Virus record (IMG/VR): IMGVR_UViG_3300046171_000013
Span: 1 to 56,309 of that record
DNA length: 56,309 bases
Strand: one strand, 5' to 3'
Origin: a virus
The position numbers were made by a program, and so were the translations under genes. Positions within the stretch are counted from its first letter, which is position 1, and each line of letters opens with the position of its first letter. This document shows, piece after piece, positions 1 to 56,309 of this stretch. The notes beneath the pieces are model-generated. The model did not search any database and was not told the origin of the DNA. It saw only the letters and a program-made list of their open reading frames with translations.

Positions 1-170
1 TTGACACCTGTTACATCACCCAGATGCACCGTGTCAGGAAAGTTGGCCTTTGCAACTTGGATCGCATACTTGTCGATCTCGCTGGCAAAGTAGTTGGTAA
101 TAGGAAAGCCAGCCCTTTCCAAGGCAAGCCTTCCACATGACATTCCGTCAAATAGCGATAGCACGTTCAC
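1..170 (-). CDS. C5-cytosine DNA methyltransferase, N-terminal part (gene continues at the other window end)
   Basis: The first 56 codons of a DNA (cytosine-5) methyltransferase. The reading starts at GTG 170, with an AGGAGA ribosome site at 182-177, and shows the motif I sequence VLSLFDGMSCG (AdoMet binding) followed by an acidic S-E-I-D-K-Y segment as in phage enzymes of this family. It overlaps the 3' end of the gene upstream (148-570). The frame runs off position 1. The rest, including the PCQ catalytic loop, is at 55227-56309. Joining the two ends directly leaves the reading one base out of frame, so one base (or a few) is missing at the join or there is an indel. The enzyme would methylate phage DNA, probably against host restriction (inference). 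Confidence 0.85.
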   Translation of the reverse strand, partial: MNVLSLFDGMSCGRLALERAGFPITNYFASEIDKYAIQVAKANFPDTVHLGDVTGV

Positions 171-570
171 CGTATTTCTCCTTCATTTCCGTATGCGTTA
201 ACTCATCAATCAAAACCCAATCATATGTGTACTTGTCCACATGCTGGCGATCATAAATCTCAATCCACAAATCTTGGCTGTTATGCTTTGAGATCACATA
301 ATGATAGTCGCACCAATCATTGGCCTCCAACATCTCTTCACGATCCTTGAACCTCGCATTTACCAAACGAACCTCACCGCCCTTGCGGTTCTTGTTCGCC
401 GCAACAAATGCCGCCGCAAACTCATCAGCCTCAAACCGAGGGAGCGGCCACGCATACGCCTTGGCCTCCTCAATGAAATGCACCGCACCTTCTGGGTAGT
501 TGTCATAGTGCTTGTAAACATGAACCTCTTCATGCTCGTCCTCAAAAATGTAAATCGCTCTAGTTCCCAT
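148..570 (-). CDS. conserved phage hypothetical protein, 140 aa
   Basis: Starts at ATG 570 behind GGAGGCAGACAG. The protein opens MGTRAIYIFEDE and has the segment LPRFEADEFAAAFVAANK, which I recognise as a widespread family of small phage and plasmid accessory proteins without known function. It is acidic and rich in Tyr and Trp, with no membrane segment. Its stop overlaps the start of the methyltransferase by about 23 bases, so the two are probably translationally coupled. Other functions cannot be inferred. Confidence 0.8.
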   Translation of the reverse strand: MGTRAIYIFEDEHEEVHVYKHYDNYPEGAVHFIEEAKAYAWPLPRFEADEFAAAFVAANKNRKGGEVRLVNARFKDREEMLEANDWCDYHYVISKHNSQDLWIEIYDRQHVDKYTYDWVLIDELTHTEMKEKYGERAIAI

Positions 571-743
571 CTGTCTGCCTCCAATACTTTCTGCATTAAA
601 ATCTTCACAATATTCCCATGTCCGGCATAGAGCTTCGCCTCATCCGAACCATCATCAACCTGATCCTCAATGAAACGATCCAGAGCTACCTCCAAAACAT
701 TCCACTGCTTCGCGGTTAAAGATATTGAAATCAAATCATCCAT
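360..743 (-). CDS. small hypothetical protein (N-terminal about 60 aa credible, tail doubtful)
   Basis: Start ATG 743 sits behind GAGGAGGCAGAC, a strong ribosome site. The first about 60 residues (MDDLISISLTAKQWNVLEVA onward) look like a genuine soluble helical protein. The frame then runs 200 bases into the gene 148-570 in another phase, with Arg- and Thr-rich, non-protein-like composition. I infer that the true gene ends near 560-570 and that a one-base indel hides its stop. No family recognised. Confidence 0.5.
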   Translation of the reverse strand: MDDLISISLTAKQWNVLEVALDRFIEDQVDDGSDEAKLYAGHGNIVKILMQKVLEADRWELERFTFLRTSMKRFMFTSTMTTTQKVRCISLRRPRRMRGRSLGLRLMSLRRHLLRRTRTARAVRFVW

Positions 744-879
744 TGTCTGCCTCCTCAAGATTCTCAAACCGGACATAAATCTGCCCTTCTTCCTCATCAC
801 CAACATAAACCTCCAAGAAATCTACGTCAGATTCTTTGACCAAATCCCAAAGACCATCAAACAAAACTCGCTTATCCAT
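736..879 (-). CDS. small acidic hypothetical protein, 47 aa
   Basis: Starts at ATG 879 with GGAGGAAGACG just upstream and ends in TGA at 738-736, overlapping the ATG of the next gene (743) in an ATGGATGA junction. The product, MDKRVLFDGLWDLVKESDVD onward, is strongly acidic and soluble. Overlaps on both sides and a good ribosome site support it despite the small size. No family recognised. Confidence 0.6.
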   Translation of the reverse strand: MDKRVLFDGLWDLVKESDVDFLEVYVGDEEEGQIYVRFENLEEADNG

Positions 880-1051
880 CGTCTTCCTCCACTATCTGAT
901 GAAACTTGAATCCCGAACCATGGCACTTGTGACAATCAACAACATCGCCGCGCCTGCCTGACTCAAACCCATGACCGCAGCACCAGTCGCAATAAATAGC
1001 GTACTCGATGCGTGAACCTTGAATCACGAGCCTTTCCTGTACTTCCTGCAT
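872..1051 (-). CDS. DnaJ-type zinc-finger small protein, 59 aa
   Basis: Two CxxC-type knuckles, CDWCCGHGF and CHKCHGSGF, resemble the CxxCxGxG repeats of the DnaJ central domain and should bind one zinc. The ATG at 1051 has GGAGG at ideal spacing. An ATG at 1063 would place that ribosome site inside the gene, so I take 1051 (MQEVQERLV). It is the first gene of the leftward early arm and overlaps the next gene. As I recall, phage HMO-2011 carries a DnaJ-like zinc region fused to its DNA polymerase; here it stands alone. Role unknown, possibly nucleic-acid or protein binding. Confidence 0.7.
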   Translation of the reverse strand: MQEVQERLVIQGSRIEYAIYCDWCCGHGFESGRRGDVVDCHKCHGSGFKFHQIVEEDDG

Positions 1052-1082
1052 ATCGTCCTCCATGACTGATATTTATTTGTTA

Positions 1083-1110
1083 ACTATACAGGAAACAAGA
1101 CAACATGCAA
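1083..1110 (-). promoter_or_regulatory. candidate leftward early promoter
   Basis: On the minus strand TTGCAT (1110-1105) is followed after 16 bases by TATAGT (1088-1083), upstream of the first leftward gene. The -35 context TTGCATGTTGTC recurs as TTGTATGTTGTC at the other leftward early promoter (5795-5767), which supports a shared early promoter type. Confidence 0.5.
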
Positions 1111-1228
1111 CAAGTTATTTTACCGAACCCAGAGAACCGATACTCTTCCTCAATCGGCTTGGTACACTTGTCTCATTTGTTACACCTCTTTTGCTGAAAA
1201 AAAAGTTTTGAAAAAAGTTCAAATGTAG

Positions 1229-1255
1229 TGTGACAAGTGTGACAAGTGTGACAAG
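1229..1255 (+). repeat. three tandem 9-bp repeats TGTGACAAG
   Basis: Three perfect head-to-tail copies of TGTGACAAG. Further related copies lie at 1164-1185 (inverted ACACTTGTCTC), 1291-1302, 1314-1332 (GGCACACTTGTCACACTTT) and 1416-1426 (CAAGTGTGACA). The arrangement fits operator sites of a regulator or replication iterons. Confidence 0.75.
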
Positions 1256-1411
1256 AATGGCTGTGATCCACGGATATCAAGGGTTTGAGCTTGGCACACT
1301 TCTAAGCATTTTTGGCACACTTGTCACACTTTGGAGACTCTATAGGACTACAAGTACAAATGTTGGTTTTTTGGCCTTTTTTGAAAAGGCTTCAAATCAT
1401 TGTTTTTTTAG

Positions 1412-1434
1412 GGTACAAGTGTGACATGTGTACC
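1412..1434. promoter_or_regulatory. inverted repeat over the terminase small subunit start
   Basis: GGTACA (1412-1417) and TGTACC (1429-1434) form a perfect 6-bp inverted repeat enclosing AAGTGTGACAT, a copy of the regional repeat. It covers the ATG at 1426, where no strong ribosome site is visible, so a bound protein or RNA fold could control terminase expression (inference). Confidence 0.4.
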
Positions 1435-1998
1435 AAGAAAACCGATATTCTTGCAGATGATATAGAGGCCGAGACTGGACGAAAGTTGACGAATCGTCAG
1501 CGTGAGTTCGCTCGTTACTATGTTGAAGGAATCTACTCCAATGCGGAGTGCGCTAGAAAAGCTGGATACGCATCCAATAGTGCGGCGTCCATTGCTGGTC
1601 ATCTTTTGGCAGGCAAAAAGTTTCCACAGCTTGTCGATTACATCCAAGAACTAAGAGAAGAACGAGAACGCCGATATGGCGTAACCGTAACAGGTCAGCT
1701 AAAGCGATTGCACGAGCTGTCTTCTGGTGCGGAAGAGGCTGGCCAGTTTTCAGCGGCGATTAACGCTGAGAAGATTCGTTCCGCTCTTGGTGGCTTGACC
1801 GTAGATAGGCGAGAACAGATTCACCAGCTTGATGATCTTTCCCGTGAAGAGATCACCGCCCGTTTGTCTCAACTTCGTCAGCAGTATCCACAAGCCTTCA
1901 TTGAAGGCGAGTATAAGGAGGTAACTGATGCCGACACCGGAGGCGAACTTTTGGAACACCGTCCGCAGGAATCTGCCGAAGAGCTGTTATCCGACTAG
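1426..1998 (+). CDS. terS: terminase small subunit
   Basis: 190 aa starting MCTKKTDILADDIEAETGRK. The N-terminal half has the typical helix-turn-helix DNA-recognition region of small terminases (LTNRQREFARYYVEGIYSNA, then KAGYAS), followed by a central oligomerisation-type helical region. It recognises phage DNA at packaging and delivers it to the large subunit. The ATG at 1426 lies in the TGTGACA repeat region and lacks a good ribosome site; earlier in-frame codons give implausible sequence. It is separated from the large subunit (8379) by an opposite-strand accessory block, and its 3' end overlaps the nuclease gene by 71 bases. Confidence 0.8.
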   Translation: MCTKKTDILADDIEAETGRKLTNRQREFARYYVEGIYSNAECARKAGYASNSAASIAGHLLAGKKFPQLVDYIQELREERERRYGVTVTGQLKRLHELSSGAEEAGQFSAAINAEKIRSALGGLTVDRREQIHQLDDLSREEITARLSQLRQQYPQAFIEGEYKEVTDADTGGELLEHRPQESAEELLSD

Positions 1999-2467
1999 AA
2001 TCGAGAACCGCCATGGTGGCGGCGTGCCTGACGTACATTTTGCATGGTCTGGGCTTGTATTCTGGATAGAATTAAAAACAACTAAAAACAACACGGTTCG
2101 ATTATCGCCGCAACAAATCGCGTGGAATACCGCGTATTCGCGTAATGGCGGCTTGTCATTCATCTTGGTTAAGCACCTCCCTTCGGGTGACCTAATTTTG
2201 TTTGAAGGCGCCCAGAGCCTTGAAATCGGGCGCAATGGGCTAAGATCGGGGAGCTTGTTTCGGGGTTCGGGACACCAGGACCTGTGGCACCAGGTTCGGG
2301 AGTCGGGGATCGGGCATCTTGAATCGGTACTGGCGCAGCTTCGGGGTTCGGGAGTCGGGGATTCGGGTTCGGGGATCGGGGATCCTGGACCTGGGCAGCC
2401 AGGGACTGGTGCCCCAGTACCAGGGTTACAGCAACCTGGGCTCGAGGCAAAAGAAAAGGAGGCCTAA
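1928..2467 (+). CDS. PD-(D/E)XK-type (VRR-NUC-like) nuclease with a low-complexity tail
   Basis: 179 aa; ATG 1928 follows AAGGAG. Residues about 25-75 carry GGGVPDVHF, then WIELKTT and LSPQQIAWN, matching the PD...(D/E)xK core plus QxxW motif of small phage nucleases resembling VRR-NUC or resolvase-like enzymes. The catalytic Asp, Glu and Lys are visible. From about residue 100 the sequence degenerates into Gly, Ser, Pro and Gln repeats encoded by TTCGGG/TCGGGG arrays, so the tail appears to be a repeat insertion into the coding sequence. It likely resolves or trims DNA at packaging or replication (inference). Confidence 0.75.
   Translation: MPTPEANFWNTVRRNLPKSCYPTRIENRHGGGVPDVHFAWSGLVFWIELKTTKNNTVRLSPQQIAWNTAYSRNGGLSFILVKHLPSGDLILFEGAQSLEIGRNGLRSGSLFRGSGHQDLWHQVRESGIGHLESVLAQLRGSGVGDSGSGIGDPGPGQPGTGAPVPGLQQPGLEAKEKEA
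2225..2385 (+). repeat. TTCGGG/TCGGGG G-rich repeat array A
   Basis: More than ten GGG or GGGG runs separated by 3-4 bases or longer gaps. The densest part, 2340-2382, has seven G-runs. It lies in the 3' coding part of the nuclease gene. The pattern is predicted to form G-quadruplexes on the plus strand. Confidence 0.8.
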
Positions 2468-2474
2468 GCCTCCT
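2457..2474. terminator. convergent hairpin shared by two stop codons
   Basis: AGGAGGC (2457-2463), loop CTAA, GCCTCCT (2468-2474). The stops of the rightward nuclease gene and of the leftward 47-aa gene lie in the loop. On the minus strand the stem is followed by TTTTCTTTT, consistent with a terminator for leftward transcription. Confidence 0.55.
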
Positions 2475-2607
2475 CCTCCTTTATGCTATCCTCGATCTTG
2501 TCGATCAAGGCGCCGAAGGCTGCGAATATGTCTCTATCCTCCGGATCCTTTTCGCATTGCTCAACGACAATGTGCTTTATGTGCATGATGATATCTTCTT
2601 TGGTCAT
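2464..2607 (-). CDS. small acidic hypothetical protein, 47 aa
   Basis: Starts at ATG 2607 within the ATGA junction with the stop of the GP88-like gene (2604), so it is translationally coupled. The sequence MTKEDIIMHIKHIVVEQCEK onward is helical and ends in a run of Glu. No family recognised. Confidence 0.55.
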   Translation of the reverse strand: MTKEDIIMHIKHIVVEQCEKDPEDRDIFAAFGALIDKIEDSIKEEEA

Positions 2608-3212
2608 TTCACAGCCTCTACAATTTGAGTAACGCCATTGTTCGGCGTATAGCATAGCAAGCAATCCTTGCATTTTTGGCCGGTGCAATTTTGTGGCGCG
2701 TCACTGTCCGGTGATACGTTGTTAAACGTCCGGTCAAAGAATGCCGGCGGATTGTCCATTACCGCGTCAATGCGCGGGTTGCTATAGATAAGGATAAGAT
2801 TCGCGGGTTTTTGGTTCTGCATATAAAACTTGCGAATCCATCCTTTGCGCTTTGTCCACAATGCAAAAGAGCAATGCGGATTATGTAACGTGATGTTGTG
2901 GAAATTTTCCAGCATGGTCAGGTTTATCAATTCGCCATGACCGGAAAACCTAAAAAATGCGTCTAGGATTGTCGGCAACATATGCTCCGGAATCAATCCA
3001 CCGGACAACATATCGCTATTGTGTTGCCATGCGGGAGCGCAATTTTTGCGCAATCCGTTTAGCATCTCAACGCTATAGCACTCTGTGCATATGATTGACG
3101 GATCCCCGCACGCGCTCATTTTCATGCAATATTCATTGGTCAGCGTGTTCGTGTTCAATGCTTTGAACCCGTCCAGCTTGCCTGTCATTTTAGAAATTTT
3201 CAAAACGTCCAT
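2604..3212 (-). CDS. GP88-like cysteine-rich phage protein
   Basis: 202 aa from ATG 3212, behind a GGAGG (ATGGAGGATTACAATG). The region KMTGKLDGFKALNTNT and the Cys-rich segment CGDPSIICTECYSVEML resemble the phage 'gene product 88' family, with another pair CTGQKCKDCLLC near the C-terminus. The eight or so cysteines suggest metal or Fe-S binding. Function of the family is not established to my knowledge. It has its own upstream leftward promoter candidate and is coupled to the 47-aa gene. Confidence 0.65.
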   Translation of the reverse strand: MDVLKISKMTGKLDGFKALNTNTLTNEYCMKMSACGDPSIICTECYSVEMLNGLRKNCAPAWQHNSDMLSGGLIPEHMLPTILDAFFRFSGHGELINLTMLENFHNITLHNPHCSFALWTKRKGWIRKFYMQNQKPANLILIYSNPRIDAVMDNPPAFFDRTFNNVSPDSDAPQNCTGQKCKDCLLCYTPNNGVTQIVEAVK

Positions 3213-3238
3213 TGTAATCCTCCATAGTTTACAAGTTA

Positions 3239-3267
3239 AATATAAACTAAAAACAATCAGGAAACAA
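3239..3267 (-). promoter_or_regulatory. candidate leftward promoter before the GP88-like gene
   Basis: TTGTTT (3267-3262), 17-base spacer, TATATT (3244-3239). The spacer begins CCTG; the sequence TTGTTTCCTG also occurs upstream of the first leftward gene near 1089-1098. Confidence 0.4.
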
Positions 3268-3274
3268 ACAAAAA

Positions 3275-3350
3275 GATTCGGGTTCGGGTTCACCTGGACC
3301 ACGACCTGGTCGGGCAGCCTCGAGTCGGGTTCGGGTTCGGGATTCGGGAC
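3275..3350 (+). repeat. TTCGGG repeat array B
   Basis: Contains TTCGGGTTCGGG (3277-3288) and, at 3323-3348, TCGGGTTCGGGTTCGGGA followed by another TTCGGG. The latter has four GGG runs with 3-4-base loops, a classic G-quadruplex pattern. Intergenic, with the Gs on the plus strand. Confidence 0.8.
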
Positions 3351-3360
3351 TAATAAAAAC

Positions 3361-3381
3361 GCCCAGGGACTGGCCCTGGGC
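3361..3381 (-). terminator. hairpin terminator 1 after the Api92-like gene
   Basis: GCCCAGGG, loop ACTGG, CCCTGGGC. On the minus strand it is followed by GTTTTTATT, the layout of an intrinsic terminator for leftward transcripts. Confidence 0.6.
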
Positions 3382-3422
3382 GCCGCTCTAGTATGGAGGA
3401 CTAGAAACAAAAACAAATAAAA

Positions 3423-3443
3423 GCCCAGTCTCGAGGACTGGGC
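3423..3443 (-). terminator. hairpin terminator 2 after the Api92-like gene
   Basis: GCCCAGTC, loop TCGAG, GACTGGGC, followed on the minus strand by TTTTATTTGTTTTTG. A strong intrinsic terminator for leftward transcription. Confidence 0.7.
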
Positions 3444-3453
3444 AGCCGGATGG

Positions 3454-3478
3454 ATGGGGCTGGCATCACCAGCCCCAT
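3454..3478 (-). terminator. hairpin directly after the Api92-like stop codon
   Basis: ATGGGGCTGG, loop CATCA, CCAGCCCCAT: a perfect 10-bp stem five bases beyond the stop codon. There is no T-run, so it may stabilise or process the mRNA rather than terminate alone. Confidence 0.5.
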
Positions 3479-3482
3479 CGCT

Positions 3483-3941
3483 CTAGGCGTATTCAGATTG
3501 GAGATGTTCGTCTATCTCATCCCCATCCTGTATTTCATTGTGATAGAAATCCCCATCAACAGAATATTCGCCATGGTATCCCATGCCATATTCCACATAT
3601 TTGGCGACTAGATTGAATCCCTGTTTAATCATCTCATCATATACAGGGATTGGTGGCGACCATGCTGTGTCGAATTTGAACACATATGTCTCGCCATTCT
3701 CATCGCTATAGATTTCATCTGTATCCCATGGCGAACAGACATCCCATTTCGTGCCCCAATTATCGCACGCCCAATCATACCAATTAGGAGAGTCTGAAGG
3801 AGATGTTGTATCCTTCAATGCTTCTGGCATGGGTTTGATATGGTCGCACATCTCGCCATTGATGATGGCGTCTTTCAACGCCACCATCTTGTTTTTGTCT
3901 GCATGAGACACATAGATTACATTCTGACACCAATTAGGCAT
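3483..3941 (-). CDS. Api92-like (DUF1281-type) ferredoxin-fold protein
   Basis: 152 aa from ATG 3941, with GGAGG at about nine bases. The N-terminus MPNWCQNVIYVSH is the signature of the phage and plasmid family with an Api92-like ferredoxin-like domain, and the C-terminal half has the usual W-rich WGTKWDVCSPWDT and a FDTAWSPPIPVYDEM segment. Function is unknown; members are accessory early genes. It overlaps the upstream DUF3085-like gene by eight bases and is followed by three hairpins. Confidence 0.75.
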   Translation of the reverse strand: MPNWCQNVIYVSHADKNKMVALKDAIINGEMCDHIKPMPEALKDTTSPSDSPNWYDWACDNWGTKWDVCSPWDTDEIYSDENGETYVFKFDTAWSPPIPVYDEMIKQGFNLVAKYVEYGMGYHGEYSVDGDFYHNEIQDGDEIDEHLQSEYA

Positions 3942-4302
3942 AGATAGATACCTCCGTTTCTGAGAGACGAATGTCCAATTCACCATTCCGGCGGACACGA
4001 ATCATTTGTTGTTCTGACAATGGGATGAACTCCGCGAAATCATCTCCGCTTACATCATGAGTCTTTTCCCATAAATCCTTAACGCGCGGAGAATATCCAC
4101 GCGCATAGATAACGTGACATTTGTTTTTGCTAACAATGTCACGCTCTGACGATGGTGACATCAGATAGATGCCCTCATCCTTTACAAGCCACAAACCATA
4201 TTCATCTGTGGTCTCATCCACATAAGGAATTTTGCGGTCATGCTTGACCATGTGGTCAATCATTCTCGCGAACTCTTTACTTCTAAACTTTAGTCTATGC
4301 AT
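3934..4302 (-). CDS. DUF3085-like phage accessory protein
   Basis: 122 aa from ATG 4302 behind ATGGAGGATTAG. The central segment YGLWLVKDEGIYLMSPS and the later DDFAEFIPL match my recollection of the DUF3085 family of phage and plasmid proteins. No catalytic motif is evident. It is the first gene of a two-gene leftward unit with the Api92-like gene, under a good -10 (TATAAT). Confidence 0.65.
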   Translation of the reverse strand: MHRLKFRSKEFARMIDHMVKHDRKIPYVDETTDEYGLWLVKDEGIYLMSPSSERDIVSKNKCHVIYARGYSPRVKDLWEKTHDVSGDDFAEFIPLSEQQMIRVRRNGELDIRLSETEVSIYA

Positions 4303-4331
4303 CTAATCCTCCATTGGTTATTGCATATCTC

Positions 4332-4359
4332 ATTATAACTAATAACAAACTAAACACAA
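4332..4359 (-). promoter_or_regulatory. candidate leftward promoter before the DUF3085-like gene
   Basis: TTGTGT (4359-4354), 16-base spacer, perfect TATAAT (4337-4332), 30 bases upstream of the start at 4302. It sits immediately after the terminator of the previous leftward gene. Confidence 0.55.
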
Positions 4360-4363
4360 ACAA

Positions 4364-4389
4364 AAAGAGCGGCATCTCTGCCGCTCTTT
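4364..4389 (-). terminator. intrinsic terminator after the 87-aa gene
   Basis: AAAGAGCGGCA, loop TCTC, TGCCGCTCTTT: a perfect 11-bp stem, followed on the minus strand by TTGTTTGTG. It separates two leftward transcription units. Confidence 0.7.
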
Positions 4390-4405
4390 CCGTCCTATGG
4401 AGGAA

Positions 4406-4669
4406 CTAAATCCTATCCCATGATCTTGGATTGTCTCTGTGATCCTCGTCAACATAGCGATCTGTGATCTCATATTTCGTGCCCATGCTGTCAAGTTTGT
4501 TCAGATACTTTGGAAAATCGCAATCTTCCTCCAGCGCGTATATCTCACCATTAGGCGTTTGGTATGAGCATTGTGAGAAATCTGCCGCAGACATCCGCGC
4601 AGCCGCGAGCTGTTCTCTTGAAACGATGCCCCAGCCATGTCCTTGGTCTGTGATAAATACGATATTCAT
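4406..4669 (-). CDS. conserved accessory protein, 87 aa
   Basis: ATG 4669 follows ATGGAGGACAACAAA; the ribosome site lies between two ATGs, and I take the second. The protein MNIVFITDQGHGWGIVSREQ onward has HGWG near the start, CSYQTPNGEIYALEEDCD in the middle and a short acidic end. I recognise this pattern from small proteins common in phages and plasmids, with no known function. It is a single-gene unit with its own promoter and terminator. Confidence 0.65.
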   Translation of the reverse strand: MNIVFITDQGHGWGIVSREQLAAARMSAADFSQCSYQTPNGEIYALEEDCDFPKYLNKLDSMGTKYEITDRYVDEDHRDNPRSWDRI

Positions 4670-4757
4670 TTTGTTGTCCTCCATAGACAGGTTGAAAAGA
4701 GTAGGGAGAGCTGTTCGCATCACTGGTCGGCGGTCATCGCGACTCCCTACAAGAATG

Positions 4758-4785
4758 ATTATACACATTAACAAACACAAAACAA
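4758..4785 (-). promoter_or_regulatory. candidate leftward promoter before the 87-aa gene
   Basis: TTGTTT (4785-4780), 16-base spacer, perfect TATAAT (4763-4758). The start codon lies about 90 bases downstream, leaving a leader of roughly 80 bases. Confidence 0.55.
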
Positions 4786-4795
4786 ACTAAATTAT

Positions 4796-4838
4796 TCGGA
4801 TCGGGTTCGCTATGATTCGGGTCGGGTCGGGTTCGGGA
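4796..4838 (+). repeat. TTCGGG/TCGGG repeat array C
   Basis: At 4815-4837 TTCGGGTCGGGTCGGGTTCGGG has four GGG runs with loops of only 2-3 bases, the tightest G-quadruplex candidate in the window. It is followed by a 7-bp stem (ACTGGTG 4838-4844 with CACCAGT 4853-4859), echoing the GGACTGG sequence next to arrays A and B. Confidence 0.8.
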
Positions 4839-4874
4839 CTGGTGGCTTTAGTCACCAGTAGGGCGCCGCCCTTT

Positions 4875-4896
4875 GCTATAGGCGTAAGACTATAGC
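4875..4896. repeat. perfect 7-bp inverted repeat
   Basis: GCTATAG, loop of eight bases, CTATAGC. It lies between array C and the terminator at 4921, in an intergenic stretch with no gene. No T-run follows, so the role is unclear. Confidence 0.5.
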
Positions 4897-4920
4897 ATCT
4901 AAAATCTAGGCAAATAAAAA

Positions 4921-4944
4921 AGGAGACGGCTAGCGCCGTCTCCT
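4921..4944 (-). terminator. intrinsic terminator overlapping the stop of the membrane gene
   Basis: AGGAGACGGC, loop TAGC, GCCGTCTCCT, then TTTTTATTTGCC on the minus strand. The stop codon of gene 4930-5118 lies within the stem-loop. Strong candidate for the end of the 5693-4930 transcription unit. Confidence 0.75.
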
Positions 4945-5118
4945 CATGATATGCAATAAGCCAGCGCAATAGAATGCCGCGCCAGCGTGTAGGATCATGG
5001 CTAGTCGCATGACCTGATGACCTAGATCATCGAGCGGTTCCACCAGCCCGAAGATTAGATGGGCAGACGCTAGCAGGAATAATCCTGCTAGCACCATGCT
5101 AAGTTTAACCAGCCGCAT
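4930..5118 (-). CDS. small two-helix membrane protein, 62 aa
   Basis: Starts at ATG 5118, overlapping the end of the upstream gene by 14 bases, with only a weak ribosome site (GGAAAG), so coupled translation is likely. Two hydrophobic segments (about residues 5-25 and 37-55) and an Arg-rich C-terminus, HIMRRRR, indicate an inner-membrane protein with the tail inside. A perfect 10-bp inverted repeat (GCTAGCAGGA/TCCTGCTAGC, about 5069-5092) lies in the first membrane segment. Function unknown. Confidence 0.55.
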   Translation of the reverse strand: MRLVKLSMVLAGLFLLASAHLIFGLVEPLDDLGHQVMRLAMILHAGAAFYCAGLLHIMRRRR

Positions 5119-5416
5119 GATATGCCGCTTTCCAGTCTGGCGTGCATTCAATCAGCATGAAATTGTTCATGATCTCATCAGCGTATTGATCGCCATAATC
5201 CCATGATCCATAGGTCGCATCCGACATCGCGGCAGTAAACCACCGCGAATAAGGATCGGCCTTACAGTTATCAGGCTTTTTGTATGTCTTCAAAATGGCG
5301 ATAGTGATAACGCCAAGATCGCCAGACCTAGCCTGATAGACTGCATAAGGTTGCTGATCCCCTACCATAAACTTTTCGATAGAGACCGATTTACCAAATG
5401 GGTTTTTCTTAGTCAT
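5105..5416 (-). CDS. hypothetical early protein, 103 aa
   Basis: ATG 5416 follows TTGGAGGACAAT. The N-terminus MTKKNPFGKSVSIEKF resembles the start of the next gene (MTKTKF), after an identical kind of ribosome leader. The product is soluble with aromatic-rich DATYGSWDYGDQYADE in the C-terminal half. No family recognised. Second gene of the leftward unit starting at 5693. Confidence 0.55.
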   Translation of the reverse strand: MTKKNPFGKSVSIEKFMVGDQQPYAVYQARSGDLGVITIAILKTYKKPDNCKADPYSRWFTAAMSDATYGSWDYGDQYADEIMNNFMLIECTPDWKAAYHAAG

Positions 5417-5439
5417 ATTGTCCTCCAAGACAAGGTTGC

Positions 5440-5463
5440 GGCGGTGGCATGATTGCCACCGCC
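5440..5463 (-). other. perfect 10-bp hairpin between two early genes
   Basis: GGCGGTGGCA, loop TGAT, TGCCACCGCC, in the gap between genes 5472-5693 and 5105-5416. No T-run follows on the minus strand, so it is more likely an RNA stability or processing element than a full terminator. Confidence 0.5.
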
Positions 5464-5471
5464 TAGGGTTG

Positions 5472-5693
5472 CTATTTCCAAGTGAACATCATGCGCGTCT
5501 GCACATATGCCGCCTTGGCTTTCACATTGAAATCTTGAGGCTGCTTGAATGCCAAGTCAGCCTCTATGGCTTCCGCCTCAATATCCGCTTTGGCTTGCGT
5601 CCATGCTTTGACCATCTCTTTGGCCATGTCATGTTGCGCTTTGATTTCAAGATTGTTGAACTCACCGGCGCGGATAAATTTGGTTTTAGTCAT
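5472..5693 (-). CDS. hypothetical early protein, 73 aa
   Basis: ATG 5693 follows ATGGAGGACAAC. The protein is largely helical and Ala-, Lys- and Glu-rich (KAQHDMAKEMVKAWTQAKAD), probably a coiled coil. First gene of a leftward unit under the promoter at 5767-5795. No family recognised. Confidence 0.55.
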   Translation of the reverse strand: MTKTKFIRAGEFNNLEIKAQHDMAKEMVKAWTQAKADIEAEAIEADLAFKQPQDFNVKAKAAYVQTRMMFTWK

Positions 5694-5766
5694 GTTGTCC
5701 TCCATATGACAAGTTTGCTTTGGGGTCGCTTGGCTATTGCCGTCCGATTTCCCTTAATGTCCTATG

Positions 5767-5795
5767 ACATTACACCAACATGGGACAACATACAA
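5767..5795 (-). promoter_or_regulatory. candidate leftward early promoter
   Basis: TTGTAT (5795-5790), 17-base spacer, TAATGT (5772-5767). The -35 and downstream bases TTGTATGTTGTC match TTGCATGTTGTC of the promoter at 1083-1110. Confidence 0.5.
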
Positions 5796-5999
5796 CACTT
5801 AATAGGGGTTACTTGGTAAAAAAATTGGGGAATATTGCAAATAAAATACCCCCGACCCCCTTGACAAAAAAACGGGCAGCGCCGCCCCACCCACCCGCCC
5901 TAGTTGGGTAGATTCATTCCCGTGTTTTTCCATTGAGCCAAGGTTCAAGTTGCAAGATCCACAAATTAATTGTACGAATGCCTAAAGGAGTCCCTGGGC
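5796..5999. other. intergenic region upstream of the late genes, no gene
   Basis: About 200 bases with A-runs, C-runs and a TTGACA at 5861-5866 without a convincing -10 at the right distance. A GGGC...GCCC mini-hairpin follows. It must hold the start of the rightward late transcript or read-through from elsewhere; I cannot identify the promoter. Confidence 0.4.
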
Positions 6000-6416
6000 A
6001 TGGAAAAAAATTCTGATGTAAATTCATTTGAGATGTTTGGTCGTATGTGTGTGTTACTGGACAGTGCGCCTTGGTACAGGGATCAGCGGATCAGGGATCT
6101 TGGTTATCGGTTCATTCCTGCGATTGAGCATGGTCGTGTTCGGTATTGGATGCGTGATGGTTCGTTAGTTGGTTTTTGCACATGGTGTTTTCTGACATTT
6201 GAGGAGGGGGAGACGCGCAAGTACAGTGGTAGCGAGGTTTTTTCGCGCACTGGCGGCGATCAGTTGTGGGTTATGGACATGGTGGCGGTTGATAGTGTAT
6301 TATATATTGCGAGAGACATGCGTCAGTTCCTCAGTGATGTTACCGATCATGAGGTGGCGTATTGGAAACGTCCTGATGGTAGACAGGGTAATGCTTGGAG
6401 ATTGAAGCATGGGTGA
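6000..6416 (+). CDS. HlyC-like (toxin-activating lysine acyltransferase family) protein
   Basis: 138 aa from ATG 6000, with AAGGAG about ten bases upstream; a TTG 30 bases earlier would put the ribosome site inside the gene. The segment IPAIEHGRVRYWMRDGSLVG, then FCTWCFLTFEE, GDQLWVMDMVAV and ARDMRQFL matches the HlyC family in order and spacing (PAI..GQ....RDG.PV.. ..W; ..LW.ID..AP). The conserved Asp of the LWxxD segment is present, but the N-terminal catalytic His (usually in SPLH) appears replaced in DSAPWYRDQ. It overlaps the next virion-type gene by eight bases. It may modify a virion protein or be a non-catalytic relative. Confidence 0.65.
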   Translation: MEKNSDVNSFEMFGRMCVLLDSAPWYRDQRIRDLGYRFIPAIEHGRVRYWMRDGSLVGFCTWCFLTFEEGETRKYSGSEVFSRTGGDQLWVMDMVAVDSVLYIARDMRQFLSDVTDHEVAYWKRPDGRQGNAWRLKHG

Positions 6417-8157
6417 ATCTTCTGATAGCGGCAATGATGCTGGCAGCGATGTTCCAGATCGTTCTAATCCGAATGAGATGGCTGCTCGTGAAAGGGCGGC
6501 GGCGAGGGCTGGCACGGTTACTGACGGCAGGGGCAATCCTGTAACATCTACGAATGCGGACGGCACGAAGAGTGTTGTGACTTCTGGCAATGCCACGGAC
6601 TTTGAGCGTTCTATGGCGCAGCAGCAGTTTGCGGCTGAGACTGGTAATCCGTTATCACGGGGTGCGCAGGATCTGGCGGCAAGTGTCGCGGAGCGTGAGA
6701 CGGCGGCACTTCAGCGTGCTTCGGACGCTGGCAGGTTGGCTGGCGCTCCTGCTAGTTCGGCTTTGGCGAATGTTGGTGACATCACTCAGCCTACATATGG
6801 TCCGTTTCCTGCGAACCAGCCGCAGTTGAATTTTGTTGCTCCGCAGATATCTCAGCCTGACGTTAATATTACGGCTACGTCTCCTATGACGCTTCCTGAA
6901 CCTAGCCCGATTCGTGGTGTGGTTGACACGGGCGTATCATCTGGGTTGTTGGCGCGGCAGTTGAGCAGTGACTTGGCTAGTCCGGAGGTTAAGGAGTCAG
7001 CGGCGCGGCAGTTGTTATCTCGGTCTGTTTCTGGTGATGCGGAAGCTACGGAGCTTATGACGGACGCGCAGAATCGCGGTGAGTTTCCGGGACTTGTTGG
7101 TCCGGCACGCACGGTTAATGTGCCTGTTGGAATCATGAACACTCCTGCCGCCACTGCGGCGTCTGTTTTGCAGGGTCCACCGCAACTAACGGAAGAAACA
7201 GTTACGTTACCGGATGGCGCTAGTTTTGTTTCTCAGACGTTTGATGCTCCCGGCACGAGTCGTGATTTAATGACCGCAAAGCCGGGGTCTTATACCTCGG
7301 CTCCCGAATCTGACTTCTTGGTTGGTCAGCAGAGTTCTGTTGGCCGTCCTGGTTTGGTTGGCACGGCAGCGGACGGCAGTCCGATTACTACGAATGAGTT
7401 TCAGTCTGTGTATGTTGATGGTCGCGGCATGAGCGTGCCAAGGCCAGAGATGAGTGTTATCAATACGGCGGCGGCGGATCCGATGACGCAGTTGTCACAG
7501 CAGCAGGCCATCTTTGGTCTGGGCGATAACGCTCCACAAAGTGTTTTTGAGGGTCTGGGTGGTAGCCTTGGTTTAGGGCGGCGTGAACTCTCGCCTCTCG
7601 AGCAGAGTGTTCAGGCAGCGGTGGACGCTTCTACTCGCACACCGGAAGAGCAAGCGGGTGTCACGCCTACAGGCCCGATGGGTCAGCAGGCAGCGGCGGG
7701 GACTCCGGCGCAAGACTTCTATGCTGACGCATATCGTGAATTGAACCCTGACATTGAGACGATCCCCGGCGAAGGGTTGTTTGGTTTTACCAACGCGCTG
7801 GGTAAGATGAGTCCGATAGGGTTGTTGACGGGTGCGACTTCTGATCCCGCTTCTGCGGCAGATCAGGCAGCGTTTCAGTCTGGTCAGCTTTTGTCTATGG
7901 GTGGAACCATGGATCCTGAGACAGGCGCCATCAGTGACGTACCGGCGGGTCGTGGCACATTGAACATGAACCGTTTTGGCATGGTCACTTACTCTGGAAT
8001 GCCGGATCCGAACTACGATGGGCCATACGCCAATCTGGTCAATCCACCAGCGGATACGGGTGGTGACGGCGGTCAGCAGATGCAGCAGGCTACGGCAGAT
8101 CCGTGTCCTGAAGGGTATCAGATGCGTGACGGTGTATGTCAGCCGGTAGACGATTGA
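6409..8157 (+). CDS. large low-complexity Ala/Gly/Pro/Gln-rich protein, probably virion-associated
   Basis: 582 aa, start ATG 6409 overlapping the acyltransferase-like gene. No enzymatic motif. Disordered Ala-, Ser-, Thr-, Pro- and Gln-rich composition throughout, resembling internal virion proteins of marine podoviruses. The C-terminus carries a small Cys motif, DPCPEGYQMRDGVCQPVDD, as in some phage structural proteins. The 80-aa frame immediately downstream (8136-8378) has the same character and may be its true C-terminus after a one-base indel. It lies directly upstream of the terminase large subunit. Confidence 0.6.
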   Translation: MGESSDSGNDAGSDVPDRSNPNEMAARERAAARAGTVTDGRGNPVTSTNADGTKSVVTSGNATDFERSMAQQQFAAETGNPLSRGAQDLAASVAERETAALQRASDAGRLAGAPASSALANVGDITQPTYGPFPANQPQLNFVAPQISQPDVNITATSPMTLPEPSPIRGVVDTGVSSGLLARQLSSDLASPEVKESAARQLLSRSVSGDAEATELMTDAQNRGEFPGLVGPARTVNVPVGIMNTPAATAASVLQGPPQLTEETVTLPDGASFVSQTFDAPGTSRDLMTAKPGSYTSAPESDFLVGQQSSVGRPGLVGTAADGSPITTNEFQSVYVDGRGMSVPRPEMSVINTAAADPMTQLSQQQAIFGLGDNAPQSVFEGLGGSLGLGRRELSPLEQSVQAAVDASTRTPEEQAGVTPTGPMGQQAAAGTPAQDFYADAYRELNPDIETIPGEGLFGFTNALGKMSPIGLLTGATSDPASAADQAAFQSGQLLSMGGTMDPETGAISDVPAGRGTLNMNRFGMVTYSGMPDPNYDGPYANLVNPPADTGGDGGQQMQQATADPCPEGYQMRDGVCQPVDD

Positions 8158-8378
8158 TCACAGCAGATGAGCCAGCCCCTGGTTCAGACTTCGTAATCAA
8201 TCCGACCACTGGTTTGCCTACGTTGTTCCAGCCTACGACACAGGCCACACAAGTTGGGCAGATTAATCCGTTTGTCTTGCAGCCTTACACACCAGTGCAG
8301 GCGCAGAACATTCAGCAGGCTCGTTCCGGTATTCAAGCACTTTCCCCGACAGGAGCGGCTCTCGGTAGGCAGGTCTAA
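8136..8378 (+). CDS. small protein or frameshifted C-terminus of the preceding gene
   Basis: 80 aa with disordered Pro-, Gln- and Thr-rich sequence (ATQVGQINPFVLQPYTPVQ). The ATG at 8136 has no ribosome site and overlaps the previous gene by 22 bases. A single base change near 8150 would fuse it to the CQPVDD end of that gene, giving about 650 aa. It ends directly at the start of the terminase gene. Confidence 0.45.
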   Translation: MSAGRRLITADEPAPGSDFVINPTTGLPTLFQPTTQATQVGQINPFVLQPYTPVQAQNIQQARSGIQALSPTGAALGRQV

Positions 8379-9839
8379 ATGAACCTAGAGACAGTTCCAG
8401 AGGACGTTCTAAAAGAGATATATGCTCTTCAGAATCAGAGCGTGCGTCTTACGATTCGTGAGAAGGCTCGTGAAGAGTTCATGCCCTTTGTTCACCATGT
8501 GTACGATGGGTTTATTGAGGGGAAACATCACCGGATCATTGCGGAGAAGCTGGAGCGTGTAGCGAGGGGCGAGTTAAAGCGTCTCATTGTTAACATGCCT
8601 CCGCGTCATAGTAAGTCTGAGTTTGCGTCATATTTGATGCCTGCTTGGTTCTTGGGTCGCAATCCGAAGTTAAAGATTATTCAGGCAACGCATAACACGG
8701 AACTTGCGGTCAGGTTTGGTCGTAAGGTTCGTGATTTGATTGACACGCCTGATTATCGGACTGTGTTTCCTGACACTGGGTTGAAGGCGGACGACAAGGC
8801 GGCTGGTCGTTGGGGGACATCGGCAGGCGGAGAATACTTTGCGGCTGGTGTTGGTGCGGCGATGACGGGTCGTGGTGCGGACTTGTTGATTATTGACGAT
8901 CCGCATTCGGAGCAGGACGCTTTGTCTAGCACGGCGTTTGACAATGCGTTTGAGTGGTATACCTCTGGTCCTCGTCAGCGTTTGCAGCCGGGTGGTTCTA
9001 TCATCATCGTTATGACGCGCTGGGGTCAGAAGGATCTGACGGGCCAGGTTATCAAGATGCAGGGTTCGGACACCTTGGCGGACGAGTGGGAGGTTGTGGA
9101 GTTTCCTGCGATTTTGCCGTCTGACAAGCCTTTGTGGCCGGAGTTCTGGGATCATGACTCGTTGGTCAAGGTCAAGGCGTCTTTGCCTGTTGCCAAGTGG
9201 AATGCTCAGTGGCAGCAGAATCCGACTGCGGCGGAAGGTGCGATTGTAAAGAAGGAGTGGTGGAACATCTGGGAGAAGGAGGACATTCCTAGTGTTAAGT
9301 ACATCATTCAGTCTTACGATACGGCGTTCAGCAAGAAAGAGACGGCTGACTATTCTGCCATAACGACATGGGGGGTATTCACGAATGACGAGACTGGCGC
9401 CGATAATGTCATACTTATGGATGCTCGCCGTGGTCGTTGGAACTTCCCAGAACTTAAAGGTGTGGCGGCAGAGGAGTATGAATATTGGGAACCTGACATG
9501 GTTATTATTGAGGCCAAGGCGTCAGGGCAACCGTTGACGGATGAGTTGCGTGCAGCCGGCATTCCGGTGATGAACTATACACCGAGCAAAGGTCGTGATA
9601 AGATAACCCGTATGCACACGGTAGCACCGCTGTTTGAGGCGGGGATGGTGTGGGCACCGGAACAGAAGTTTTCGGACGAGGTTATTGAGGAATGTCTTGC
9701 TTTCCCGCATGGGGAGCATGATGACTTTGTTGATAGCATGACGATGGCTTTGATGCGTTTCCGGCAGGGTGGTTTTATCGAACTCGAGGGTGAGAACGAT
9801 AATACGGATTGGTATCCAAGGAAACGGGAGTATTACTAA
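8379..9839 (+). CDS. terL: terminase large subunit
   Basis: 486 aa. The ATPase has a Walker A variant MPPRHSKSE near residue 72, a Walker B LLIIDDPHS near 170 and a VMTRW coupling segment. The C-terminal nuclease domain shows SYDTAFSKKETADYSA, IEAKASGQPL and HGEHDDFVDSMTMAL, supplying the metal-binding acidic residues. It packages DNA into the prohead and cuts it at the start and end of filling. The start at 8379 directly abuts the preceding frame. Length is typical. The next gene overlaps its stop (TAATG). Confidence 0.95.
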   Translation: MNLETVPEDVLKEIYALQNQSVRLTIREKAREEFMPFVHHVYDGFIEGKHHRIIAEKLERVARGELKRLIVNMPPRHSKSEFASYLMPAWFLGRNPKLKIIQATHNTELAVRFGRKVRDLIDTPDYRTVFPDTGLKADDKAAGRWGTSAGGEYFAAGVGAAMTGRGADLLIIDDPHSEQDALSSTAFDNAFEWYTSGPRQRLQPGGSIIIVMTRWGQKDLTGQVIKMQGSDTLADEWEVVEFPAILPSDKPLWPEFWDHDSLVKVKASLPVAKWNAQWQQNPTAAEGAIVKKEWWNIWEKEDIPSVKYIIQSYDTAFSKKETADYSAITTWGVFTNDETGADNVILMDARRGRWNFPELKGVAAEEYEYWEPDMVIIEAKASGQPLTDELRAAGIPVMNYTPSKGRDKITRMHTVAPLFEAGMVWAPEQKFSDEVIEECLAFPHGEHDDFVDSMTMALMRFRQGGFIELEGENDNTDWYPRKREYY

Positions 9840-10174
9840 TGTCCAGCAAATTTAACACTCCCAAGGCACGTTCTAATCGCAAGCGCCAGTTAGAGCGGCT
9901 TGGCTATGATGCTGATAGGGTCGCGGACATTCTGGACTACGAGTTTGATCTGGAGCTTGGGTTCTATCCAAAAACTCCTCTTCCGGGCAAGAGTTATGAA
10001 AAGGGCGGCTTGGTAGAAGCCAAGAACAAGCTGAAGAAGGTTAGCGGTCAGCTACAAAAAGCATCAAACATGCACGCGCAACAATCCAAGAAGATTGAGT
10101 CTATAGCTAACTCTTTTTCTAATGGTGGTGTCATAAAGGTCAAGCGGCGCGGCACTTTTAAGGGGATTTTCTAA
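9839..10174 (+). CDS. small basic protein with GG-V motifs, 111 aa
   Basis: ATG 9839 shares its A with the terminase stop (TAATG). The N-terminal half is helical and charged; KGGLVEAKNKLKKVSGQL suggests a coiled coil, and the end NGGVIKVKRRGTFKGIF has the (N/D)GG(V/M)hKVKR pattern found between terminase and portal in marine phages. Basic, no membrane segment. Probably virion- or packaging-associated (position-based inference). Confidence 0.65.
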   Translation: MSSKFNTPKARSNRKRQLERLGYDADRVADILDYEFDLELGFYPKTPLPGKSYEKGGLVEAKNKLKKVSGQLQKASNMHAQQSKKIESIANSFSNGGVIKVKRRGTFKGIF

Positions 10175-12648
10175 TGGCATTACCTCCACAGCCCATGGGC
10201 AGTTTGACAGATTCAGGAATCGAGGCTCCGCAGGGCATGGAAGTAGATGTGCCGCAGGTGGAAGATTTCGCTGGTGGCGCGGAGGTTATGCAGCAGGCTG
10301 ATGGTAGTGCACTGATTCAGGCACTCATGGGCGGAGAGCCAGATGGCATTGAAGTAGAGGCTGAACAGTATGATCACATGGCTAACCTAGCCGAGGTGAT
10401 TGACGAGGCTGTTCTGGGGGAGATCTCTAGTGAGTTGCGTGGTCTGTATGAAGAGGATACGGAGTCTCGCGAGGAATGGGAAGAAGGCTACACCAAGGGT
10501 TTGGATCTGCTTGGTATCAAGTATCAGGAACGGACACAGCCTTTTGAGGGTGCATCTGGCGTGACACATCCGTTGATTGCGGAGTCGGTCACTCAGTTTC
10601 AGGCGCAGGCATATAAGGAGCTTCTTCCTGCTGGCGGCCCTGTAAAGACGCAGGTTCTGGGTTCCAAGACCATGGAGAAGGAATCACAGGCTAGCCGCGT
10701 GAAGAACTTCATGAACTATCAGGTTACTGAGGTCATGGAGGAGTTTGATCCTGACACGGATCAGATGCTGTTCTATCTACCGCTCTCTGGTTCTACATTT
10801 AAGAAGGTATACTTTGATCCGACTAAGGCGCGTGCGGTTTCTGCGTTTGTGCCTGCCGAGGATCTGGTTGTGCCGTACTCGGCTACGGATCTGGCGACAG
10901 CTCCGCGTGTGACGCATGTTTTGCGTATGGACGGCAACCAAGTTCGCAAGATGCAGTTTGCTGGCATGTATCGTGATGTGGAGGTTTCTGCTGACGATGA
11001 CGCGGACGATCCGGTTCGTGACAAGGTGGATGAGATTGAGGGTGTAAGCCGAGGTTACACTGATGAGATTCATACCATCTTGGAGATGCATGTTGATTTA
11101 GATCTTGAGGGGTTTGAGGACACAGGGCCAGACGGTCAGCCTACTGGTATCAAGTTGCCGTACATCGTGACGATTGATCATGGGTCAGGGGAGATCTTGG
11201 CGATCACCCGTAACTATGATGCCCAGGACCAGCTTAAAACCAAGCGGCAGTATTTTGTTCACTACAAGTTTCTACCCGGTCTGGGTTTCTACGGCTTCGG
11301 TCTGATTCATATGATTGGTGGCCTTGGTCGTGCGGCGACCAGCATTCTGCGTCAGTTGATTGATGCGGGTACGCTGGCGAACCTGCCGTCTGGTTTCAAG
11401 GCACGGGGCATTCGTATTCGTAATGATGACGAGCCTCTGTCTCCTGGTGAGTTCAGGGACATTGATGCACCTGGTGGTGACATCCGTAACTCTATTATTC
11501 CACTTCCGTTCAAGGAACCGTCTGGCACGTTGGCACAACTGCTGGCTTCTTTGATTGAGGGTGGGCGCCGTTTTGTGTCTATTGCTGATCAGCAGATTGG
11601 TGAGAGCCAGAGCGGTGATATGCCCGTAGGCACAACTGTGGCATTGCTTGAGCGCGGTATGAAGGTCATGTCGGCTATTCATAAGCGTCTGCATTATTCA
11701 CAGAAGACAGAGTTCCGGCTCCTCGCCAGAATCTTCGCGGAAAATCTCCCTCCAATATATCCGTATGAGGTAGCCGGAGCACCTTCCGAAATCAAAGCAC
11801 AGGACTTTGATGGGCGTGTGGATGTGATCCCTGTATCGGATCCTAACATCTTCTCGATGGCACAGCGCGTGACGTTGGCACAGACACAGCTTCAGCTAGC
11901 GCAGTCAAACCCCGGCATCCACAATCTGCACGAAGCATACAAACGTATGTATCAGGCGCTTGAGGTACAGAACATTGACGAGATCTTGCCAGCCAAGAAA
12001 GAGCCACAGCCTACCAGTCCGAGCATTGAGAATGCCAAGGGTATGCAGGGCGAGTTACTGACAGCCTTCCAAGAACAAGACCATGACGCGCATATCATGA
12101 CACACATTGTGTTTATGAAGTTGCCGTTGGTTTCGACATCCCCCAATATTTATGCTATATTTATGGGGCATCTTCAGGATCATATATCCATGAAGGCACG
12201 TTTGACTGTAATGGCTCAAGTCCAAGAACAGCAGGCGCAGGCGCAACAAATGGCATTAGCGGCACAGATGGGTGCAGTAGACCCGATGATGGCGCAACAA
12301 CAAATGCAGGCAGCATCTGCGATGTCTGAGGACATGATTGAAGCCGAGGTCGCGAGACTAGAAGCACAGTTTACTCAAGAAGTCACCGCAATGCTTGCAC
12401 CGCCGGAAGGGCAACAAGATCCTCTTGTAGCAATCCGGCAGCAGGAATTAGCTATCAAGGCATCCGAGTCCGAGCGTAGAGCACAACAGGACGCGGCTGA
12501 ACTTGCACTTGAACGCCAGAAGCTCCAACAGCGAGCTATGACTGACGCAGCGCGAATCGAACTCCAAGAGGAGATCGCGGAAGACAGGGCAGATGTGAAT
12601 AGGGAACGCATCCAGACCCAGCGTGAGTTGGCGATGCGTAATAGGTAA
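10174..12648 (+). CDS. portal protein
   Basis: 824 aa. Position after the terminase, size, and the N-terminal conserved block (EEDTESREEWEEGYTKGLDL, then QPFEGASGVTHPLIAESVTQ) mark it as the large portal type of marine podoviruses. The protein forms the 12-fold ring through which DNA enters and leaves. The last 200 residues are Gln-, Ala- and Met-rich with long coiled-coil helices (QQEQQAQAQQMALAAQ-like and QREL repeats). ATG 10174 shares its first base with the previous stop (TAATG). Confidence 0.9.
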   Translation: MALPPQPMGSLTDSGIEAPQGMEVDVPQVEDFAGGAEVMQQADGSALIQALMGGEPDGIEVEAEQYDHMANLAEVIDEAVLGEISSELRGLYEEDTESREEWEEGYTKGLDLLGIKYQERTQPFEGASGVTHPLIAESVTQFQAQAYKELLPAGGPVKTQVLGSKTMEKESQASRVKNFMNYQVTEVMEEFDPDTDQMLFYLPLSGSTFKKVYFDPTKARAVSAFVPAEDLVVPYSATDLATAPRVTHVLRMDGNQVRKMQFAGMYRDVEVSADDDADDPVRDKVDEIEGVSRGYTDEIHTILEMHVDLDLEGFEDTGPDGQPTGIKLPYIVTIDHGSGEILAITRNYDAQDQLKTKRQYFVHYKFLPGLGFYGFGLIHMIGGLGRAATSILRQLIDAGTLANLPSGFKARGIRIRNDDEPLSPGEFRDIDAPGGDIRNSIIPLPFKEPSGTLAQLLASLIEGGRRFVSIADQQIGESQSGDMPVGTTVALLERGMKVMSAIHKRLHYSQKTEFRLLARIFAENLPPIYPYEVAGAPSEIKAQDFDGRVDVIPVSDPNIFSMAQRVTLAQTQLQLAQSNPGIHNLHEAYKRMYQALEVQNIDEILPAKKEPQPTSPSIENAKGMQGELLTAFQEQDHDAHIMTHIVFMKLPLVSTSPNIYAIFMGHLQDHISMKARLTVMAQVQEQQAQAQQMALAAQMGAVDPMMAQQQMQAASAMSEDMIEAEVARLEAQFTQEVTAMLAPPEGQQDPLVAIRQQELAIKASESERRAQQDAAELALERQKLQQRAMTDAARIELQEEIAEDRADVNRERIQTQRELAMRNR

Positions 12649-13308
12649 TTGGATCCAGTATCAGCGATGGCTACCGCTACGGCGGCATTTGGAGCTATCA
12701 AAAAAGGTTTTGCGATAGGACGGGACATCGAGTCGATGGTATCCGACCTTTCGCGTTGGATGGGCGCACTCTCCGATCTTGATCAGATGGAGAAAGAGGC
12801 CAAGAACCCTCCTATGTTCAAAAAGCTGTTCGGTGGTAAATCTGTTGAACAGGAAGCATTAGAAGCCTTCGCCGCTAAACGAAAAGCAGCCGCACAGCGT
12901 GACGAACTAAAACAGTGGATTGGCCTGACAATGGGCCAGTCGGCATGGGAAGAACTCGTCCGTATGGAGGGGCAGATTAGAAAGAGGCGTCAAGACGCTG
13001 TTTACGCTCAGAGGGAAAAGCGCCGGAAGTTTGTCGAGATCGTGGCATGGATATTTATGATCGGTCTTGCTGTTGGTTTACTGGTGCTGTTTGTACTCTT
13101 GCTCAAGTCTCACTCTGCGAAAGCGGATGAGACCACTTGGGTTGAGTGTCGATTAGCCAAGTATGAAAAGGTCGGCAAGGAATGGCACTGTTACTACTTG
13201 GGCGCCAACAGAACCACCGAGTCTATGATCATCACCGAGTTCTGTCCTCGCTCATATATGTGTGAGTACAGTCCGAACACGGATAGTAAGATTGTGAAGT
13301 GGGAATAG
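12649..13308 (+). CDS. conserved membrane-anchored phage protein, 219 aa
   Basis: Begins at TTG 12649 immediately after the portal stop; the N-terminus MDPVSAMATATAAFGAIKKG matches a family widespread in marine phages that starts in just this way, which favours TTG over the ATG at 12667. Helical N-terminal 120 residues (AIGRDIESMVSDLSRWMGAL), a basic stretch QREKRRKFVE, one membrane segment (about 130-152) and a C-terminal outside domain with four Cys. Probably envelope- or lysis-related, given the holin cluster that follows. Confidence 0.65.
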   Translation: MDPVSAMATATAAFGAIKKGFAIGRDIESMVSDLSRWMGALSDLDQMEKEAKNPPMFKKLFGGKSVEQEALEAFAAKRKAAAQRDELKQWIGLTMGQSAWEELVRMEGQIRKRRQDAVYAQREKRRKFVEIVAWIFMIGLAVGLLVLFVLLLKSHSAKADETTWVECRLAKYEKVGKEWHCYYLGANRTTESMIITEFCPRSYMCEYSPNTDSKIVKWE

Positions 13309-13309
13309 C

Positions 13310-13630
13310 ATGTCTCAGAAAAAGTTACAGTCAGAAAGTAATTACGAACAATACGACCTAGATGGTGACGGGGTAGTCACGGACGAGGAGTTAGAGCACG
13401 CAAAGCTCATCAAGGAGACGGAGCGTGAGTTGCGTAAGAGCCTAGCGCAGCTTCGTATGGCGCGGTTTACGCTGATCGGCATGGGCGTATTTACAGCGAT
13501 GATGTTTACCCCGTGGATTAGCATTGAGCGGATTGAAGCACTGAGCGAGATCAGCAATCTGTTCTACATCAGTGGAGCTGGTATCGTTGGTGCGTACATG
13601 GGCACTACCGCTTGGATGAATAGAAAATGA
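13310..13630 (+). CDS. EF-hand membrane protein, 106 aa
   Basis: Residues 16-28, DLDGDGVVTDEEL, form a canonical EF-hand calcium loop (D-x-D-x-D-G-x-x-x-x-x-E). It is followed by a charged helix and two membrane segments (about 50-70 and 82-100). I know related EF-hand membrane proteins in cyanophage-type genomes. It sits between membrane-anchored genes and the holin, so a calcium-sensitive role in lysis timing is conceivable but unproved. Confidence 0.7.
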   Translation: MSQKKLQSESNYEQYDLDGDGVVTDEELEHAKLIKETERELRKSLAQLRMARFTLIGMGVFTAMMFTPWISIERIEALSEISNLFYISGAGIVGAYMGTTAWMNRK

Positions 13631-13854
13631 TAGATGCGTTTCTACTTCTTGTGTATTTGGGCACGGGAGAGTTTCGCAAACTAGAGAGTGGAAACATGTA
13701 CTTTTATTCGATTACCGAATGTAACTATTTTGCGTCACAGGTGACAAAAAGGTACGGTAATTACGTCTCTTCGCAGTTCACCGATCCGCGTGATAGAGCC
13801 ACGGCATACTGCGTTCCTAGACAAGTAGACCCAAATCAGGTAAAGGTATATTGA
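13627..13854 (+). CDS. small exported protein, 75 aa
   Basis: ATG 13627 overlaps the preceding stop (ATGA). The N-terminus MIDAFLLLVYLGTGEFRKLE has a short hydrophobic segment, and two later Cys could form a disulfide. The TGA stop overlaps the holin start. Conserved neighbours suggest a lysis or envelope role; no family named. Confidence 0.55.
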   Translation: MIDAFLLLVYLGTGEFRKLESGNMYFYSITECNYFASQVTKRYGNYVSSQFTDPRDRATAYCVPRQVDPNQVKVY

Positions 13855-14240
13855 TGTTACAAGCTCTTATAGGACCAATATCGTCCCTAGCCGGAACATG
13901 GTTAGAGGGCAAGGTCGAGAAAACAAAAGCGGAAGCTGGAGCCAAGGTCGCCAAGGCCAAGGCTGAAGCTACCATCATGGAGAAGAAGGCCACCGGAGAG
14001 ATCGACTGGGATCTTGAGATGGCGAAAGGCAGTCAGAACTCGTGGAAAGACGAGTGGCTGACAATCTTGTTCTCTGTGCCTTTGGTGCTAGCGTTCTGTG
14101 GAGATTGGGGCAGACAGGTCGTGACAGACGGTTTTGTCGCATTGGAAGCGATGCCGGAGTATTACAGGTATACGCTTGGAATTATCGTAAGTGCCAGCTT
14201 TGGCACAAGGGCAGCAACAAAGTTCTTCGGAAAGAAGTAG
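13854..14240 (+). CDS. holin of the GTA/3TM type
   Basis: 128 aa from ATG 13854 (TGATG overlap). It starts MLQALIGPISSLAGTWLEGK and has an Ala/Lys-rich helix, then SWKDEWLTILFSVPLVLAF, a middle segment with MPEYYRYTLGIIVSASFG and a short basic end, as in 3TM holins known from gene transfer agents and phages. It would open the inner membrane for the endolysin encoded at 41940. Confidence 0.75.
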   Translation: MLQALIGPISSLAGTWLEGKVEKTKAEAGAKVAKAKAEATIMEKKATGEIDWDLEMAKGSQNSWKDEWLTILFSVPLVLAFCGDWGRQVVTDGFVALEAMPEYYRYTLGIIVSASFGTRAATKFFGKK

Positions 14241-14249
14241 GAGTCTCTC

Positions 14250-14657
14250 ATGCCAAAATCTAAATACACTGAAAAGCAGATGAAGATTGCCCGTGTGGCA
14301 GAACCGCGTGATGCAATCACAGGCGCTGACTTTGAAGCTATGAACAATAGCAAGATGGGCGGCGGTATGATTAAATACGCTGAAGGTGGAGATGTCCGCG
14401 CTGAATATTTGCGTTCTCAACTTCAAGAACTTGATCCTACGAATGAAAAGGATAAAGAAGAAATTGAGATCATCAAATTAGAACTCTTCCAAATGGGTGA
14501 CGGTGAAGGCATGATGGGCGGCGGCATGGTAAAACGTCCTGGTTATAAGCACGGTGGCAAGGTTAAGGGCTATCGTAGCGGCATGTCTGTTAACACAAGC
14601 AAAGGTCGTGGTTGCGGTGCCGCAGTTTCTGGCCGTGGTTACAGCGGAACGTACTAA
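14250..14657 (+). CDS. small Gly-rich GG-V protein, 135 aa
   Basis: ATG 14250 behind AGGAGTCTCTC. Contains several glycine clusters: MGGGMIKYAEGGDV near residue 36, GEGMMGGGMVKRPGYKHGGK near residue 86, and a Gly- and Arg-rich end. Same motif style as proteins at 9839, 20731 and 34712. Lys-rich; may be virion-associated. Function unknown. Confidence 0.6.
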   Translation: MPKSKYTEKQMKIARVAEPRDAITGADFEAMNNSKMGGGMIKYAEGGDVRAEYLRSQLQELDPTNEKDKEEIEIIKLELFQMGDGEGMMGGGMVKRPGYKHGGKVKGYRSGMSVNTSKGRGCGAAVSGRGYSGTY

Positions 14658-15016
14658 TGCCTATTATTACGATCAGCATATTACCGGATGGTGCGATACC
14701 CGTAGACAAGATGTCCGATGGTGGGGACAGCTGCCCAGCACCCACCAAAGATGATGTGTTGAACGCTGAGAATAGGCGCAAGGCAGAGGATGAAGCGGCG
14801 TATGGTAGCGCGACAGACTCTAGCCGGATTTGTGGCACTTGCGCGGCCTACAACCAGACTGACGAGATGCTTGAATGTATCGGAGATGACTCTGGAGATT
14901 TGGGCTATTGTCAAATTTGGAAGTTTACTTGTCGGTCAGAGAAGTGGTGCGAGAGTTGGGCAGAGGGTGGCCCAATGACAAGTGACGCACAAGCAGACTA
15001 CAAAGATATTATATAA
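14657..15016 (+). CDS. HiPIP-like cysteine-rich protein, 119 aa
   Basis: ATG 14657 shares its first base with the previous stop (TAATG). Cysteines are arranged CGTCAAYNQTDEMLEC, then GDLGYCQIWKF and CRSEKWCESW, recalling the C-x2-C...C...WC-x-W layout of high-potential iron-sulfur proteins. It lacks an obvious signal peptide. It could bind a [4Fe-4S] cluster or zinc. Such a protein in a phage between lysis and capsid genes is unusual. Function not known. Confidence 0.55.
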   Translation: MPIITISILPDGAIPVDKMSDGGDSCPAPTKDDVLNAENRRKAEDEAAYGSATDSSRICGTCAAYNQTDEMLECIGDDSGDLGYCQIWKFTCRSEKWCESWAEGGPMTSDAQADYKDII

Positions 15017-15228
15017 TGGATGTTGCAGACTTCGCAAAATTTGTTTATAACTTGTTGGCGAAGCGAGAAGAACAGATCGCTGACATGTTGACATCTGGTG
15101 GTGTTTCAAACTTTGAGCAGTACCAGCGGTTGGTGGGAGAAGTACAGGGACTTGTCTACGCCAAGGAAGAGATCAAAGCCCTGCTGGAGAAAAACGTAGA
15201 CGATGGCGAAGACATTATACGTTCCTGA
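15016..15228 (+). CDS. small helical protein, 70 aa
   Basis: ATG 15016 shares a base with the preceding stop. The sequence MDVADFAKFVYNLLAKREEQ, then EQYQRLVGEVQGLVYAKEEI suggests two helices and a coiled coil, as in small marine phage proteins placed before the scaffold genes. It overlaps the GroES-like gene by 26 bases. Confidence 0.6.
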   Translation: MDVADFAKFVYNLLAKREEQIADMLTSGGVSNFEQYQRLVGEVQGLVYAKEEIKALLEKNVDDGEDIIRS

Positions 15229-15670
15229 TCACATAGCGCGATCAAAAGCAAAAGACCCAGTTTCCGCAGAATCTGCATATGTAGAGTCAGAGAAACGAGT
15301 TTTAGACCCCAGTCTCATAGACAAATCCCTGAAAGAACGCCTGCCGCAACCAACTGGTTGGCGGCTTCTTGTTATGCCTTATCAAGGCAAGACCAAGACC
15401 GAGGGCGGGATCATCATACCTACCGAAGCTCGTGAGCGTGAGGCGTTGGCTACTGTTGTGGCCTATGTTCTCAAGCTAGGCCCGCTAGCGTACCAGGACC
15501 CCAACAAGTTTGGTGACAACCCTGAAGCGTGGTGCCAAGAGGGCCAGTGGGTATGTATTGGTCGGTATGCAGGTTCACGGTTTAAGATTGACGGCGGCGA
15601 GGTTCGCATCATCAATGATGATGAGGTAATCGCTACCATCCTTGAACCCGATGATGTGAAGCATGTCTGA
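15203..15670 (+). CDS. GroES-like co-chaperonin
   Basis: 155 aa. After a 50-residue extension, the core has PTGWRLLVMPYQGKTKTEGG, IIIPTEAREREAL, a Val-rich strand, WVCIGRYAGSRFKIDGG and NDDEVIATI, matching the beta-barrel and mobile loop of GroES/Cpn10. It would cap host GroEL during folding of the capsid protein, like T4 gp31. Its position just before scaffold and capsid supports this. The N-terminal extension is longer than in bacterial GroES. Confidence 0.85.
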   Translation: MAKTLYVPDHIARSKAKDPVSAESAYVESEKRVLDPSLIDKSLKERLPQPTGWRLLVMPYQGKTKTEGGIIIPTEAREREALATVVAYVLKLGPLAYQDPNKFGDNPEAWCQEGQWVCIGRYAGSRFKIDGGEVRIINDDEVIATILEPDDVKHV

Positions 15671-16562
15671 GGAGATGGTGATGGCAGAAGCTCAAGCAGT
15701 TGAAGAAGAGAATGTTGAGGTAACACTTGACGAGGATCAGAAACAGCCAGAGGTACAGGAAGACGCTCCTCAAGTAGAGGAAACGTCTGCTAAAGATGCT
15801 GATGGCGATGAACTGGACAATTATAGCAAGGGTGTGCAGAAGCGCATCAAGAAGCTAACAGAAAAGTATCGCTATGCAGAGCGCGACAAAGAAGAGGCTG
15901 CCCGTCTGGCAGAAGTGCTCAAGCAAGAGAACGAACAGCTAAAGACTAAACTTAGCAATCTTGATCAAGGTTATCTGTCTGAGTACGGCACTCGGCTTGA
16001 CTCGCAACTTGATACAGCTAAACGCTCGTATCGCGAGGCTCATGATCGCGGTGACGTTGATGCGATGTTTGATGCGCAACAAGCGCTATCTAAAATCTCT
16101 ATTGAGCAAGAGCGGTTCCGTCTGGCTAAACAGCGGCAGGAACAGCAAGTTGCACAGCCTGTGCCTCAACCCACAGAGGTTCAGCAGCCGGCGCCTCAAG
16201 CGGCGGCGAAGCCTGATCCGAAAGCTGAGAAGTGGGCAGAAAAGAACACATGGTTTGGTGAAGATGAGATCATGACCCAAGCCGCATTTGTTATTCATAA
16301 TAATCTAGTCAACGAAGAAGGGTTTGACCCGAACAGCGATGACTACTATGATGAACTAGACAGCCGTATCAAAAATCGGTTTCCGAATGATATGGGTGTC
16401 AAGCAGAACGAGGGAAGTTCTAGGGTCGCCTCGGCTTCAACTTCCGCATCTCGTAGTAATCGACAGGGGCGCAGGACCGTCAAGTTGTCACCATCACAGG
16501 TGGCTATGGCTAAGAAACTGGGCGTACCTCTTGAAGAATACGCCAAGTATGTGAAGGAGTAA
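15663..16562 (+). CDS. capsid scaffolding protein
   Basis: 299 aa with an acidic N-terminus (QPEVQEDAPQVEET), long coiled coil (residues about 60-170), Pro/Gln linker and a conserved C-terminal helix, SPSQVAMAKKLGVPLEEYAK, typical of marine podovirus scaffolds that bind the capsid protein. ATG 15681 has a better ribosome site (GAGGAG at six bases) than ATG 15663, so the true start may be MAEAQAVEEE. It guides prohead assembly and leaves before packaging. Confidence 0.8.
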   Translation: MSEEMVMAEAQAVEEENVEVTLDEDQKQPEVQEDAPQVEETSAKDADGDELDNYSKGVQKRIKKLTEKYRYAERDKEEAARLAEVLKQENEQLKTKLSNLDQGYLSEYGTRLDSQLDTAKRSYREAHDRGDVDAMFDAQQALSKISIEQERFRLAKQRQEQQVAQPVPQPTEVQQPAPQAAAKPDPKAEKWAEKNTWFGEDEIMTQAAFVIHNNLVNEEGFDPNSDDYYDELDSRIKNRFPNDMGVKQNEGSSRVASASTSASRSNRQGRRTVKLSPSQVAMAKKLGVPLEEYAKYVKE

Positions 16563-16565
16563 GCA

Positions 16566-17024
16566 ATGGCTGACCAGAACAACCGCGTCAAACGCAACAC
16601 GCGATAAAGAAACGCGCAGAAAACCATGGGCACCGCCCAGTCACCTTGATGCACCTGACGCCCCGATGGGTTTGTGCATCGTTGGATACGATTCGCAATG
16701 CGAGGCGAGGAAGACAAAATGAACGTCCACTGCCAAGCTTCGTGAAGGATGGGAACCTGTCCGAGCGACGAGTATCCACGACTATGAAGCCCTGATATCG
16801 ACGATGGCAATATGCAGGTGTTATTGGACAAGGTGGACTGATGCTGTGCCGTATACCTGAAGAGACAGCGCAGAAAGAACCGCAGTATTACGGGGGCCGA
16901 ACCCGCGAACAAATGACTGCTGTAGATCAGGACTCTGATGAAGGAACAACATCCTTCAATGCCGATCAGTAATAATCGGCAAAGTCGTGTAACTTTCGGA
17001 GGTCGTCAACGCGACTCCGAGTAA
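16566..17024 (+). pseudogene. virion-associated gene between scaffold and capsid, broken by several frameshifts
   Basis: ATG 16566 follows AAGGAG. Pieces in different frames read, in order, DKETRRKPWAPPSHLDAPDA, then FVHRWIRFAMRGEEDK, KLREGWEPVRA, DEYP, GVIGQGGLMLCRIPEET, RTREQMTAVDQD and LMKEQHPSMPISNNRQSRVT, ending in FGG...SE and TAA 17022-17024. These match, from memory, one continuous about 150-residue family of marine podoviruses located exactly here. At least four single-base shifts are needed. Since the flanking capsid gene is also shifted, I attribute this to sequence errors rather than gene loss. Confidence 0.7.
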
Positions 17025-17043
17025 TTAGAGGAGTATTGCTATC

Positions 17044-17682
17044 ATGGCAAATACTAATGGTGCCTTCGGACTTCGTCCGATTGGTGTGGTCGGTCAGGCC
17101 GCAAACACCACTGGTGCGACTGAATATCGTATCGCCTCTGGGAACACAAACGCGATTTACCAAGGATCCCCTGTTATCCCGCTGTCAACTGGCTTCATTG
17201 ACATTGTTGGCGCGGCGGCTGGTGGATCTGTAGGTCTTGTTGGTGTTTTCTGGGGTTGCGAATACGTTTCGTCTACCACTGGTGAGAAAATTTTCTCAAA
17301 CTACTGGCCTGGTTCTGGCGCGGATTCAAATCACCCCGTCAAAGCCTTCGTGTATGACAATCCAATGCAAACATTTGTTATCGCATCAGACGCTTCATTG
17401 ACTGATGAATCGACTGCACGCGGTCATGTGTTCGCTAACGCAAACTTTGCAACAGGTGCTTCTGGTTCAACAACCACTGGTATCTCTTCTGCTAAGTTGG
17501 GTGTCAGCACAATCGCTACTACTGCTGCACTTGCACCTTGCGTATCATGGGCATTCAGGATGACCCTGAAAACTCAGACTTACGCAGCGGCTGGTATCCC
17601 TGTAATCGTTCGATTGAATAACAGCTTCAACTCCGCCAACGGTGCGATTGTCGCTGGTACTCCATCGACTACTGGCGTATAA
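17044..17682 (+). CDS. head-associated structural protein upstream of the capsid gene
   Basis: 212 aa. Begins MANTNGAFGLRPIGVVGQAA and contains YVSSTTGEKIFSNYWPGSGA and NHPVKAFVYDNPMQ, a conserved beta-rich protein of marine podovirus heads, probably a decoration or minor capsid protein. Residues around 165-181 read PCVSWAFRMTLKTQTYA, unlike the rest; in the neighbouring frame the same bases give LRIMGIQDDPENSD, so two compensating indels (about 17535 and 17587) appear to corrupt this stretch. Ribosome site AGAGGAG upstream. Confidence 0.7.
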   Translation: MANTNGAFGLRPIGVVGQAANTTGATEYRIASGNTNAIYQGSPVIPLSTGFIDIVGAAAGGSVGLVGVFWGCEYVSSTTGEKIFSNYWPGSGADSNHPVKAFVYDNPMQTFVIASDASLTDESTARGHVFANANFATGASGSTTTGISSAKLGVSTIATTAALAPCVSWAFRMTLKTQTYAAAGIPVIVRLNNSFNSANGAIVAGTPSTTGV

Positions 17683-17695
17683 GGAGGCTCACTAA

Positions 17696-18603
17696 ATGGC
17701 TATTTCTCGCGCACAACTAGCGAAAGAGCTGGAACCGGGCCTCAACGCCTTGTTTGGTATGGAGTACAACCGGTACGAAAACCAACACGCAGAGATCTTC
17801 ACAACTGAATCTTCAGATCGAGCATTTGAAGAAGAAGTTATGTTATCCGGTTTCGGCGCGGCACCGACTAAATCGGAAGGTTCCGCAGTCAACTTTGACG
17901 ACGCTAACGAAGCATACACTGCTCGTTACAACCACGAAACATTGCGCTGGCATTCTCAATCACTGAGGAAGCTATCGAAGACAATCTCTATGATCGTCTT
18001 GGTTCGCGTTATACTCGTGCGTTGGCTCGTTCAATGGCACACACAAAGCAGGTTAAAGCTGCTGCATTCTTAACAACGCGTTTACGGCTGGTGCGTCTGC
18101 TGGTGGTGACGGTGTTGCACTTTGTGCGACATAACCATCCGCTTACTAACGGTGGTACGTTTGCCAACGAACCAGCACTGCTGCTGATTTGAACGAAACA
18201 TCTCTTGAAGATGCTTTGATCAACATCGCAGGTTTTGTTGACGAGCGTGGTTTGAAAGTTGCTCTTCGTGGCACTAAGTTACTTATCCCTCGTCAGCTGC
18301 AATTCGTTGCAGAACGTCTGATGGTTTCAAACCTTCGTGTTGGTACAGCGGACAACGATACAACGCACTTCGTCAATGGGAATGTTGCCTGACGGTTATG
18401 CCGTTAACGACTTCCTGACAGACCCAGATGCGTTCTTCATCATGACAGATGCTCCTCGTGGATTGATCCACTTTGAGCGTACTCCACTGTCCACAAACAT
18501 GGAAGCAGACTTCGACACAGGCAACATGCGGTTCAAGGCTCGTGAGCGTTACAGCTTCGGCTTCTCAGACCCACGTTGTGTGTTTGGTTCACCAGGCGCA
18601 TAA
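17696..18603 (+). CDS. major capsid protein (coding sequence interrupted by frameshifts)
   Basis: Starts MAISRAQLAKELEPGLNALF after AAGGAGG. In sequence over three frames: NYxH-like AYTARYNHET, then IALAFSITEEAIEDNLYDRL, GSRYTRALARSMAHTKQVKA, LNNAFTAGASAGGDG, NHPLTNGGTFANEP, TAADLNETSLEDALINIAGF, IPRQLQFVAERLMVSNLRV and DAPRGLIHFERTPLSTNMEA to GSPGA. This is one HK97-like capsid protein of about 303 aa needing about five single-base corrections (about 17942, 18068, 18128, 18178, 18365-18375). A phage without a capsid protein could not propagate, so the shifts are most likely sequence errors. A strong terminator follows. Its N-terminal 18 residues recur in the early protein at 52462-52842. Confidence 0.85.
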
Positions 18604-18627
18604 AGATCCTAGTCCTCCATACTGGGT

Positions 18628-18656
18628 AAAGGGCGGCTTTTCAGCCGCCCTTTTTT
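18628..18656 (+). terminator. strong intrinsic terminator after the capsid gene
   Basis: AAAGGGCGGCT, loop TTTC, AGCCGCCCTTT, followed by further Ts (18651-18656). An 11-bp stem with a T-run. A second imperfect hairpin and T-run follow at about 18705-18738. Confidence 0.85.
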
Positions 18657-18718
18657 CTGTTAGCCTGTAAGAACCTTACGCGATGTAAGTTTCCTCCCTA
18701 AACTCGGAGCCGTCTTAA

Positions 18719-18747
18719 TTGCGGCTTCGCTTTTTTTCGTGTATGCT
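18719..18747 (+). promoter_or_regulatory. candidate promoter for the neck and tail genes
   Basis: TTGCGG (18719-18724), 17-base spacer, TATGCT (18742-18747), just after the capsid terminators and 58 bases before the next start. It would restart transcription downstream. A GTGT...ACAC inverted repeat lies at about 18769-18783. Confidence 0.45.
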
Positions 18748-18804
18748 AGATTTACCCTGACAGGTCCAGTGTGGATCTGACACTAGCCACGACAGGAGAT
18801 TTAC

Positions 18805-19287
18805 ATGGCTAATACTACCTTTAGCGGACCAGTCCGCTCCGAAAACGGATTCAGTGCGATTGCAAAGAACGCAACCACAGGCGCCGTGACCAGCAACATT
18901 TCTATGACCACCTACACAGCAAGCATTACGATTGCTGCTAGCGGTACATCTCACAAAGAAGCGTCTATTGGCATCCCTGCCAACTTCATTCCAATGGGTG
19001 TAGCGGTTGTTGTGACAGGTGCTACTGCTAACAACATCAACCTTGTAGACATCGGCACAGACGCTGATACAGATGGTTTTGTTGACGGCATCTCTGTTGC
19101 TCTCAACTCAACCGGTTTCAAAGGTTTCTTCCCTTGTAACGGTGTTCTTGGCATGTCTGGTGGCACAACCACTGCCGCTACTGAAACTCCGGACGAGGTA
19201 GAGGTTGTGATTTCTGGCACTGCTGGTGCTGGCGGTGTTTTGGTACTGAAGTTCTTCGGAATTGATACTACTTCTGACACAGCTTAA
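18805..19287 (+). CDS. virion structural protein, 160 aa
   Basis: ATG 18805 with AGGAG nearby. The sequence opens MANTTFSGPVRSENGFSAIA and is Thr-, Ala- and Gly-rich with alternating beta strands and no membrane segment. Similar proteins follow the capsid gene in marine podoviruses and are likely head decoration proteins. Function from position and composition only. Confidence 0.6.
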   Translation: MANTTFSGPVRSENGFSAIAKNATTGAVTSNISMTTYTASITIAASGTSHKEASIGIPANFIPMGVAVVVTGATANNINLVDIGTDADTDGFVDGISVALNSTGFKGFFPCNGVLGMSGGTTTAATETPDEVEVVISGTAGAGGVLVLKFFGIDTTSDTA

Positions 19288-19299
19288 TAGGAGGGCACT

Positions 19300-19572
19300 A
19301 TGGCTGCTTCTATTTTTGCAAAGACGGCGACAGCGACTGGCACCTTAAACGGTGGCAGAACTCGACTGAAGGCTTTCTATGTTCAGACCGCGTCTAGTGG
19401 TTCCCCACAGGTCGTATTTAAGAACGGCAGTGGTGGGGCAACCTTGTTAGATATGGTTTTTAACACTTCAGACGATACGCAGGTCAGTATTCCGGATCAC
19501 GGTATAATTTTTGATGATGAGTGTCATGTAACACTGACAAACATTACATCAATAACAGGGTTTTTCGGCTGA
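19300..19572 (+). CDS. small virion structural protein, 90 aa
   Basis: ATG 19300 behind AGGAGGGCACT. Beta-rich, MAASIFAKTATATGTLNGGR, then QVVFKNGSGGATLLDMVF and HGIIFDDECHVTL. Its TGA overlaps the next ATG. Likely a head or neck component by position. No specific family. Confidence 0.55.
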   Translation: MAASIFAKTATATGTLNGGRTRLKAFYVQTASSGSPQVVFKNGSGGATLLDMVFNTSDDTQVSIPDHGIIFDDECHVTLTNITSITGFFG

Positions 19573-19859
19573 TGGCTAGAAAGCCATCAAAAATGCCTGC
19601 GCGAAACAAAAAGAATTTCCGCTCCACTAAATCTGGAGCGGGAATGACTAAAGCTGGTGTGGCTGCGTATCGTAGAGCTAACCCCGGTTCTAAATTAAAA
19701 ACAGCCGTTACAGGCAAAGTAAAAAAAGGGTCTAAGGCGGCAAAGCGCCGATCTTCATACTGTAGCCGTTCAAAAGGGCAGATGAAGATGCATAACATCA
19801 ACTGCAAGAAGACGCCTAAGAAGCGTATTTGCGCGGCTCGTAGGCGATGGAAGTGCTGA
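19572..19859 (+). CDS. DUF6321-like basic protein, 95 aa
   Basis: ATG 19572 in a TGATG junction. Highly basic; SGAGMTKAGVAAYRRANPGS, then KLKTAVTGKVKKGSKAAKRR and a Cys-containing end (CSRSKGQMKMHNINCKK) match what I recall as DUF6321 phage proteins. It probably binds nucleic acid, as the gene region is a block of tiny basic proteins. It may be packaged with the DNA (inference). Confidence 0.65.
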   Translation: MARKPSKMPARNKKNFRSTKSGAGMTKAGVAAYRRANPGSKLKTAVTGKVKKGSKAAKRRSSYCSRSKGQMKMHNINCKKTPKKRICAARRRWKC

Positions 19860-20086
19860 TGGCCGATATTTCAACAGAAGACAGACAATGGAAGTTTATT
19901 TCGTCTATGGAAGGCGACATTAAAGTTATTTTCACTCGATTAGATACGATTGAAAACAACCATTTGAAACATATGCAGGATGATCTGTCTCAACAAAGTC
20001 AGCGCCTGTGGATGATTCTAATGGTCGTGTTCGCGCAGCTATTTGCTATCTGTGGGGGCATGATTGTTCTCTGGATAACTAGATAA
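19859..20086 (+). CDS. small membrane protein with coiled coil, 75 aa
   Basis: ATG 19859 (TGATG). N-terminal charged helix with heptad-like spacing (IFTRLDTIENNHLKHMQDDL) followed by one membrane segment (WMILMVVFAQLFAICGGMIV). The layout resembles the XhlA-type haemolysin/holin-accessory proteins. Placed among virion genes, not in the holin cluster. Function uncertain. Confidence 0.55.
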   Translation: MADISTEDRQWKFISSMEGDIKVIFTRLDTIENNHLKHMQDDLSQQSQRLWMILMVVFAQLFAICGGMIVLWITR

Positions 20087-20319
20087 TGGCAATTAGTAGG
20101 GCACAAACAAGTAAGCAGGTGACGAAAGGTGGACGAATGGCAAAGGACGCATGTTATCGAAAGGTTAAGGCAAGATATAAAGTCTTCCCGTCAGCGTATG
20201 CTTCAGGGGCTATCGCAAAATGCCGAAAGGTCGGAGCCAAAAACTGGGGGACTGGAGGAAAGAGTAAGCGTTCTAAAACTAAAAATAGCACAAGCAAACG
20301 CAAGGGTAAGACCTACTAA
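20086..20319 (+). CDS. basic phage protein with Cys pair, 77 aa
   Basis: ATG 20086 shares a base with the previous stop (TAATG). Begins MAISRAQTSKQVTKGG; the first seven residues equal the capsid N-terminus. The core DACYRKVKARYKVFPSAYAS, then GAIAKCRKVGAKNWG is a widespread small phage domain, followed by a Lys/Ser-rich tail. Strongly basic, probably DNA-binding and virion-packaged (inference). Confidence 0.65.
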   Translation: MAISRAQTSKQVTKGGRMAKDACYRKVKARYKVFPSAYASGAIAKCRKVGAKNWGTGGKSKRSKTKNSTSKRKGKTY

Positions 20320-20453
20320 TGAAAGTTCCAGAAACAAAACCGAAGCGCAAGTTCCGAGGGAAACCTATCAAGGGCACAGCAGTAGCTCGAGGTTGCGGAT
20401 GCGTCTTGCCGAAGCGGCGGAAGAGAACTAGAGGTTCAGTGGAGCAATCCTGA
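20319..20453 (+). CDS. very small basic protein, 44 aa
   Basis: ATG 20319 shares a base with the stop before it, and its TGA (20451-20453) shares a base with the next ATG. The sequence MKVPETKPKRKFRGKPIKGT, then AVARGCGCVLPKRRKRTRG is basic with a Gly-Cys-Gly-Cys turn. Perfect coupling at both ends and fit to the neighbours support it as a real gene. Confidence 0.7.
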   Translation: MKVPETKPKRKFRGKPIKGTAVARGCGCVLPKRRKRTRGSVEQS

Positions 20454-20734
20454 TGGCAGTTCGTAAGACAAAGAAAGGTGCGGCGCTCAAGCGTTGGTTT
20501 AAGGAAGAATGGAAAGATGTCCGCACTGGCAAGCCTTGTGGCAGAAAGAAGGGTGAGAAACGTGGTGTCCCTTATTGTCGCCCGTCTAAGCGGGTTTCAT
20601 CCAAAACGCCCAAGACTGCCAGCGAATTGTCTAAAAGCGAAAAAAAGAGTAGGATATCCCAGAAGAAGCGTCTGGGGCAGCCTGCTGGCAAGCCGAGGCG
20701 CGTTAAATCCGTTAAAAGGAGAAAAAAGTCATGA
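20453..20734 (+). CDS. DUF5872-like basic protein, 93 aa
   Basis: ATG 20453 in TGATG. The core KGAALKRWFKEEWKDVRTGK, PCGRKKGEKRGVPYCRPSKR, VSSKTPKT resembles the DUF5872 domain as I remember it, found in giant viruses and phages. Two Cys frame a Lys/Arg-rich loop. The C-terminus is a Lys/Arg tail. Likely DNA-binding (inference). Confidence 0.65.
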   Translation: MAVRKTKKGAALKRWFKEEWKDVRTGKPCGRKKGEKRGVPYCRPSKRVSSKTPKTASELSKSEKKSRISQKKRLGQPAGKPRRVKSVKRRKKS

Positions 20735-20919
20735 AGGGCATGAAAAAAGACAAAAAGGGCTACAAAGATGGTGGCGTGGTCAGCCCTCGCAAAGCCATGG
20801 CTATGGGTTACCAGATGGGTGGCAATGTAGATGTGAAAAGAGCGCAGCTATTTGCTCAAAATCTTGGAAACATGATGCAGGGTTCTGTTCCTACTCGCAA
20901 ACCTAGAGGAAGAATGTAA
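20731..20919 (+). CDS. small GG-V protein, 62 aa
   Basis: ATG 20731 overlaps the previous stop (ATGA). KKGYKDGGVVSPRKAMAMGY, then QMGGNVDVKRAQL repeats the GG(V/N)V motif seen in several late proteins. Basic. Stop overlaps the next start (TAATG). Confidence 0.6.
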   Translation: MKGMKKDKKGYKDGGVVSPRKAMAMGYQMGGNVDVKRAQLFAQNLGNMMQGSVPTRKPRGRM

Positions 20920-21584
20920 TGGCGACTTCTGGGTCAAGAGACTTTAATCTTGATGTCTCTGACATCGTTGAAGAGGCGTATGAACGGTGTGGTATAGAAG
21001 TTCGCACTGGATATGACGCACGCACTGCACGGCGGTCTATGAATCTAATGTTTGCTGACTGGGCGAACAGAGGCGTGAATCTGTGGACTGTGCGTCAAGC
21101 AACGATTACCTTGACCCAAGGTCAGGCTACCGAGACGCTGACGGCGGATGTTGTTGATCTGCTTGAAGTTGCGTTGCGCCGTAGCGGAACGGACTATGAT
21201 TTGAACAAGATTAGTCGAGGGGACTACCTTTCGGTGCCTACAAAGACGACACAGGGTCGTCCATCGCAGTTTTACTTTAATCGGCAGGTCCTGCCGCAGA
21301 TTACGCTTTGGCCTACGCCAGAGAATAGCACAGATCAGCTCGTTTATTATTACATCCGCCGCCTTGAGGATGCGGATGCGTTAGTTAACGATGTCGAGCT
21401 ACCGTTTCGCTTTCTGCCTTGTGCGGTGGCTGGGATGGCGTACTACATTGCACTGAAAAAGGCTCCAGAACGGATTCAGCTGCTCAAAACGGTGTATGAG
21501 GAAGAGTTCCAACGCGCCGCAGACGAAGACGAAGATAGAGTTTCGTTGAAACTTCAACCTGACATTCAATATCTGAGGGTCTAA
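20919..21584 (+). CDS. head-to-tail adaptor (P22 gp4-like tail accessory) protein
   Basis: 221 aa. The N-terminus DFNLDVSDIVEEAYERCGIE, followed by ARRSMNLMFADWANRGVNLW, and the later QITLWPTPENSTDQLVYYYI match the neck protein family related to phage P22 gp4. It would bind the portal ring after packaging. Located between basic small proteins and further neck genes, as expected. Coupled to the next gene by TAATG. Confidence 0.7.
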   Translation: MATSGSRDFNLDVSDIVEEAYERCGIEVRTGYDARTARRSMNLMFADWANRGVNLWTVRQATITLTQGQATETLTADVVDLLEVALRRSGTDYDLNKISRGDYLSVPTKTTQGRPSQFYFNRQVLPQITLWPTPENSTDQLVYYYIRRLEDADALVNDVELPFRFLPCAVAGMAYYIALKKAPERIQLLKTVYEEEFQRAADEDEDRVSLKLQPDIQYLRV

Positions 21585-21910
21585 TGGGTAACTATGCTTC
21601 CGGAAAAGATGCGTATGGAATATCTGATCGTTCCGGATTCCGCTATCGCTTGCGGGACATGAAGGTTGAATGGAACGGCTTGAAGGTTGGGCACGATGAG
21701 TATGAGTCAAAGCATCCCCAGCTTGACCCAAGACGCAAAGTGATCGACCCACAAGCTCTTCGTAATCCACGACCAGATCCCACGCTAGTGGACACTAGAA
21801 CGATTCAGTGGGGTTGGAATCCTGTGGGCTTGTATGACAACGGTGGGTTGAACACAAATGATCTAGTTGGGACGGGCGCCGTTGGTAGCGTCACGGTGGT
21901 GACAGCATGA
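21584..21910 (+). CDS. neck/virion protein, 108 aa
   Basis: Contains GFRYRLRDMKVEWNGLKVGH, then HPQLDPRRKVIDPQALRNPR, a conserved charged phage motif. It ends in TGAVGSVTVVTA, the same motif that forms the repeats of the protein at 23308. Function unknown; probably a structural component near the connector. Confidence 0.6.
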   Translation: MGNYASGKDAYGISDRSGFRYRLRDMKVEWNGLKVGHDEYESKHPQLDPRRKVIDPQALRNPRPDPTLVDTRTIQWGWNPVGLYDNGGLNTNDLVGTGAVGSVTVVTA

Positions 21911-22560
21911 GTTTTACATACAATGAGCTGAAACAGGCGATTCAGGATTATTGCGAGAATCAGGAAACGACTTTCGTTAACAACTTGGACATATTCATCA
22001 CTGAAGCAGAAGAGCGCGTATTAAAAAGCGTAGGTCTTACTTTCTTCCGCCGTAATCAGACTGCCACGCTGACACAAAACAATCAGTTTTTGAACTGCCC
22101 AGCGGATTTCTTGGCTCCGTTTTCTTTGTCTGTTACAGACGCCACAACGAGTGATAAGACCTTCTTGTTGTATAAGGATGTAAACTTCTTACAGGAGTAT
22201 ACTCCGGACGCCACAACAACTGGGTTTCCGAAGTATTATGCGTTCTTTGACATCACTAACTTTCTGATCGCCCCTACGCCAAACGCGAATCTAGCAGTCG
22301 AACTACACTACTTTTATCGCCCTGCCAGTCTTACAGCGCAAGCGGGAGGCGGAACTACATGGCTAAGTACAAACGCTCCAATGACGCTTTTGTACGGATC
22401 TTTGATTGAGGCATATACATTTATGAAGGGCGAACCAGATGTCCTTCAAAACTACAATCAACAGTTTCAGCAGGCTCTTCTGCGTCTCAAGAACTTCGGT
22501 GAAGGACTTGAAACATCTGACGCATATCGTGAAGGACTTGTTGTTAGGGAGAAGACCTAA
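21907..22560 (+). CDS. phage adaptor-type structural protein, 217 aa
   Basis: ATG 21907 in ATGA. Begins MSFTYNELKQAIQDYCENQE; helical N-terminal part with ITEAEERVLKSVGLTFFRRN, then a beta region PADFLAPFSLSV and a C-terminal helical bundle GSLIEAYTFMKGEPDVLQNY. This is the layout of gp6/gp4-type head-tail adaptor proteins in podoviruses. Coupled to its neighbours. Likely part of the neck. Confidence 0.65.
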   Translation: MSFTYNELKQAIQDYCENQETTFVNNLDIFITEAEERVLKSVGLTFFRRNQTATLTQNNQFLNCPADFLAPFSLSVTDATTSDKTFLLYKDVNFLQEYTPDATTTGFPKYYAFFDITNFLIAPTPNANLAVELHYFYRPASLTAQAGGGTTWLSTNAPMTLLYGSLIEAYTFMKGEPDVLQNYNQQFQQALLRLKNFGEGLETSDAYREGLVVREKT

Positions 22561-22853
22561 TGTTCAAGATGAATTTTGATCTGCCGGACACTCCCGTAGT
22601 AAACGTGAAGACTACAGAACACCGAGGTTTTACCCCGGAAGAGGTCGCTTCACGCTGTGCAGAAAAGATTATTTCTGTGTCGGACACCGCACATCCTGGT
22701 ATCCGAGATCAAGCCAACGCTTTCAAAGGTCATATTGAACGAACAATAGCCTTTTACATGCGTGAAGCTATTCGTAGTGATCGAACTACGATATACAATG
22801 CGTTATCGGATGCTGGGCATCCAGAACTAGCCGAAGCTATAAGGAGACTGTAA
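22560..22853 (+). CDS. conserved small phage protein, 97 aa
   Basis: Shares a base with the previous stop (TAATG). EEVASRCAEKIISVSDTAHP, then DQANAFKGHIERTIAFYMRE and SDRTTIYNALSDAGHPELAE are the motifs of a small helical protein found beside neck genes in many marine phages. No biochemical role known. Confidence 0.65.
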   Translation: MFKMNFDLPDTPVVNVKTTEHRGFTPEEVASRCAEKIISVSDTAHPGIRDQANAFKGHIERTIAFYMREAIRSDRTTIYNALSDAGHPELAEAIRRL

Positions 22854-23296
22854 TGGCTATTACACAAGCAATGTGTACCTCTTTTAAGGTGGAACTGCTT
22901 CAAGGTAAGCACAACTTCACCGCATCGTCAGGTCACACTTTCAAACTAGCACTTTTCACAAGTTCTGCTTCTCTTGATGCAGCAACCACGGATTATTCTA
23001 CATCTAACGAAGTTAGTGGTACAAACTATACCGCTGGCGGAGCCGCTCTGACTAGCGTCACTCCAGTATCATCTGGCACAACAGCCTTTGGTGATTTTGC
23101 CGATTTGACGTTTTCTAACGCCAGTGTCACGGCGCGAGGTGCGATAATCTATAATACCACGACTGCTGGTGGTTCAGGCACAACTGATGCGGTTGTTGTT
23201 CTGAACTTTGGTGCAGACAAGACATCTACTGCCGGTGATTTCACGATTCAGTTCCCAACTGCTGACGCGAGTAACGCGATCATCCGCATCGCCTAA
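22853..23296 (+). CDS. tail or virion structural protein, 147 aa
   Basis: ATG 22853 (TAATG). Beta-rich MAITQAMCTSFKVELLQGKH, TFKLALFTSSASLDAATTDY, SNEVSGTNYTAGG. The family is common in tailed phage structural regions and is predicted as a beta-sandwich. Thr- and Ala-rich, no membrane segment. Confidence 0.65.
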   Translation: MAITQAMCTSFKVELLQGKHNFTASSGHTFKLALFTSSASLDAATTDYSTSNEVSGTNYTAGGAALTSVTPVSSGTTAFGDFADLTFSNASVTARGAIIYNTTTAGGSGTTDAVVVLNFGADKTSTAGDFTIQFPTADASNAIIRIA

Positions 23297-23307
23297 CGGA
23301 GTCCGTT

Positions 23308-24204
23308 ATGGCTAACATTACGGGTTGGGGTCGAGGTACATGGGGATCAGGGGCGTGGAACAGTGTTGTTCCGGTCTCTGTCACTGGTATCGCGGCCACA
23401 GGTGGTGTTGGCTCTGTAACGGTCACCGGAGAAGCTAATGTTGCTGTAACAGGCGTAGCTGGAACTTCGGCGCTAGGTAGCGTTGCAGTCTCCGCAGCCG
23501 CGAATGTGCCGACTACCGGCCTCGCCGCTACAGCAGGAGTTGGCTCTGTCACTGTCAGTGCCGCCGCAAACGTAGTTCCAACCGGAGCTACGGCCACAGG
23601 AGCGGTGGGTTCCGCCACAGTATCTGCGGATGCAAACGTAACAGTTACTGGTGTTGCTGGAACTTCGGCAGTTGGTTCTGTCACGGTATCTGGTGCGGCA
23701 GATGTACCTGTCACGGGTCTTGCCGCTACAGGTGGTGTTGGTTCTGTCTCTGTCGTGGCGGAGGCGAATGTAACGCCGACAGGGGTTGCCGCTACAGGTG
23801 GTGTTGGTTCTCCAACCATCATTGGTGAAGCAAATGTCCCAACCACCGGTCTATCGGCCACAGGCGGTGTTGGTAGTGTTACGGTCCAGGCAAATGCTGA
23901 CGTAGGTGTCACTGGTCTTGAAGCAGAGTCTAACGTAGGCAACGTAGAAGTTGGCGTTAGAGTCATCGTTCCTACGACAGGATTGCAAGTTACCGGAAAT
24001 GTTGGTACTGTAAGCGTAAGCGCAGATTCAAATGTCAGTCTGACAGGTGTGTCTGCCACAGGACAAGTAGGTACTATATTTGTGTGGGGTCAGATAACCC
24101 CGAATCAAACGCCGAATTGGACTGCTGTTTCACCGTCACAATCACCTGGCTGGGGCGCGGTTACGCCTTCGCAGTCACCTAATTGGACGGATATTGCGGC
24201 ATAG
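23308..24204 (+). CDS. virion protein built of eleven 22-residue repeats
   Basis: 298 aa. After a short start, ITGWGRGTWGSGAWNSV, residues about 23-264 consist of eleven tandem 22-residue units with consensus VpvTGlaATGgVGSVTVsaeAN (66-bp period). The end has three copies of an 11-residue motif: TPNQTPNWTAV, SPSQSPGWGAV, TPSQSPNWTDI. Each repeat suggests two short beta strands, so a beta-solenoid or fibrous surface protein is likely. Position among tail genes. The opposite strand is also open over most of the length, purely from codon use. Confidence 0.75.
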   Translation: MANITGWGRGTWGSGAWNSVVPVSVTGIAATGGVGSVTVTGEANVAVTGVAGTSALGSVAVSAAANVPTTGLAATAGVGSVTVSAAANVVPTGATATGAVGSATVSADANVTVTGVAGTSAVGSVTVSGAADVPVTGLAATGGVGSVSVVAEANVTPTGVAATGGVGSPTIIGEANVPTTGLSATGGVGSVTVQANADVGVTGLEAESNVGNVEVGVRVIVPTTGLQVTGNVGTVSVSADSNVSLTGVSATGQVGTIFVWGQITPNQTPNWTAVSPSQSPGWGAVTPSQSPNWTDIAA

Positions 24205-24213
24205 GAGACCATA

Positions 24214-24822
24214 ATGGCGAGTTCATTTACTACCAACTTTGCGATTGAGAAGCCAAACACAGGCGAACAATCCGGTACTTGGGGCGACACCACCAACTTC
24301 AACTTTGATTTGTTTGATCGGTTGGCGGGTTACAAGTCTATAACACTGTCAAATACGTCTTCTACCCTTACTGTACGTCCGTCATCACCTTCTCAAGGCT
24401 CGAGTAACGTAGAAGATGGGATGTATCGTGCCATTAAGTTTGTAGATGGTGGCGACATTGGCGGTACAGTAACGCTTACGGTAGGTCCAAATACATCCGC
24501 TACATTCTTTCTGTTTCAGAACGCGCTATCTGGTAGCCGCGATATAAGCGTTACGCAAGGTAGCGGCGCCAACGCTACGGTTACTAACGGTCAGACAGCC
24601 ATGGTTTACTGCGATGGAGCTGGATCTGGCGCGGCAGTAATAAGCATCAGTGATAGCTTGGCTATGTCCAGTCCGAAGATTACAGGCGGTACAATTACAG
24701 GAATCACTGATCTAGCCGTTGCGGACGGCGGTACAGGAGCCAGCAATGCTGCAGCTGCGCGAACAAACTTAAACGTAGATGAGGCGGGAACCGCAGTCGC
24801 TCTCGCGATTGCACTGGGGTAA
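24214..24822 (+). CDS. tail fibre-type protein, 202 aa
   Basis: ATG 24214 behind AGGAGACCATA. N-terminus MASSFTTNFAIEKPNTGEQS, then GTWGDTTNFNFDLFDRLAGY matches a conserved fibre/tail attachment domain of marine phages. The C-terminal segment AVADGGTGASNAAAARTNL is the classical collar motif of phage tail fibres. The protein ends shortly afterwards, so it is a short fibre or adaptor for others in the array. Confidence 0.75.
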   Translation: MASSFTTNFAIEKPNTGEQSGTWGDTTNFNFDLFDRLAGYKSITLSNTSSTLTVRPSSPSQGSSNVEDGMYRAIKFVDGGDIGGTVTLTVGPNTSATFFLFQNALSGSRDISVTQGSGANATVTNGQTAMVYCDGAGSGAAVISISDSLAMSSPKITGGTITGITDLAVADGGTGASNAAAARTNLNVDEAGTAVALAIALG

Positions 24823-24825
24823 CAG

Positions 24826-25170
24826 ATGGCAAACACATTTTTAAGTCAGACACAAACAGCGGTGGGGACGAGCGGTCTTAATATTTACACTTGTCCATCT
24901 TCAACGCAGACAACCGTTATCGGTCTTTCCTGCGCCAACATTGTGACTACACAGGTCACTGTGGACGTACAGCTTTTGGCAGCAGGCCGCACATCTGGTG
25001 CGGAGGACAACGTATTTTTGGTGAAGGATGCACCGGTTCCAGTAGGCGGCAGTTTAGTTGTTGTTGGCGGGGATCAGAAGGTGGTCATGGAACCAGGCGA
25101 TATTATCAAGGTGATTTGTGACACGGCGTCTGGTGTAGATGTTGTGATGAGCCACTTGGATATAACATAA
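24826..25170 (+). CDS. small tail-associated structural protein, 114 aa
   Basis: Beta-rich MANTFLSQTQTAVGTSGLNI, TCPSSTQTTVIGLSCANIVT, GGSLVVVGGDQKVVMEPGD. The cupin/jelly-roll-like repeat of short strands suits a virion surface protein. Part of the fibre gene series. No named family. Confidence 0.55.
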   Translation: MANTFLSQTQTAVGTSGLNIYTCPSSTQTTVIGLSCANIVTTQVTVDVQLLAAGRTSGAEDNVFLVKDAPVPVGGSLVVVGGDQKVVMEPGDIIKVICDTASGVDVVMSHLDIT

Positions 25171-25180
25171 GGGGTAGCTG

Positions 25181-25630
25181 ATGGCGTATCAGGGTAATAA
25201 ACCAGCCGTAAACTATCAGGCGGTTAAAGCTGTACAGCGGTTCAATGGTGATGGCAGCGATACCACATTCACCCTGACCACTGCTGTATCCTCTGTGCAA
25301 GACGTACTGGTGTCAGTGGACGGCGTTGTCCAAGACACTGCCGCATACACCATCCCAGATGGCACAACACTTACATTTACTGCCGCGCCTTCTTCTGGCA
25401 CGGGTAACATTTTCGTAAACTACCTCGCACCGCAAGTGGGATCAGTTGTACCTCCCGCCGGTAACAAGGGCACGTTTAAGGCTGGCGGCTTGTTCCGTAC
25501 CAACGCACAATCCCTTACAGCAGATACAACCATCCTTGCTACAGAGAACGCCAATGTAACTGGCCCGTTTACTGTGGCTTCTGGTGTTACATTAACCGTT
25601 GAAAGCGGTGGGACATTGGTGACGCTATGA
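25181..25630 (+). CDS. tail fibre-like protein, 149 aa
   Basis: MAYQGNKPAVNYQAVKAVQR, then FTLTTAVSSVQDVLVSVDGV, resembling the fibre-head domain of podovirus proteins, ends with a short beta-helix-like region (TADTTILATENANVTGPFTV). A related protein lies at 29341. Its stop overlaps the next start (ATGA). Confidence 0.65.
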   Translation: MAYQGNKPAVNYQAVKAVQRFNGDGSDTTFTLTTAVSSVQDVLVSVDGVVQDTAAYTIPDGTTLTFTAAPSSGTGNIFVNYLAPQVGSVVPPAGNKGTFKAGGLFRTNAQSLTADTTILATENANVTGPFTVASGVTLTVESGGTLVTL

Positions 25631-26019
25631 GTACATTAAAAGCAGATACCATACAAAGCACAGGCGGTGGTGCGGCTACGCTGACTAAGCAAGACGCTTC
25701 AAAATTGTGGCATAATTTTAACGGCACAGGAACTGTCGCAACTCGCGATTCGTTAAACGTAAGTTCATTAACAGATGATTCGACAGGAAGATACGGCACT
25801 TCAATTACATCTGCTTTTGATAATGCAGATAATTATAATCTTGTGTTTTTTGCTAATGCTGATAGCGGCGTGAACGAAAACAATTTTGTTAATGCTAGAT
25901 GTGGAATAGCTGGTCAAGGGCAACGTGCAACTAACAGCTTTAGAGTTAGTAGTTATAACGGCTCTGCGTATACAGACAGCTATTGGGTTAATATTACTGT
26001 TAACGGAGACCTCGCATGA
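25627..26019 (+). CDS. fibre-array paralogue 1, 130 aa
   Basis: First of five related proteins (also 26852, 29802, 30224, 30655). Pattern: LKADTIQ near the start, then SKLWHNFNGTGTVATRDSLN, VSSLTDDSTGRYGTSITSAF, and the end NGDLA. The last codons and spacer, GGAGACCTCGCAT, contain the ribosome site of the next gene. A receptor-binding or fibre-accessory role is inferred from neighbours. Confidence 0.65.
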   Translation: MSTLKADTIQSTGGGAATLTKQDASKLWHNFNGTGTVATRDSLNVSSLTDDSTGRYGTSITSAFDNADNYNLVFFANADSGVNENNFVNARCGIAGQGQRATNSFRVSSYNGSAYTDSYWVNITVNGDLA

Positions 26020-26852
26020 GTGAAGTAAAGACAAACAAAATCACCAGCCTTGCGAGTAACAACGACATCACCCTCGACCCCGATGGCACTGGTGACACTA
26101 TTATTGCATCAGGTAAAGTGGGCATCGGGACTGCAACACCATCCAGTTACAACAGTGGTGCAGATGATTTAGTTCTAGCCACCACAGGCGCAACTGGTAT
26201 CACTATTGCTTCTGGCACAAGCAACAATGGTTCTTTGTTTTTTGCTGATGGTACTTCTGGTGCAGACCAATATCGCGGTTATATCCAGTATGAGCAAACC
26301 AATAATGCTATGGCTTTTGGAACTAACGGTGCTGAACGGATGCGTATTGATTCGGCAGGTAAAGTTCGGATTGGTACTTCAAGCGGAGTATATACGGAAC
26401 AATTTCTTGTTCAAAGTGATACGTCTAGCGTAAACCCAATGACGGTCAATAATACACGGTCATCTGCCGCGACTGATTATGCAATTATTTTTGGTAGAAA
26501 TGGTAGTATCGTAGGTTCCATACAAACATCTTTGTCGGCTACATCTTATGTAACAAGTTCAGACTATCGCTTAAAAACTAATGTTTCATACGATTGGGAC
26601 GCAACAAGTAGGTTGAAACAACTCAAGCCAGCACGTTTCAACTTCATTGCTGACGCAGATACCACAGTCGATGGCTTCTTAGCACATGAGGCACAGGCGG
26701 TTGTCCCCGAAAGTGTCACTGGCACTAAGGATGAAGTCGATGACGATGGCAATCCTGTGTATCAGGGCATAGACCAAGCCAAACTTGTGCCATTGCTGGT
26801 AAAGACAATCCAAGAATTAGAAGCGCGTATTACGGCGTTGGAGGCTGAATAA
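26016..26852 (+). CDS. tail fibre with C-terminal S74 intramolecular chaperone
   Basis: 278 aa. N-terminal part MSEVKTNKITSLASNNDITL with beta repeats (GKVGIGTATPS, GKVRIGTSSG) typical of fibre shafts. The C-terminal about 110 residues form a peptidase S74 domain: TSSDYRLKTNVSYDW with the Ser-Lys dyad, then LKPARFNFI, DGFLAHEAQAVVPESVTG and LVPLLVKTIQELEARITALE. It trimerises the fibre and then cuts itself off. Best candidate for the receptor-binding fibre. Confidence 0.85.
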   Translation: MSEVKTNKITSLASNNDITLDPDGTGDTIIASGKVGIGTATPSSYNSGADDLVLATTGATGITIASGTSNNGSLFFADGTSGADQYRGYIQYEQTNNAMAFGTNGAERMRIDSAGKVRIGTSSGVYTEQFLVQSDTSSVNPMTVNNTRSSAATDYAIIFGRNGSIVGSIQTSLSATSYVTSSDYRLKTNVSYDWDATSRLKQLKPARFNFIADADTTVDGFLAHEAQAVVPESVTGTKDEVDDDGNPVYQGIDQAKLVPLLVKTIQELEARITALEAE

Positions 26853-27217
26853 TGGCACTAGGTAAAATCAAAGCAGATACCCTAGAACACAGCACCGCTG
26901 GCGCACTTGATACGCAGTACGTTGTGCAGGGTAGTGCGAAGGTGTGGCATACAGGTACGGCAGACGGTACTAGCTTAGAGGACAGCTTTAATGTCGCTTC
27001 TCTTACAGATACTGCCACTGGCAAACAAACAATTAATATAAGTAGTGCTATGTCTAATGATGATTACTCTGCAATGGCAACTTGTAATAATAATACTCTT
27101 ATATGTACACGGATAAGTGCAAAAGGAACTGGCTCATACGCATCTACAATGTCAACACCATCAAATACAGACACAGATGTTAGGAACAGCACAACCGTTC
27201 ACGGAGACTTAGCATAA
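26852..27217 (+). CDS. fibre-array paralogue 2, 121 aa
   Basis: Same family as 25627: IKADTLEHSTAGALDTQYVV, QGSAKVWHTGTADGTSLEDS, FNVASLTDTATGKQ, ending VHGDLA. It shares its first base with the previous stop (TAATG). The start of the next gene again follows GGAGACTTAGCATA. Confidence 0.65.
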   Translation: MALGKIKADTLEHSTAGALDTQYVVQGSAKVWHTGTADGTSLEDSFNVASLTDTATGKQTINISSAMSNDDYSAMATCNNNTLICTRISAKGTGSYASTMSTPSNTDTDVRNSTTVHGDLA

Positions 27218-27693
27218 TGCAGACACCTGAGTTTCAAGGCACACATCTATGGGATAGGCTCTGCTGGGCTAAGGAAAACCTTGATGGTGTGCAGTCAGAC
27301 TATCGGGTTGTCTATGAGGACAGTGTAGACGAGTGCGCTAAGATACTTGTTCCCGATCCGAATTGGATGGCTTGCGCTTTGCAGGGTGGGATACTGCCGC
27401 CGGTCCAGGTGTATTGGGAGCTAGCCAAAGATGAAGCACAGCCCGACTTCAAGAAGCACACTCGTGGCTACTTGCTGCACAACACCAAGCCTATCGAGGC
27501 GATGACAGAAGAACAGGCGATTGAGTATCTGATTATGAAAGACTGCCCACAAAGCGTGTGGCGTAACTATGATAGCGGAAACAAGCCAAAAATGGTAATA
27601 TGCCGCAAGGAACAGCTTCCAGCGACTCGTGAGTGGCGCAATGCTTGGAAGATTAGTGAAGACCTCGCCACTGATGAAATCGAAGCCGCTTAG
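27217..27693 (+). CDS. conserved phage protein near fibres, 158 aa
   Basis: MQTPEFQGTHLWDRLCWAKE; contains LVPDPNWMACALQGGILPPV and later EQAIEYLIMKDCPQSVWRNY and RKEQLPATREWRNAW. I recognise it as a soluble protein repeatedly found beside tail-fibre genes in marine phages, plausibly a fibre assembly or attachment factor. Not a membrane protein. Confidence 0.6.
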   Translation: MQTPEFQGTHLWDRLCWAKENLDGVQSDYRVVYEDSVDECAKILVPDPNWMACALQGGILPPVQVYWELAKDEAQPDFKKHTRGYLLHNTKPIEAMTEEQAIEYLIMKDCPQSVWRNYDSGNKPKMVICRKEQLPATREWRNAWKISEDLATDEIEAA

Positions 27694-27707
27694 AAGGAGT
27701 AAATCTA

Positions 27708-28079
27708 ATGGCAACAACATATATCGTAGACAAGGACGGGAACCAGATTGACGCTTCCACGGCTACCGTTCCATCTGATCGTCACTTTCGCGGTGCATGG
27801 TCATTGAGCGGAAGCGTGATTTCTGAGGACATGACAGCCGCCAAGGAAATCTTCAAAGACAAAATTCGTGAAGTACGGGCACCGCTGCTTGATGCAGAGG
27901 ATGTCGTGTACATGAAGGCTTTGGAAGCTGACGATGCCGATGCAAAGGCAGCCTCTGTAGCTAAGAAGAACGCACTACGCAACGCACCAGCGGCCTCTGC
28001 TATTACAAGTGCGGATACCATTGCAAAGCTGAAGGCAGCTTGGGATACAGACGTACTTGGCGACTCTCCCTACGCATAA
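27708..28079 (+). CDS. tail fibre assembly-type protein, 123 aa
   Basis: ATG 27708 with AAGGAG upstream. DKDGNQIDASTATVPSDRHF, RGAWSLSGSVISEDMTAAKE, then FKDKIREVRAPLLDAEDVVY and ALEADDADAKAASVAKK. Helical, acidic; the family occurs next to fibre genes in marine podoviruses and myoviruses. Probably a chaperone or fibre assembly factor (inference). Confidence 0.65.
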   Translation: MATTYIVDKDGNQIDASTATVPSDRHFRGAWSLSGSVISEDMTAAKEIFKDKIREVRAPLLDAEDVVYMKALEADDADAKAASVAKKNALRNAPAASAITSADTIAKLKAAWDTDVLGDSPYA

Positions 28080-28090
28080 GGATAACTAGC

Positions 28091-29158
28091 ATGGCTCTGA
28101 CAACAGTAAGACCACAAGGTATGGGCTTCAACACTGGTAGGAGAAATCTTATCATCAACGGAGCCATGCAAGTTGCCCAGCGGGGGACGAGCTTCTCATC
28201 CATTACAGCTAATGTTTATCCTGTCGATAGGTTTTTTGTGCGAGATGTTAATTCTGCGGCTGGCGAAGCCACCGTATCTCAATCTACAACGACGCCAGAC
28301 GACTTCAAAAACTCTTTGAAAATTGACGTGACTACTGCGGACACTTCTTTAGTGGCGGCGGACCAGTACAAGATTGAGTATCGCGCTGAAGGTCAAGATG
28401 TCGCCCATCTAAACTGGGGAACATCTGCTGCTAAAGCTGTCACACTGTCTTTCTGGATACGTTCAAACAAAACAGGTAATACACAGGTTGCTGTCTTAAA
28501 CAGTGACAACAATAGAGCATATGTTGCTACTTTCAGTATTAGTGCGGCTGACACTTGGGAACGCAAAGAATTAACTATTGATGGTGATACAAGTGGAACG
28601 TGGCTCACTACAAACGGCATTGGTTTGCGATTACGTTGGGGTTCGTATGGTTCTACTTATCAAACATCATCTGTCAATCAGTGGGTTGGCAGTCAGGTAA
28701 TGTCGCGAGACGATAGCCCAATCAACTTCTTTGACAGCACAGACAATGAACTTTATCTGACCGGCGTCCAGCTTGAACTTGGCGATAACGCATCAGACTT
28801 TGAACACCGCAGCTTCGGCGAGGAACTGGCCCTGTGTCAGAGGTATTACTTTGAATCTCAACCAACAACTTCTTATGGGATGCAGGGCATAGGTGCGGTG
28901 TTTGATGGTGATTCTTCGGATATTGTTGTTTATTTTCCCACAACAATGAGGACTAAACCAACTTTTACATTTTCTAATTTGGCAATTTTTGTAGGCACAT
29001 CTGGTCAGGCCGTAACATCAGCGGGAGATGCAGGAAGTACAACAAACGCAAGTTTCATAAGAACAACGTATTCTTCAGCATTTACAGTAGGTCAAGCTGC
29101 TGTACTCGTAAACAATAACAATGTTGATGGTTACGCTAGATTTGATGCGGAGATATAG
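28091..29158 (+). CDS. receptor-binding-type fibre protein A, 355 aa
   Basis: Starts MALTTVRPQGMGFNTGRRNL, then IINGAMQVAQRGTSF, the common entry motif of this tail protein family. Central carbohydrate-binding-like (jelly-roll) region: AVTLSFWIRSNKTGNTQVAV, and LYLTGVQLELGDNASDFEHR, SFGEELALCQRYY. The C-terminal 90 residues are variable beta sequence. A full paralogue lies at 31047. Each is followed by a 60-aa partner gene. Confidence 0.75.
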   Translation: MALTTVRPQGMGFNTGRRNLIINGAMQVAQRGTSFSSITANVYPVDRFFVRDVNSAAGEATVSQSTTTPDDFKNSLKIDVTTADTSLVAADQYKIEYRAEGQDVAHLNWGTSAAKAVTLSFWIRSNKTGNTQVAVLNSDNNRAYVATFSISAADTWERKELTIDGDTSGTWLTTNGIGLRLRWGSYGSTYQTSSVNQWVGSQVMSRDDSPINFFDSTDNELYLTGVQLELGDNASDFEHRSFGEELALCQRYYFESQPTTSYGMQGIGAVFDGDSSDIVVYFPTTMRTKPTFTFSNLAIFVGTSGQAVTSAGDAGSTTNASFIRTTYSSAFTVGQAAVLVNNNNVDGYARFDAEI

Positions 29159-29341
29159 ATGGAAAACAAAATGAACATTTCATCAGCACAGTATTTTCAA
29201 ACCTATGGGCAAAACGTTAGTATAACCATAGTTGTTGATGGTGAAAAAATGTCCGTACCCCTTGACCCAGCCAACCGCCACTACGCTGAGATACAACGCC
29301 AAGTAGATGCTGGCGAATTAACTATAGAGGATGCGGATTAA
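29159..29341 (+). CDS. 60-aa partner of fibre protein A
   Basis: Follows directly after the fibre stop; GGAG six bases upstream. MNISSAQYFQTYGQNVSITI, DGEKMSVPLDPANRHYAEIQ, RQVDAGELTIEDAD. Its paralogue at 32161 follows fibre B in the same way, so the pair acts as a module; an assembly chaperone is a natural guess. Confidence 0.65.
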   Translation: MENKMNISSAQYFQTYGQNVSITIVVDGEKMSVPLDPANRHYAEIQRQVDAGELTIEDAD

Positions 29342-29805
29342 TGTCATCATATATTGGTAAATCCCCATCAGTTGGTGTTCGTAACCGTTACCTGTATCAG
29401 GCAACGGCTGGTCAGACTACGTTCAGCGGATCGGATGCTGATGCGAAGGTACTGAATTACCCGGACAGCAACTATTTGGACGTTTACCAAAATGGTGTGC
29501 TTTTGAAGCCGGTTACGGATTATACAAGCACGACAGGCACCAGCATTATCTTGGTGACTGCGGCCAGCTTGAACGATGTCGTTGAGATGGTGGTTTACGA
29601 TGTCTTCTCTGTAGCTAACAGCTACACAGTGACAGAGAGTGACACACGCTACCCATTCAAAGGTAACAACAGCATCATCCGCTTGAATGGTCAAAGCATA
29701 ACGGCAGACGTTACTATTGATGCAGATGAGAACGGCGTGAGTGCAGGTCCGATTACACAGGACAATGCCACCGTCACTGTTAACGGATATTGGAGTATCG
29801 TATGA
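29341..29805 (+). CDS. tail fibre-like protein, 154 aa
   Basis: TAATG start. MSSYIGKSPSVGVRNRYLYQ, ATAGQTTFSGSDADAKVLNY, LDVYQNGVLLKPVTDYTSTT: the fibre head domain seen in podovirus and cyanophage fibres, with a beta-helix-like C-terminus (SITADVTIDADENGVSAGPI). Similar to 25181. Confidence 0.7.
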   Translation: MSSYIGKSPSVGVRNRYLYQATAGQTTFSGSDADAKVLNYPDSNYLDVYQNGVLLKPVTDYTSTTGTSIILVTAASLNDVVEMVVYDVFSVANSYTVTESDTRYPFKGNNSIIRLNGQSITADVTIDADENGVSAGPITQDNATVTVNGYWSIV

Positions 29806-30224
29806 CCAGTCAGTTAAACGTAGACACCATTGTAGATAAGGCTGGCTCTGGTGGCACGAATGTAAAGGTTGGTAACACCTCTACATATGTATCTGATGGT
29901 GGTTCCGCCACACAAGACCTCGTAGAAAGTTTGTTAAAAGCGTATACACACGGTTCTAATTCTGCTGCCCTACCGTCTTCTTTCAACATTGCAAGTGGCA
30001 CTGATAACGGAACAGGGGATTACATCTATGCTTTCACTAACAATATGAGCAGTATAAATTATGCGATTACTACATCGTGTCATTCTGCTGGTTTGGCTGC
30101 AACAAATAGAGATAGTCAAGCCACTGCTTCGTACAAGGTTCAAGTTTTTGCACGGGGTGATAGCACTCTGGGAAGCGCATCTGACCAAGTAAACTACAGC
30201 GCAATTCATGGAGACCTCGCATAA
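29802..30224 (+). CDS. fibre-array paralogue 3, 140 aa
   Basis: ATGA overlap with 29341. MTSQLNVDTIVDKAGSGGTN, then LVESLLKAYTHGSNSAALPS, SFNIASGTDNGTGDYIYAFT, and the end IHGDLA. Divergent member of the array; the Trp-Asn-Phe core is replaced by YTHGSN. The GGAGACCTCGCAT junction follows. Confidence 0.65.
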   Translation: MTSQLNVDTIVDKAGSGGTNVKVGNTSTYVSDGGSATQDLVESLLKAYTHGSNSAALPSSFNIASGTDNGTGDYIYAFTNNMSSINYAITTSCHSAGLAATNRDSQATASYKVQVFARGDSTLGSASDQVNYSAIHGDLA

Positions 30225-30655
30225 TGGCAAGCATACTCAAAGTCGATGAAATGCAGGGTGTAACCAGCACAGGTGATATCACGATTACCAGCGAGGGTGG
30301 CAGTGCCACGATGCAGTTGCAGCAGGGGCTGGCGAAGGCGTGGATGTTTTTTGACACCAATACAGGCGCAGTTGTTAATGATTCTTTGAATATCAGTTCT
30401 ATAACAGATGTTGATGTGGGCAGAACAACCGGCTCGTGGACAAACAGTTTTGGAAACACCACATACTCAGGAGTATGTAACACCAACGCTGGTTCGGGAA
30501 CGCTTTATACGAGTTTTGGAACGCAAGCTATAGTAACTTTGGTTACAAGGGCCACAACTGGCTACCTTGGTGTTGCTTCTAACAGCGAAGAAAACAGTGC
30601 GTGCAAAGATGGCGACTTAAATGATCTTGATCTCGCATTTGGAGACCTCGCATAA
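30224..30655 (+). CDS. fibre-array paralogue 4, 143 aa
   Basis: LKVDEMQGVTSTGDITITSE, MQLQQGLAKAWMFFDTNTGA, NISSITDVDVGRTTGSWTNS, end LAFGDLA. Same junction sequence at both ends. Longer C-terminal variable part than its relatives, with two Cys. Confidence 0.65.
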   Translation: MASILKVDEMQGVTSTGDITITSEGGSATMQLQQGLAKAWMFFDTNTGAVVNDSLNISSITDVDVGRTTGSWTNSFGNTTYSGVCNTNAGSGTLYTSFGTQAIVTLVTRATTGYLGVASNSEENSACKDGDLNDLDLAFGDLA

Positions 30656-31050
30656 TGGCTAGTGAACTGAGAGTAAACACCCTGAAGGATGCCAGCGGGA
30701 ACAACAGCGTGGCTACGTCGTATGTTGCACAGGGTAGTGCGAAGGCGTGGGTTAACTTCAACGGCACAGGTACTATTGCGGCACGAGATAGCAATAATGT
30801 AAGCAGTTTGACAGACAATGGTACTTCTGATTACAGGACAACTTTTACATCCGCTATGAACAATGATGATTTTGCGGTATCTGCGCAGTCGACTGCTCTT
30901 GGAACTGGGTATCATTGTAACGCACCAAAAAATGCAGCAGATGCAAGTGTTTCTACCACTATAATACGGTCTATAGGCACTGATTTTAACGGCAATGACA
31001 ACATGACGCACCAATTTGTGCATCATATCATTCACGGAGACCTCGCATGA
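30655..31050 (+). CDS. fibre-array paralogue 5, 131 aa
   Basis: LRVNTLKDASGNNSVATSYV, AQGSAKAWVNFNGTGTIAAR, DSNNVSSLTDNGTSDYRTTF, end IIHGDLA. Closest to paralogues 1 and 2. Stop overlaps the start of fibre protein B (ATGA). Confidence 0.65.
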   Translation: MASELRVNTLKDASGNNSVATSYVAQGSAKAWVNFNGTGTIAARDSNNVSSLTDNGTSDYRTTFTSAMNNDDFAVSAQSTALGTGYHCNAPKNAADASVSTTIIRSIGTDFNGNDNMTHQFVHHIIHGDLA

Positions 31051-32159
31051 GTAAGGCAGCAGAACTCGCCGCACTGATTGGTTCGCAGACGGCGCAGGGT
31101 AATCGGAACCTGATAATTAATGGTGCGATGCAGGTCAGCCAGAGGGCTACGTCAGCAACTGTAGGGCCAAACGGCACTGGCGAAGGCTACACTGTAGTAG
31201 ATAGATTTCAGAACTCTCTAACCGGCTCTGTTGTGTCTACATTTTCACAGAGTACAGATGCGCCTTCAGGGTTTGCTAATAGCGCAAAGATTGAAATAAC
31301 AACTGCCGACACCTCTCTGGCTGGTACAGAGTTTTGGCATCTTAGGTACGGATTTGAAGGACAAGATTTACAGTCCATTGCTAAAGGCACGTCAGATGCC
31401 AGAGCATTAACTGTTTCTTTCTGGGTAAAGTCCAACAAGACAGGCACTTACACTGTAGAACTGCAAGATATAGATAATAGTAGACGCAACTCTTTGGCAT
31501 ACACCATCGACAGTTCAAATACGTGGGAGCATAAATCTTTAACTTATAATCCAGATACTGCTGGGTCGGGATTTGCCAACAGTAATGCCCAGTCCTTGCG
31601 TATAAACTTTTGGTTTGTCGCAGGTGCAGACTTTAAAAGCGGCACCTTTTATAACGGAACTTGGGGTGCAGAGGATAATGCGAAAAGAGTCCACAGCAGT
31701 CAGGTAAATCTTGGCGATACTGTCGGTAACGAGTGGTACATCACCGGAGTCCAGATGGAACTTGGCGAACAGGCCACGCCGTTTGAGCATCGGTCATTTG
31801 GCGATGAGTTGCACAGATGCCACAGATATTTTCAAGGTCAGGGGACAACTGCGGCGGCATTAGATGCAAGTGGCAACACTAAACAAAGTGCACTTTTCGC
31901 TAATGGAAAATTAGCATCAACAGGTAGTTCTACATATCATCGTCTGCAAGCTCCTATGCAAACCAGAATGAGAAGTGCGCCAACAGCTTACGTCAGTGAC
32001 AACAATGGGACTTTAGGGAAAGCATACTATAATGGCGCAAATGCAACGGTAACGACTTACATAGCGACAGAAACTACGGTTGTTTTTCGACCTCAAGCCG
32101 CTGCCACATCAACCGCAACGGATATATGGATAAACTACTCATTAGAGTCGGAGTTGTAA
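31047..32159 (+). CDS. receptor-binding-type fibre protein B, 370 aa
   Basis: Paralogue of fibre A: GNRNLIINGAMQVSQRATSA, ALTVSFWVKSNKTGTYTVEL, WYITGVQMELGEQATPFEHR, SFGDELHRCHRYF. The jelly-roll-type central domain is conserved, while the C-terminal 110 residues differ completely, as expected for a receptor-facing tip. Two different tips could widen host range or bind two surface ligands (inference). Confidence 0.75.
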   Translation: MSKAAELAALIGSQTAQGNRNLIINGAMQVSQRATSATVGPNGTGEGYTVVDRFQNSLTGSVVSTFSQSTDAPSGFANSAKIEITTADTSLAGTEFWHLRYGFEGQDLQSIAKGTSDARALTVSFWVKSNKTGTYTVELQDIDNSRRNSLAYTIDSSNTWEHKSLTYNPDTAGSGFANSNAQSLRINFWFVAGADFKSGTFYNGTWGAEDNAKRVHSSQVNLGDTVGNEWYITGVQMELGEQATPFEHRSFGDELHRCHRYFQGQGTTAAALDASGNTKQSALFANGKLASTGSSTYHRLQAPMQTRMRSAPTAYVSDNNGTLGKAYYNGANATVTTYIATETTVVFRPQAAATSTATDIWINYSLESEL

Positions 32160-32160
32160 T

Positions 32161-32346
32161 ATGATGGAAGGGATGACAATTTCAAACGCACAATACGCCC
32201 AAAACGACGATGGCGACAACGTATCTATAACAGCCACCATTGATGGGCAGTTGCTGTTAGTGCCTGTGGCTCTCGGCAACCGCCACTACGACGAGATAAT
32301 GCGACAGGTCGAGGCCGGTACTTTGACCATAGCTGACGCGGAGTAA
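32161..32346 (+). CDS. 61-aa partner of fibre protein B
   Basis: MTISNAQYAQNDDGDNVSIT, DGQLLLVPVALGNRHYDEIM, RQVEAGTLTIADAE. Clear paralogue of 29159-29341; conserved NRHYxEIxRQVxAGxLTIxDA. Start either ATG 32161 or the ATG four codons later (32173). Confidence 0.65.
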   Translation: MMEGMTISNAQYAQNDDGDNVSITATIDGQLLLVPVALGNRHYDEIMRQVEAGTLTIADAE

Positions 32347-32349
32347 TGA

Positions 32350-34211
32350 ATGCCGCTCACCAAACTCCAATTCAAGCCCGGTATCAACAGAGAGGGCACT
32401 AATTACTCTAACGAAGGCGGATGGTTTGATGGGAATTACATCCGCTTTCGCTATGGGTATGCGGAGCGTATTGGCGGCTGGATCAAGGTAGGTTCTGCTC
32501 AGTTTCTAGGCACGGTACGCAAGCTGCTGAACTTCGTGACCCTTGATTCTTTGAATCTCTTATTCTTGGGTTCCGAAAAAAAGATCTATCTTGAGGACTC
32601 TGGCACGTTTAACGACATCACGCCTATCCGCTCAACAGTCACTTTGCCTAATAATCCGATTAACACCTCCGGCGGAGCTGGAAGCGGAGTAGTCACCGTC
32701 ACTACGTCCTTGGCTCACGGTGCTATCGTTGGTGACTTTGTTACGTTTGCCAGTCTAACGGCGGTGGACGGACTGACCACGGCGCAGCTTAATAAAGAAC
32801 ATGAAATTCTATCTGTTCCTACGACCACGACTTTTACAGTCAACACGGGCGGATCTGCTTCGTCTGGTAGCACGGCTGGTGGCGGTGCTTCCGGCACGGC
32901 GGCGTTTCAATTAACGTGGGACTAAATACCTACGATTCTTGGTCCTGGCTGGGGTGCAGGAACATGGGGTCGTTTTACTTGGGGTTCTGGTGCCGGATCT
33001 CTGGCCGGTAACACCCTGCGCTTGTGGTTTGCGGACAACTTCGGTGAAGATCTGATCTGCAACATTGGTGACGGACGCATTTATTATTGGGATGCAACGA
33101 ATGGAACAACCACCCGTGCGGTGGAGTTAAGTTCTCTGTCTGGTGCTTCCAATGTGCCTACGGTAGCACGCAAAGTTCTTGTGTCTGAGGTTGACCGACA
33201 TGTTCTGGCCTTTGGTGCCAACCCCTTGGGTGAATCTGGGCAAGACCCATTGCTTATACGGTTCTCGTCTCAAGAATCTGCTACGGACTGGACACCTACC
33301 GCTACGAACACAGCCGGTGATCTTCGCCTGTCGCAAGGCTCAGAGATCATTACGGCACTGCGTACAAGCCGTCAGATTCCTTGTCTGGACAGACACATCA
33401 TTGCACTCAGTGCAGTTCACTGGTCCTCCCTTTACTTTTGGCACGGCGTTGCTGGCAGACAACACTCGTATTGCCTGGTCCTAATGCCGCGATCAGTGTA
33501 AACGATACGGTGTTCTGGATGGGTCAGGAGAACTTCTATGTCTATGATGGCCGCGTCATGCCGATTCCGTGTTCGGTTCGTGACTATGTGTTCAGTGATC
33601 TAAACCGCAACCAGTCCTTCAAGATTCACGCTGGTAGCCTTGGTAGCCAGACCGAGGTGTGGTGGTTCTATTGCTCTGAGTCATCTAATGAGATCGACAA
33701 GTATGTGATATACAACTACGGCGAAAAGGTCTGGTACTATGGCTCGCTCGCTCGTACTGCATGGAATGATCGTGCAGCCGGCCAGCGTAGCTATCCACAA
33801 GCTCCAAGCACTGACAACTATCTATACGACCATGAGCGTGGGTTGGATGACGGCAGTCAGACTCCGTCCATCGCCGTACCGGCGTTTGTTCAATCGTCAG
33901 ACTTCGACATCGGTGATGGCGATCAGTTTATGCTGATCCGCAGGGTTATACCGGACTTGTCTTTCAACGGGTCAACGGACTCTACACCTGCCGTAACCAT
34001 GTCCATGCAATCTCGTGACTTCAACGGTAAGGCCGTAACCGAAACGGTGACGGGTAGTGTGGAGGAGACGAGTTCTGACATTTACACGAATCAGGTATTT
34101 ATGCGTGCTCGAGGCCGTAGCATGAACTTCAAGATCAGCAACTCCGATAAGGGCGTGCGCTGGAGGCTGGGTGCACCGCGTCTTGATGTACGAGCGGATG
34201 GGCGCCGATGA
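32350..34211 (+). CDS. tail hub/stabilisation-type virion protein, interrupted by frameshifts
   Basis: About 620 aa in three pieces. MPLTKLQFKPGINREGTNYS, NEGGWFDGNYIRFRYGYAER opens a common marine podovirus structural protein. Piece 1 ends at a false stop near 32923; the neighbouring frames give VGLNT and TILGPGWGAG, showing a compensating pair. Piece 2 (to about 33372) is followed in another frame by LVWTDTSLHSVQFTGPPFTF, TALLADNTRIA and, after a further shift near 33475, by GPNAAISVNDTVFWMGQENF to ADGRR. The role resembles that of P22 gp10 or T7 gp12 in closing the portal channel (inference). Four indels are needed. Confidence 0.7.
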
Positions 34212-34489
34212 CAAAGGTAGTTCGCACGATTCTGCCTGTTGCGCCTAGTGAGTATGATCAGACCTATGTGAATCAGCTAGCGCGTAACCTTGATCGCGTA
34301 ATTGATGACCAACGTAACCCGATTCTGAACTTTACAGGGGTGCCTAGTGACGGTGTGGCTAATACGCTTGAGATAGGTGATATCTACGATTCAGGCGGTT
34401 TTTTGCGTATTGTGCGACAAGGTGATATATTGTCAGGAAGCGAAAGTGCAACTGGCGCAGTAGGAACAGTAACGGTGGTGGTGCCATGA
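34208..34489 (+). CDS. small virion protein with VGTVTV end, 93 aa
   Basis: ATGA start. TILPVAPSEYDQTYVNQLAR, NLDRVIDDQRNPILNF is a short helical part found in fibre-tip or neck accessory proteins. The C-terminus SATGAVGTVTVVVP repeats the motif at the end of 21584-21910 and in the 22-residue repeats of 23308-24204. Confidence 0.6.
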   Translation: MTKVVRTILPVAPSEYDQTYVNQLARNLDRVIDDQRNPILNFTGVPSDGVANTLEIGDIYDSGGFLRIVRQGDILSGSESATGAVGTVTVVVP

Positions 34490-34722
34490 GTGATGATGTA
34501 ATTGTAATGCCTGACGGTAGCCGCTGGTCACCGAGCACAAGTTCTGATAAAGTATATTGCGTCAGCTGCCCTAATCAAGTTGACACGCCCGAAGAGGTAG
34601 CGAGTTACCCCGATGGCAACTGCCCAGATTGCGGTGAGCCATGGACTGGCGCAGAAAGAAGAGACACCACAATCACGGTGACTATGCCACAATCGCTCGG
34701 AGGGTCTACTCTTGGGTCTTAG
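34486..34722 (+). CDS. zinc-ribbon small protein, 78 aa
   Basis: ATGA start. CVSCPNQVDTPEEV and CPDCGEPW form a CxxC...CxxC zinc ribbon in the middle, with a Thr/Ser-rich C-terminus. The gene lies between virion genes. Function unknown, perhaps assembly or nucleic-acid binding. Confidence 0.6.
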   Translation: MSDDVIVMPDGSRWSPSTSSDKVYCVSCPNQVDTPEEVASYPDGNCPDCGEPWTGAERRDTTITVTMPQSLGGSTLGS

Positions 34723-35545
34723 TCTGAAATCACTACTTCCTATTGCTGGTGCCGCCGCAGGATATTTCTTCGGCGGTCCTGCTGGTAGTGCGGCTATGAA
34801 CGCGGCTCTTGGCTCTGGCATTGGTACACTTGTGGCTGGTGGCAAGCCTAAAGACGCCGTAATGAACGCTATTCTGGCTGGTGGCGCAGGCGCTGGACTC
34901 GGTTCCTTGGGTGTCCAAGGTGCGGGAGCCGCAGCTGCAGGTAGCGGAGCGAGCACTGCTACAGGGCTTAGTGCCGCAAATAAACAAATTCTAGCAGATC
35001 AGGCTCGTATGCAGGCTGGACAACTTGGTGCTAAACAAGTCGCAACTGAGGCCGCAAAGGGCGGTATCTTTGGTTCTGGTATTTCGGTTGGTGACGTAGT
35101 GGTTGGTAGTTCCTTGCTGGGCATGGCTGGTGTAGGCGAAGAGGACGTTACAGATGACGGTCCTCGTGAACTTGAATCTCGGCCTGATTACAAGGGCACA
35201 CCGATTGCGGGTTTGTTTGTTGATCCTGTCACAGGCGAAGCATATGACACTGCGGAAGAGTTGGAAGACGCTATCAACTCTCGCAAGGACGACACCATGA
35301 CCATGGCGTTGGGCGGCATTGTTACGTTGAAAGAGGGCGGGTACATCGAGGGTCCAGGCACTGGAACCTCTGACAGTGTAAACGCTGGCATATATCAGAA
35401 TGGTAAGAAAGTTCAGGAGGCAAGACTCTCGGACGGTGAATTTGTATTTAAGGAAAAGTCTGTCGTAGGCGCAGGCAATGGAAACAGGGAGCTTGGTGCC
35501 AAGCGTCTGTATGCCATGATGGATAAGTTTGAGAGGATGGCATAA
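34712..35545 (+). CDS. virion protein with Gly-rich membrane-like N-terminus, 277 aa
   Basis: TTG start at 34712 behind GGAGG eight bases away, overlapping the previous gene. The first about 120 residues are Ala/Gly-rich with hydrophobic stretches (LLPIAGAAAGYFFGGPAGSA), as in ejected phage proteins. The C-terminus has LKEGGYIEGPGTGTSDSVNA, then ARLSDGEFVFKEKSVVGAGN and KRLYAMMDKFERM, a motif widely conserved in marine phage virion proteins. Probably an internal or ejection protein. Confidence 0.7.
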   Translation: MGLSLKSLLPIAGAAAGYFFGGPAGSAAMNAALGSGIGTLVAGGKPKDAVMNAILAGGAGAGLGSLGVQGAGAAAAGSGASTATGLSAANKQILADQARMQAGQLGAKQVATEAAKGGIFGSGISVGDVVVGSSLLGMAGVGEEDVTDDGPRELESRPDYKGTPIAGLFVDPVTGEAYDTAEELEDAINSRKDDTMTMALGGIVTLKEGGYIEGPGTGTSDSVNAGIYQNGKKVQEARLSDGEFVFKEKSVVGAGNGNRELGAKRLYAMMDKFERMA

Positions 35546-36441
35546 TGGCTGAAACAGTCCGCACCGAACAACTACAGGTATTACCGGAGTATCAGGAAAC
35601 ATTCCTGAAAGACCTGCTCGCCAGCACCTCTACGATGGCGAATCAGCCGACTACGATCCCTGAGTATCAGGTAGCTGGTCTGACTCCAGCACAGCAACAA
35701 GCTATCCAGCTCGGCGTCTCAGGTGTGGGTGCCTATCAACCGATGATGCAGGCTGGAGCGGCGACTCTGGGTCAGGGTGTAGCGGCGTTACAACCTGGTG
35801 CGTACCAGCAGTATATGTCGCCGTACACACAGGACGTTATTGATCAAAGCCTGTCAGATCTACAGCGGCAGGCGGACATGGAGCGTCAGCGTATTGGTTC
35901 GGCGGCGGTACAGGCGGGTGCGTTTGGTGGTTCACGCCAAGCTATCGCAGAGCAAGAACTACAGCGCAACACGGCGGATGCCTTTGCTAGGCAGTCGGCA
36001 CAGCTTCGTGCGCAAGCGTTTGAGTCTGCACAGGATCGCTCACAGCAAGCTGGCGAACTGTTTGGTAAGCTGGGTCTACAGCAGGCAGCCATGGGTGAAT
36101 CTGCACAGGCGGCACAAGCAAGAGACGTTGGAATCCTGTCACAGCTTGGTGGTCAGGAACAACAGCAACAGCAGGCAGAGCTTGAGGCACAACGCGCTAC
36201 AAGCCTTGAGCGGCAGTTTGAACCTTATCAGCGTATTGGATTCATGTCTGATATCTTCCGTGGCGTGCCTACCACGACCAGTACGCTTACAAGCAAGACG
36301 GCGCCTTCGCCTAGCATGTTGTCTCAGGTCGCTGGTCTGGGCATGGGTGTCGCTGGTCTTCAGCAGGCTGGAGCCTTTGGCTCTGGGGGCATCTTTGGTG
36401 GATTAGGTAACATGTTGGGGTTGGGAGCGACTAAAGGATGA
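35545..36441 (+). CDS. internal virion protein, 298 aa
   Basis: TAATG start. The conserved helical core PEYQVAGLTPAQQQAIQLGV, YMSPYTQDVIDQSLSDLQRQ, GAFGGSRQAIAEQELQRNTA is well known in marine podoviruses near the internal virion genes. Very rich in Gln and Ala, with coiled-coil character and a Gly-rich hydrophobic C-terminus (GIFGGLGNMLGLG). Likely ejected with DNA. Coupled to the next gene by ATGA. Confidence 0.7.
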   Translation: MAETVRTEQLQVLPEYQETFLKDLLASTSTMANQPTTIPEYQVAGLTPAQQQAIQLGVSGVGAYQPMMQAGAATLGQGVAALQPGAYQQYMSPYTQDVIDQSLSDLQRQADMERQRIGSAAVQAGAFGGSRQAIAEQELQRNTADAFARQSAQLRAQAFESAQDRSQQAGELFGKLGLQQAAMGESAQAAQARDVGILSQLGGQEQQQQQAELEAQRATSLERQFEPYQRIGFMSDIFRGVPTTTSTLTSKTAPSPSMLSQVAGLGMGVAGLQQAGAFGSGGIFGGLGNMLGLGATKG

Positions 36442-38858
36442 GCGTATATAACCGCAAGATGTTTAAGCCGCGTAACGCTCGTAACGCTTTGAATCGGTCA
36501 GCGGGGGTTGCCCCTGTACAGACGTTTCATGCTGGTGGTCCTGTTGGACACACTCATCAAGGAAACATTTTTCAAAGATTTATGAACGCCCCGAATACTG
36601 TGAGTGGAGTAGTTAGCGCACTTCGTGGCAACGCGACCCCATCCGCTTCCGCCTCCGCTACACAACCCATGATCCCTGTTGGAGCGAATCCAAAGCCTCC
36701 CATCTCAATGTCTCCTATAGAAGCGGCGGCGATACGAGAGGCTAGAACTCCACGATCCATAGGAGATCGAGTAACCAGTTTTCTTGGCTATGATGCTGGC
36801 ATAAGCGGTGCTGTGGGAGATGCTGTTGGCCCTGACTCATCTAATTTAGGCATTCGTTCCTTACAGGAGCTTGCTAAAGGATCCGCTTATGTCTTGGGTG
36901 ACTTACCTGCTACAGCGGGAGCTGCATTAGTCGCTCCGTTTGCGTCTCAAACAGACATGGGTGCGGGGACTAAACCCGCTCCTGCGATACTGGCGCCCGG
37001 CGTTTTGGATGCCATAAACAAAGGTGAAGGTGCCTTCCCAGAAGATTTACTTGGGGTAGATTTGATGACTATCCCCGGCTTCCAGAGCGGAACGAAGACC
37101 GCACCACTTCCAGCGGGGACAGCGCCTGGAACGAGCGTAAAAATTGGTGAGCCTGGTGCAGTATCAAAACCTCGTCCGGAGACCGCCGCTCAAATGATGG
37201 AACGAATTGCCACCGCTGACGCTGGCATGACAACGGATATGGGTCCAGACGAAGCTCTTATGCAACAGATCGCCATGGACGATGCTGGCATGACAACGGA
37301 TATGAGCGCGGAGGAACAAGAGGCCGCTGCCGAGGCGGCATTTCAAGAGAATGTTGATCAGACAGACCGCGATGACGCAACCGTAGATCTTGCGCCGGAT
37401 GCTACTGCCGCCGCCGCAGAAACCGCAGAAGCTGAAGCCGCCGCCGCCGCACGCACGGACACAGATCCAAACGCTGGCGCAAGCATTACCGCACCAAAAC
37501 CAAAGCCAGAAAACTTTGCTGAAATTGTTGCACAGGCTAAAGCCGCGAATGCATCTGAAGGCGTTCCAGATCAAGGCTCAGATCAACAAGAAATAAAAAC
37601 TGCGATGGAAACAGGAACGGGATCTCCTGAAGACATTAAAGCTGAGTTCCTAAAGCTGTTGCCTAAATACGAGGAAGATCCATCTATTCAAGGCTTGAAT
37701 ATAGCCATGATGGGTTTTGCTATTGCTGGCGGTGAAAGCAGTAGCGCGATGAAAAACATCGCAGATGGCATGAAGAAGACTCTACCTGCATTCATCAAGT
37801 CCAAAGAAAAACGTAAAGCCTTTGAGCGAGAAACAGATTTGCTCGCTTCTAAGTATGCTATTCAAAGATCTGAAGGAGATCGCACGCGCGGTCTTACAGA
37901 GAACACTTATTTTGCCACTGCTGCTTTTGATAATCCAATTACTGGTGAAAAAGTTGAGGCGGGGCAGATCTTTCGTTTAAACGACAAGGCATTTAAGCTG
38001 GCCGAACAACAAGGTCTTACTAAGTTCTTAACCACTCCAGCGTTGCAAGCACAACATATTGCGGCTCAAGGTAAGGTTGATGCAGCAAGAATCAAAGACG
38101 CAGGCGGTGGTTTGGACGACTATTACGAGAAGTCTGTTTTTGTAGAAGTTCCTGGTCTTGATCAAAAAATCAGAGTTCGATATCCAACTGCCCAAGGTGA
38201 AGCATTGGGGCTACAGGCTCGTCCTGCTGGAGGGAAAGGAGGCTGGGATAAATTTACACAAGGATATGTTGGTCAGTTAGACCGAATTGTGTTTGCCGAT
38301 CAAGGAATACAAGCGGCTATTGACCTAGCCGACCAAGGTGAAGCATTGGGTGCTTCTGGAGTTATTGGTCGTTTAACAGATGCAACTAAGGCTCTCATTC
38401 CTGAAAAATATGGAAAGAGATTAGGTATTGACTACAAGACTCTAAGTGATGGTGGTCAATATGAGGTCTTAAATAGAAACCTCGCACTTCAACTAGCTCC
38501 AATTATTCTTAATGAAGGTGGTAAAACAATCTCAAACCAAGATAGAGCACTTGTCGCTCAAGCACTTGGCTACAACATTGACGCTAATGGAAACATCTTG
38601 TTTGGTGGAGGTTTGGTGAATACCTTCAAGACTAAAGGAGAGGCAATGACTGCTCTTAGGAGCATTCAAGGAATTTTGCGTAAAAACGCTACTGAACTAC
38701 ATACTGTTTATCAGTCACAGGCTAGTGAGTTTGGGTATACCATGCCCTCCGTAGATGAGCGTAGGCAAGCCGCAACATCTTCTGCCAATACAGCACAAAC
38801 AGGGGGCTTTAGTTGGCAAGAAGATGACGATGGTATCTTAAATTTAGTGGGGTCATAA
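36438..38858 (+). CDS. large internal virion protein, 806 aa
   Basis: Contains FHAGGPVGHTHQGN near the start (GG-V motif), an acidic Ala-rich middle with the repeat DAGMTTDM twice (about residues 260-290), and a folded C-terminal half with DYYEKSVFVEVPG and AQALGYNIDANGNILFGGGL. No enzyme motif. Placed between ejection-type proteins, so probably one of the DNA-ejection channel proteins (inference). Confidence 0.65.
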   Translation: MSVYNRKMFKPRNARNALNRSAGVAPVQTFHAGGPVGHTHQGNIFQRFMNAPNTVSGVVSALRGNATPSASASATQPMIPVGANPKPPISMSPIEAAAIREARTPRSIGDRVTSFLGYDAGISGAVGDAVGPDSSNLGIRSLQELAKGSAYVLGDLPATAGAALVAPFASQTDMGAGTKPAPAILAPGVLDAINKGEGAFPEDLLGVDLMTIPGFQSGTKTAPLPAGTAPGTSVKIGEPGAVSKPRPETAAQMMERIATADAGMTTDMGPDEALMQQIAMDDAGMTTDMSAEEQEAAAEAAFQENVDQTDRDDATVDLAPDATAAAAETAEAEAAAAARTDTDPNAGASITAPKPKPENFAEIVAQAKAANASEGVPDQGSDQQEIKTAMETGTGSPEDIKAEFLKLLPKYEEDPSIQGLNIAMMGFAIAGGESSSAMKNIADGMKKTLPAFIKSKEKRKAFERETDLLASKYAIQRSEGDRTRGLTENTYFATAAFDNPITGEKVEAGQIFRLNDKAFKLAEQQGLTKFLTTPALQAQHIAAQGKVDAARIKDAGGGLDDYYEKSVFVEVPGLDQKIRVRYPTAQGEALGLQARPAGGKGGWDKFTQGYVGQLDRIVFADQGIQAAIDLADQGEALGASGVIGRLTDATKALIPEKYGKRLGIDYKTLSDGGQYEVLNRNLALQLAPIILNEGGKTISNQDRALVAQALGYNIDANGNILFGGGLVNTFKTKGEAMTALRSIQGILRKNATELHTVYQSQASEFGYTMPSVDERRQAATSSANTAQTGGFSWQEDDDGILNLVGS

Positions 38859-38862
38859 TTTT

Positions 38863-41800
38863 ATGGCAGTAGTAAAGATACGGACTCCTCAAGGTGTGAA
38901 ACAATTTCGTATTGCTGGAGACACTCCTTCTGAGGAAGAAACAGCGGCAATTAAAGCACAATTTTTTAATCAGGCACCTGCTTCTGCGGCGGATCCGGCG
39001 CAAGCAGCACCTGAAGAACCTGCGGCTCCAGTGCGTGACATTGACTATGACACGGGCGTTCAAGACACAGGATTCCGTTATACGTTCTCAAAAGGTGACA
39101 ACGAAGCTGAGAGGCGTGCTCGTCTTGAAAGTCTTGGCGTTCCGGCTGAAGCTGTGCAGATAGATCAAGATGGTGAGTTCATTCTTGATCGCGATCTTCT
39201 GCCAGAAGACATTAAATCTAAATACAATATTAAAGGGCACTGGTCTTCTTGCGATTGATGAAAAGAAGGGCTTTACCAAAAACGATTGGGTAGACTTTGC
39301 AGGGGAGGCTCGCGGGCCTCTGGTAGGTGGTTTAACAGCCTCGCTCGCCGCATCTGGTGTTGGACTGATTCCTGCCGCGATTGTAGCGGGTACTGGTTCT
39401 GCACTTGGTTATCTGTTTGACGAGTATCAAGAAGATCAAGAAGGCCTGCGTAGAGAGACAGACGAGGAACTTGGTCGTGGTGTTATACGCGAATTTGCTT
39501 TTGGCTCGATTGGTGAAGGCGCTGGTCGTGGCTTAACGGCGCTTTTGGGTCGTGTGTTTAAGGGTAGCGGGTCACAATCGGCTAATGAAGCTCGAGCCGC
39601 AGCAAGAGAAGTTCTTAAAGGTGGTGGTAGACCCACGCTTCGCGAAGCTAACGAGTCTCCGATTCTTGGTCGTTTGCAGGCGATTTATGAGGGCGTTTAT
39701 CCCAACAAGAAGGCCGCGAAAGCTAACGCTGATTTTGTGGCTAGAGAAATGGCTACTGCGTTTAAGGCGGCAGGAACAAAGGCCGTTGATGAAGATGCGC
39801 TTATCAATCTTCTCAACAGAGATATTGAACGGATATATGGCAGTCCAGAAGATTTGATTCGTCAAGCTAATGGTGACTTAAAAAACCTAGTTAACACCGG
39901 CCTTGATGATTTGATCCGTATGTTTGGAGATGAAAGCAGACCTCTGGATAGTAAGCAAATTGCCAGAACCATTGACATCGCAAAACGTATATTTGATGAA
40001 GATGTTGATGTTTTATACACGCAAGCCAATCAGCTCTTAGGCAAAAAAGAACTTGTACCAACTGAAACACTGGTCAAAAAGTTCAAGCAGTTGGCGGACG
40101 ACAACCCATCTTTCAATCTAAAAGACTCTGGCCTTGGTAAGTTTATTTCAAGGTTTGAGACTTCAGACGGTGTGTATCGAGACGCTACCGTTCTTGAAAT
40201 GAACGGTGTCGTACCTGCGCTTCGTGAAGCAGGCTTTGATCCCACGCTTGTCGGAACCATGAACGGTAAGTTTATTGGCGACATGCTTGGCACTATTGAT
40301 CAGTCCTTTCAGGCAGGCTCGTGTAAAGATACGCGAAGATATGCTGGGCGGAGCAACTCGCACACGAAACGTCAAAAGGAGGAGCAGATCACAGGCACGA
40401 CCGAAGATGCAAAAGCGGGATTGGATCTACTAGACAAGGCGAACACATTCTACGGTAAAGGCATCGAGCGGTTCAGAGACACAAACGCTGAACGGATCTT
40501 CCGCGCATACAAGGACAAGTCTTTGGATGTAGAGGAACTTTTCGATCCCTAACGGCGTTCTTCTTACACCAAACAGAGGTGCAACTCTCAACAAGTTCTT
40601 CAAGTCTGTTGTGCCTGGTGGTCGTGATGCCGTAGAAACTCCAAGAACATTTGAAGCGTTCTTGCAGGCGCGGCGGCATGGACGCCGACATGATCAAAGC
40701 GTTACCAGATGATGATTATTTAAAATCAACATTAAGGCGCAAATTTACTGAGAGTGTTCGCTTTGCTGATGAGGTCAATGCCGCAAGGGGCGCGGGTGTT
40801 GATGTGTCTCAGGCTGTGCGTAACTCGATGGCAAAGAATTATCTAACTAGGATTGCGCAACAGAACACCAATATTTATGGCACGTTCAACGCCTCTGCTA
40901 TGGTTGATCAGATAAGCAAGCTCGGCAGTACCGGAGAGGTTCTGTTCGGCAAGCAGTACAAGACAGTCATCAACACTCTCTCGGATCTTGGAACGATTAA
41001 TCCTAAAATTGCAGATGATGAACTAGCCAGAATGGCTGGTCTTCCAATCGCGGATCAGGTTGCTCGGATTCGTGGCATTCTCAAAGAACAAGATACGCTA
41101 GCTACAAACACCTTGGCTAAAGGGTTAAGTCGTGCCGCCGCTGATGCAGATCCAGAAAGAGTAGTAGACTTAATCTTCCGTAGGCGTAGTTCTGCGGCGA
41201 TCAAACAAGCCGAAAGAGAACTGGGCGCCGATACGATGGATGCAATCCGTCAGAAAGCGATGGAACGTATCCTCTCGCAACTCCCTGATGCGCAGACTGG
41301 CGGCAAGGAGTTCATGGAGAAAGTTCTTAGCGGTCAATACTCAACGCAATTAGACTCAATTCTTGATGCCTATGGTAAAGAAACTATTGATGCCATGTTC
41401 GGTGAGGCTGGACCTCTGCTTCGTCAAACGGTGAAGAAGTCTGCTACAGCGTCAAATATGGCGACCAAGGGACTTGGCGCTCTTGCTCCTGCTTCTATCG
41501 CAACGAGCCTTGGACTTGTATCGTTTATCGCCAATCCACTTGGCACGGCGCTTACCATGGCTGGCATCAAACTGGGCGCGACTATTTTACGTTCTAGGTC
41601 ATATCTAGGAATGGTCACTAGACCTACTGGTGTTCGCCCCGGCAAAGGTGAATATGATCAAGTTGGACGGTTGTTTGAAATGGCATATGAAGCTGGCGGT
41701 CAATCTGCGGCACAGCAAGTTGGAAATACTTCGATTGGACTACCTAGCCTGCCAACCGTACAATCCACACAAGCGCAGCAACAACAACAACAACAAGCCG

Positions 41801-41943
41801 CTCCGCAGGCTTTACCAGATGTATACACACCTCTTAACATCCAGCCTCCGCAAGCCGGAACCGCTGGACAAGTATCACCAATCTTGCTGCCCGACCCTAC
41901 GACTCAGGCTCTGGCGCAATCTCTTGGAAGGACAACCCCATGA
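38863..41943 (+). CDS. very large internal virion/ejection protein, interrupted by frameshifts
   Basis: Pieces in different frames form one protein of about 1025 aa: MAVVKIRTPQGVKQFRIAGD to SKYNIKG; then TGLLAIDEKKGFTKNDWVDF with a Gly/Ala hydrophobic segment GPLVGGLTASLAASGVGLIP; helical body; VKIREDMLGGATRTRNVK hidden in the alternative frame near 40320-40375; IPNGVLLTPNRGATLNKFFK at 40550; then MDADMIKALPDDDYLKSTLR to GRTTP with a Gln-rich tail. Shifts lie at the GGG run 39235-39237 and near 40314, 40378, 40548 and 40668. Length and composition are those of podovirus ejection proteins. Confidence 0.7.
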
Positions 41944-42389
41944 ACAAAGATCAGCTTCGTGAAGAGCTTGCAGAGGATGAGGGCTGCAAGTTTGAAATTT
42001 ATTTGGATCATTTAGCTCTACCAACCTTCGGAATAGGTCATCTCGTGGTAGAGAGCGACCCAGAATACGGACAGGCCGTTGGTACGCCCGTAGATGAAGA
42101 GCGTGTCCGTCAGGTGTTCAACCTTGATATTGCTGTCACGTTGGACGAGTGTGAGGTTCTGTACCCAGACTTCTATGACCTGCCCGAAGAGTGCCAGCTC
42201 ATTATAGCAAACATGATGTTTAACATGGGGCGTCCGCGTTTGAGTGCTTTCAAAGGTATGAAGGCTGGTGTGGATGCACGAGACTGGAACCGCGCAGCTG
42301 ACGAGATGGTAGACAGCCGCTGGTATGACCAGGTCACCAACCGCGCCAAGCGTTTGGTAAAACGCATGAGAGCGTTATCCGAAGAATAG
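41940..42389 (+). CDS. endolysin, T4-type lysozyme (GH24)
   Basis: 149 aa, ATGA start. The segment LAEDEGCKFEIYLDHLALPT, FGIGHLV has the catalytic Glu (DEG), Asp and Thr spacing of glycoside hydrolase family 24. It degrades peptidoglycan at lysis once the holin opens the membrane. NMMFNMGRPRLSAFKGM and WYDQVTNRAKRLVKRM match the C-terminal lobe. No signal peptide. Confidence 0.85.
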   Translation: MNKDQLREELAEDEGCKFEIYLDHLALPTFGIGHLVVESDPEYGQAVGTPVDEERVRQVFNLDIAVTLDECEVLYPDFYDLPEECQLIIANMMFNMGRPRLSAFKGMKAGVDARDWNRAADEMVDSRWYDQVTNRAKRLVKRMRALSEE

Positions 42390-42440
42390 ACCACCACAAA
42401 AACTAATGAAGCACAGGATGATGAGAATATCTTTTGTCAT
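42375..42440 (-). CDS. possible 21-residue membrane peptide
   Basis: ATG 42440 forms an ATGA junction with the polymerase stop (42437). The peptide MTKDILIILCFISFCGGLFF is a single hydrophobic helix and its end overlaps the endolysin 3' end on the other strand. Coupling and composition suggest a real micropeptide, but chance cannot be excluded. Confidence 0.35.
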   Translation of the reverse strand: MTKDILIILCFISFCGGLFFG

Positions 42441-44336
42441 CCTACTTCTCCCCAGTTGTCGCCCAACTCCTGATCGACCTTGCTCGGCACCTTTAGTTCC
42501 GTGCTGTTCTCCATAATGTCCGTGATTCTTGCGGCTTGCTCCTCGGACTCTACGTTGAAACAAAGTTCGTCATGCACTGTCAGGAGCGGCACCAAGCCTT
42601 CCTTGTAGCACTCTGCCATGGCAACCTTGGTTTGGTCTGCCGCAGAGCCTTGTATCAGCCTGTTGAGTGCCTTGTAGGTAAATGCGCGTCTCAGTATAGG
42701 CCCGTACTCTTTCTCGGCCTCCTCGCGCTTCATGGGCTTGTTGTAGCCAAATGTCTTTGGCTCCCACATATCAAACCGGCATAACCGCCCCGACATCGTG
42801 CGAATCTGTCCGTTGTTGCTGGCTCGTAGCGACACCATGTCTGCCAGATCCTTAACAAACGGAACCTTCTTATGGTACTGCGCCAACAGTCTCTTGGCTT
42901 CATCCTTAGATATGTCCATGGTATGTGACAGCTTGCCTACGCCCATGCCATACATGATACCAAGATTGACCGTCTTGGCCTGCTTTCTGGTAATCTCTGC
43001 CAGATCCGCAACCATCTGGTGGAAGTCGGCATCACCTTTGTGATACTCCGCCACAACATCATCAATGGACGGATGACGATCCTTGGGTGCCAAAGACGCA
43101 CAGTAGTGCACCAAGAGTCTCGGCTCCTGACTCGAGTAGTCGAAGCTGCCCCACTTGCATCCTTCGTCCGGCACAAACAGACCTCGGATCATGGCCTTAA
43201 TCTCTGGGTCACGCGCTGGGATCTGCTGGAGGTTGGGGTTGCTTGAGGAGAAACGCCCAGTGACCGTGCCGCCATCATCAGATCGAAGCTGATGAAACTC
43301 GCAGTGTATACGACCCTTGTGTGAGAACTTGAGGATGTTGTCGATGAAGGTATTGCTGGCCTTGTCTAGTTCACGCAAGCGCAGGATCTTTGCCGCGACA
43401 GGATGAGGACTAGCCTGCAAGAACGCCTTGGTGAAGGACGGCTGGCCGTTGTTCTCTGTTCTATTGTAGTACAGGCCGTGATGGTCAAAGACGGCGGCAA
43501 CGCTTCTGGCTACCCATGGCTCTACATCCACACCTGTTTCATGCTTTATATCTGCAATTAGATCTTTCTTGAGTCCGATCAGCTTTTTCTTAGCCGCCTC
43601 GGCGCCGTCAATGTTTACCTTTACGCCCTTCTCACGCATGTCCAATAGCACTGGTAACAGCGAAGTCTCTAGGTCAAAGACATCCATGAGGCTCTGCTTC
43701 TCCAGATCCACACGCATCATGTTCCACAGCTTCAAGGTCAGTTCGGCATCCTTCTCGGCATACGCCCCCACAAACCGTGAGTTGAGACGCCACATCTCTG
43801 CCTTGGGATCAAAACCATGATCCGCCGCAGCGGCACGCAATGTCTTCTCGTCCTTACGCTCGTTCAGATAATCCCTTGCCAGATTGTTAAGGCTGTAGCT
43901 AAACCGGTTCTCGTTTAGTAGAGGCGCAGCTACCATGGTGTCGATGATCGTGCCTTGAATCTTGACCCCTGCCCACCGGAGCCAACCGGCGTCATAGGTG
44001 GCATTGTGCATGATCTTGGGAATGTTCGGCGTAGCGAGCTGGTCTGCTAGCCACTTCATAACTTTGTTTTGTGGGATATTGCCACCACCCTCATGAGCGA
44101 TAGGGGTAGTAGCCAACGAAGTCGCCGGCTGCGATAGCCACGCCCACGATAAAGCCATCACCACGCGCCCAGCCTGGACCTAACGTCATCAGGTTCGGAT
44201 CGCTGGTCTCAAGGTCGATTGCGATGTACTGGCTGTTTCGCAGATCAGGAAACACCTCCGGCGGCACCCAATCCTTCTCGATGGTGTCCAAGTCCAGCCT
44301 GTGTAGGAACGTAATCTGACTACTTTCCTTTGCCAT
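42437..44336 (-). CDS. DNA polymerase, family A, with 3'-5' exonuclease domain (one frameshift)
   Basis: About 632 aa from ATG 44336 (GGAGG eight bases upstream). The exonuclease motif AIDLETSD is near residue 40 and NATYDAGWL near residue 120. The polymerase palm has motif A DYSSQEPRLLVHY, motif B RKQAKTVNLGIMYGMG and motif C LLTVHDELCF. The frame breaks at a run of four C (44103-44106): one reading ends FVGYYPYRS, the other continues as PIAHEGGGNIPQ; removal of one C gives GYYPIAHEGG. This is T7-like replication polymerase architecture. It belongs to the leftward replication operon after the UvrD-type helicase and two small genes. Confidence 0.9.
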
Positions 44337-44589
44337 CAATCTCTCCTCCGAGGCTGGCGTATCCAGCAATGTCTACCCATGAATCCTGATGCGTTGGTGT
44401 GACTATAAGTCTAGCAAGTTTTAGGGCAGTAAGACACTGATAAACTTGAGAAACTGATACGTCCTTGTCTAGGATCACAGACCACAGTTGAGCCACACGC
44501 TCGTGGTTCTCGTATGCGTCACCATAATCTCTGGCTCTTGGCCCGTTGACTAGATCTTTGGCTGTATCAAGTAACTTATCTCTTTTCAT
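44320..44589 (-). CDS. small conserved phage protein (DUF6378-like), 89 aa
   Basis: ATG 44589 behind CGGAGATAAGC. The helical sequence LVNGPRARDYGDAYENHERV, AQLWSVILDKDVSVSQVYQC, LTALKLARLI, DSWVDIAGYASLGGEI has the YG...W...KLAR...DxWxDxAGYA pattern of this phage family. It overlaps the polymerase start by 17 bases. Possibly related to nucleotide metabolism, but unproved. Confidence 0.65.
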   Translation of the reverse strand: MKRDKLLDTAKDLVNGPRARDYGDAYENHERVAQLWSVILDKDVSVSQVYQCLTALKLARLIVTPTHQDSWVDIAGYASLGGEIDGKGK

Positions 44590-44758
44590 GCTTATCTCCG
44601 CGTAAGTACCGTTCATGCGCCATGCCATTGTCAAAACCTTTTTGATACGCTTGGTTCAGCGCAGATGTCATCTCAGGTCCAATCGAAAGGTTAAAACTTG
44701 TTGTGACCCTTTCACGAAAGCCTTCAATTATTTCCTCTACAAGTTCATGCTTTGTCAT
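44576..44758 (-). CDS. small hypothetical protein, 60 aa
   Basis: ATG 44758 overlaps the helicase stop. MTKHELVEEIIEGFRERVTT, then GPEMTSALNQAYQKGFDNGM suggests two amphipathic helices. The start of the next gene lies inside its last codons. No family recognised. Confidence 0.5.
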   Translation of the reverse strand: MTKHELVEEIIEGFRERVTTSFNLSIGPEMTSALNQAYQKGFDNGMAHERYLRGDKHEKR

Positions 44759-46277
44759 ATCACATACCTATATTTTGCGTGGGAATCGACAATGTGCAGG
44801 TTATGCCGTGCTCTGGTCACGGCAGTGTAAAAGACACGATGCTCATCGTCCTGATCTGGTGCGTTGACCGCAGGGTATGACGAGTCCGTCAACAGTAGGA
44901 TGTTGTCGTCCTCACCGCCCTTCATCCGGTGGATGGTAGACAGGTTGATGCGCGGCTTGGTCAGATCCTCGCCCCTGCGGCGCACAGCACCCATGTACCG
45001 TATGTCCTCAAGAGACATGTTGACCACGACCTCCGGCCTTGCGTCTTGGCTAGCAAGCAAACCATGTTCGGCCACTAGATTGTCGTAGTTGTGGTAGCCT
45101 TGTGGATCTACCGCATCAAAGGTCTTTGGTCGCCGCACGCTTGAGCAATGCTCTGTCGCCCTGCTTGGGCATGAAACCGTAGAGCTTTTTTGATATCACC
45201 AACGCTTGCCGTCTCGCCCTTTGCCAGCCGCTCCCAGATGGTCATGGCTTCAAGTAGTTCAAGCGAGATCATGGAATTACCGAATCGTTCAAACAAATAG
45301 CCGTCTTCGCGTAAAGAATGGTGAATTGAGTTCAAGGCTTTGTTGGTTCTAGCCATAATAGTCCACGAACCTTCATCAATATTCACATCATACCAATTCA
45401 TGTGAAAATCCACGTTGCCGTCTTCATCCCTCGGTTGCCAGTCCTTCTCCTGCCGGACACTGATCCGGTTAACCAGATGGTTCGCTAGTTTGTACACGCT
45501 ACCCGGCACACGATAACTCTTGTTCAGAACGGTCTTGTTATCGCAAGCGTTCATGAAGCTGTGTAGATTTACGCCGTTCCAGCGGTGGATGCACTGGTCA
45601 TCGTCCCCCGCGTAGTACACGCGGCTGGCTCTCTCTTTCAGTATCGCTACCTGCTTCCACTGTAGCGGAGTCAGATCCTGCGCCTCATCAACAATCAGAA
45701 CCTCGAGCACAGGGCCAGTGCCCTGACGAACAAACAGTTCAATCATGTCGGTGTAGTCATACTTCCCAGCGTCTGACTTATAGGCGGCATATACCTGATC
45801 CACGCGCTTGAGCATCGACCAATGCAGATCATAGTCGCCACGATCATTGTACTCCTGTTCCATGGAAATACAGCGCAGCTTGGATCGACTGATCACTTCC
45901 AGATAGCGGTTGCCCTCCTTCATAGACAAAGGAACCATGCCCTCTTCCATGGCCTCGGCAGTGCCCTTATCAAAGGCCATGCCTAATATGTCACCCAGCT
46001 TACGGAAGTCTGACGGCTGAACCGTCTCTTTGCTGTCCATGCCCAGCCAGTTGAAGCCTATCGAATGTAGCGTCTTGAACCACGGCACATCCTTTTCGGT
46101 GAGCTGTAGTTCGGCACCCACACGCTCCCTCGCCTCTTGGATGGACTTGCGTGAAAACGATACGAAACCAATCCTGTCCGGTGGAGTGCCTTGCGCTAAC
46201 TCCTTCCGCACGATTTCAATCATCGTATGTGTCTTGCCGCAACCTGGTGGTCCGAAGATCAGGGTTTCATCAGCCAT
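44755..46277 (-). CDS. UvrD/Rep-family helicase (two frameshifts)
   Basis: About 506 aa from ATG 46277. Walker A FGPPGCGKTHT (residues 6-16), VSFSRKS (motif Ia), VLIVDEAQDLTPLQW (Walker B and motif II), YAGDDDQCIHRWNGV (motif III), SYRVP (motif IV), INLSTIHRMKGGEDDNILLL (motif V) and RVFYTAVTRARHNLHIV (motif VI). The frame breaks at a run of six T (45186-45191) and again near 45123; the corrected linker reads DIKKLYGFMPKQGDRALLKR, then AATKTFDAVDPQG. It unwinds DNA in replication or repair. A DNA-binding HTH gene precedes it. Confidence 0.85.
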
Positions 46278-46488
46278 CGGTCTTCTCGCGTGGACGAGAC
46301 TCAAGCCATTGCTCAACCTCTGTGCGCAGCCACCTCGTTGTACTGTTCTTTTCCTTCTCAGGACCAAGCACAACTGGTTTAGGGAAATGACCTTCCTCTA
46401 CCCATCTGTAGACGGTAGATCTTGCCACTCCTAACCAAGCAACCACTTCACCCACTTTGAGATACCGTTCATCAGAATGGTATGTCAT
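46270..46488 (-). CDS. AlpA/excisionase-type HTH DNA-binding protein, 72 aa
   Basis: ATG 46488 behind GGAGAACGTAC. The sequence YLKVGEVVAWLGVARSTVYR, WVEEGHFPKPVVLGPEKEKN, then TRWLRTEVEQWLESR is the winged HTH_17/AlpA-type fold: helix-turn-helix, wing and recognition segment. It overlaps both the primase and the helicase genes. It is a likely phage regulator; targets could be the palindromic operator at 49478 or the TGTGACAAG repeats (inference). Confidence 0.75.
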   Translation of the reverse strand: MTYHSDERYLKVGEVVAWLGVARSTVYRWVEEGHFPKPVVLGPEKEKNSTTRWLRTEVEQWLESRPREKTDG

Positions 46489-48004
46489 GTACGTTCTCCT
46501 CTGTTGGTAGATCGACTTCATTGTCGTCAAACTCTGGCACATACCAGACGCGAAGATTCTTCCATTGACCTGTATCTTCGTCTTTGAACTTGTATGTGGT
46601 GTTGCATTCCTGCCCACCATTTAGGTCTTTCAACCGTTGCTGGATCTGCGGACGGCGCAGTTCTCTGAACCCACGATTCCGCAAAAACTCCGTCAGACCC
46701 TTGAGCGTGAACATAGTCATGTCGCTCTCTGTCCAAGGCTTGCCCAGCATCATCTCCTGTGGAGACTTGGCTCTGATCCGACTGGTGCAGTAAACTTCCA
46801 GCAGTTCCTCAAACTGACCCTTGATCGTCAGTTCTTTTGGCACCTCGATATGCGTGGCGCTCTCCAGCAAACCGTTTACATAGTTCTGCCAGTCCGGCGC
46901 CTTCATGATAGGCGGCATGACATCAAGCTGCTCCATACACGCACGTTGGAACTGCAAAGGCATCTGCAACTGCTCGGTGGATAACTCCAAGCGTTTGCCG
47001 TCCACATCTAGGAAGTAGAGCCTTGGCTCTGACTTCTGGATTGTCAGACCTGTAATCCCTGGCATTGAGCCATTCTTGCCCACACCGAACTTGGCTTGAC
47101 GACAGGCGGCTTTGTCACAATGACTGCCCATCGGCTCTTCCTTACACAGATAGCCATAGTCCTTCTTCTTGTGCTGTTGCTGGATCGTTACAATCTCGTT
47201 GGCTGGCAAAGACGGCTTGCAGTATTTCTGGTTCCACTTCTCAAGCGTGGTCTCCCATGAGTCCGGATGCATCATCTTGGCGGTCACCGCCGCATGAAAC
47301 ATGACTTTATTTCTAGTTCCATCCGGCACCGAAGTTGCAAACATAATCCGCAAACACGGCGGCATCTCCCGCAACTCATCGTCTTCACTAGCGAACTCCA
47401 GCTTGCGAAGATCATCTAATGTGCATTTGACTTTATCTACCTGATCTAAAAACTCCTCAAGGGACAGCTCGTCACCCTTGTTGTTTATGGCATAACGTAA
47501 TGTATTCTCGGCTTGGAAGTAGGGCAGATTGATAAAGTTGCCTACATCCCCACGCTCGGCCAGAATCTTGTTCTGCTTTGGGAACACTTCGCATCCCCCA
47601 TAGCCAAGCACCGCAGCGAACTCCGTAAGGTGATCACGCATATCCGTTGCGCTAATCCAATCCTGCATGAACAGGAATAGATGCGCCCCACCTGACTTTG
47701 ATCGGCAAACAACTAGGGGTAGCTTAAAACGGCGGCACTTCTTCAAGATCGCAACGTGATCGACTGGATATGTGTCGATGTCTAGTGCACCAAACTTGCA
47801 CATGTTTTGATCGTTAATAGGTATTGATCCAACTCCATGTCCGCCTTCAAGATGCGCCGCCAACAATGTCTTGGTCAGTGGCTCTCGGACAATGAAACTT
47901 TTTGCCTCTGTCTTTCCGTTCTTCCTTACGCTTCCTACCGTTGTTTGACCGTGTGCTACGCTGGAGCCTTCAAAGGCCGCAGCGAAACGATCAACTAAAC
48001 TCAT
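46472..48004 (-). CDS. primase of the archaeo-eukaryotic (AEP) type
   Basis: 510 aa. The catalytic centre shows FGALDIDTYP (DxD metal site) near residue 73 and VVCRSKSGGAHLFLFMQ (SxH-type motif) near residue 101, then GYGGCEVFPKQNKI. A zinc-type cluster is near the middle (CKEEPMGSHCDKAACRQAKF). The C-terminus ends in NVHDIPF, resembling the tail of SSB proteins. It makes primers for the family A polymerase. Start ATG 48004; the SSB-like gene lies upstream with a terminator between them. Confidence 0.8.
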   Translation of the reverse strand: MSLVDRFAAAFEGSSVAHGQTTVGSVRKNGKTEAKSFIVREPLTKTLLAAHLEGGHGVGSIPINDQNMCKFGALDIDTYPVDHVAILKKCRRFKLPLVVCRSKSGGAHLFLFMQDWISATDMRDHLTEFAAVLGYGGCEVFPKQNKILAERGDVGNFINLPYFQAENTLRYAINNKGDELSLEEFLDQVDKVKCTLDDLRKLEFASEDDELREMPPCLRIMFATSVPDGTRNKVMFHAAVTAKMMHPDSWETTLEKWNQKYCKPSLPANEIVTIQQQHKKKDYGYLCKEEPMGSHCDKAACRQAKFGVGKNGSMPGITGLTIQKSEPRLYFLDVDGKRLELSTEQLQMPLQFQRACMEQLDVMPPIMKAPDWQNYVNGLLESATHIEVPKELTIKGQFEELLEVYCTSRIRAKSPQEMMLGKPWTESDMTMFTLKGLTEFLRNRGFRELRRPQIQQRLKDLNGGQECNTTYKFKDEDTGQWKNLRVWYVPEFDDNEVDLPTEENVHDIPF

Positions 48005-48023
48005 TATTCGCTCCGCAAAAAGA

Positions 48024-48043
48024 GGGGGAGGCGAACCTCCCCC
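48024..48043 (-). terminator. intrinsic terminator between SSB-like and primase genes
   Basis: GGGGGAGG, loop CGAA, CCTCCCCC, followed on the minus strand by TCTTTTTGC. It may cap or attenuate transcription, making the SSB-like protein more abundant than the primase. Confidence 0.65.
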
Positions 48044-48049
48044 AAGTCA

Positions 48050-48871
48050 CTAGAATGGGATGTCGTCATCCTCTACAGGCTTGTCGTCCACAGGAGTAGC
48101 AGACGCCATCGGCGCCTCTTCCTGCTGGGCTTTAGCCTCACCCTTCATGACAGATTCACGGAACAGCTTTGCTTCGTTGAACAAAGCCTTGTCCTGTACA
48201 AGGCCAACCTTTTCAATCGCCCAGTTGTACCAAGTACGCATTTCACCATCGACAGTCTTGGACTCCTCGACCACCGTCAGCTTCCACATGGTAGCGAACA
48301 GAGCCGGTGTCTTCATCTCACCAGTCTTTGGGTGCTTTACCTTCTGCATTGCAATCTGGGTCTTCCAACGGCGGCTGACCTTGAGACCAGTAGACTTGAA
48401 GTCCACGATGGCTGGCTCATACATGCCGTCCTCACCCAAGATCAGGCAGAAGTGCTGGTCACTCTTGATGACCTCATTACCGTTTGGCAGATATTCTTTT
48501 GCACCAACCCGCGTGGTTTGAGACAGATCCGGATCGTCCGGTGCTCGTACACCTACAAAGCCGCCACCTTGGTCACCAGAGACGAACTCTGGATAAGTGG
48601 TCACTTGGTAGCATGGGATCACGGTGATGCCCTTCTCGCCGTCCCAGATCTCGTTAGACACGGTGTTGAAGATATCCCCTTGGCGCAGATCAGCGATATG
48701 CTTCATGTCGCTCTTCTTGAGTTGGGGGGATGTGCCTTGTGCTACACGCACAAATGGAATCTGCAACTCGCTAGCTTCGTAGGTTGTGCCCTCACCAGCG
48801 GTGTCAAAGATGTCTTCCATCATTTCGGCTGGCAGACCAGCCTCTTCTTTTTTTGCTACTTGATTAGCCAT
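48050..48871 (-). CDS. single-stranded DNA-binding protein
   Basis: 273 aa. A folded core with ELQIPFVRVAQGTSPQLKKS, GDIFNTVSNEIWDGEKGITV, IPCYQVTTYPEF, MWKLTVVEES, typical of phage SSB-like proteins, and a flexible acidic tail ending VEDDDIPF, the classic docking tip of SSBs. It would cover single strands during replication and recruit polymerase and helicase. Coupled to the gene upstream (48871). Confidence 0.7.
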   Translation of the reverse strand: MANQVAKKEEAGLPAEMMEDIFDTAGEGTTYEASELQIPFVRVAQGTSPQLKKSDMKHIADLRQGDIFNTVSNEIWDGEKGITVIPCYQVTTYPEFVSGDQGGGFVGVRAPDDPDLSQTTRVGAKEYLPNGNEVIKSDQHFCLILGEDGMYEPAIVDFKSTGLKVSRRWKTQIAMQKVKHPKTGEMKTPALFATMWKLTVVEESKTVDGEMRTWYNWAIEKVGLVQDKALFNEAKLFRESVMKGEAKAQQEEAPMASATPVDDKPVEDDDIPF

Positions 48872-49443
48872 TACTTCTTCCTCTTAACTTCAGCAGTTCT
48901 TGCTACATAGGCTCCAAACATATCCAGATCTATCGGCTGGCCCTGTTCAACACGTTCACGAACAAACGCCTTGAGGGTCATCGAATGGATATGCGTCTTC
49001 TGTTCTGGGTGGAAACCCTTCTGCTCGAGGTCGTACATAACGTCCCCAGCAGCGTTGTCCTGCCCACGACCAAACGACACGATGATGTCGTTCTTAATGA
49101 TGTCGTCCAGACCATGTTCTCGGAGCCAGTTGAAAGCCTCCTGCTTCCGGTCAGCAGGGATTGACGCAGACACAAACGGCTTCAGCGTAACGGTTGCACC
49201 GTCCACATCCACACGCTCTATCCCCATCTCATCCATGAGCATAGGGATTTGCTCAAACGCAATCCGCTGTTTTTCTGCTTTTAGTTCTTTGAGATACTTT
49301 TCAGTCTCATCAATTTGTTCTTGTTTAGCGTTAAGCTGGCGAACTAGACCAGATAACTGCTTGCCCCCATCTGCATCAACGCCGGATAGCGTATCCGCAT
49401 CTGCGAACATCTCTTCGTCAAAGATTGTTTCACTCTGCTGCAT
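48871..49443 (-). CDS. conserved replication-associated phage protein, 190 aa
   Basis: N-terminal coiled coil (LVRQLNAKQEQIDETEKYLK) and a folded part with IPMLMDEMGIERVDVDGATV, FVSASIPADRKQEAFNWLRE and IIVSFGRGQDNAAGDVMYDL. I recognise this as a widespread protein next to phage SSB genes; its function is unknown, maybe a regulator or loader. It shares a base with the SSB start and is the first gene of the leftward replication unit. Confidence 0.65.
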   Translation of the reverse strand: MQQSETIFDEEMFADADTLSGVDADGGKQLSGLVRQLNAKQEQIDETEKYLKELKAEKQRIAFEQIPMLMDEMGIERVDVDGATVTLKPFVSASIPADRKQEAFNWLREHGLDDIIKNDIIVSFGRGQDNAAGDVMYDLEQKGFHPEQKTHIHSMTLKAFVRERVEQGQPIDLDMFGAYVARTAEVKRKK

Positions 49444-49474
49444 AGCAAGTACATCCTCTTCAGGTTTGATGGGC

Positions 49475-49503
49475 TTGACGGAACCGTTCCGTTACCCTAT
49501 GTT
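49475..49503 (+). promoter_or_regulatory. sigma70-like promoter with palindromic operator
   Basis: TTGACG (49475-49480), exactly 17 bases, TATGTT (49498-49503). A perfect 15-bp palindrome, ACGGAACCGTTCCGT (49478-49492), overlaps the -35 and spacer, so bound repressor would block polymerase. It drives the SNF2 helicase gene (start 49526, AGGAGG). The leftward gene starts at 49443, so the 82-base gap is divergent. Confidence 0.7.
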
Positions 49504-49525
49504 CAGACCATATAGGAGGACATGG

Positions 49526-50998
49526 ATGGAAGTCAACTACAAATTCAAAACAGAACCCTATGAGCATCAGCGGGAAGCTATGAACCGCAGTATACCTATG
49601 AATGCTTACGGATTCTTTATGGAAATGGGAACTGGTAAGTCTAAGGTTCTGATCGACAGTGTCGCGTATCTGGGCAACACACATAAGATCGACTTCGCAT
49701 TAATCATTGCACCAAAGGGGTGTACCGCAACTGGATCAACAAGGAGATTCCGGAGCACTTCCCAACTGATATCCGTCACACGGTATGCGCGTGGCAGGCC
49801 AACCAGACCAAAGGCTATAAGGAGGAGGTCAAGGCGTTCTTCTTCAATACCGACCCAGGCGTCAAGATATTCATAATGAATGTGGAGGCGTTCTCCAGTT
49901 CAAAGGGTAAAGCAGCCGGCGAGTGGATGGCGGAGAAGTTCGGGCAGAATGGCCTTATAGCTATTGATGAAAGTACCACCATCAAGAACCATAAGGCCAA
50001 ACGCACCAAGTCTCTACTCAAGATCGCGGCCAAGTTCAAGTACAGAAGACTGTTGACAGGCTCGCCTGTTACAAAATCCCCCATGGATCTGTTTGCGCAG
50101 TTTCAGTTTCTCAACCCCATGATCCTCGGCTACGACTCCTACTATGCCTTCCAAGGGCGTTACGCCGTCTTACAGAAGCGCAGCATGGGTGCACATAGTT
50201 TCCAACAGATTCTTGGCTACAGGAACTTAGAGGAGCTTTCTGGGAAGATTGACCCCTATACATATCGGGTGCTGAAAAAGGATTGTCTGGACCTGCCAGA
50301 AAAAACCTACACCGTGCGTAATGTCGGCCTGACTATGGAACAGATCCGCATGTATAAGGATCTGCAAAAGGAGGCCATGACGCTTCTGGAGAACGGCGAA
50401 CTGGTATCGGCGCCGCAAGTCATCACACAGATGTTGCGCATCCAGCAGGTTCTCTCCGGTCACATAAAGACTGACGAGGGCGATCTGATTGAAATCCCAA
50501 CCCAGCGCCTGTCTGCCATGATGGATTGTATCGAGGAGGTGTCAGGCAAGATCATCATCTGGTCCAGGTTTCGCTACGACATCATCCACATTCGGGCAGA
50601 GCTAGCCAAAGTGTATGGCGAACAGTCGGTGGTCTCCTACTACGGAGACACATCAGACCAGGATCGGCAACTTGCCATCGACAGATTCCAGAACGGAAAC
50701 GCAAGATTCTTCGTGGCGAATCCAGCCACCGCAGGATACGGCCTCACGCTGACCGAGGCCAATACAGTGATTTATTATGCTAACGACTTTAATCTTGAAA
50801 CTCGGATCCAGTCCGAGGATCGCTGTCATCGTATAGGTCAGAAGAACCCTGTCACATATATCGACCTACTTGCGGACGGGAACCATTGATGAGAAGATCG
50901 TCAAGGCACTTCGTGATAAGATAGATATAGGTGCACGAGTATTAGGAGAGGAAGCTAGAGAATGGCTGAAGCTGACACCAAAATCACAGGCAGCATAG
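49526..50998 (+). CDS. SNF2-family (DEAD-like) helicase, two frameshifts
   Basis: About 490 aa from ATG 49526 after AGGAGG. It has the N-terminal YEHQREAM, Walker A MEMGTGKSKV, LIIAPKGVYRNW (across a missing G in the run 49717-49720), LIAIDESTTIKN (motif II), LLTGSP (III), IIIWSRFRYDI (IV), and AGYGLTLTEANTVIYY and SEDRCHRIGQKNPV (V and VI). The second break is at GGG 50878-50880; correction continues as GTIDEKIVKALRDKIDIGAR to SQAA. It probably remodels protein-DNA complexes or aids replication. Confidence 0.85.
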
Positions 50999-51180
50999 AT
51001 GTGCTGGTTGACTACAAGAAAGGCGGTCTGACACTCGCTCAAGCTGTTGACCGGTTTGGGAAGCTAACAGGTCTGACACCAGATATTGCGGAGAAGTTCA
51101 TCAAAGGTTTGGGGAGAGACAATGTCATATCGCTTGAGGCAAAAAGAAATGTTTATAAGGCAGAGCCGGAGGCGGAATGA
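50962..51180 (+). CDS. small hypothetical protein, 72 aa
   Basis: ATG 50962 overlaps the true helicase end; AGGAGAGG lies upstream. MAEADTKITGSIDVLVDYKK, GGLTLAQAVDRFGKLTGLTP, DIAEKFIKGLGRDNVI is a compact helical domain. The GGLT-type turn resembles SHOCT-like helical pairs, though this is uncertain. Coupled by ATGA to the next gene. Confidence 0.6.
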   Translation: MAEADTKITGSIDVLVDYKKGGLTLAQAVDRFGKLTGLTPDIAEKFIKGLGRDNVISLEAKRNVYKAEPEAE

Positions 51181-51362
51181 TTTGGCTTCTCGTTCTGGTC
51201 ACAGCGAACAGCATAGACAACCTAGATGCCAGAGTCCTGTCGGTGCATCCAACAATAGCGGAGTGCCATGTGACAGCGACTCAGGTCTTCTGGGAGAACA
51301 TGCCGGTAAATCAGGAGGCCGTGTGCCTGAGAATGGAGGAGAAATATGATAGATCAAGGTGA
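51177..51362 (+). CDS. small exported protein, 61 aa
   Basis: ATGA start. Short hydrophobic N-terminus MIWLLVLVTANSIDNLDARV, then two Cys in a small domain. It resembles tiny secreted phage proteins with one disulfide. It overlaps the next gene by 17 bases. Confidence 0.5.
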   Translation: MIWLLVLVTANSIDNLDARVLSVHPTIAECHVTATQVFWENMPVNQEAVCLRMEEKYDRSR

Positions 51363-51543
51363 TGGCACTTTTGCAAAACGAATGGCAGCGGGGCACTGCC
51401 CTCGATGCCAGACGATGATGCCGCCAGTTGATGTGCATGGGCACATACAATGCACGGTATGTCATCTGGTTATTAGCGAATGTTGTCAGGGAGAACAGGC
51501 TTGTGACTTTGATACCACCGATAAGGCTGGGTCATTGTCGTGA
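51346..51543 (+). CDS. zinc-ribbon protein, 65 aa
   Basis: ATG 51346, GGAGGAG five bases upstream. CPRCQTMMPPVDVHGHIQCT, VCHLVISECCQGE forms a CxxC...CxxC zinc ribbon with an extra CC. Common small phage protein type; possibly a regulator or inhibitor. Stop overlaps the next GTG start. Confidence 0.65.
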   Translation: MIDQGDGTFAKRMAAGHCPRCQTMMPPVDVHGHIQCTVCHLVISECCQGEQACDFDTTDKAGSLS

Positions 51544-51992
51544 AACTTGAGGTCACACCCGTTAGTATTCGTGAAGCGAATGAGTTCGTAGATAACTTCC
51601 ACCGTCATAACAAACCTACTGGCGGTGGGAAGTTTGCTATCGGGGCGACCTATGCAGGAGAACTTGTCGGAGTAGCCATTGTGGGCAGACCTGTAGCTCG
51701 GATGCTGGACGATGGCTCAACCGCCGAGGTTACCAGAGTTTGCGTTGTAGATCACGCACCCAAAAACTCGTGCAGTTTTCTTTACGGGCGGTGTTGGCGA
51801 ATCTGGCAACAGATGGGCGGCAAACGCATGATCACATATACCTTGCAGGAAGAGTCTGGCTCCTCGCTTCGGGGCGCCGGTTGGAAGATTGTCGGGGAGG
51901 TCAAACCTACCTCGCAGGGCTGGGATCGCAAGAATCGGAGCCGAGAATGGCAACCAATCTATGGGCAGCTGAAGTTTAGGTGGGAGGCATAA
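51540..51992 (+). CDS. XF1762-family (GNAT-like) protein, 150 aa
   Basis: GTG start at 51540 (GTGA junction). The signature ANEFVDNFHRHNKPTGGGKF, AIGATYAGELVGVAIVGRPV, ARMLDDGSTAEVTRVCVVD, then YTLQEESGSSLRGAGWKIVG matches the XF1762 phage family, predicted as an acetyltransferase-like fold. Possible target unknown. Last gene of the rightward unit, followed by a terminator hairpin. Confidence 0.8.
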   Translation: MKLEVTPVSIREANEFVDNFHRHNKPTGGGKFAIGATYAGELVGVAIVGRPVARMLDDGSTAEVTRVCVVDHAPKNSCSFLYGRCWRIWQQMGGKRMITYTLQEESGSSLRGAGWKIVGEVKPTSQGWDRKNRSREWQPIYGQLKFRWEA

Positions 51993-52102
51993 TGAAAGGG
52001 GCGGATTGACCGCCCCTTCCTTGTATATACCTTCTTGGATTTTACGACACGCTTCCTGAACCTCGGCTCACGAATCTTGCGTGCTACCGGATTGCGTTTC
52101 AT
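51959..52102 (-). CDS. conserved small basic protein, 47 aa
   Basis: ATG 52102 in ATGA junction with the AT-hook gene. MKRNPVARKIREPRFRKRVV, KSKKVYTRKGRSI is the RNPVA...VVxxKKxYxRK pattern of a very common tiny phage protein. The frame runs through the terminator hairpin to 51959; the last about 14 residues may not belong to the conserved part. Confidence 0.65.
   Translation of the reverse strand: MKRNPVARKIREPRFRKRVVKSKKVYTRKGRSIRPFHYASHLNFSCP
51996..52018. terminator. convergent hairpin at the end of two units
   Basis: AAGGGGCGG, loop ATTGA, CCGCCCCTT. It separates the rightward SNF2 unit and the leftward arm, where transcription converges. T-runs are weak on both sides. Confidence 0.55.
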
Positions 52103-52314
52103 TTCTTCTTGTTCTTGCTTCCCTTCGGACGACCACGCTTCTTCGGCGCCGCCTTGGGTGCAACCTTCTTCGCCGGAGCCTGACCCCCGACCCACGCTTC
52201 ATTGAACGTAGGTGTCTTCCTGTCGTCACCAACAAGCCTGCCCCGACTATCCCGCGCACGCTCTGGCTCGGAATAAAACATCGGGAAAAATGTCTTCAGA
52301 AAATTTTTAATCAT
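52099..52314 (-). CDS. AT-hook small protein, 71 aa
   Basis: ATG 52314 (ATGA). The C-terminal APKAAPKKRGRPKGSKNKKK contains a canonical AT-hook core (RGRP) in a Lys-rich tail. It likely binds the minor groove of AT-rich DNA, host or phage. The N-terminus MIKNFLKTFFPMFYSEPE is hydrophobic. Coupled to the RHH gene upstream. Confidence 0.65.
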   Translation of the reverse strand: MIKNFLKTFFPMFYSEPERARDSRGRLVGDDRKTPTFNEAWVGGQAPAKKVAPKAAPKKRGRPKGSKNKKK

Positions 52315-52493
52315 ACCGTCTCTCCATTTTTCTGCTGGTATGCGTCTTTGATCAGGACGGCTAGTTGCCTAGCAATCGTCCGCTCTTCAGCCTTCGACAA
52401 CTCGCGGATCATGTTATAAATCTCCATCGGAACCGCTACGTTACGAAAAGCTGCCTTCTCCTCAACTTGAGGTCTTCCGCGCTTTGCTGCCAT
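52311..52493 (-). CDS. ribbon-helix-helix type DNA-binding protein, 60 aa
   Basis: ATG 52493. MAAKRGRPQVEEKAAFRNVA, VPMEIYNMIRELSKAEERTI, ARQLAVLIKDAY has the short strand and two helices of Arc/CopG-type repressors, plus an N-terminal RGRP element. A candidate early regulator, possibly acting at the TGTGACAAG repeats or the palindrome at 49478 (inference). Confidence 0.7.
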   Translation of the reverse strand: MAAKRGRPQVEEKAAFRNVAVPMEIYNMIRELSKAEERTIARQLAVLIKDAYQQKNGETV

Positions 52494-52842
52494 TGGCCTT
52501 ACCTTTCTTCTTTTTTGCGTGATACCGCTCTCGCGCCTTGCGGTTTGTCTCTTGACGCTTTGCCTCTGGATCGTGCTGGCTGTACGCCTTCCCGAACAGC
52601 GCGTTCAGACCTGGCTCGAGTTCCTTTGCTAGTTGCGCTCGGCTCTTGCGCCTTGCTTCTTTGGCCTTTCGATCCTGATACGTCATCGACTCCTGATCGT
52701 ACTCCAGACCCAGTTCGTCCGCTGTTGCCACGAGGTTTGCGATCATCCGCATGTCCCCGTCCTCCAGAATGAACCGTACTAGCTTTCCGCGTAGCAGGTT
52801 TAGGGTGTCGTTTATCAACACCGCTTGGTTTCCTAAATACAT
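52462..52842 (-). CDS. early basic protein carrying the capsid N-terminal peptide, 126 aa
   Basis: ATG 52842 behind AAGGAGG six bases away. Residues 1-50 (MYLGNQAVLINDTLNLLRGK, ANLVATADELGLEYDQ) form a helical domain. Residues 67-84 are SRAQLAKELEPGLNALFG, identical to residues 4-21 of the major capsid protein (17705-17758). The C-terminal 45 residues are strongly basic (ARERYHAKKKKGKANGSKAR). Fifteen of the 18 codons differ synonymously, so the identity is not a recent DNA copy. It may interact with capsid or its chaperones, or share a bound host target (inference). Confidence 0.75.
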   Translation of the reverse strand: MYLGNQAVLINDTLNLLRGKLVRFILEDGDMRMIANLVATADELGLEYDQESMTYQDRKAKEARRKSRAQLAKELEPGLNALFGKAYSQHDPEAKRQETNRKARERYHAKKKKGKANGSKARKTSS

Positions 52843-52855
52843 CTTTGTACCTCCT

Positions 52856-53038
52856 TACTTCGACTTCGATGTAGTAACCATGGTGACCGTCTCCCCTTCT
52901 GGGGACGCTGGCTTGCTCGTCCAGTTCGTCAATCACCTTCTCCACTTCGGTGGGCTTACAGCTCACCTCCTTCACAATCTTCAGCTTGTTTGAATACAAG
53001 GTAATTGTGAAATCATAGATTTTATTATCATTGCCCAT
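52856..53038 (-). CDS. small hypothetical protein, about 60 aa (probable frameshift near its end)
   Basis: ATG 53038. The start MGNDNKIYDFTITLYSNKLK, IVKEVSCKPTEVEKVIDELD is a plausible beta-beta-alpha protein. The uncorrected frame then runs on to 52499 with poor composition. Removing one C from the CCCC run near 52907 gives SVPEGETVTMVTTSKSK and a TAA at 52858-52856, directly before the ribosome site of the next gene. This is the more likely end. Confidence 0.55.
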
Positions 53039-53219
53039 GTTTATAGCTTGTTATCTTCTTACAGTCCACAAATTTCATGGTCTTATTTTCATAGTATTTT
53101 GGACGCATATCCGCGATCTCATACAAGCACTGCCACTCGTGCTCATGAGTCGAACCTTCAACCCACTCGCATTGGTTTCCAGTACACATCAACACGATTG
53201 TTAAAAAACTAACTATCAT
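53028..53219 (-). CDS. small exported Cys-containing protein, 63 aa
   Basis: ATG 53219, GGAGG seven bases upstream. N-terminal hydrophobic segment MIVSFLTIVLMCTGNQCEWV, then a domain with several Cys and aromatic residues (HEWQCLYEIADMRPKYY). Likely a secreted or lipoprotein-like early factor. It overlaps both neighbours. Confidence 0.55.
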   Translation of the reverse strand: MIVSFLTIVLMCTGNQCEWVEGSTHEHEWQCLYEIADMRPKYYENKTMKFVDCKKITSYKHGQ

Positions 53220-53400
53220 AATTGTCCTCCGCTTCGGTATATCCAGCGATAACGATGTCATGCGCTTCGCTATGATCCGGACGAACCTCCGGATCGTTTT
53301 CGATCAACGCCACCGCCTCACCCATAGTGTCAGCCTTAACGCAATAATAATGAGTGCCATGCAGGATGTAGTCCTGCGCAATCAGGTACTCCTTATCCAT
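53209..53400 (-). CDS. small acidic protein, 63 aa
   Basis: ATG 53400. MDKEYLIAQDYILHGTHYYC, VKADTMGEAVALIENDPEVR, DIVIAGYTEAEDN. Beta-alpha-beta like with an acidic end. Conserved character, no family named. Confidence 0.55.
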   Translation of the reverse strand: MDKEYLIAQDYILHGTHYYCVKADTMGEAVALIENDPEVRPDHSEAHDIVIAGYTEAEDNYDS

Positions 53401-53767
53401 ATCTTTGGGCGCGGAATCTTCGCTCAATCTCATCACAGGTCTTCTCCATGTGCATGTCGATACACAGGCGGATGATGTCCGCTGCGCTGACTTGCTGGTT
53501 GGTGATGTGCGTCAACTCATCGGACTTTCGGGATAAAATTTCCCATGTCCGCTGACGCATCAACAGATTATAATTCTTGGTGGCACTAGCCAGTTTTGTT
53601 GGTCTTGTCATCGCCCTTACCTTTTCCATAAAAATCACCGCGCTTTGATTCCTGTAACTACGGTCCTGCCGTGTGCCAGCAACCGTCTTAATGAACCACG
53701 CCTTGTTGCGGAGCCGCGCTAATTCCTGCGCGAACTCATCAACCGTCATGTCAGCCGCATTCTTCAT
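53393..53767 (-). CDS. hypothetical helical protein, 124 aa
   Basis: ATG 53767 has GGAGG at eight bases; an ATG two codons earlier is too close to it. MKNAADMTVDEFAQELARLR, MTRPTKLASATKNYNLLMRQ, ISRKSDEL-like region, and ITNQQVSAADIIRLCIDMHM. The end resembles ribbon-helix-helix or helical DNA-binding segments, but I cannot assign it. Overlaps both neighbours by 4-8 bases. Confidence 0.6.
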   Translation of the reverse strand: MKNAADMTVDEFAQELARLRNKAWFIKTVAGTRQDRSYRNQSAVIFMEKVRAMTRPTKLASATKNYNLLMRQRTWEILSRKSDELTHITNQQVSAADIIRLCIDMHMEKTCDEIERRFRAQRYG

Positions 53768-54495
53768 TGCCATGCCCTCCTTCTGCCCTCGGATCTCATC
53801 TGACCCCTCTTAATCATCTGATTCTCAGACTCCAGACCCTTGCTCCTCAACGCTTTGTCCTGAGCTAATGATTGTCTGCAATGATTGCGGATCATCTCAC
53901 GAGTTATGCGCTTTCCGAGCTGAGTCCGTTTCCCAACCAGTTCGATTTCGCTACTCAACTCACGGTTTAATTCATCGTCTGCCTGTTCTATCGTCAAACC
54001 AAATTCCGACACCAAAAGGTTAATCTGGTTAACGTATTCACGCGCTCCACCCAACATTTGAGACATTTGAGTCAGGCTCAACCGCTCCGCATCAGACTGC
54101 ACTTTGAATTGTTCGGAGCGTTGCTCACGCGCCCTTTCACGACTAAGAGGGATATCTCGGTAAAGTTCAGCGGGAACCAACCAACACTGCCCCTTCGGAG
54201 CCTTGCAATTCTGCCCCGACTTCCAGAATGATTTGCCTGCCCATGCCTCATGATCGTGATCCACAACAATCCGACCCCTGTCGGTCATCGCCTTGATTCT
54301 TGTCACATGCGGCTTTTGCATTTCGTAATGCGAGGCCGTGTGCAACACCACAACCAAATCACCAACTTGCGGGGGGTGCTGCTCATGATATTCACGAGTC
54401 GCGTCAAGGTCTGCCCGCTTGTTCCGCATCTTGTAAACCCAGTCCAACCAGCGGTCTTCAGGACGCAATCCTGGAATTATTTCAAGTTTCAGCAT
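53764..54495 (-). CDS. hypothetical protein with helical C-terminus, 243 aa
   Basis: ATG 54495 (GGAGG, six bases). The N-terminal half has a beta domain: PPQVGDLVVVLHTASHYEMQ, RIVVDHDHEAWAGKSFWKSG. The C-terminal half is helical and charged (NQINLLVSEFGLTIEQADDE) with basic RMRSEGRRR-like end. No enzyme motif seen. Possibly a DNA- or RNA-binding early protein. Confidence 0.6.
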   Translation of the reverse strand: MLKLEIIPGLRPEDRWLDWVYKMRNKRADLDATREYHEQHPPQVGDLVVVLHTASHYEMQKPHVTRIKAMTDRGRIVVDHDHEAWAGKSFWKSGQNCKAPKGQCWLVPAELYRDIPLSRERAREQRSEQFKVQSDAERLSLTQMSQMLGGAREYVNQINLLVSEFGLTIEQADDELNRELSSEIELVGKRTQLGKRITREMIRNHCRQSLAQDKALRSKGLESENQMIKRGQMRSEGRRRAWQ

Positions 54496-54712
54496 CATCA
54501 TCCTCCAGCTCTGGACCGCCCCAATCCTTGCGGTCATCCTCGTTTTCATAGGCGCGGAGGTAATCCTGGACCTGCTCATCCGTCATATCCTCGCGCTCGA
54601 TGCGCTTCATCGAACCGTTTTCCTGCACCTGATTGTAGTGCGGTTCAGGACGGCGCCCATAATATGCGTCCGCCGAACCACGATCCGCCGGACTCCCATG
54701 AACCCTACTCAT
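54482..54712 (-). CDS. conserved phage protein, 76 aa
   Basis: ATG 54712 behind GGAGGATGACG. The N-terminus MSRVHGSPADRGSADAYYGR is the hallmark of a family common to many phages and some plasmids. The rest is acidic and contains MTDEQVQDYLRAYEN. Function unknown. Confidence 0.7.
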   Translation of the reverse strand: MSRVHGSPADRGSADAYYGRRPEPHYNQVQENGSMKRIEREDMTDEQVQDYLRAYENEDDRKDWGGPELEDDDAET

Positions 54713-54989
54713 CGTCATCCTCCTCCGGCAGACTCTCGTCCACCTCACATTGAATGCCATGGTACTCGCAGTAACCAATCACAGAATACAACTGCGGGTG
54801 CGGAGCAATGAATGACACAATCCTCACGCCCTGTTTGCCGTTGTCATCCACAATGTAAAACAGCCAATAATTAGCCACCTCCGGAGATGCCCACGCAAAC
54901 AAACGTGTCGTGCTGCCCTCACCTGATGACGTTGTGATCTGACCTGCCACCTCCGACAGGAAGCTCAATGTCCAGTCCATGTCACTCAT
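54705..54989 (-). CDS. hypothetical protein, 94 aa
   Basis: ATG 54989 (GGAGG, six bases) is preferred over ATG 54995. MSDMDWTLSFLSEVAGQITT, WASPEVANYWLFYIVDDNGK; beta-rich domain with an acidic end (SLPEEDDDE). No recognised family. Confidence 0.55.
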   Translation of the reverse strand: MSDMDWTLSFLSEVAGQITTSSGEGSTTRLFAWASPEVANYWLFYIVDDNGKQGVRIVSFIAPHPQLYSVIGYCEYHGIQCEVDESLPEEDDDE

Positions 54990-55137
54990 CTTCATCCTCC
55001 ACCAAATCCGCGTACTTGCGCCGCGCCTCGTGATAAACCTCAATCAGGCTTTCGCCATGTTTGGTTGTCCACTCCTCCACGGTCATGTCGATGGCATCCT
55101 CCTCCATGTCCATGACCCATGCTTTTACTTTTCCCAT
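54982..55137 (-). CDS. small acidic protein, 51 aa
   Basis: ATG 55137, CGGAGG eight bases upstream. MGKVKAWVMDMEEDAIDMTV, EEWTTKHGESLIEVYHEARR. A single compact domain with an acidic end (DLVEDEDE). Overlaps the next gene by eight bases. No family recognised. Confidence 0.55.
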   Translation of the reverse strand: MGKVKAWVMDMEEDAIDMTVEEWTTKHGESLIEVYHEARRKYADLVEDEDE

Positions 55138-55243
55138 TTCTACCTCCGTAGATTTTGAACCAACAATCCGTGCAAAGAAGCCTATTGCCATCCTTCGCAT
55201 CCGCCTTCTCGCCACATGTGTGGCATCTACTGATCGGCAACAT
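55040..55243 (-). CDS. zinc-ribbon small protein (3' end uncertain), up to 67 aa
   Basis: ATG 55243, GGAGG nine bases upstream, overlaps the methyltransferase end. MLPISRCHTCGEKADAKDGN, RLLCTDCWFKIYGGRNGK holds CxxC...CxxC. The frame then overlaps gene 54982-55137 by 98 bases with odd composition (GHGHGGGCHRH). A one-base insertion in the AAAA run near 55155 would end the gene at TAG just before the next ribosome site, which is plausible. Confidence 0.55.
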   Translation of the reverse strand: MLPISRCHTCGEKADAKDGNRLLCTDCWFKIYGGRNGKSKSMGHGHGGGCHRHDRGGVDNQTWRKPD

Positions 55244-56309
55244 CCCTCATGCCCTCCAGCAAATGACATATAACGTCAATCGTCCAGCCATTGCCCAACA
55301 TCCTATAACGCTGGGTGTTCGACACATGGTTGGTGTAATTGTCCGGCACAGTCTGCAACCGCTCACATTCGATGGGCGTCAACTTGCGCCACATCAAACG
55401 CATCTCATCGCTGTATGCGTCCGGATACCTGCCCTCCGGCAACGGCGAAACCAATGTGTCCTTCTCCACCGTGGACAAACAACGTGACTTGCCCTTCGTG
55501 TCATGAACCTCCAAACACTGATTGACCGGAACGTCCTTGTTATAGTCATCGCGGACTCCATCCTTCAAACGGCGCCCAACAATAGATGCCGGATACAACA
55601 CAAAATTATTGTGCTCCCATGACGATCCGCTCAACGTGGGAACCTTCCCATCGTCCGCCTTGATGCCGCCTTGGTTCTTGCCCCTCGCAACTTGAAGAAT
55701 CTTAGGCTCCAGATTGCCGCCAGATGCCGCGCACAAACTTGGTGCCTTGCCATCCGGATGATAGACGCGGCGATTGTAGCCGTGACCTTTGAGGTCTGCC
55801 TCGCCAGCCAACTGCAATCCGGTTTCCGTTGGATCGTCAAAATCAAACACAAGCTGGCGGCGGTTCTTCTGAAAGTACGACTTCAGATTGCCGCCCTTGA
55901 AGTAGTTCGCGTCAATGCAATGCGACTTCTCGCGATCCGTGAACCCATCCTCCAAGATGTCCTTCAAATAGACATGCTTGTTCTCCGGCAAAGACTTGAC
56001 TGGAATGTTCGTCCAATACAAACGCCGCCGATTCTGCGCACTCACACGATTAGAGTTGATATCCACAGGCTTGCATCCCAGAAGGTCAGATATAACGTCC
56101 TGATATTCTTTCTTCATATTGACGTTCTCCAACAGGAAATACTTTGGCTTCAACGCTTTCAACAGCCGCACAAACTCAAAGAAGAGTTTGGAACGCGGAT
56201 CGTCAAAATTGAGTTGCTTGCCAGCAAACGAAAATCCCTGACAAGGTGAGCCGCCAATCAGCAGGTCAATTTTCTGGTGCCCATTGCCATCTTCATGCGG
56301 AATAACCAG
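55227..56309 (-). CDS. C5-cytosine DNA methyltransferase, C-terminal part
   Basis: The 361-residue continuation of the gene starting at 170. Motif IV LLIGGSPCQGFSFAGK with the catalytic Cys, motif VI YFLLENV, then SAQNRRRLYWTNIP (motif VIII), a target recognition region, and the C-terminal LTPIECERLQTVPDNYTNHV, RMLGNGWTIDVICHLLEG (motifs IX and X). Combined length about 417 aa fits phage Dcm/DNMT3-like enzymes. Position 56309 is a codon start; the join to position 1 is one base out of frame. The enzyme likely protects phage DNA or marks it for packaging or regulation (inference). Confidence 0.9.
   Translation of the reverse strand: MVIPHEDGNGHQKIDLLIGGSPCQGFSFAGKQLNFDDPRSKLFFEFVRLLKALKPKYFLLENVNMKKEYQDVISDLLGCKPVDINSNRVSAQNRRRLYWTNIPVKSLPENKHVYLKDILEDGFTDREKSHCIDANYFKGGNLKSYFQKNRRQLVFDFDDPTETGLQLAGEADLKGHGYNRRVYHPDGKAPSLCAASGGNLEPKILQVARGKNQGGIKADDGKVPTLSGSSWEHNNFVLYPASIVGRRLKDGVRDDYNKDVPVNQCLEVHDTKGKSRCLSTVEKDTLVSPLPEGRYPDAYSDEMRLMWRKLTPIECERLQTVPDNYTNHVSNTQRYRMLGNGWTIDVICHLLEGMRDVADQ

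Follow-up and report, generated by a model that had tools for sequence, protein, structure and literature searches.

The window, a marine virus record of 56,309 bp analysed over its whole length, carries three arrays of the short word TCGGG, all G-rich on the plus strand, and related phages carry arrays at the same places and on the same strand that are built from other words. We propose that each array is a set of copies of one short binding site, recognised by a single putative sequence-specific factor that acts on minus-strand early/middle promoters, a reading to which we give about an even chance. The arrays and their neighbours are:

1423–1998, plus strand: terminase small subunit gene, terS (Terminase_2).
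1928–2467, plus strand: gene of a small PD-(D/E)xK nuclease (VRR-NUC/Hjc-like; Pfam scores below curated cut-offs), the tail of which holds array A.
2183–2385, plus strand: array A, 14 TCGGG words, 13 of them within 2226–2380, towards the 3′ end of the nuclease frame.
2604–3212, minus strand: GP88-like gene below array B (PF17338; the match is weak here, below the curated cut-off, and strong in the HTVC027P homologue gp33).
3239–3267, minus strand: predicted promoter of the GP88-like gene, TTGTTT-17-TATATT, its −35 starting 10 nt past the last unit of B.
3275–3350, plus strand: array B, made up of 7 TCGGG words and located upstream of the GP88-like gene on the opposite strand.
3358–3384, minus strand: intrinsic terminator (hairpin and T-run) bordering B, the source of the 'CCAGGGACTGG' motif.
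3423–3443, minus strand: second intrinsic terminator.
4406–4669, minus strand: small gene below array C, exchangeable cargo.
4758–4786, minus strand: predicted promoter below array C, TTTGTT-17-TATAAT.
4796–4838, plus strand: array C, with 5 exact TCGGG words, located upstream of the gene at 4406–4669 on the opposite strand.
4838–4859, strand not assigned: hairpin ACTGGTGGCTTTAGTCACCAGT bordering C, variable among relatives.

A sequence-only reading had noted three G-rich plus-strand arrays in this stretch, and all three are found where it placed them. The sequence TTCGGGTTCGGG has five matches with at most one mismatch, compared with 0.14 expected from dinucleotide shuffles, and array A contains 13 TCGGG words, whereas no 160-nt stretch of random sequence exceeds 4. 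Arrays A, B and C (2183–4833) account for 26 of the 38 plus-strand TCGGG words of the window; none lies on this strand between 4838 and 26124, and the earlier remark that the late region is free of such arrays holds. The conserved unit is TCGGG at a spacing of 5–8 nt, which accounts for the pattern of G-runs. The dispersed arrays do form one family, on one strand and limited to this region, as had been supposed, but two further details of that description change. Array A, which lies ~230 bp beyond the end of terS, is not between genes; it lies inside the nuclease frame. The word GGACTGG, shared beside B and C, is no part of the repeat. Next to B it forms the loop region of the terminator at 3358–3384 and changes in relatives, and next to C it is a piece of the variable hairpin.

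Within the genes of the window TCGGG occurs 7 times against 24.5 expected. Other GGG-containing words are avoided there too and avoidance of GCTTG is weak, so that avoidance of the array word elsewhere in the genome is only suggestive. Other repeats are present in the same region. An extended inverted repeat, GTAGGGAG...CTCCCTAC, lies in the leader below array C (4701–4750), along with what may be a short upstream frame; some relatives have it, whereas in others (L013, L034) it is cleanly absent. A further repeat set lies upstream of terS (1227–1255 and 1289–1434) and comprises three tandem copies of AGTGTGACA and several TTGGCACACTTGTCACACTT-like copies; the corresponding region of phage 023Pt_psg01 (L171 5680–5800) has similar GGCACACTTGGCACA words upstream of small genes. 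Elsewhere in the window, a Mu-gpT-DE RNA gives a strong Rfam match on the plus strand (18755–18807; 67 bits, E 1.6e-13) directly upstream of an ORF at 18805–19287, and a plus-strand match to the Mom family of DNA base modification (51540–51992; E 6e-8) lies ~3 kb from a predicted DNA methyltransferase (55227–56171).

The sequence-only reading had staked itself on the presence of the arrays in close relatives, where they are indeed kept. Among 47 IMG/VR loci encoding the nuclease at 60–99% identity, nearly all that reach far enough carry arrays at the same relative places and on the same strand: A in the 3′ tail of the nuclease gene, B upstream of the GP88-like gene and C upstream of another minus-strand gene. 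A separate scan for TCGGGTTCGGGTTCGGG covered IMG/VR as a whole, and the number of its matches is a lower bound. The closest isolates are the Pelagibacter phages HTVC027P and HTVC023P and phage 023Pt_psg01. HTVC023P-type pelagiphages (HTVC027P) and 023Pt_psg01 share gene order and array positions with the window and have TerL proteins ~60% identical to its own, but their array words are GCTTGnn or GCTCG in place of TTCGGG. HTVC027P carries GCTTGnn arrays at all three positions and 023Pt carries GCTCG/GCTTG arrays at A and B. Another 160 loci, from relatives of these two phages, bear this out. Array A with at least four units is present in 43/44, 75/75 and 75/75 loci of the three groups, many of which are close relatives and not independent. 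A fourth word, CCTGCGn, occupies A and B in two loci (L379, L383), and two bacterial MAG contigs have the TCGGG or GCTTG form. This array type was not found in HTVC023P and DSL-LC04; by visual inspection only, two gaps of this region in HTVC023P contain longer units repeated three times.

The nuclease gene beside array A is absent from the GenBank annotation of HTVC027P (L172 8217–8588) and 023Pt (L171 7019–7396); the HTVC027P record instead annotates gp32, an opposite-strand frame over array A. In G005 (the contig of L193) the arrays of the first ~5 kb recur at the contig end, so that this 63-kb contig looks circular or permuted, with a genome of ~58 kb.

Across 210 loci, clusters of at least four units number 276 at A and 124 elsewhere; because A often splits in two, these 400 clusters are segments and not separate arrays. 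Opposite-strand clusters of this size number zero in the same 210 loci. In the nearly complete genomes checked, pairs of array words cluster only in this locus, with single exceptions. Arrays A and B are of the same word type in 114 of the 116 classified loci (21/21, 44/45 and 49/50). The sites are polar and follow one consensus per genome that differs between lineages, as operators and stoperators do.

Spacing is 7 nt in 184/197 cases in the B arrays of the HTVC027P group, and 7 nt is the main spacing in the nuclease tail, out of codon register. With synonymous recoding as the expectation, the nuclease tail of the window contains 12 TCGGG words against 1.07, and the wider count for the tail is 350 against 31.6 (~11-fold). 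The excess extends into the conserved nuclease domain (130 against 16, ~8-fold), where the words are scattered and not tandem. When tails are aligned, 78% of comparisons retain TCGGG and 25% retain other 5-mers, a difference somewhat inflated by repeat alignment; in the conserved domain the effect is small (65 vs 58%). A protein-level repeat in the nuclease tail was considered and rejected, since the 7-nt spacing is off the codon register, the arrays of HTVC027P and 023Pt continue beyond the stop codon, and neither B nor C lies within a gene.

Arrays B and C end near the −35 elements of predicted sigma70 promoters (all promoters here are predictions). In the TCGGG clade, B ends 9–10 nt before a predicted TTGTTT/TTGTGT-17-TATAAT-like promoter in 17 of 19 unique relatives, and the HTVC027P group has its last unit directly adjacent to TTGACA in 20/34. 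Promoter-like sites lie no more than 20 nt beyond the minus-sense end of 22/46 and 36/53 non-A arrays; shuffled flanks give 18% and 9%, and the opposite side of the arrays 0/45 and 7/52. The 023Pt group has such a site within 20 nt in 3/39, a low count because the promoter lies further off, usually tens of bases away. Beyond array A there is no corresponding promoter (0/51, 4/72 and 0/92), and promoter regulation therefore does not account for A.

The array accompanies the promoter and not the gene. A small gene intervenes between array and GP88 in nine loci. Seven of the nine have the last unit directly against the TTGACA of this gene, which is now the first; here the array stays with the promoter and not with the GP88 gene. 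Array B stands over GP88 in 102 cases, while C stands over many unrelated small genes as part of a nearly identical array–promoter module. Another minus-strand promoter of the window, that of the gene at 3934–4302, is without an array. In the HTVC027P transcriptome, 'extra cluster 2', highly expressed at 6–9 h, consists solely of gp33 and gp34, which lie below B and C respectively, and 'extra cluster 1' is gp30, the next minus-strand gene to be annotated below A (PMC12753301); extra cluster 2 is a two-member cluster in one phage of another lineage, and other causes could produce it. The words 'repeat' and 'promoter' are absent from the main text of that paper.

The arrays look like binding arrays rather than G-quadruplexes, because the word differs by lineage at fixed spots and on a fixed strand and two of the three arrays adjoin promoters. 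The putative factor could be encoded by phage or host. It would occupy words of the same orientation, ~5–8 nt apart and most often 7, that end at the −35 or ~10 nt before it. Arrays B and C would then be upstream regulatory elements of minus-strand early/middle promoters, at which the bound protein, probably an activator rather than a repressor, would set the timing and strength of transcription of the GP88-like gene and of the exchangeable small gene. Array A, at the convergent end of the nuclease gene, would be one more group of such sites, serving perhaps as a distal site, a factor sink or a roadblock. The recognised word would have changed several times in the family, jointly at the sites of a genome, like the operator sets of heteroimmune phages. 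A simultaneous change of dozens of sites is hard to achieve without homogenisation, which weighs against the binding-array reading. Partial Mantel tests for a partner gene single out neither TerS nor GP88, and B has no consistent partner.

More tentatively, and as a possibility we consider doubtful, the arrays may be a family-wide cis-element of fixed position whose word is replaced in concert and read in ~7-nt steps by a putative factor controlling one promoter class. They would then represent a rapidly evolving system of specificity among lytic phages, similar to immunity operators and possibly serving to exclude or tell apart co-infecting relatives. If this is true, promoters in abundant marine phages would be controlled by a cis-element that keeps its place and swaps its word.

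An unlikely alternative is repeat turnover without function, in which slippage gives birth to units, recombination spreads them between arrays, and they survive only in harmless spots such as the terminator–promoter gap or a dispensable protein tail. Copy number does differ among close relatives, homogenisation yields one word per genome, and the array borders are tolerant gaps of compact transcription units. Turnover of this kind does not readily explain the lack of opposite-strand clusters and the near-absence of clusters elsewhere in the genomes checked, the excess of scattered, non-tandem words in the conserved nuclease domain, word conservation (partly alignment-biased), or the occurrence of arrays in nearly every relative. 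The suggestion of a purely selfish repeat is likewise possible but disfavoured by promoter coupling and word conservation.

We find it rather improbable that the arrays are a pac-like packaging site or an iteron-like replication site, with a ring- or filament-forming protein, such as TerS or an initiator, wrapping repeats of the same orientation. Array A is close to terS and within the nuclease gene, known pac and ori sites occur in coding sequence, and short same-orientation repeats would fit a ring or filament. GCTTG-type loci among those with 023Pt-type nucleases also match HTVC027P-type TerS best (17/17). TerS was rejected as the co-evolving partner: best-hit counts were promising and a between-clade signal is present, but within clades the array shows no association with TerS after nuclease and GP88 are taken into account (partial Mantel r −0.08, −0.19 and −0.06, that is, at or below 0). 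The arrays are also three in number and separate, two of them tied to promoters, and the orientation of TerS differs among clades. A replication origin sought by GC skew gave no signal. The HTVC027P locus has no GC-skew switch, which would still allow unidirectional replication; neither HTVC027P nor 023Pt has a strand-composition switch beyond that of gene orientation, and the minimum near 6 kb in the window coincides with the switch in gene direction. Clear positive evidence did not emerge for the packaging or replication sites proposed earlier, possible as they are.

Action at the RNA level appears very unlikely. Here CCCGAA in minus-strand read-through RNA would load Rho, or UCGGG/GCUUG in plus-strand RNA would be bound by a TRAP-like protein. 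All arrays of the window are just beyond minus-strand terminators and their variable spacing fits single-strand binding, but the corresponding CAAGC, CGAGC and CGCAGG of other lineages are not consistently C-rich, and the arrays follow the downstream promoter and not the gene.

The three arrays contain perfect G-quadruplex motifs, the only plus-strand G3+N1-7 x4 motifs of the window, and in this the sequence-only reading was right; that the quadruplex is the point of the arrays is a different matter. The motif is present in 40/44 TCGGG-type A regions and on the plus strand in 0/75 and 0/75 A regions of the two sister groups, where the GCTTG/GCTCG arrays at the same places lack G-runs and are unable to form a quadruplex. 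These sister lineages rule out a G-quadruplex as the conserved function and make it incidental to the TCGGG lineage; since, in addition, TCGGG keeps its TC, a conservation that quadruplex loops would not require, an element that acts by its fold in replication pausing, transcription block or recombination is extremely unlikely. The arrays also caution that a conspicuous quadruplex pattern can be a side effect of the word that one lineage uses.

Pelagiphages of the HTVC023P type are common and widely distributed in the ocean (PMC9599517); the arrays are unmentioned in the literature found. As a defined cis-element they come with an isolate (HTVC027P), a host that can be cultured and time-course RNA data that already exist, which make the regulator and the cause of word turnover directly testable.

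Several known systems use short repeats. The STRR of cyanobacteria are heptanucleotide repeats scattered in chromosomes; they share the heptad period and lineage-specific units with the present arrays but are not beside fixed phage genes or on one strand. The P1 and SPP1 pac sites are packaging sites with repeated short boxes. They too have short repeats near terS, but here there are three arrays, two of them promoter-linked, and no TerS-specific covariation within clades. The lambda origin in gene O and P4 ori1 and crr are short direct-repeat arrays for origin function or cis-replication. Iterons and phage origins of this type are alike in having short direct repeats, partly in coding sequence, and more than one array per genome; they differ in that no origin signature or initiator was found here and that the arrays are at promoters. 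The stoperators of cluster A mycobacteriophages are 13-bp asymmetric repressor sites, polar and mostly in one orientation (PMC6550527, PMC9283540). They are single sites distributed genome-wide with a known repressor, whereas the present arrays are 5-nt tandem words in one 3-kb locus. In both families the consensus varies by phage subgroup, the sites of a genome change together and some are at promoters, and in this respect the turnover of the word across the sites of a genome resembles the operator/stoperator divergence between phage groups (PMC6550527).
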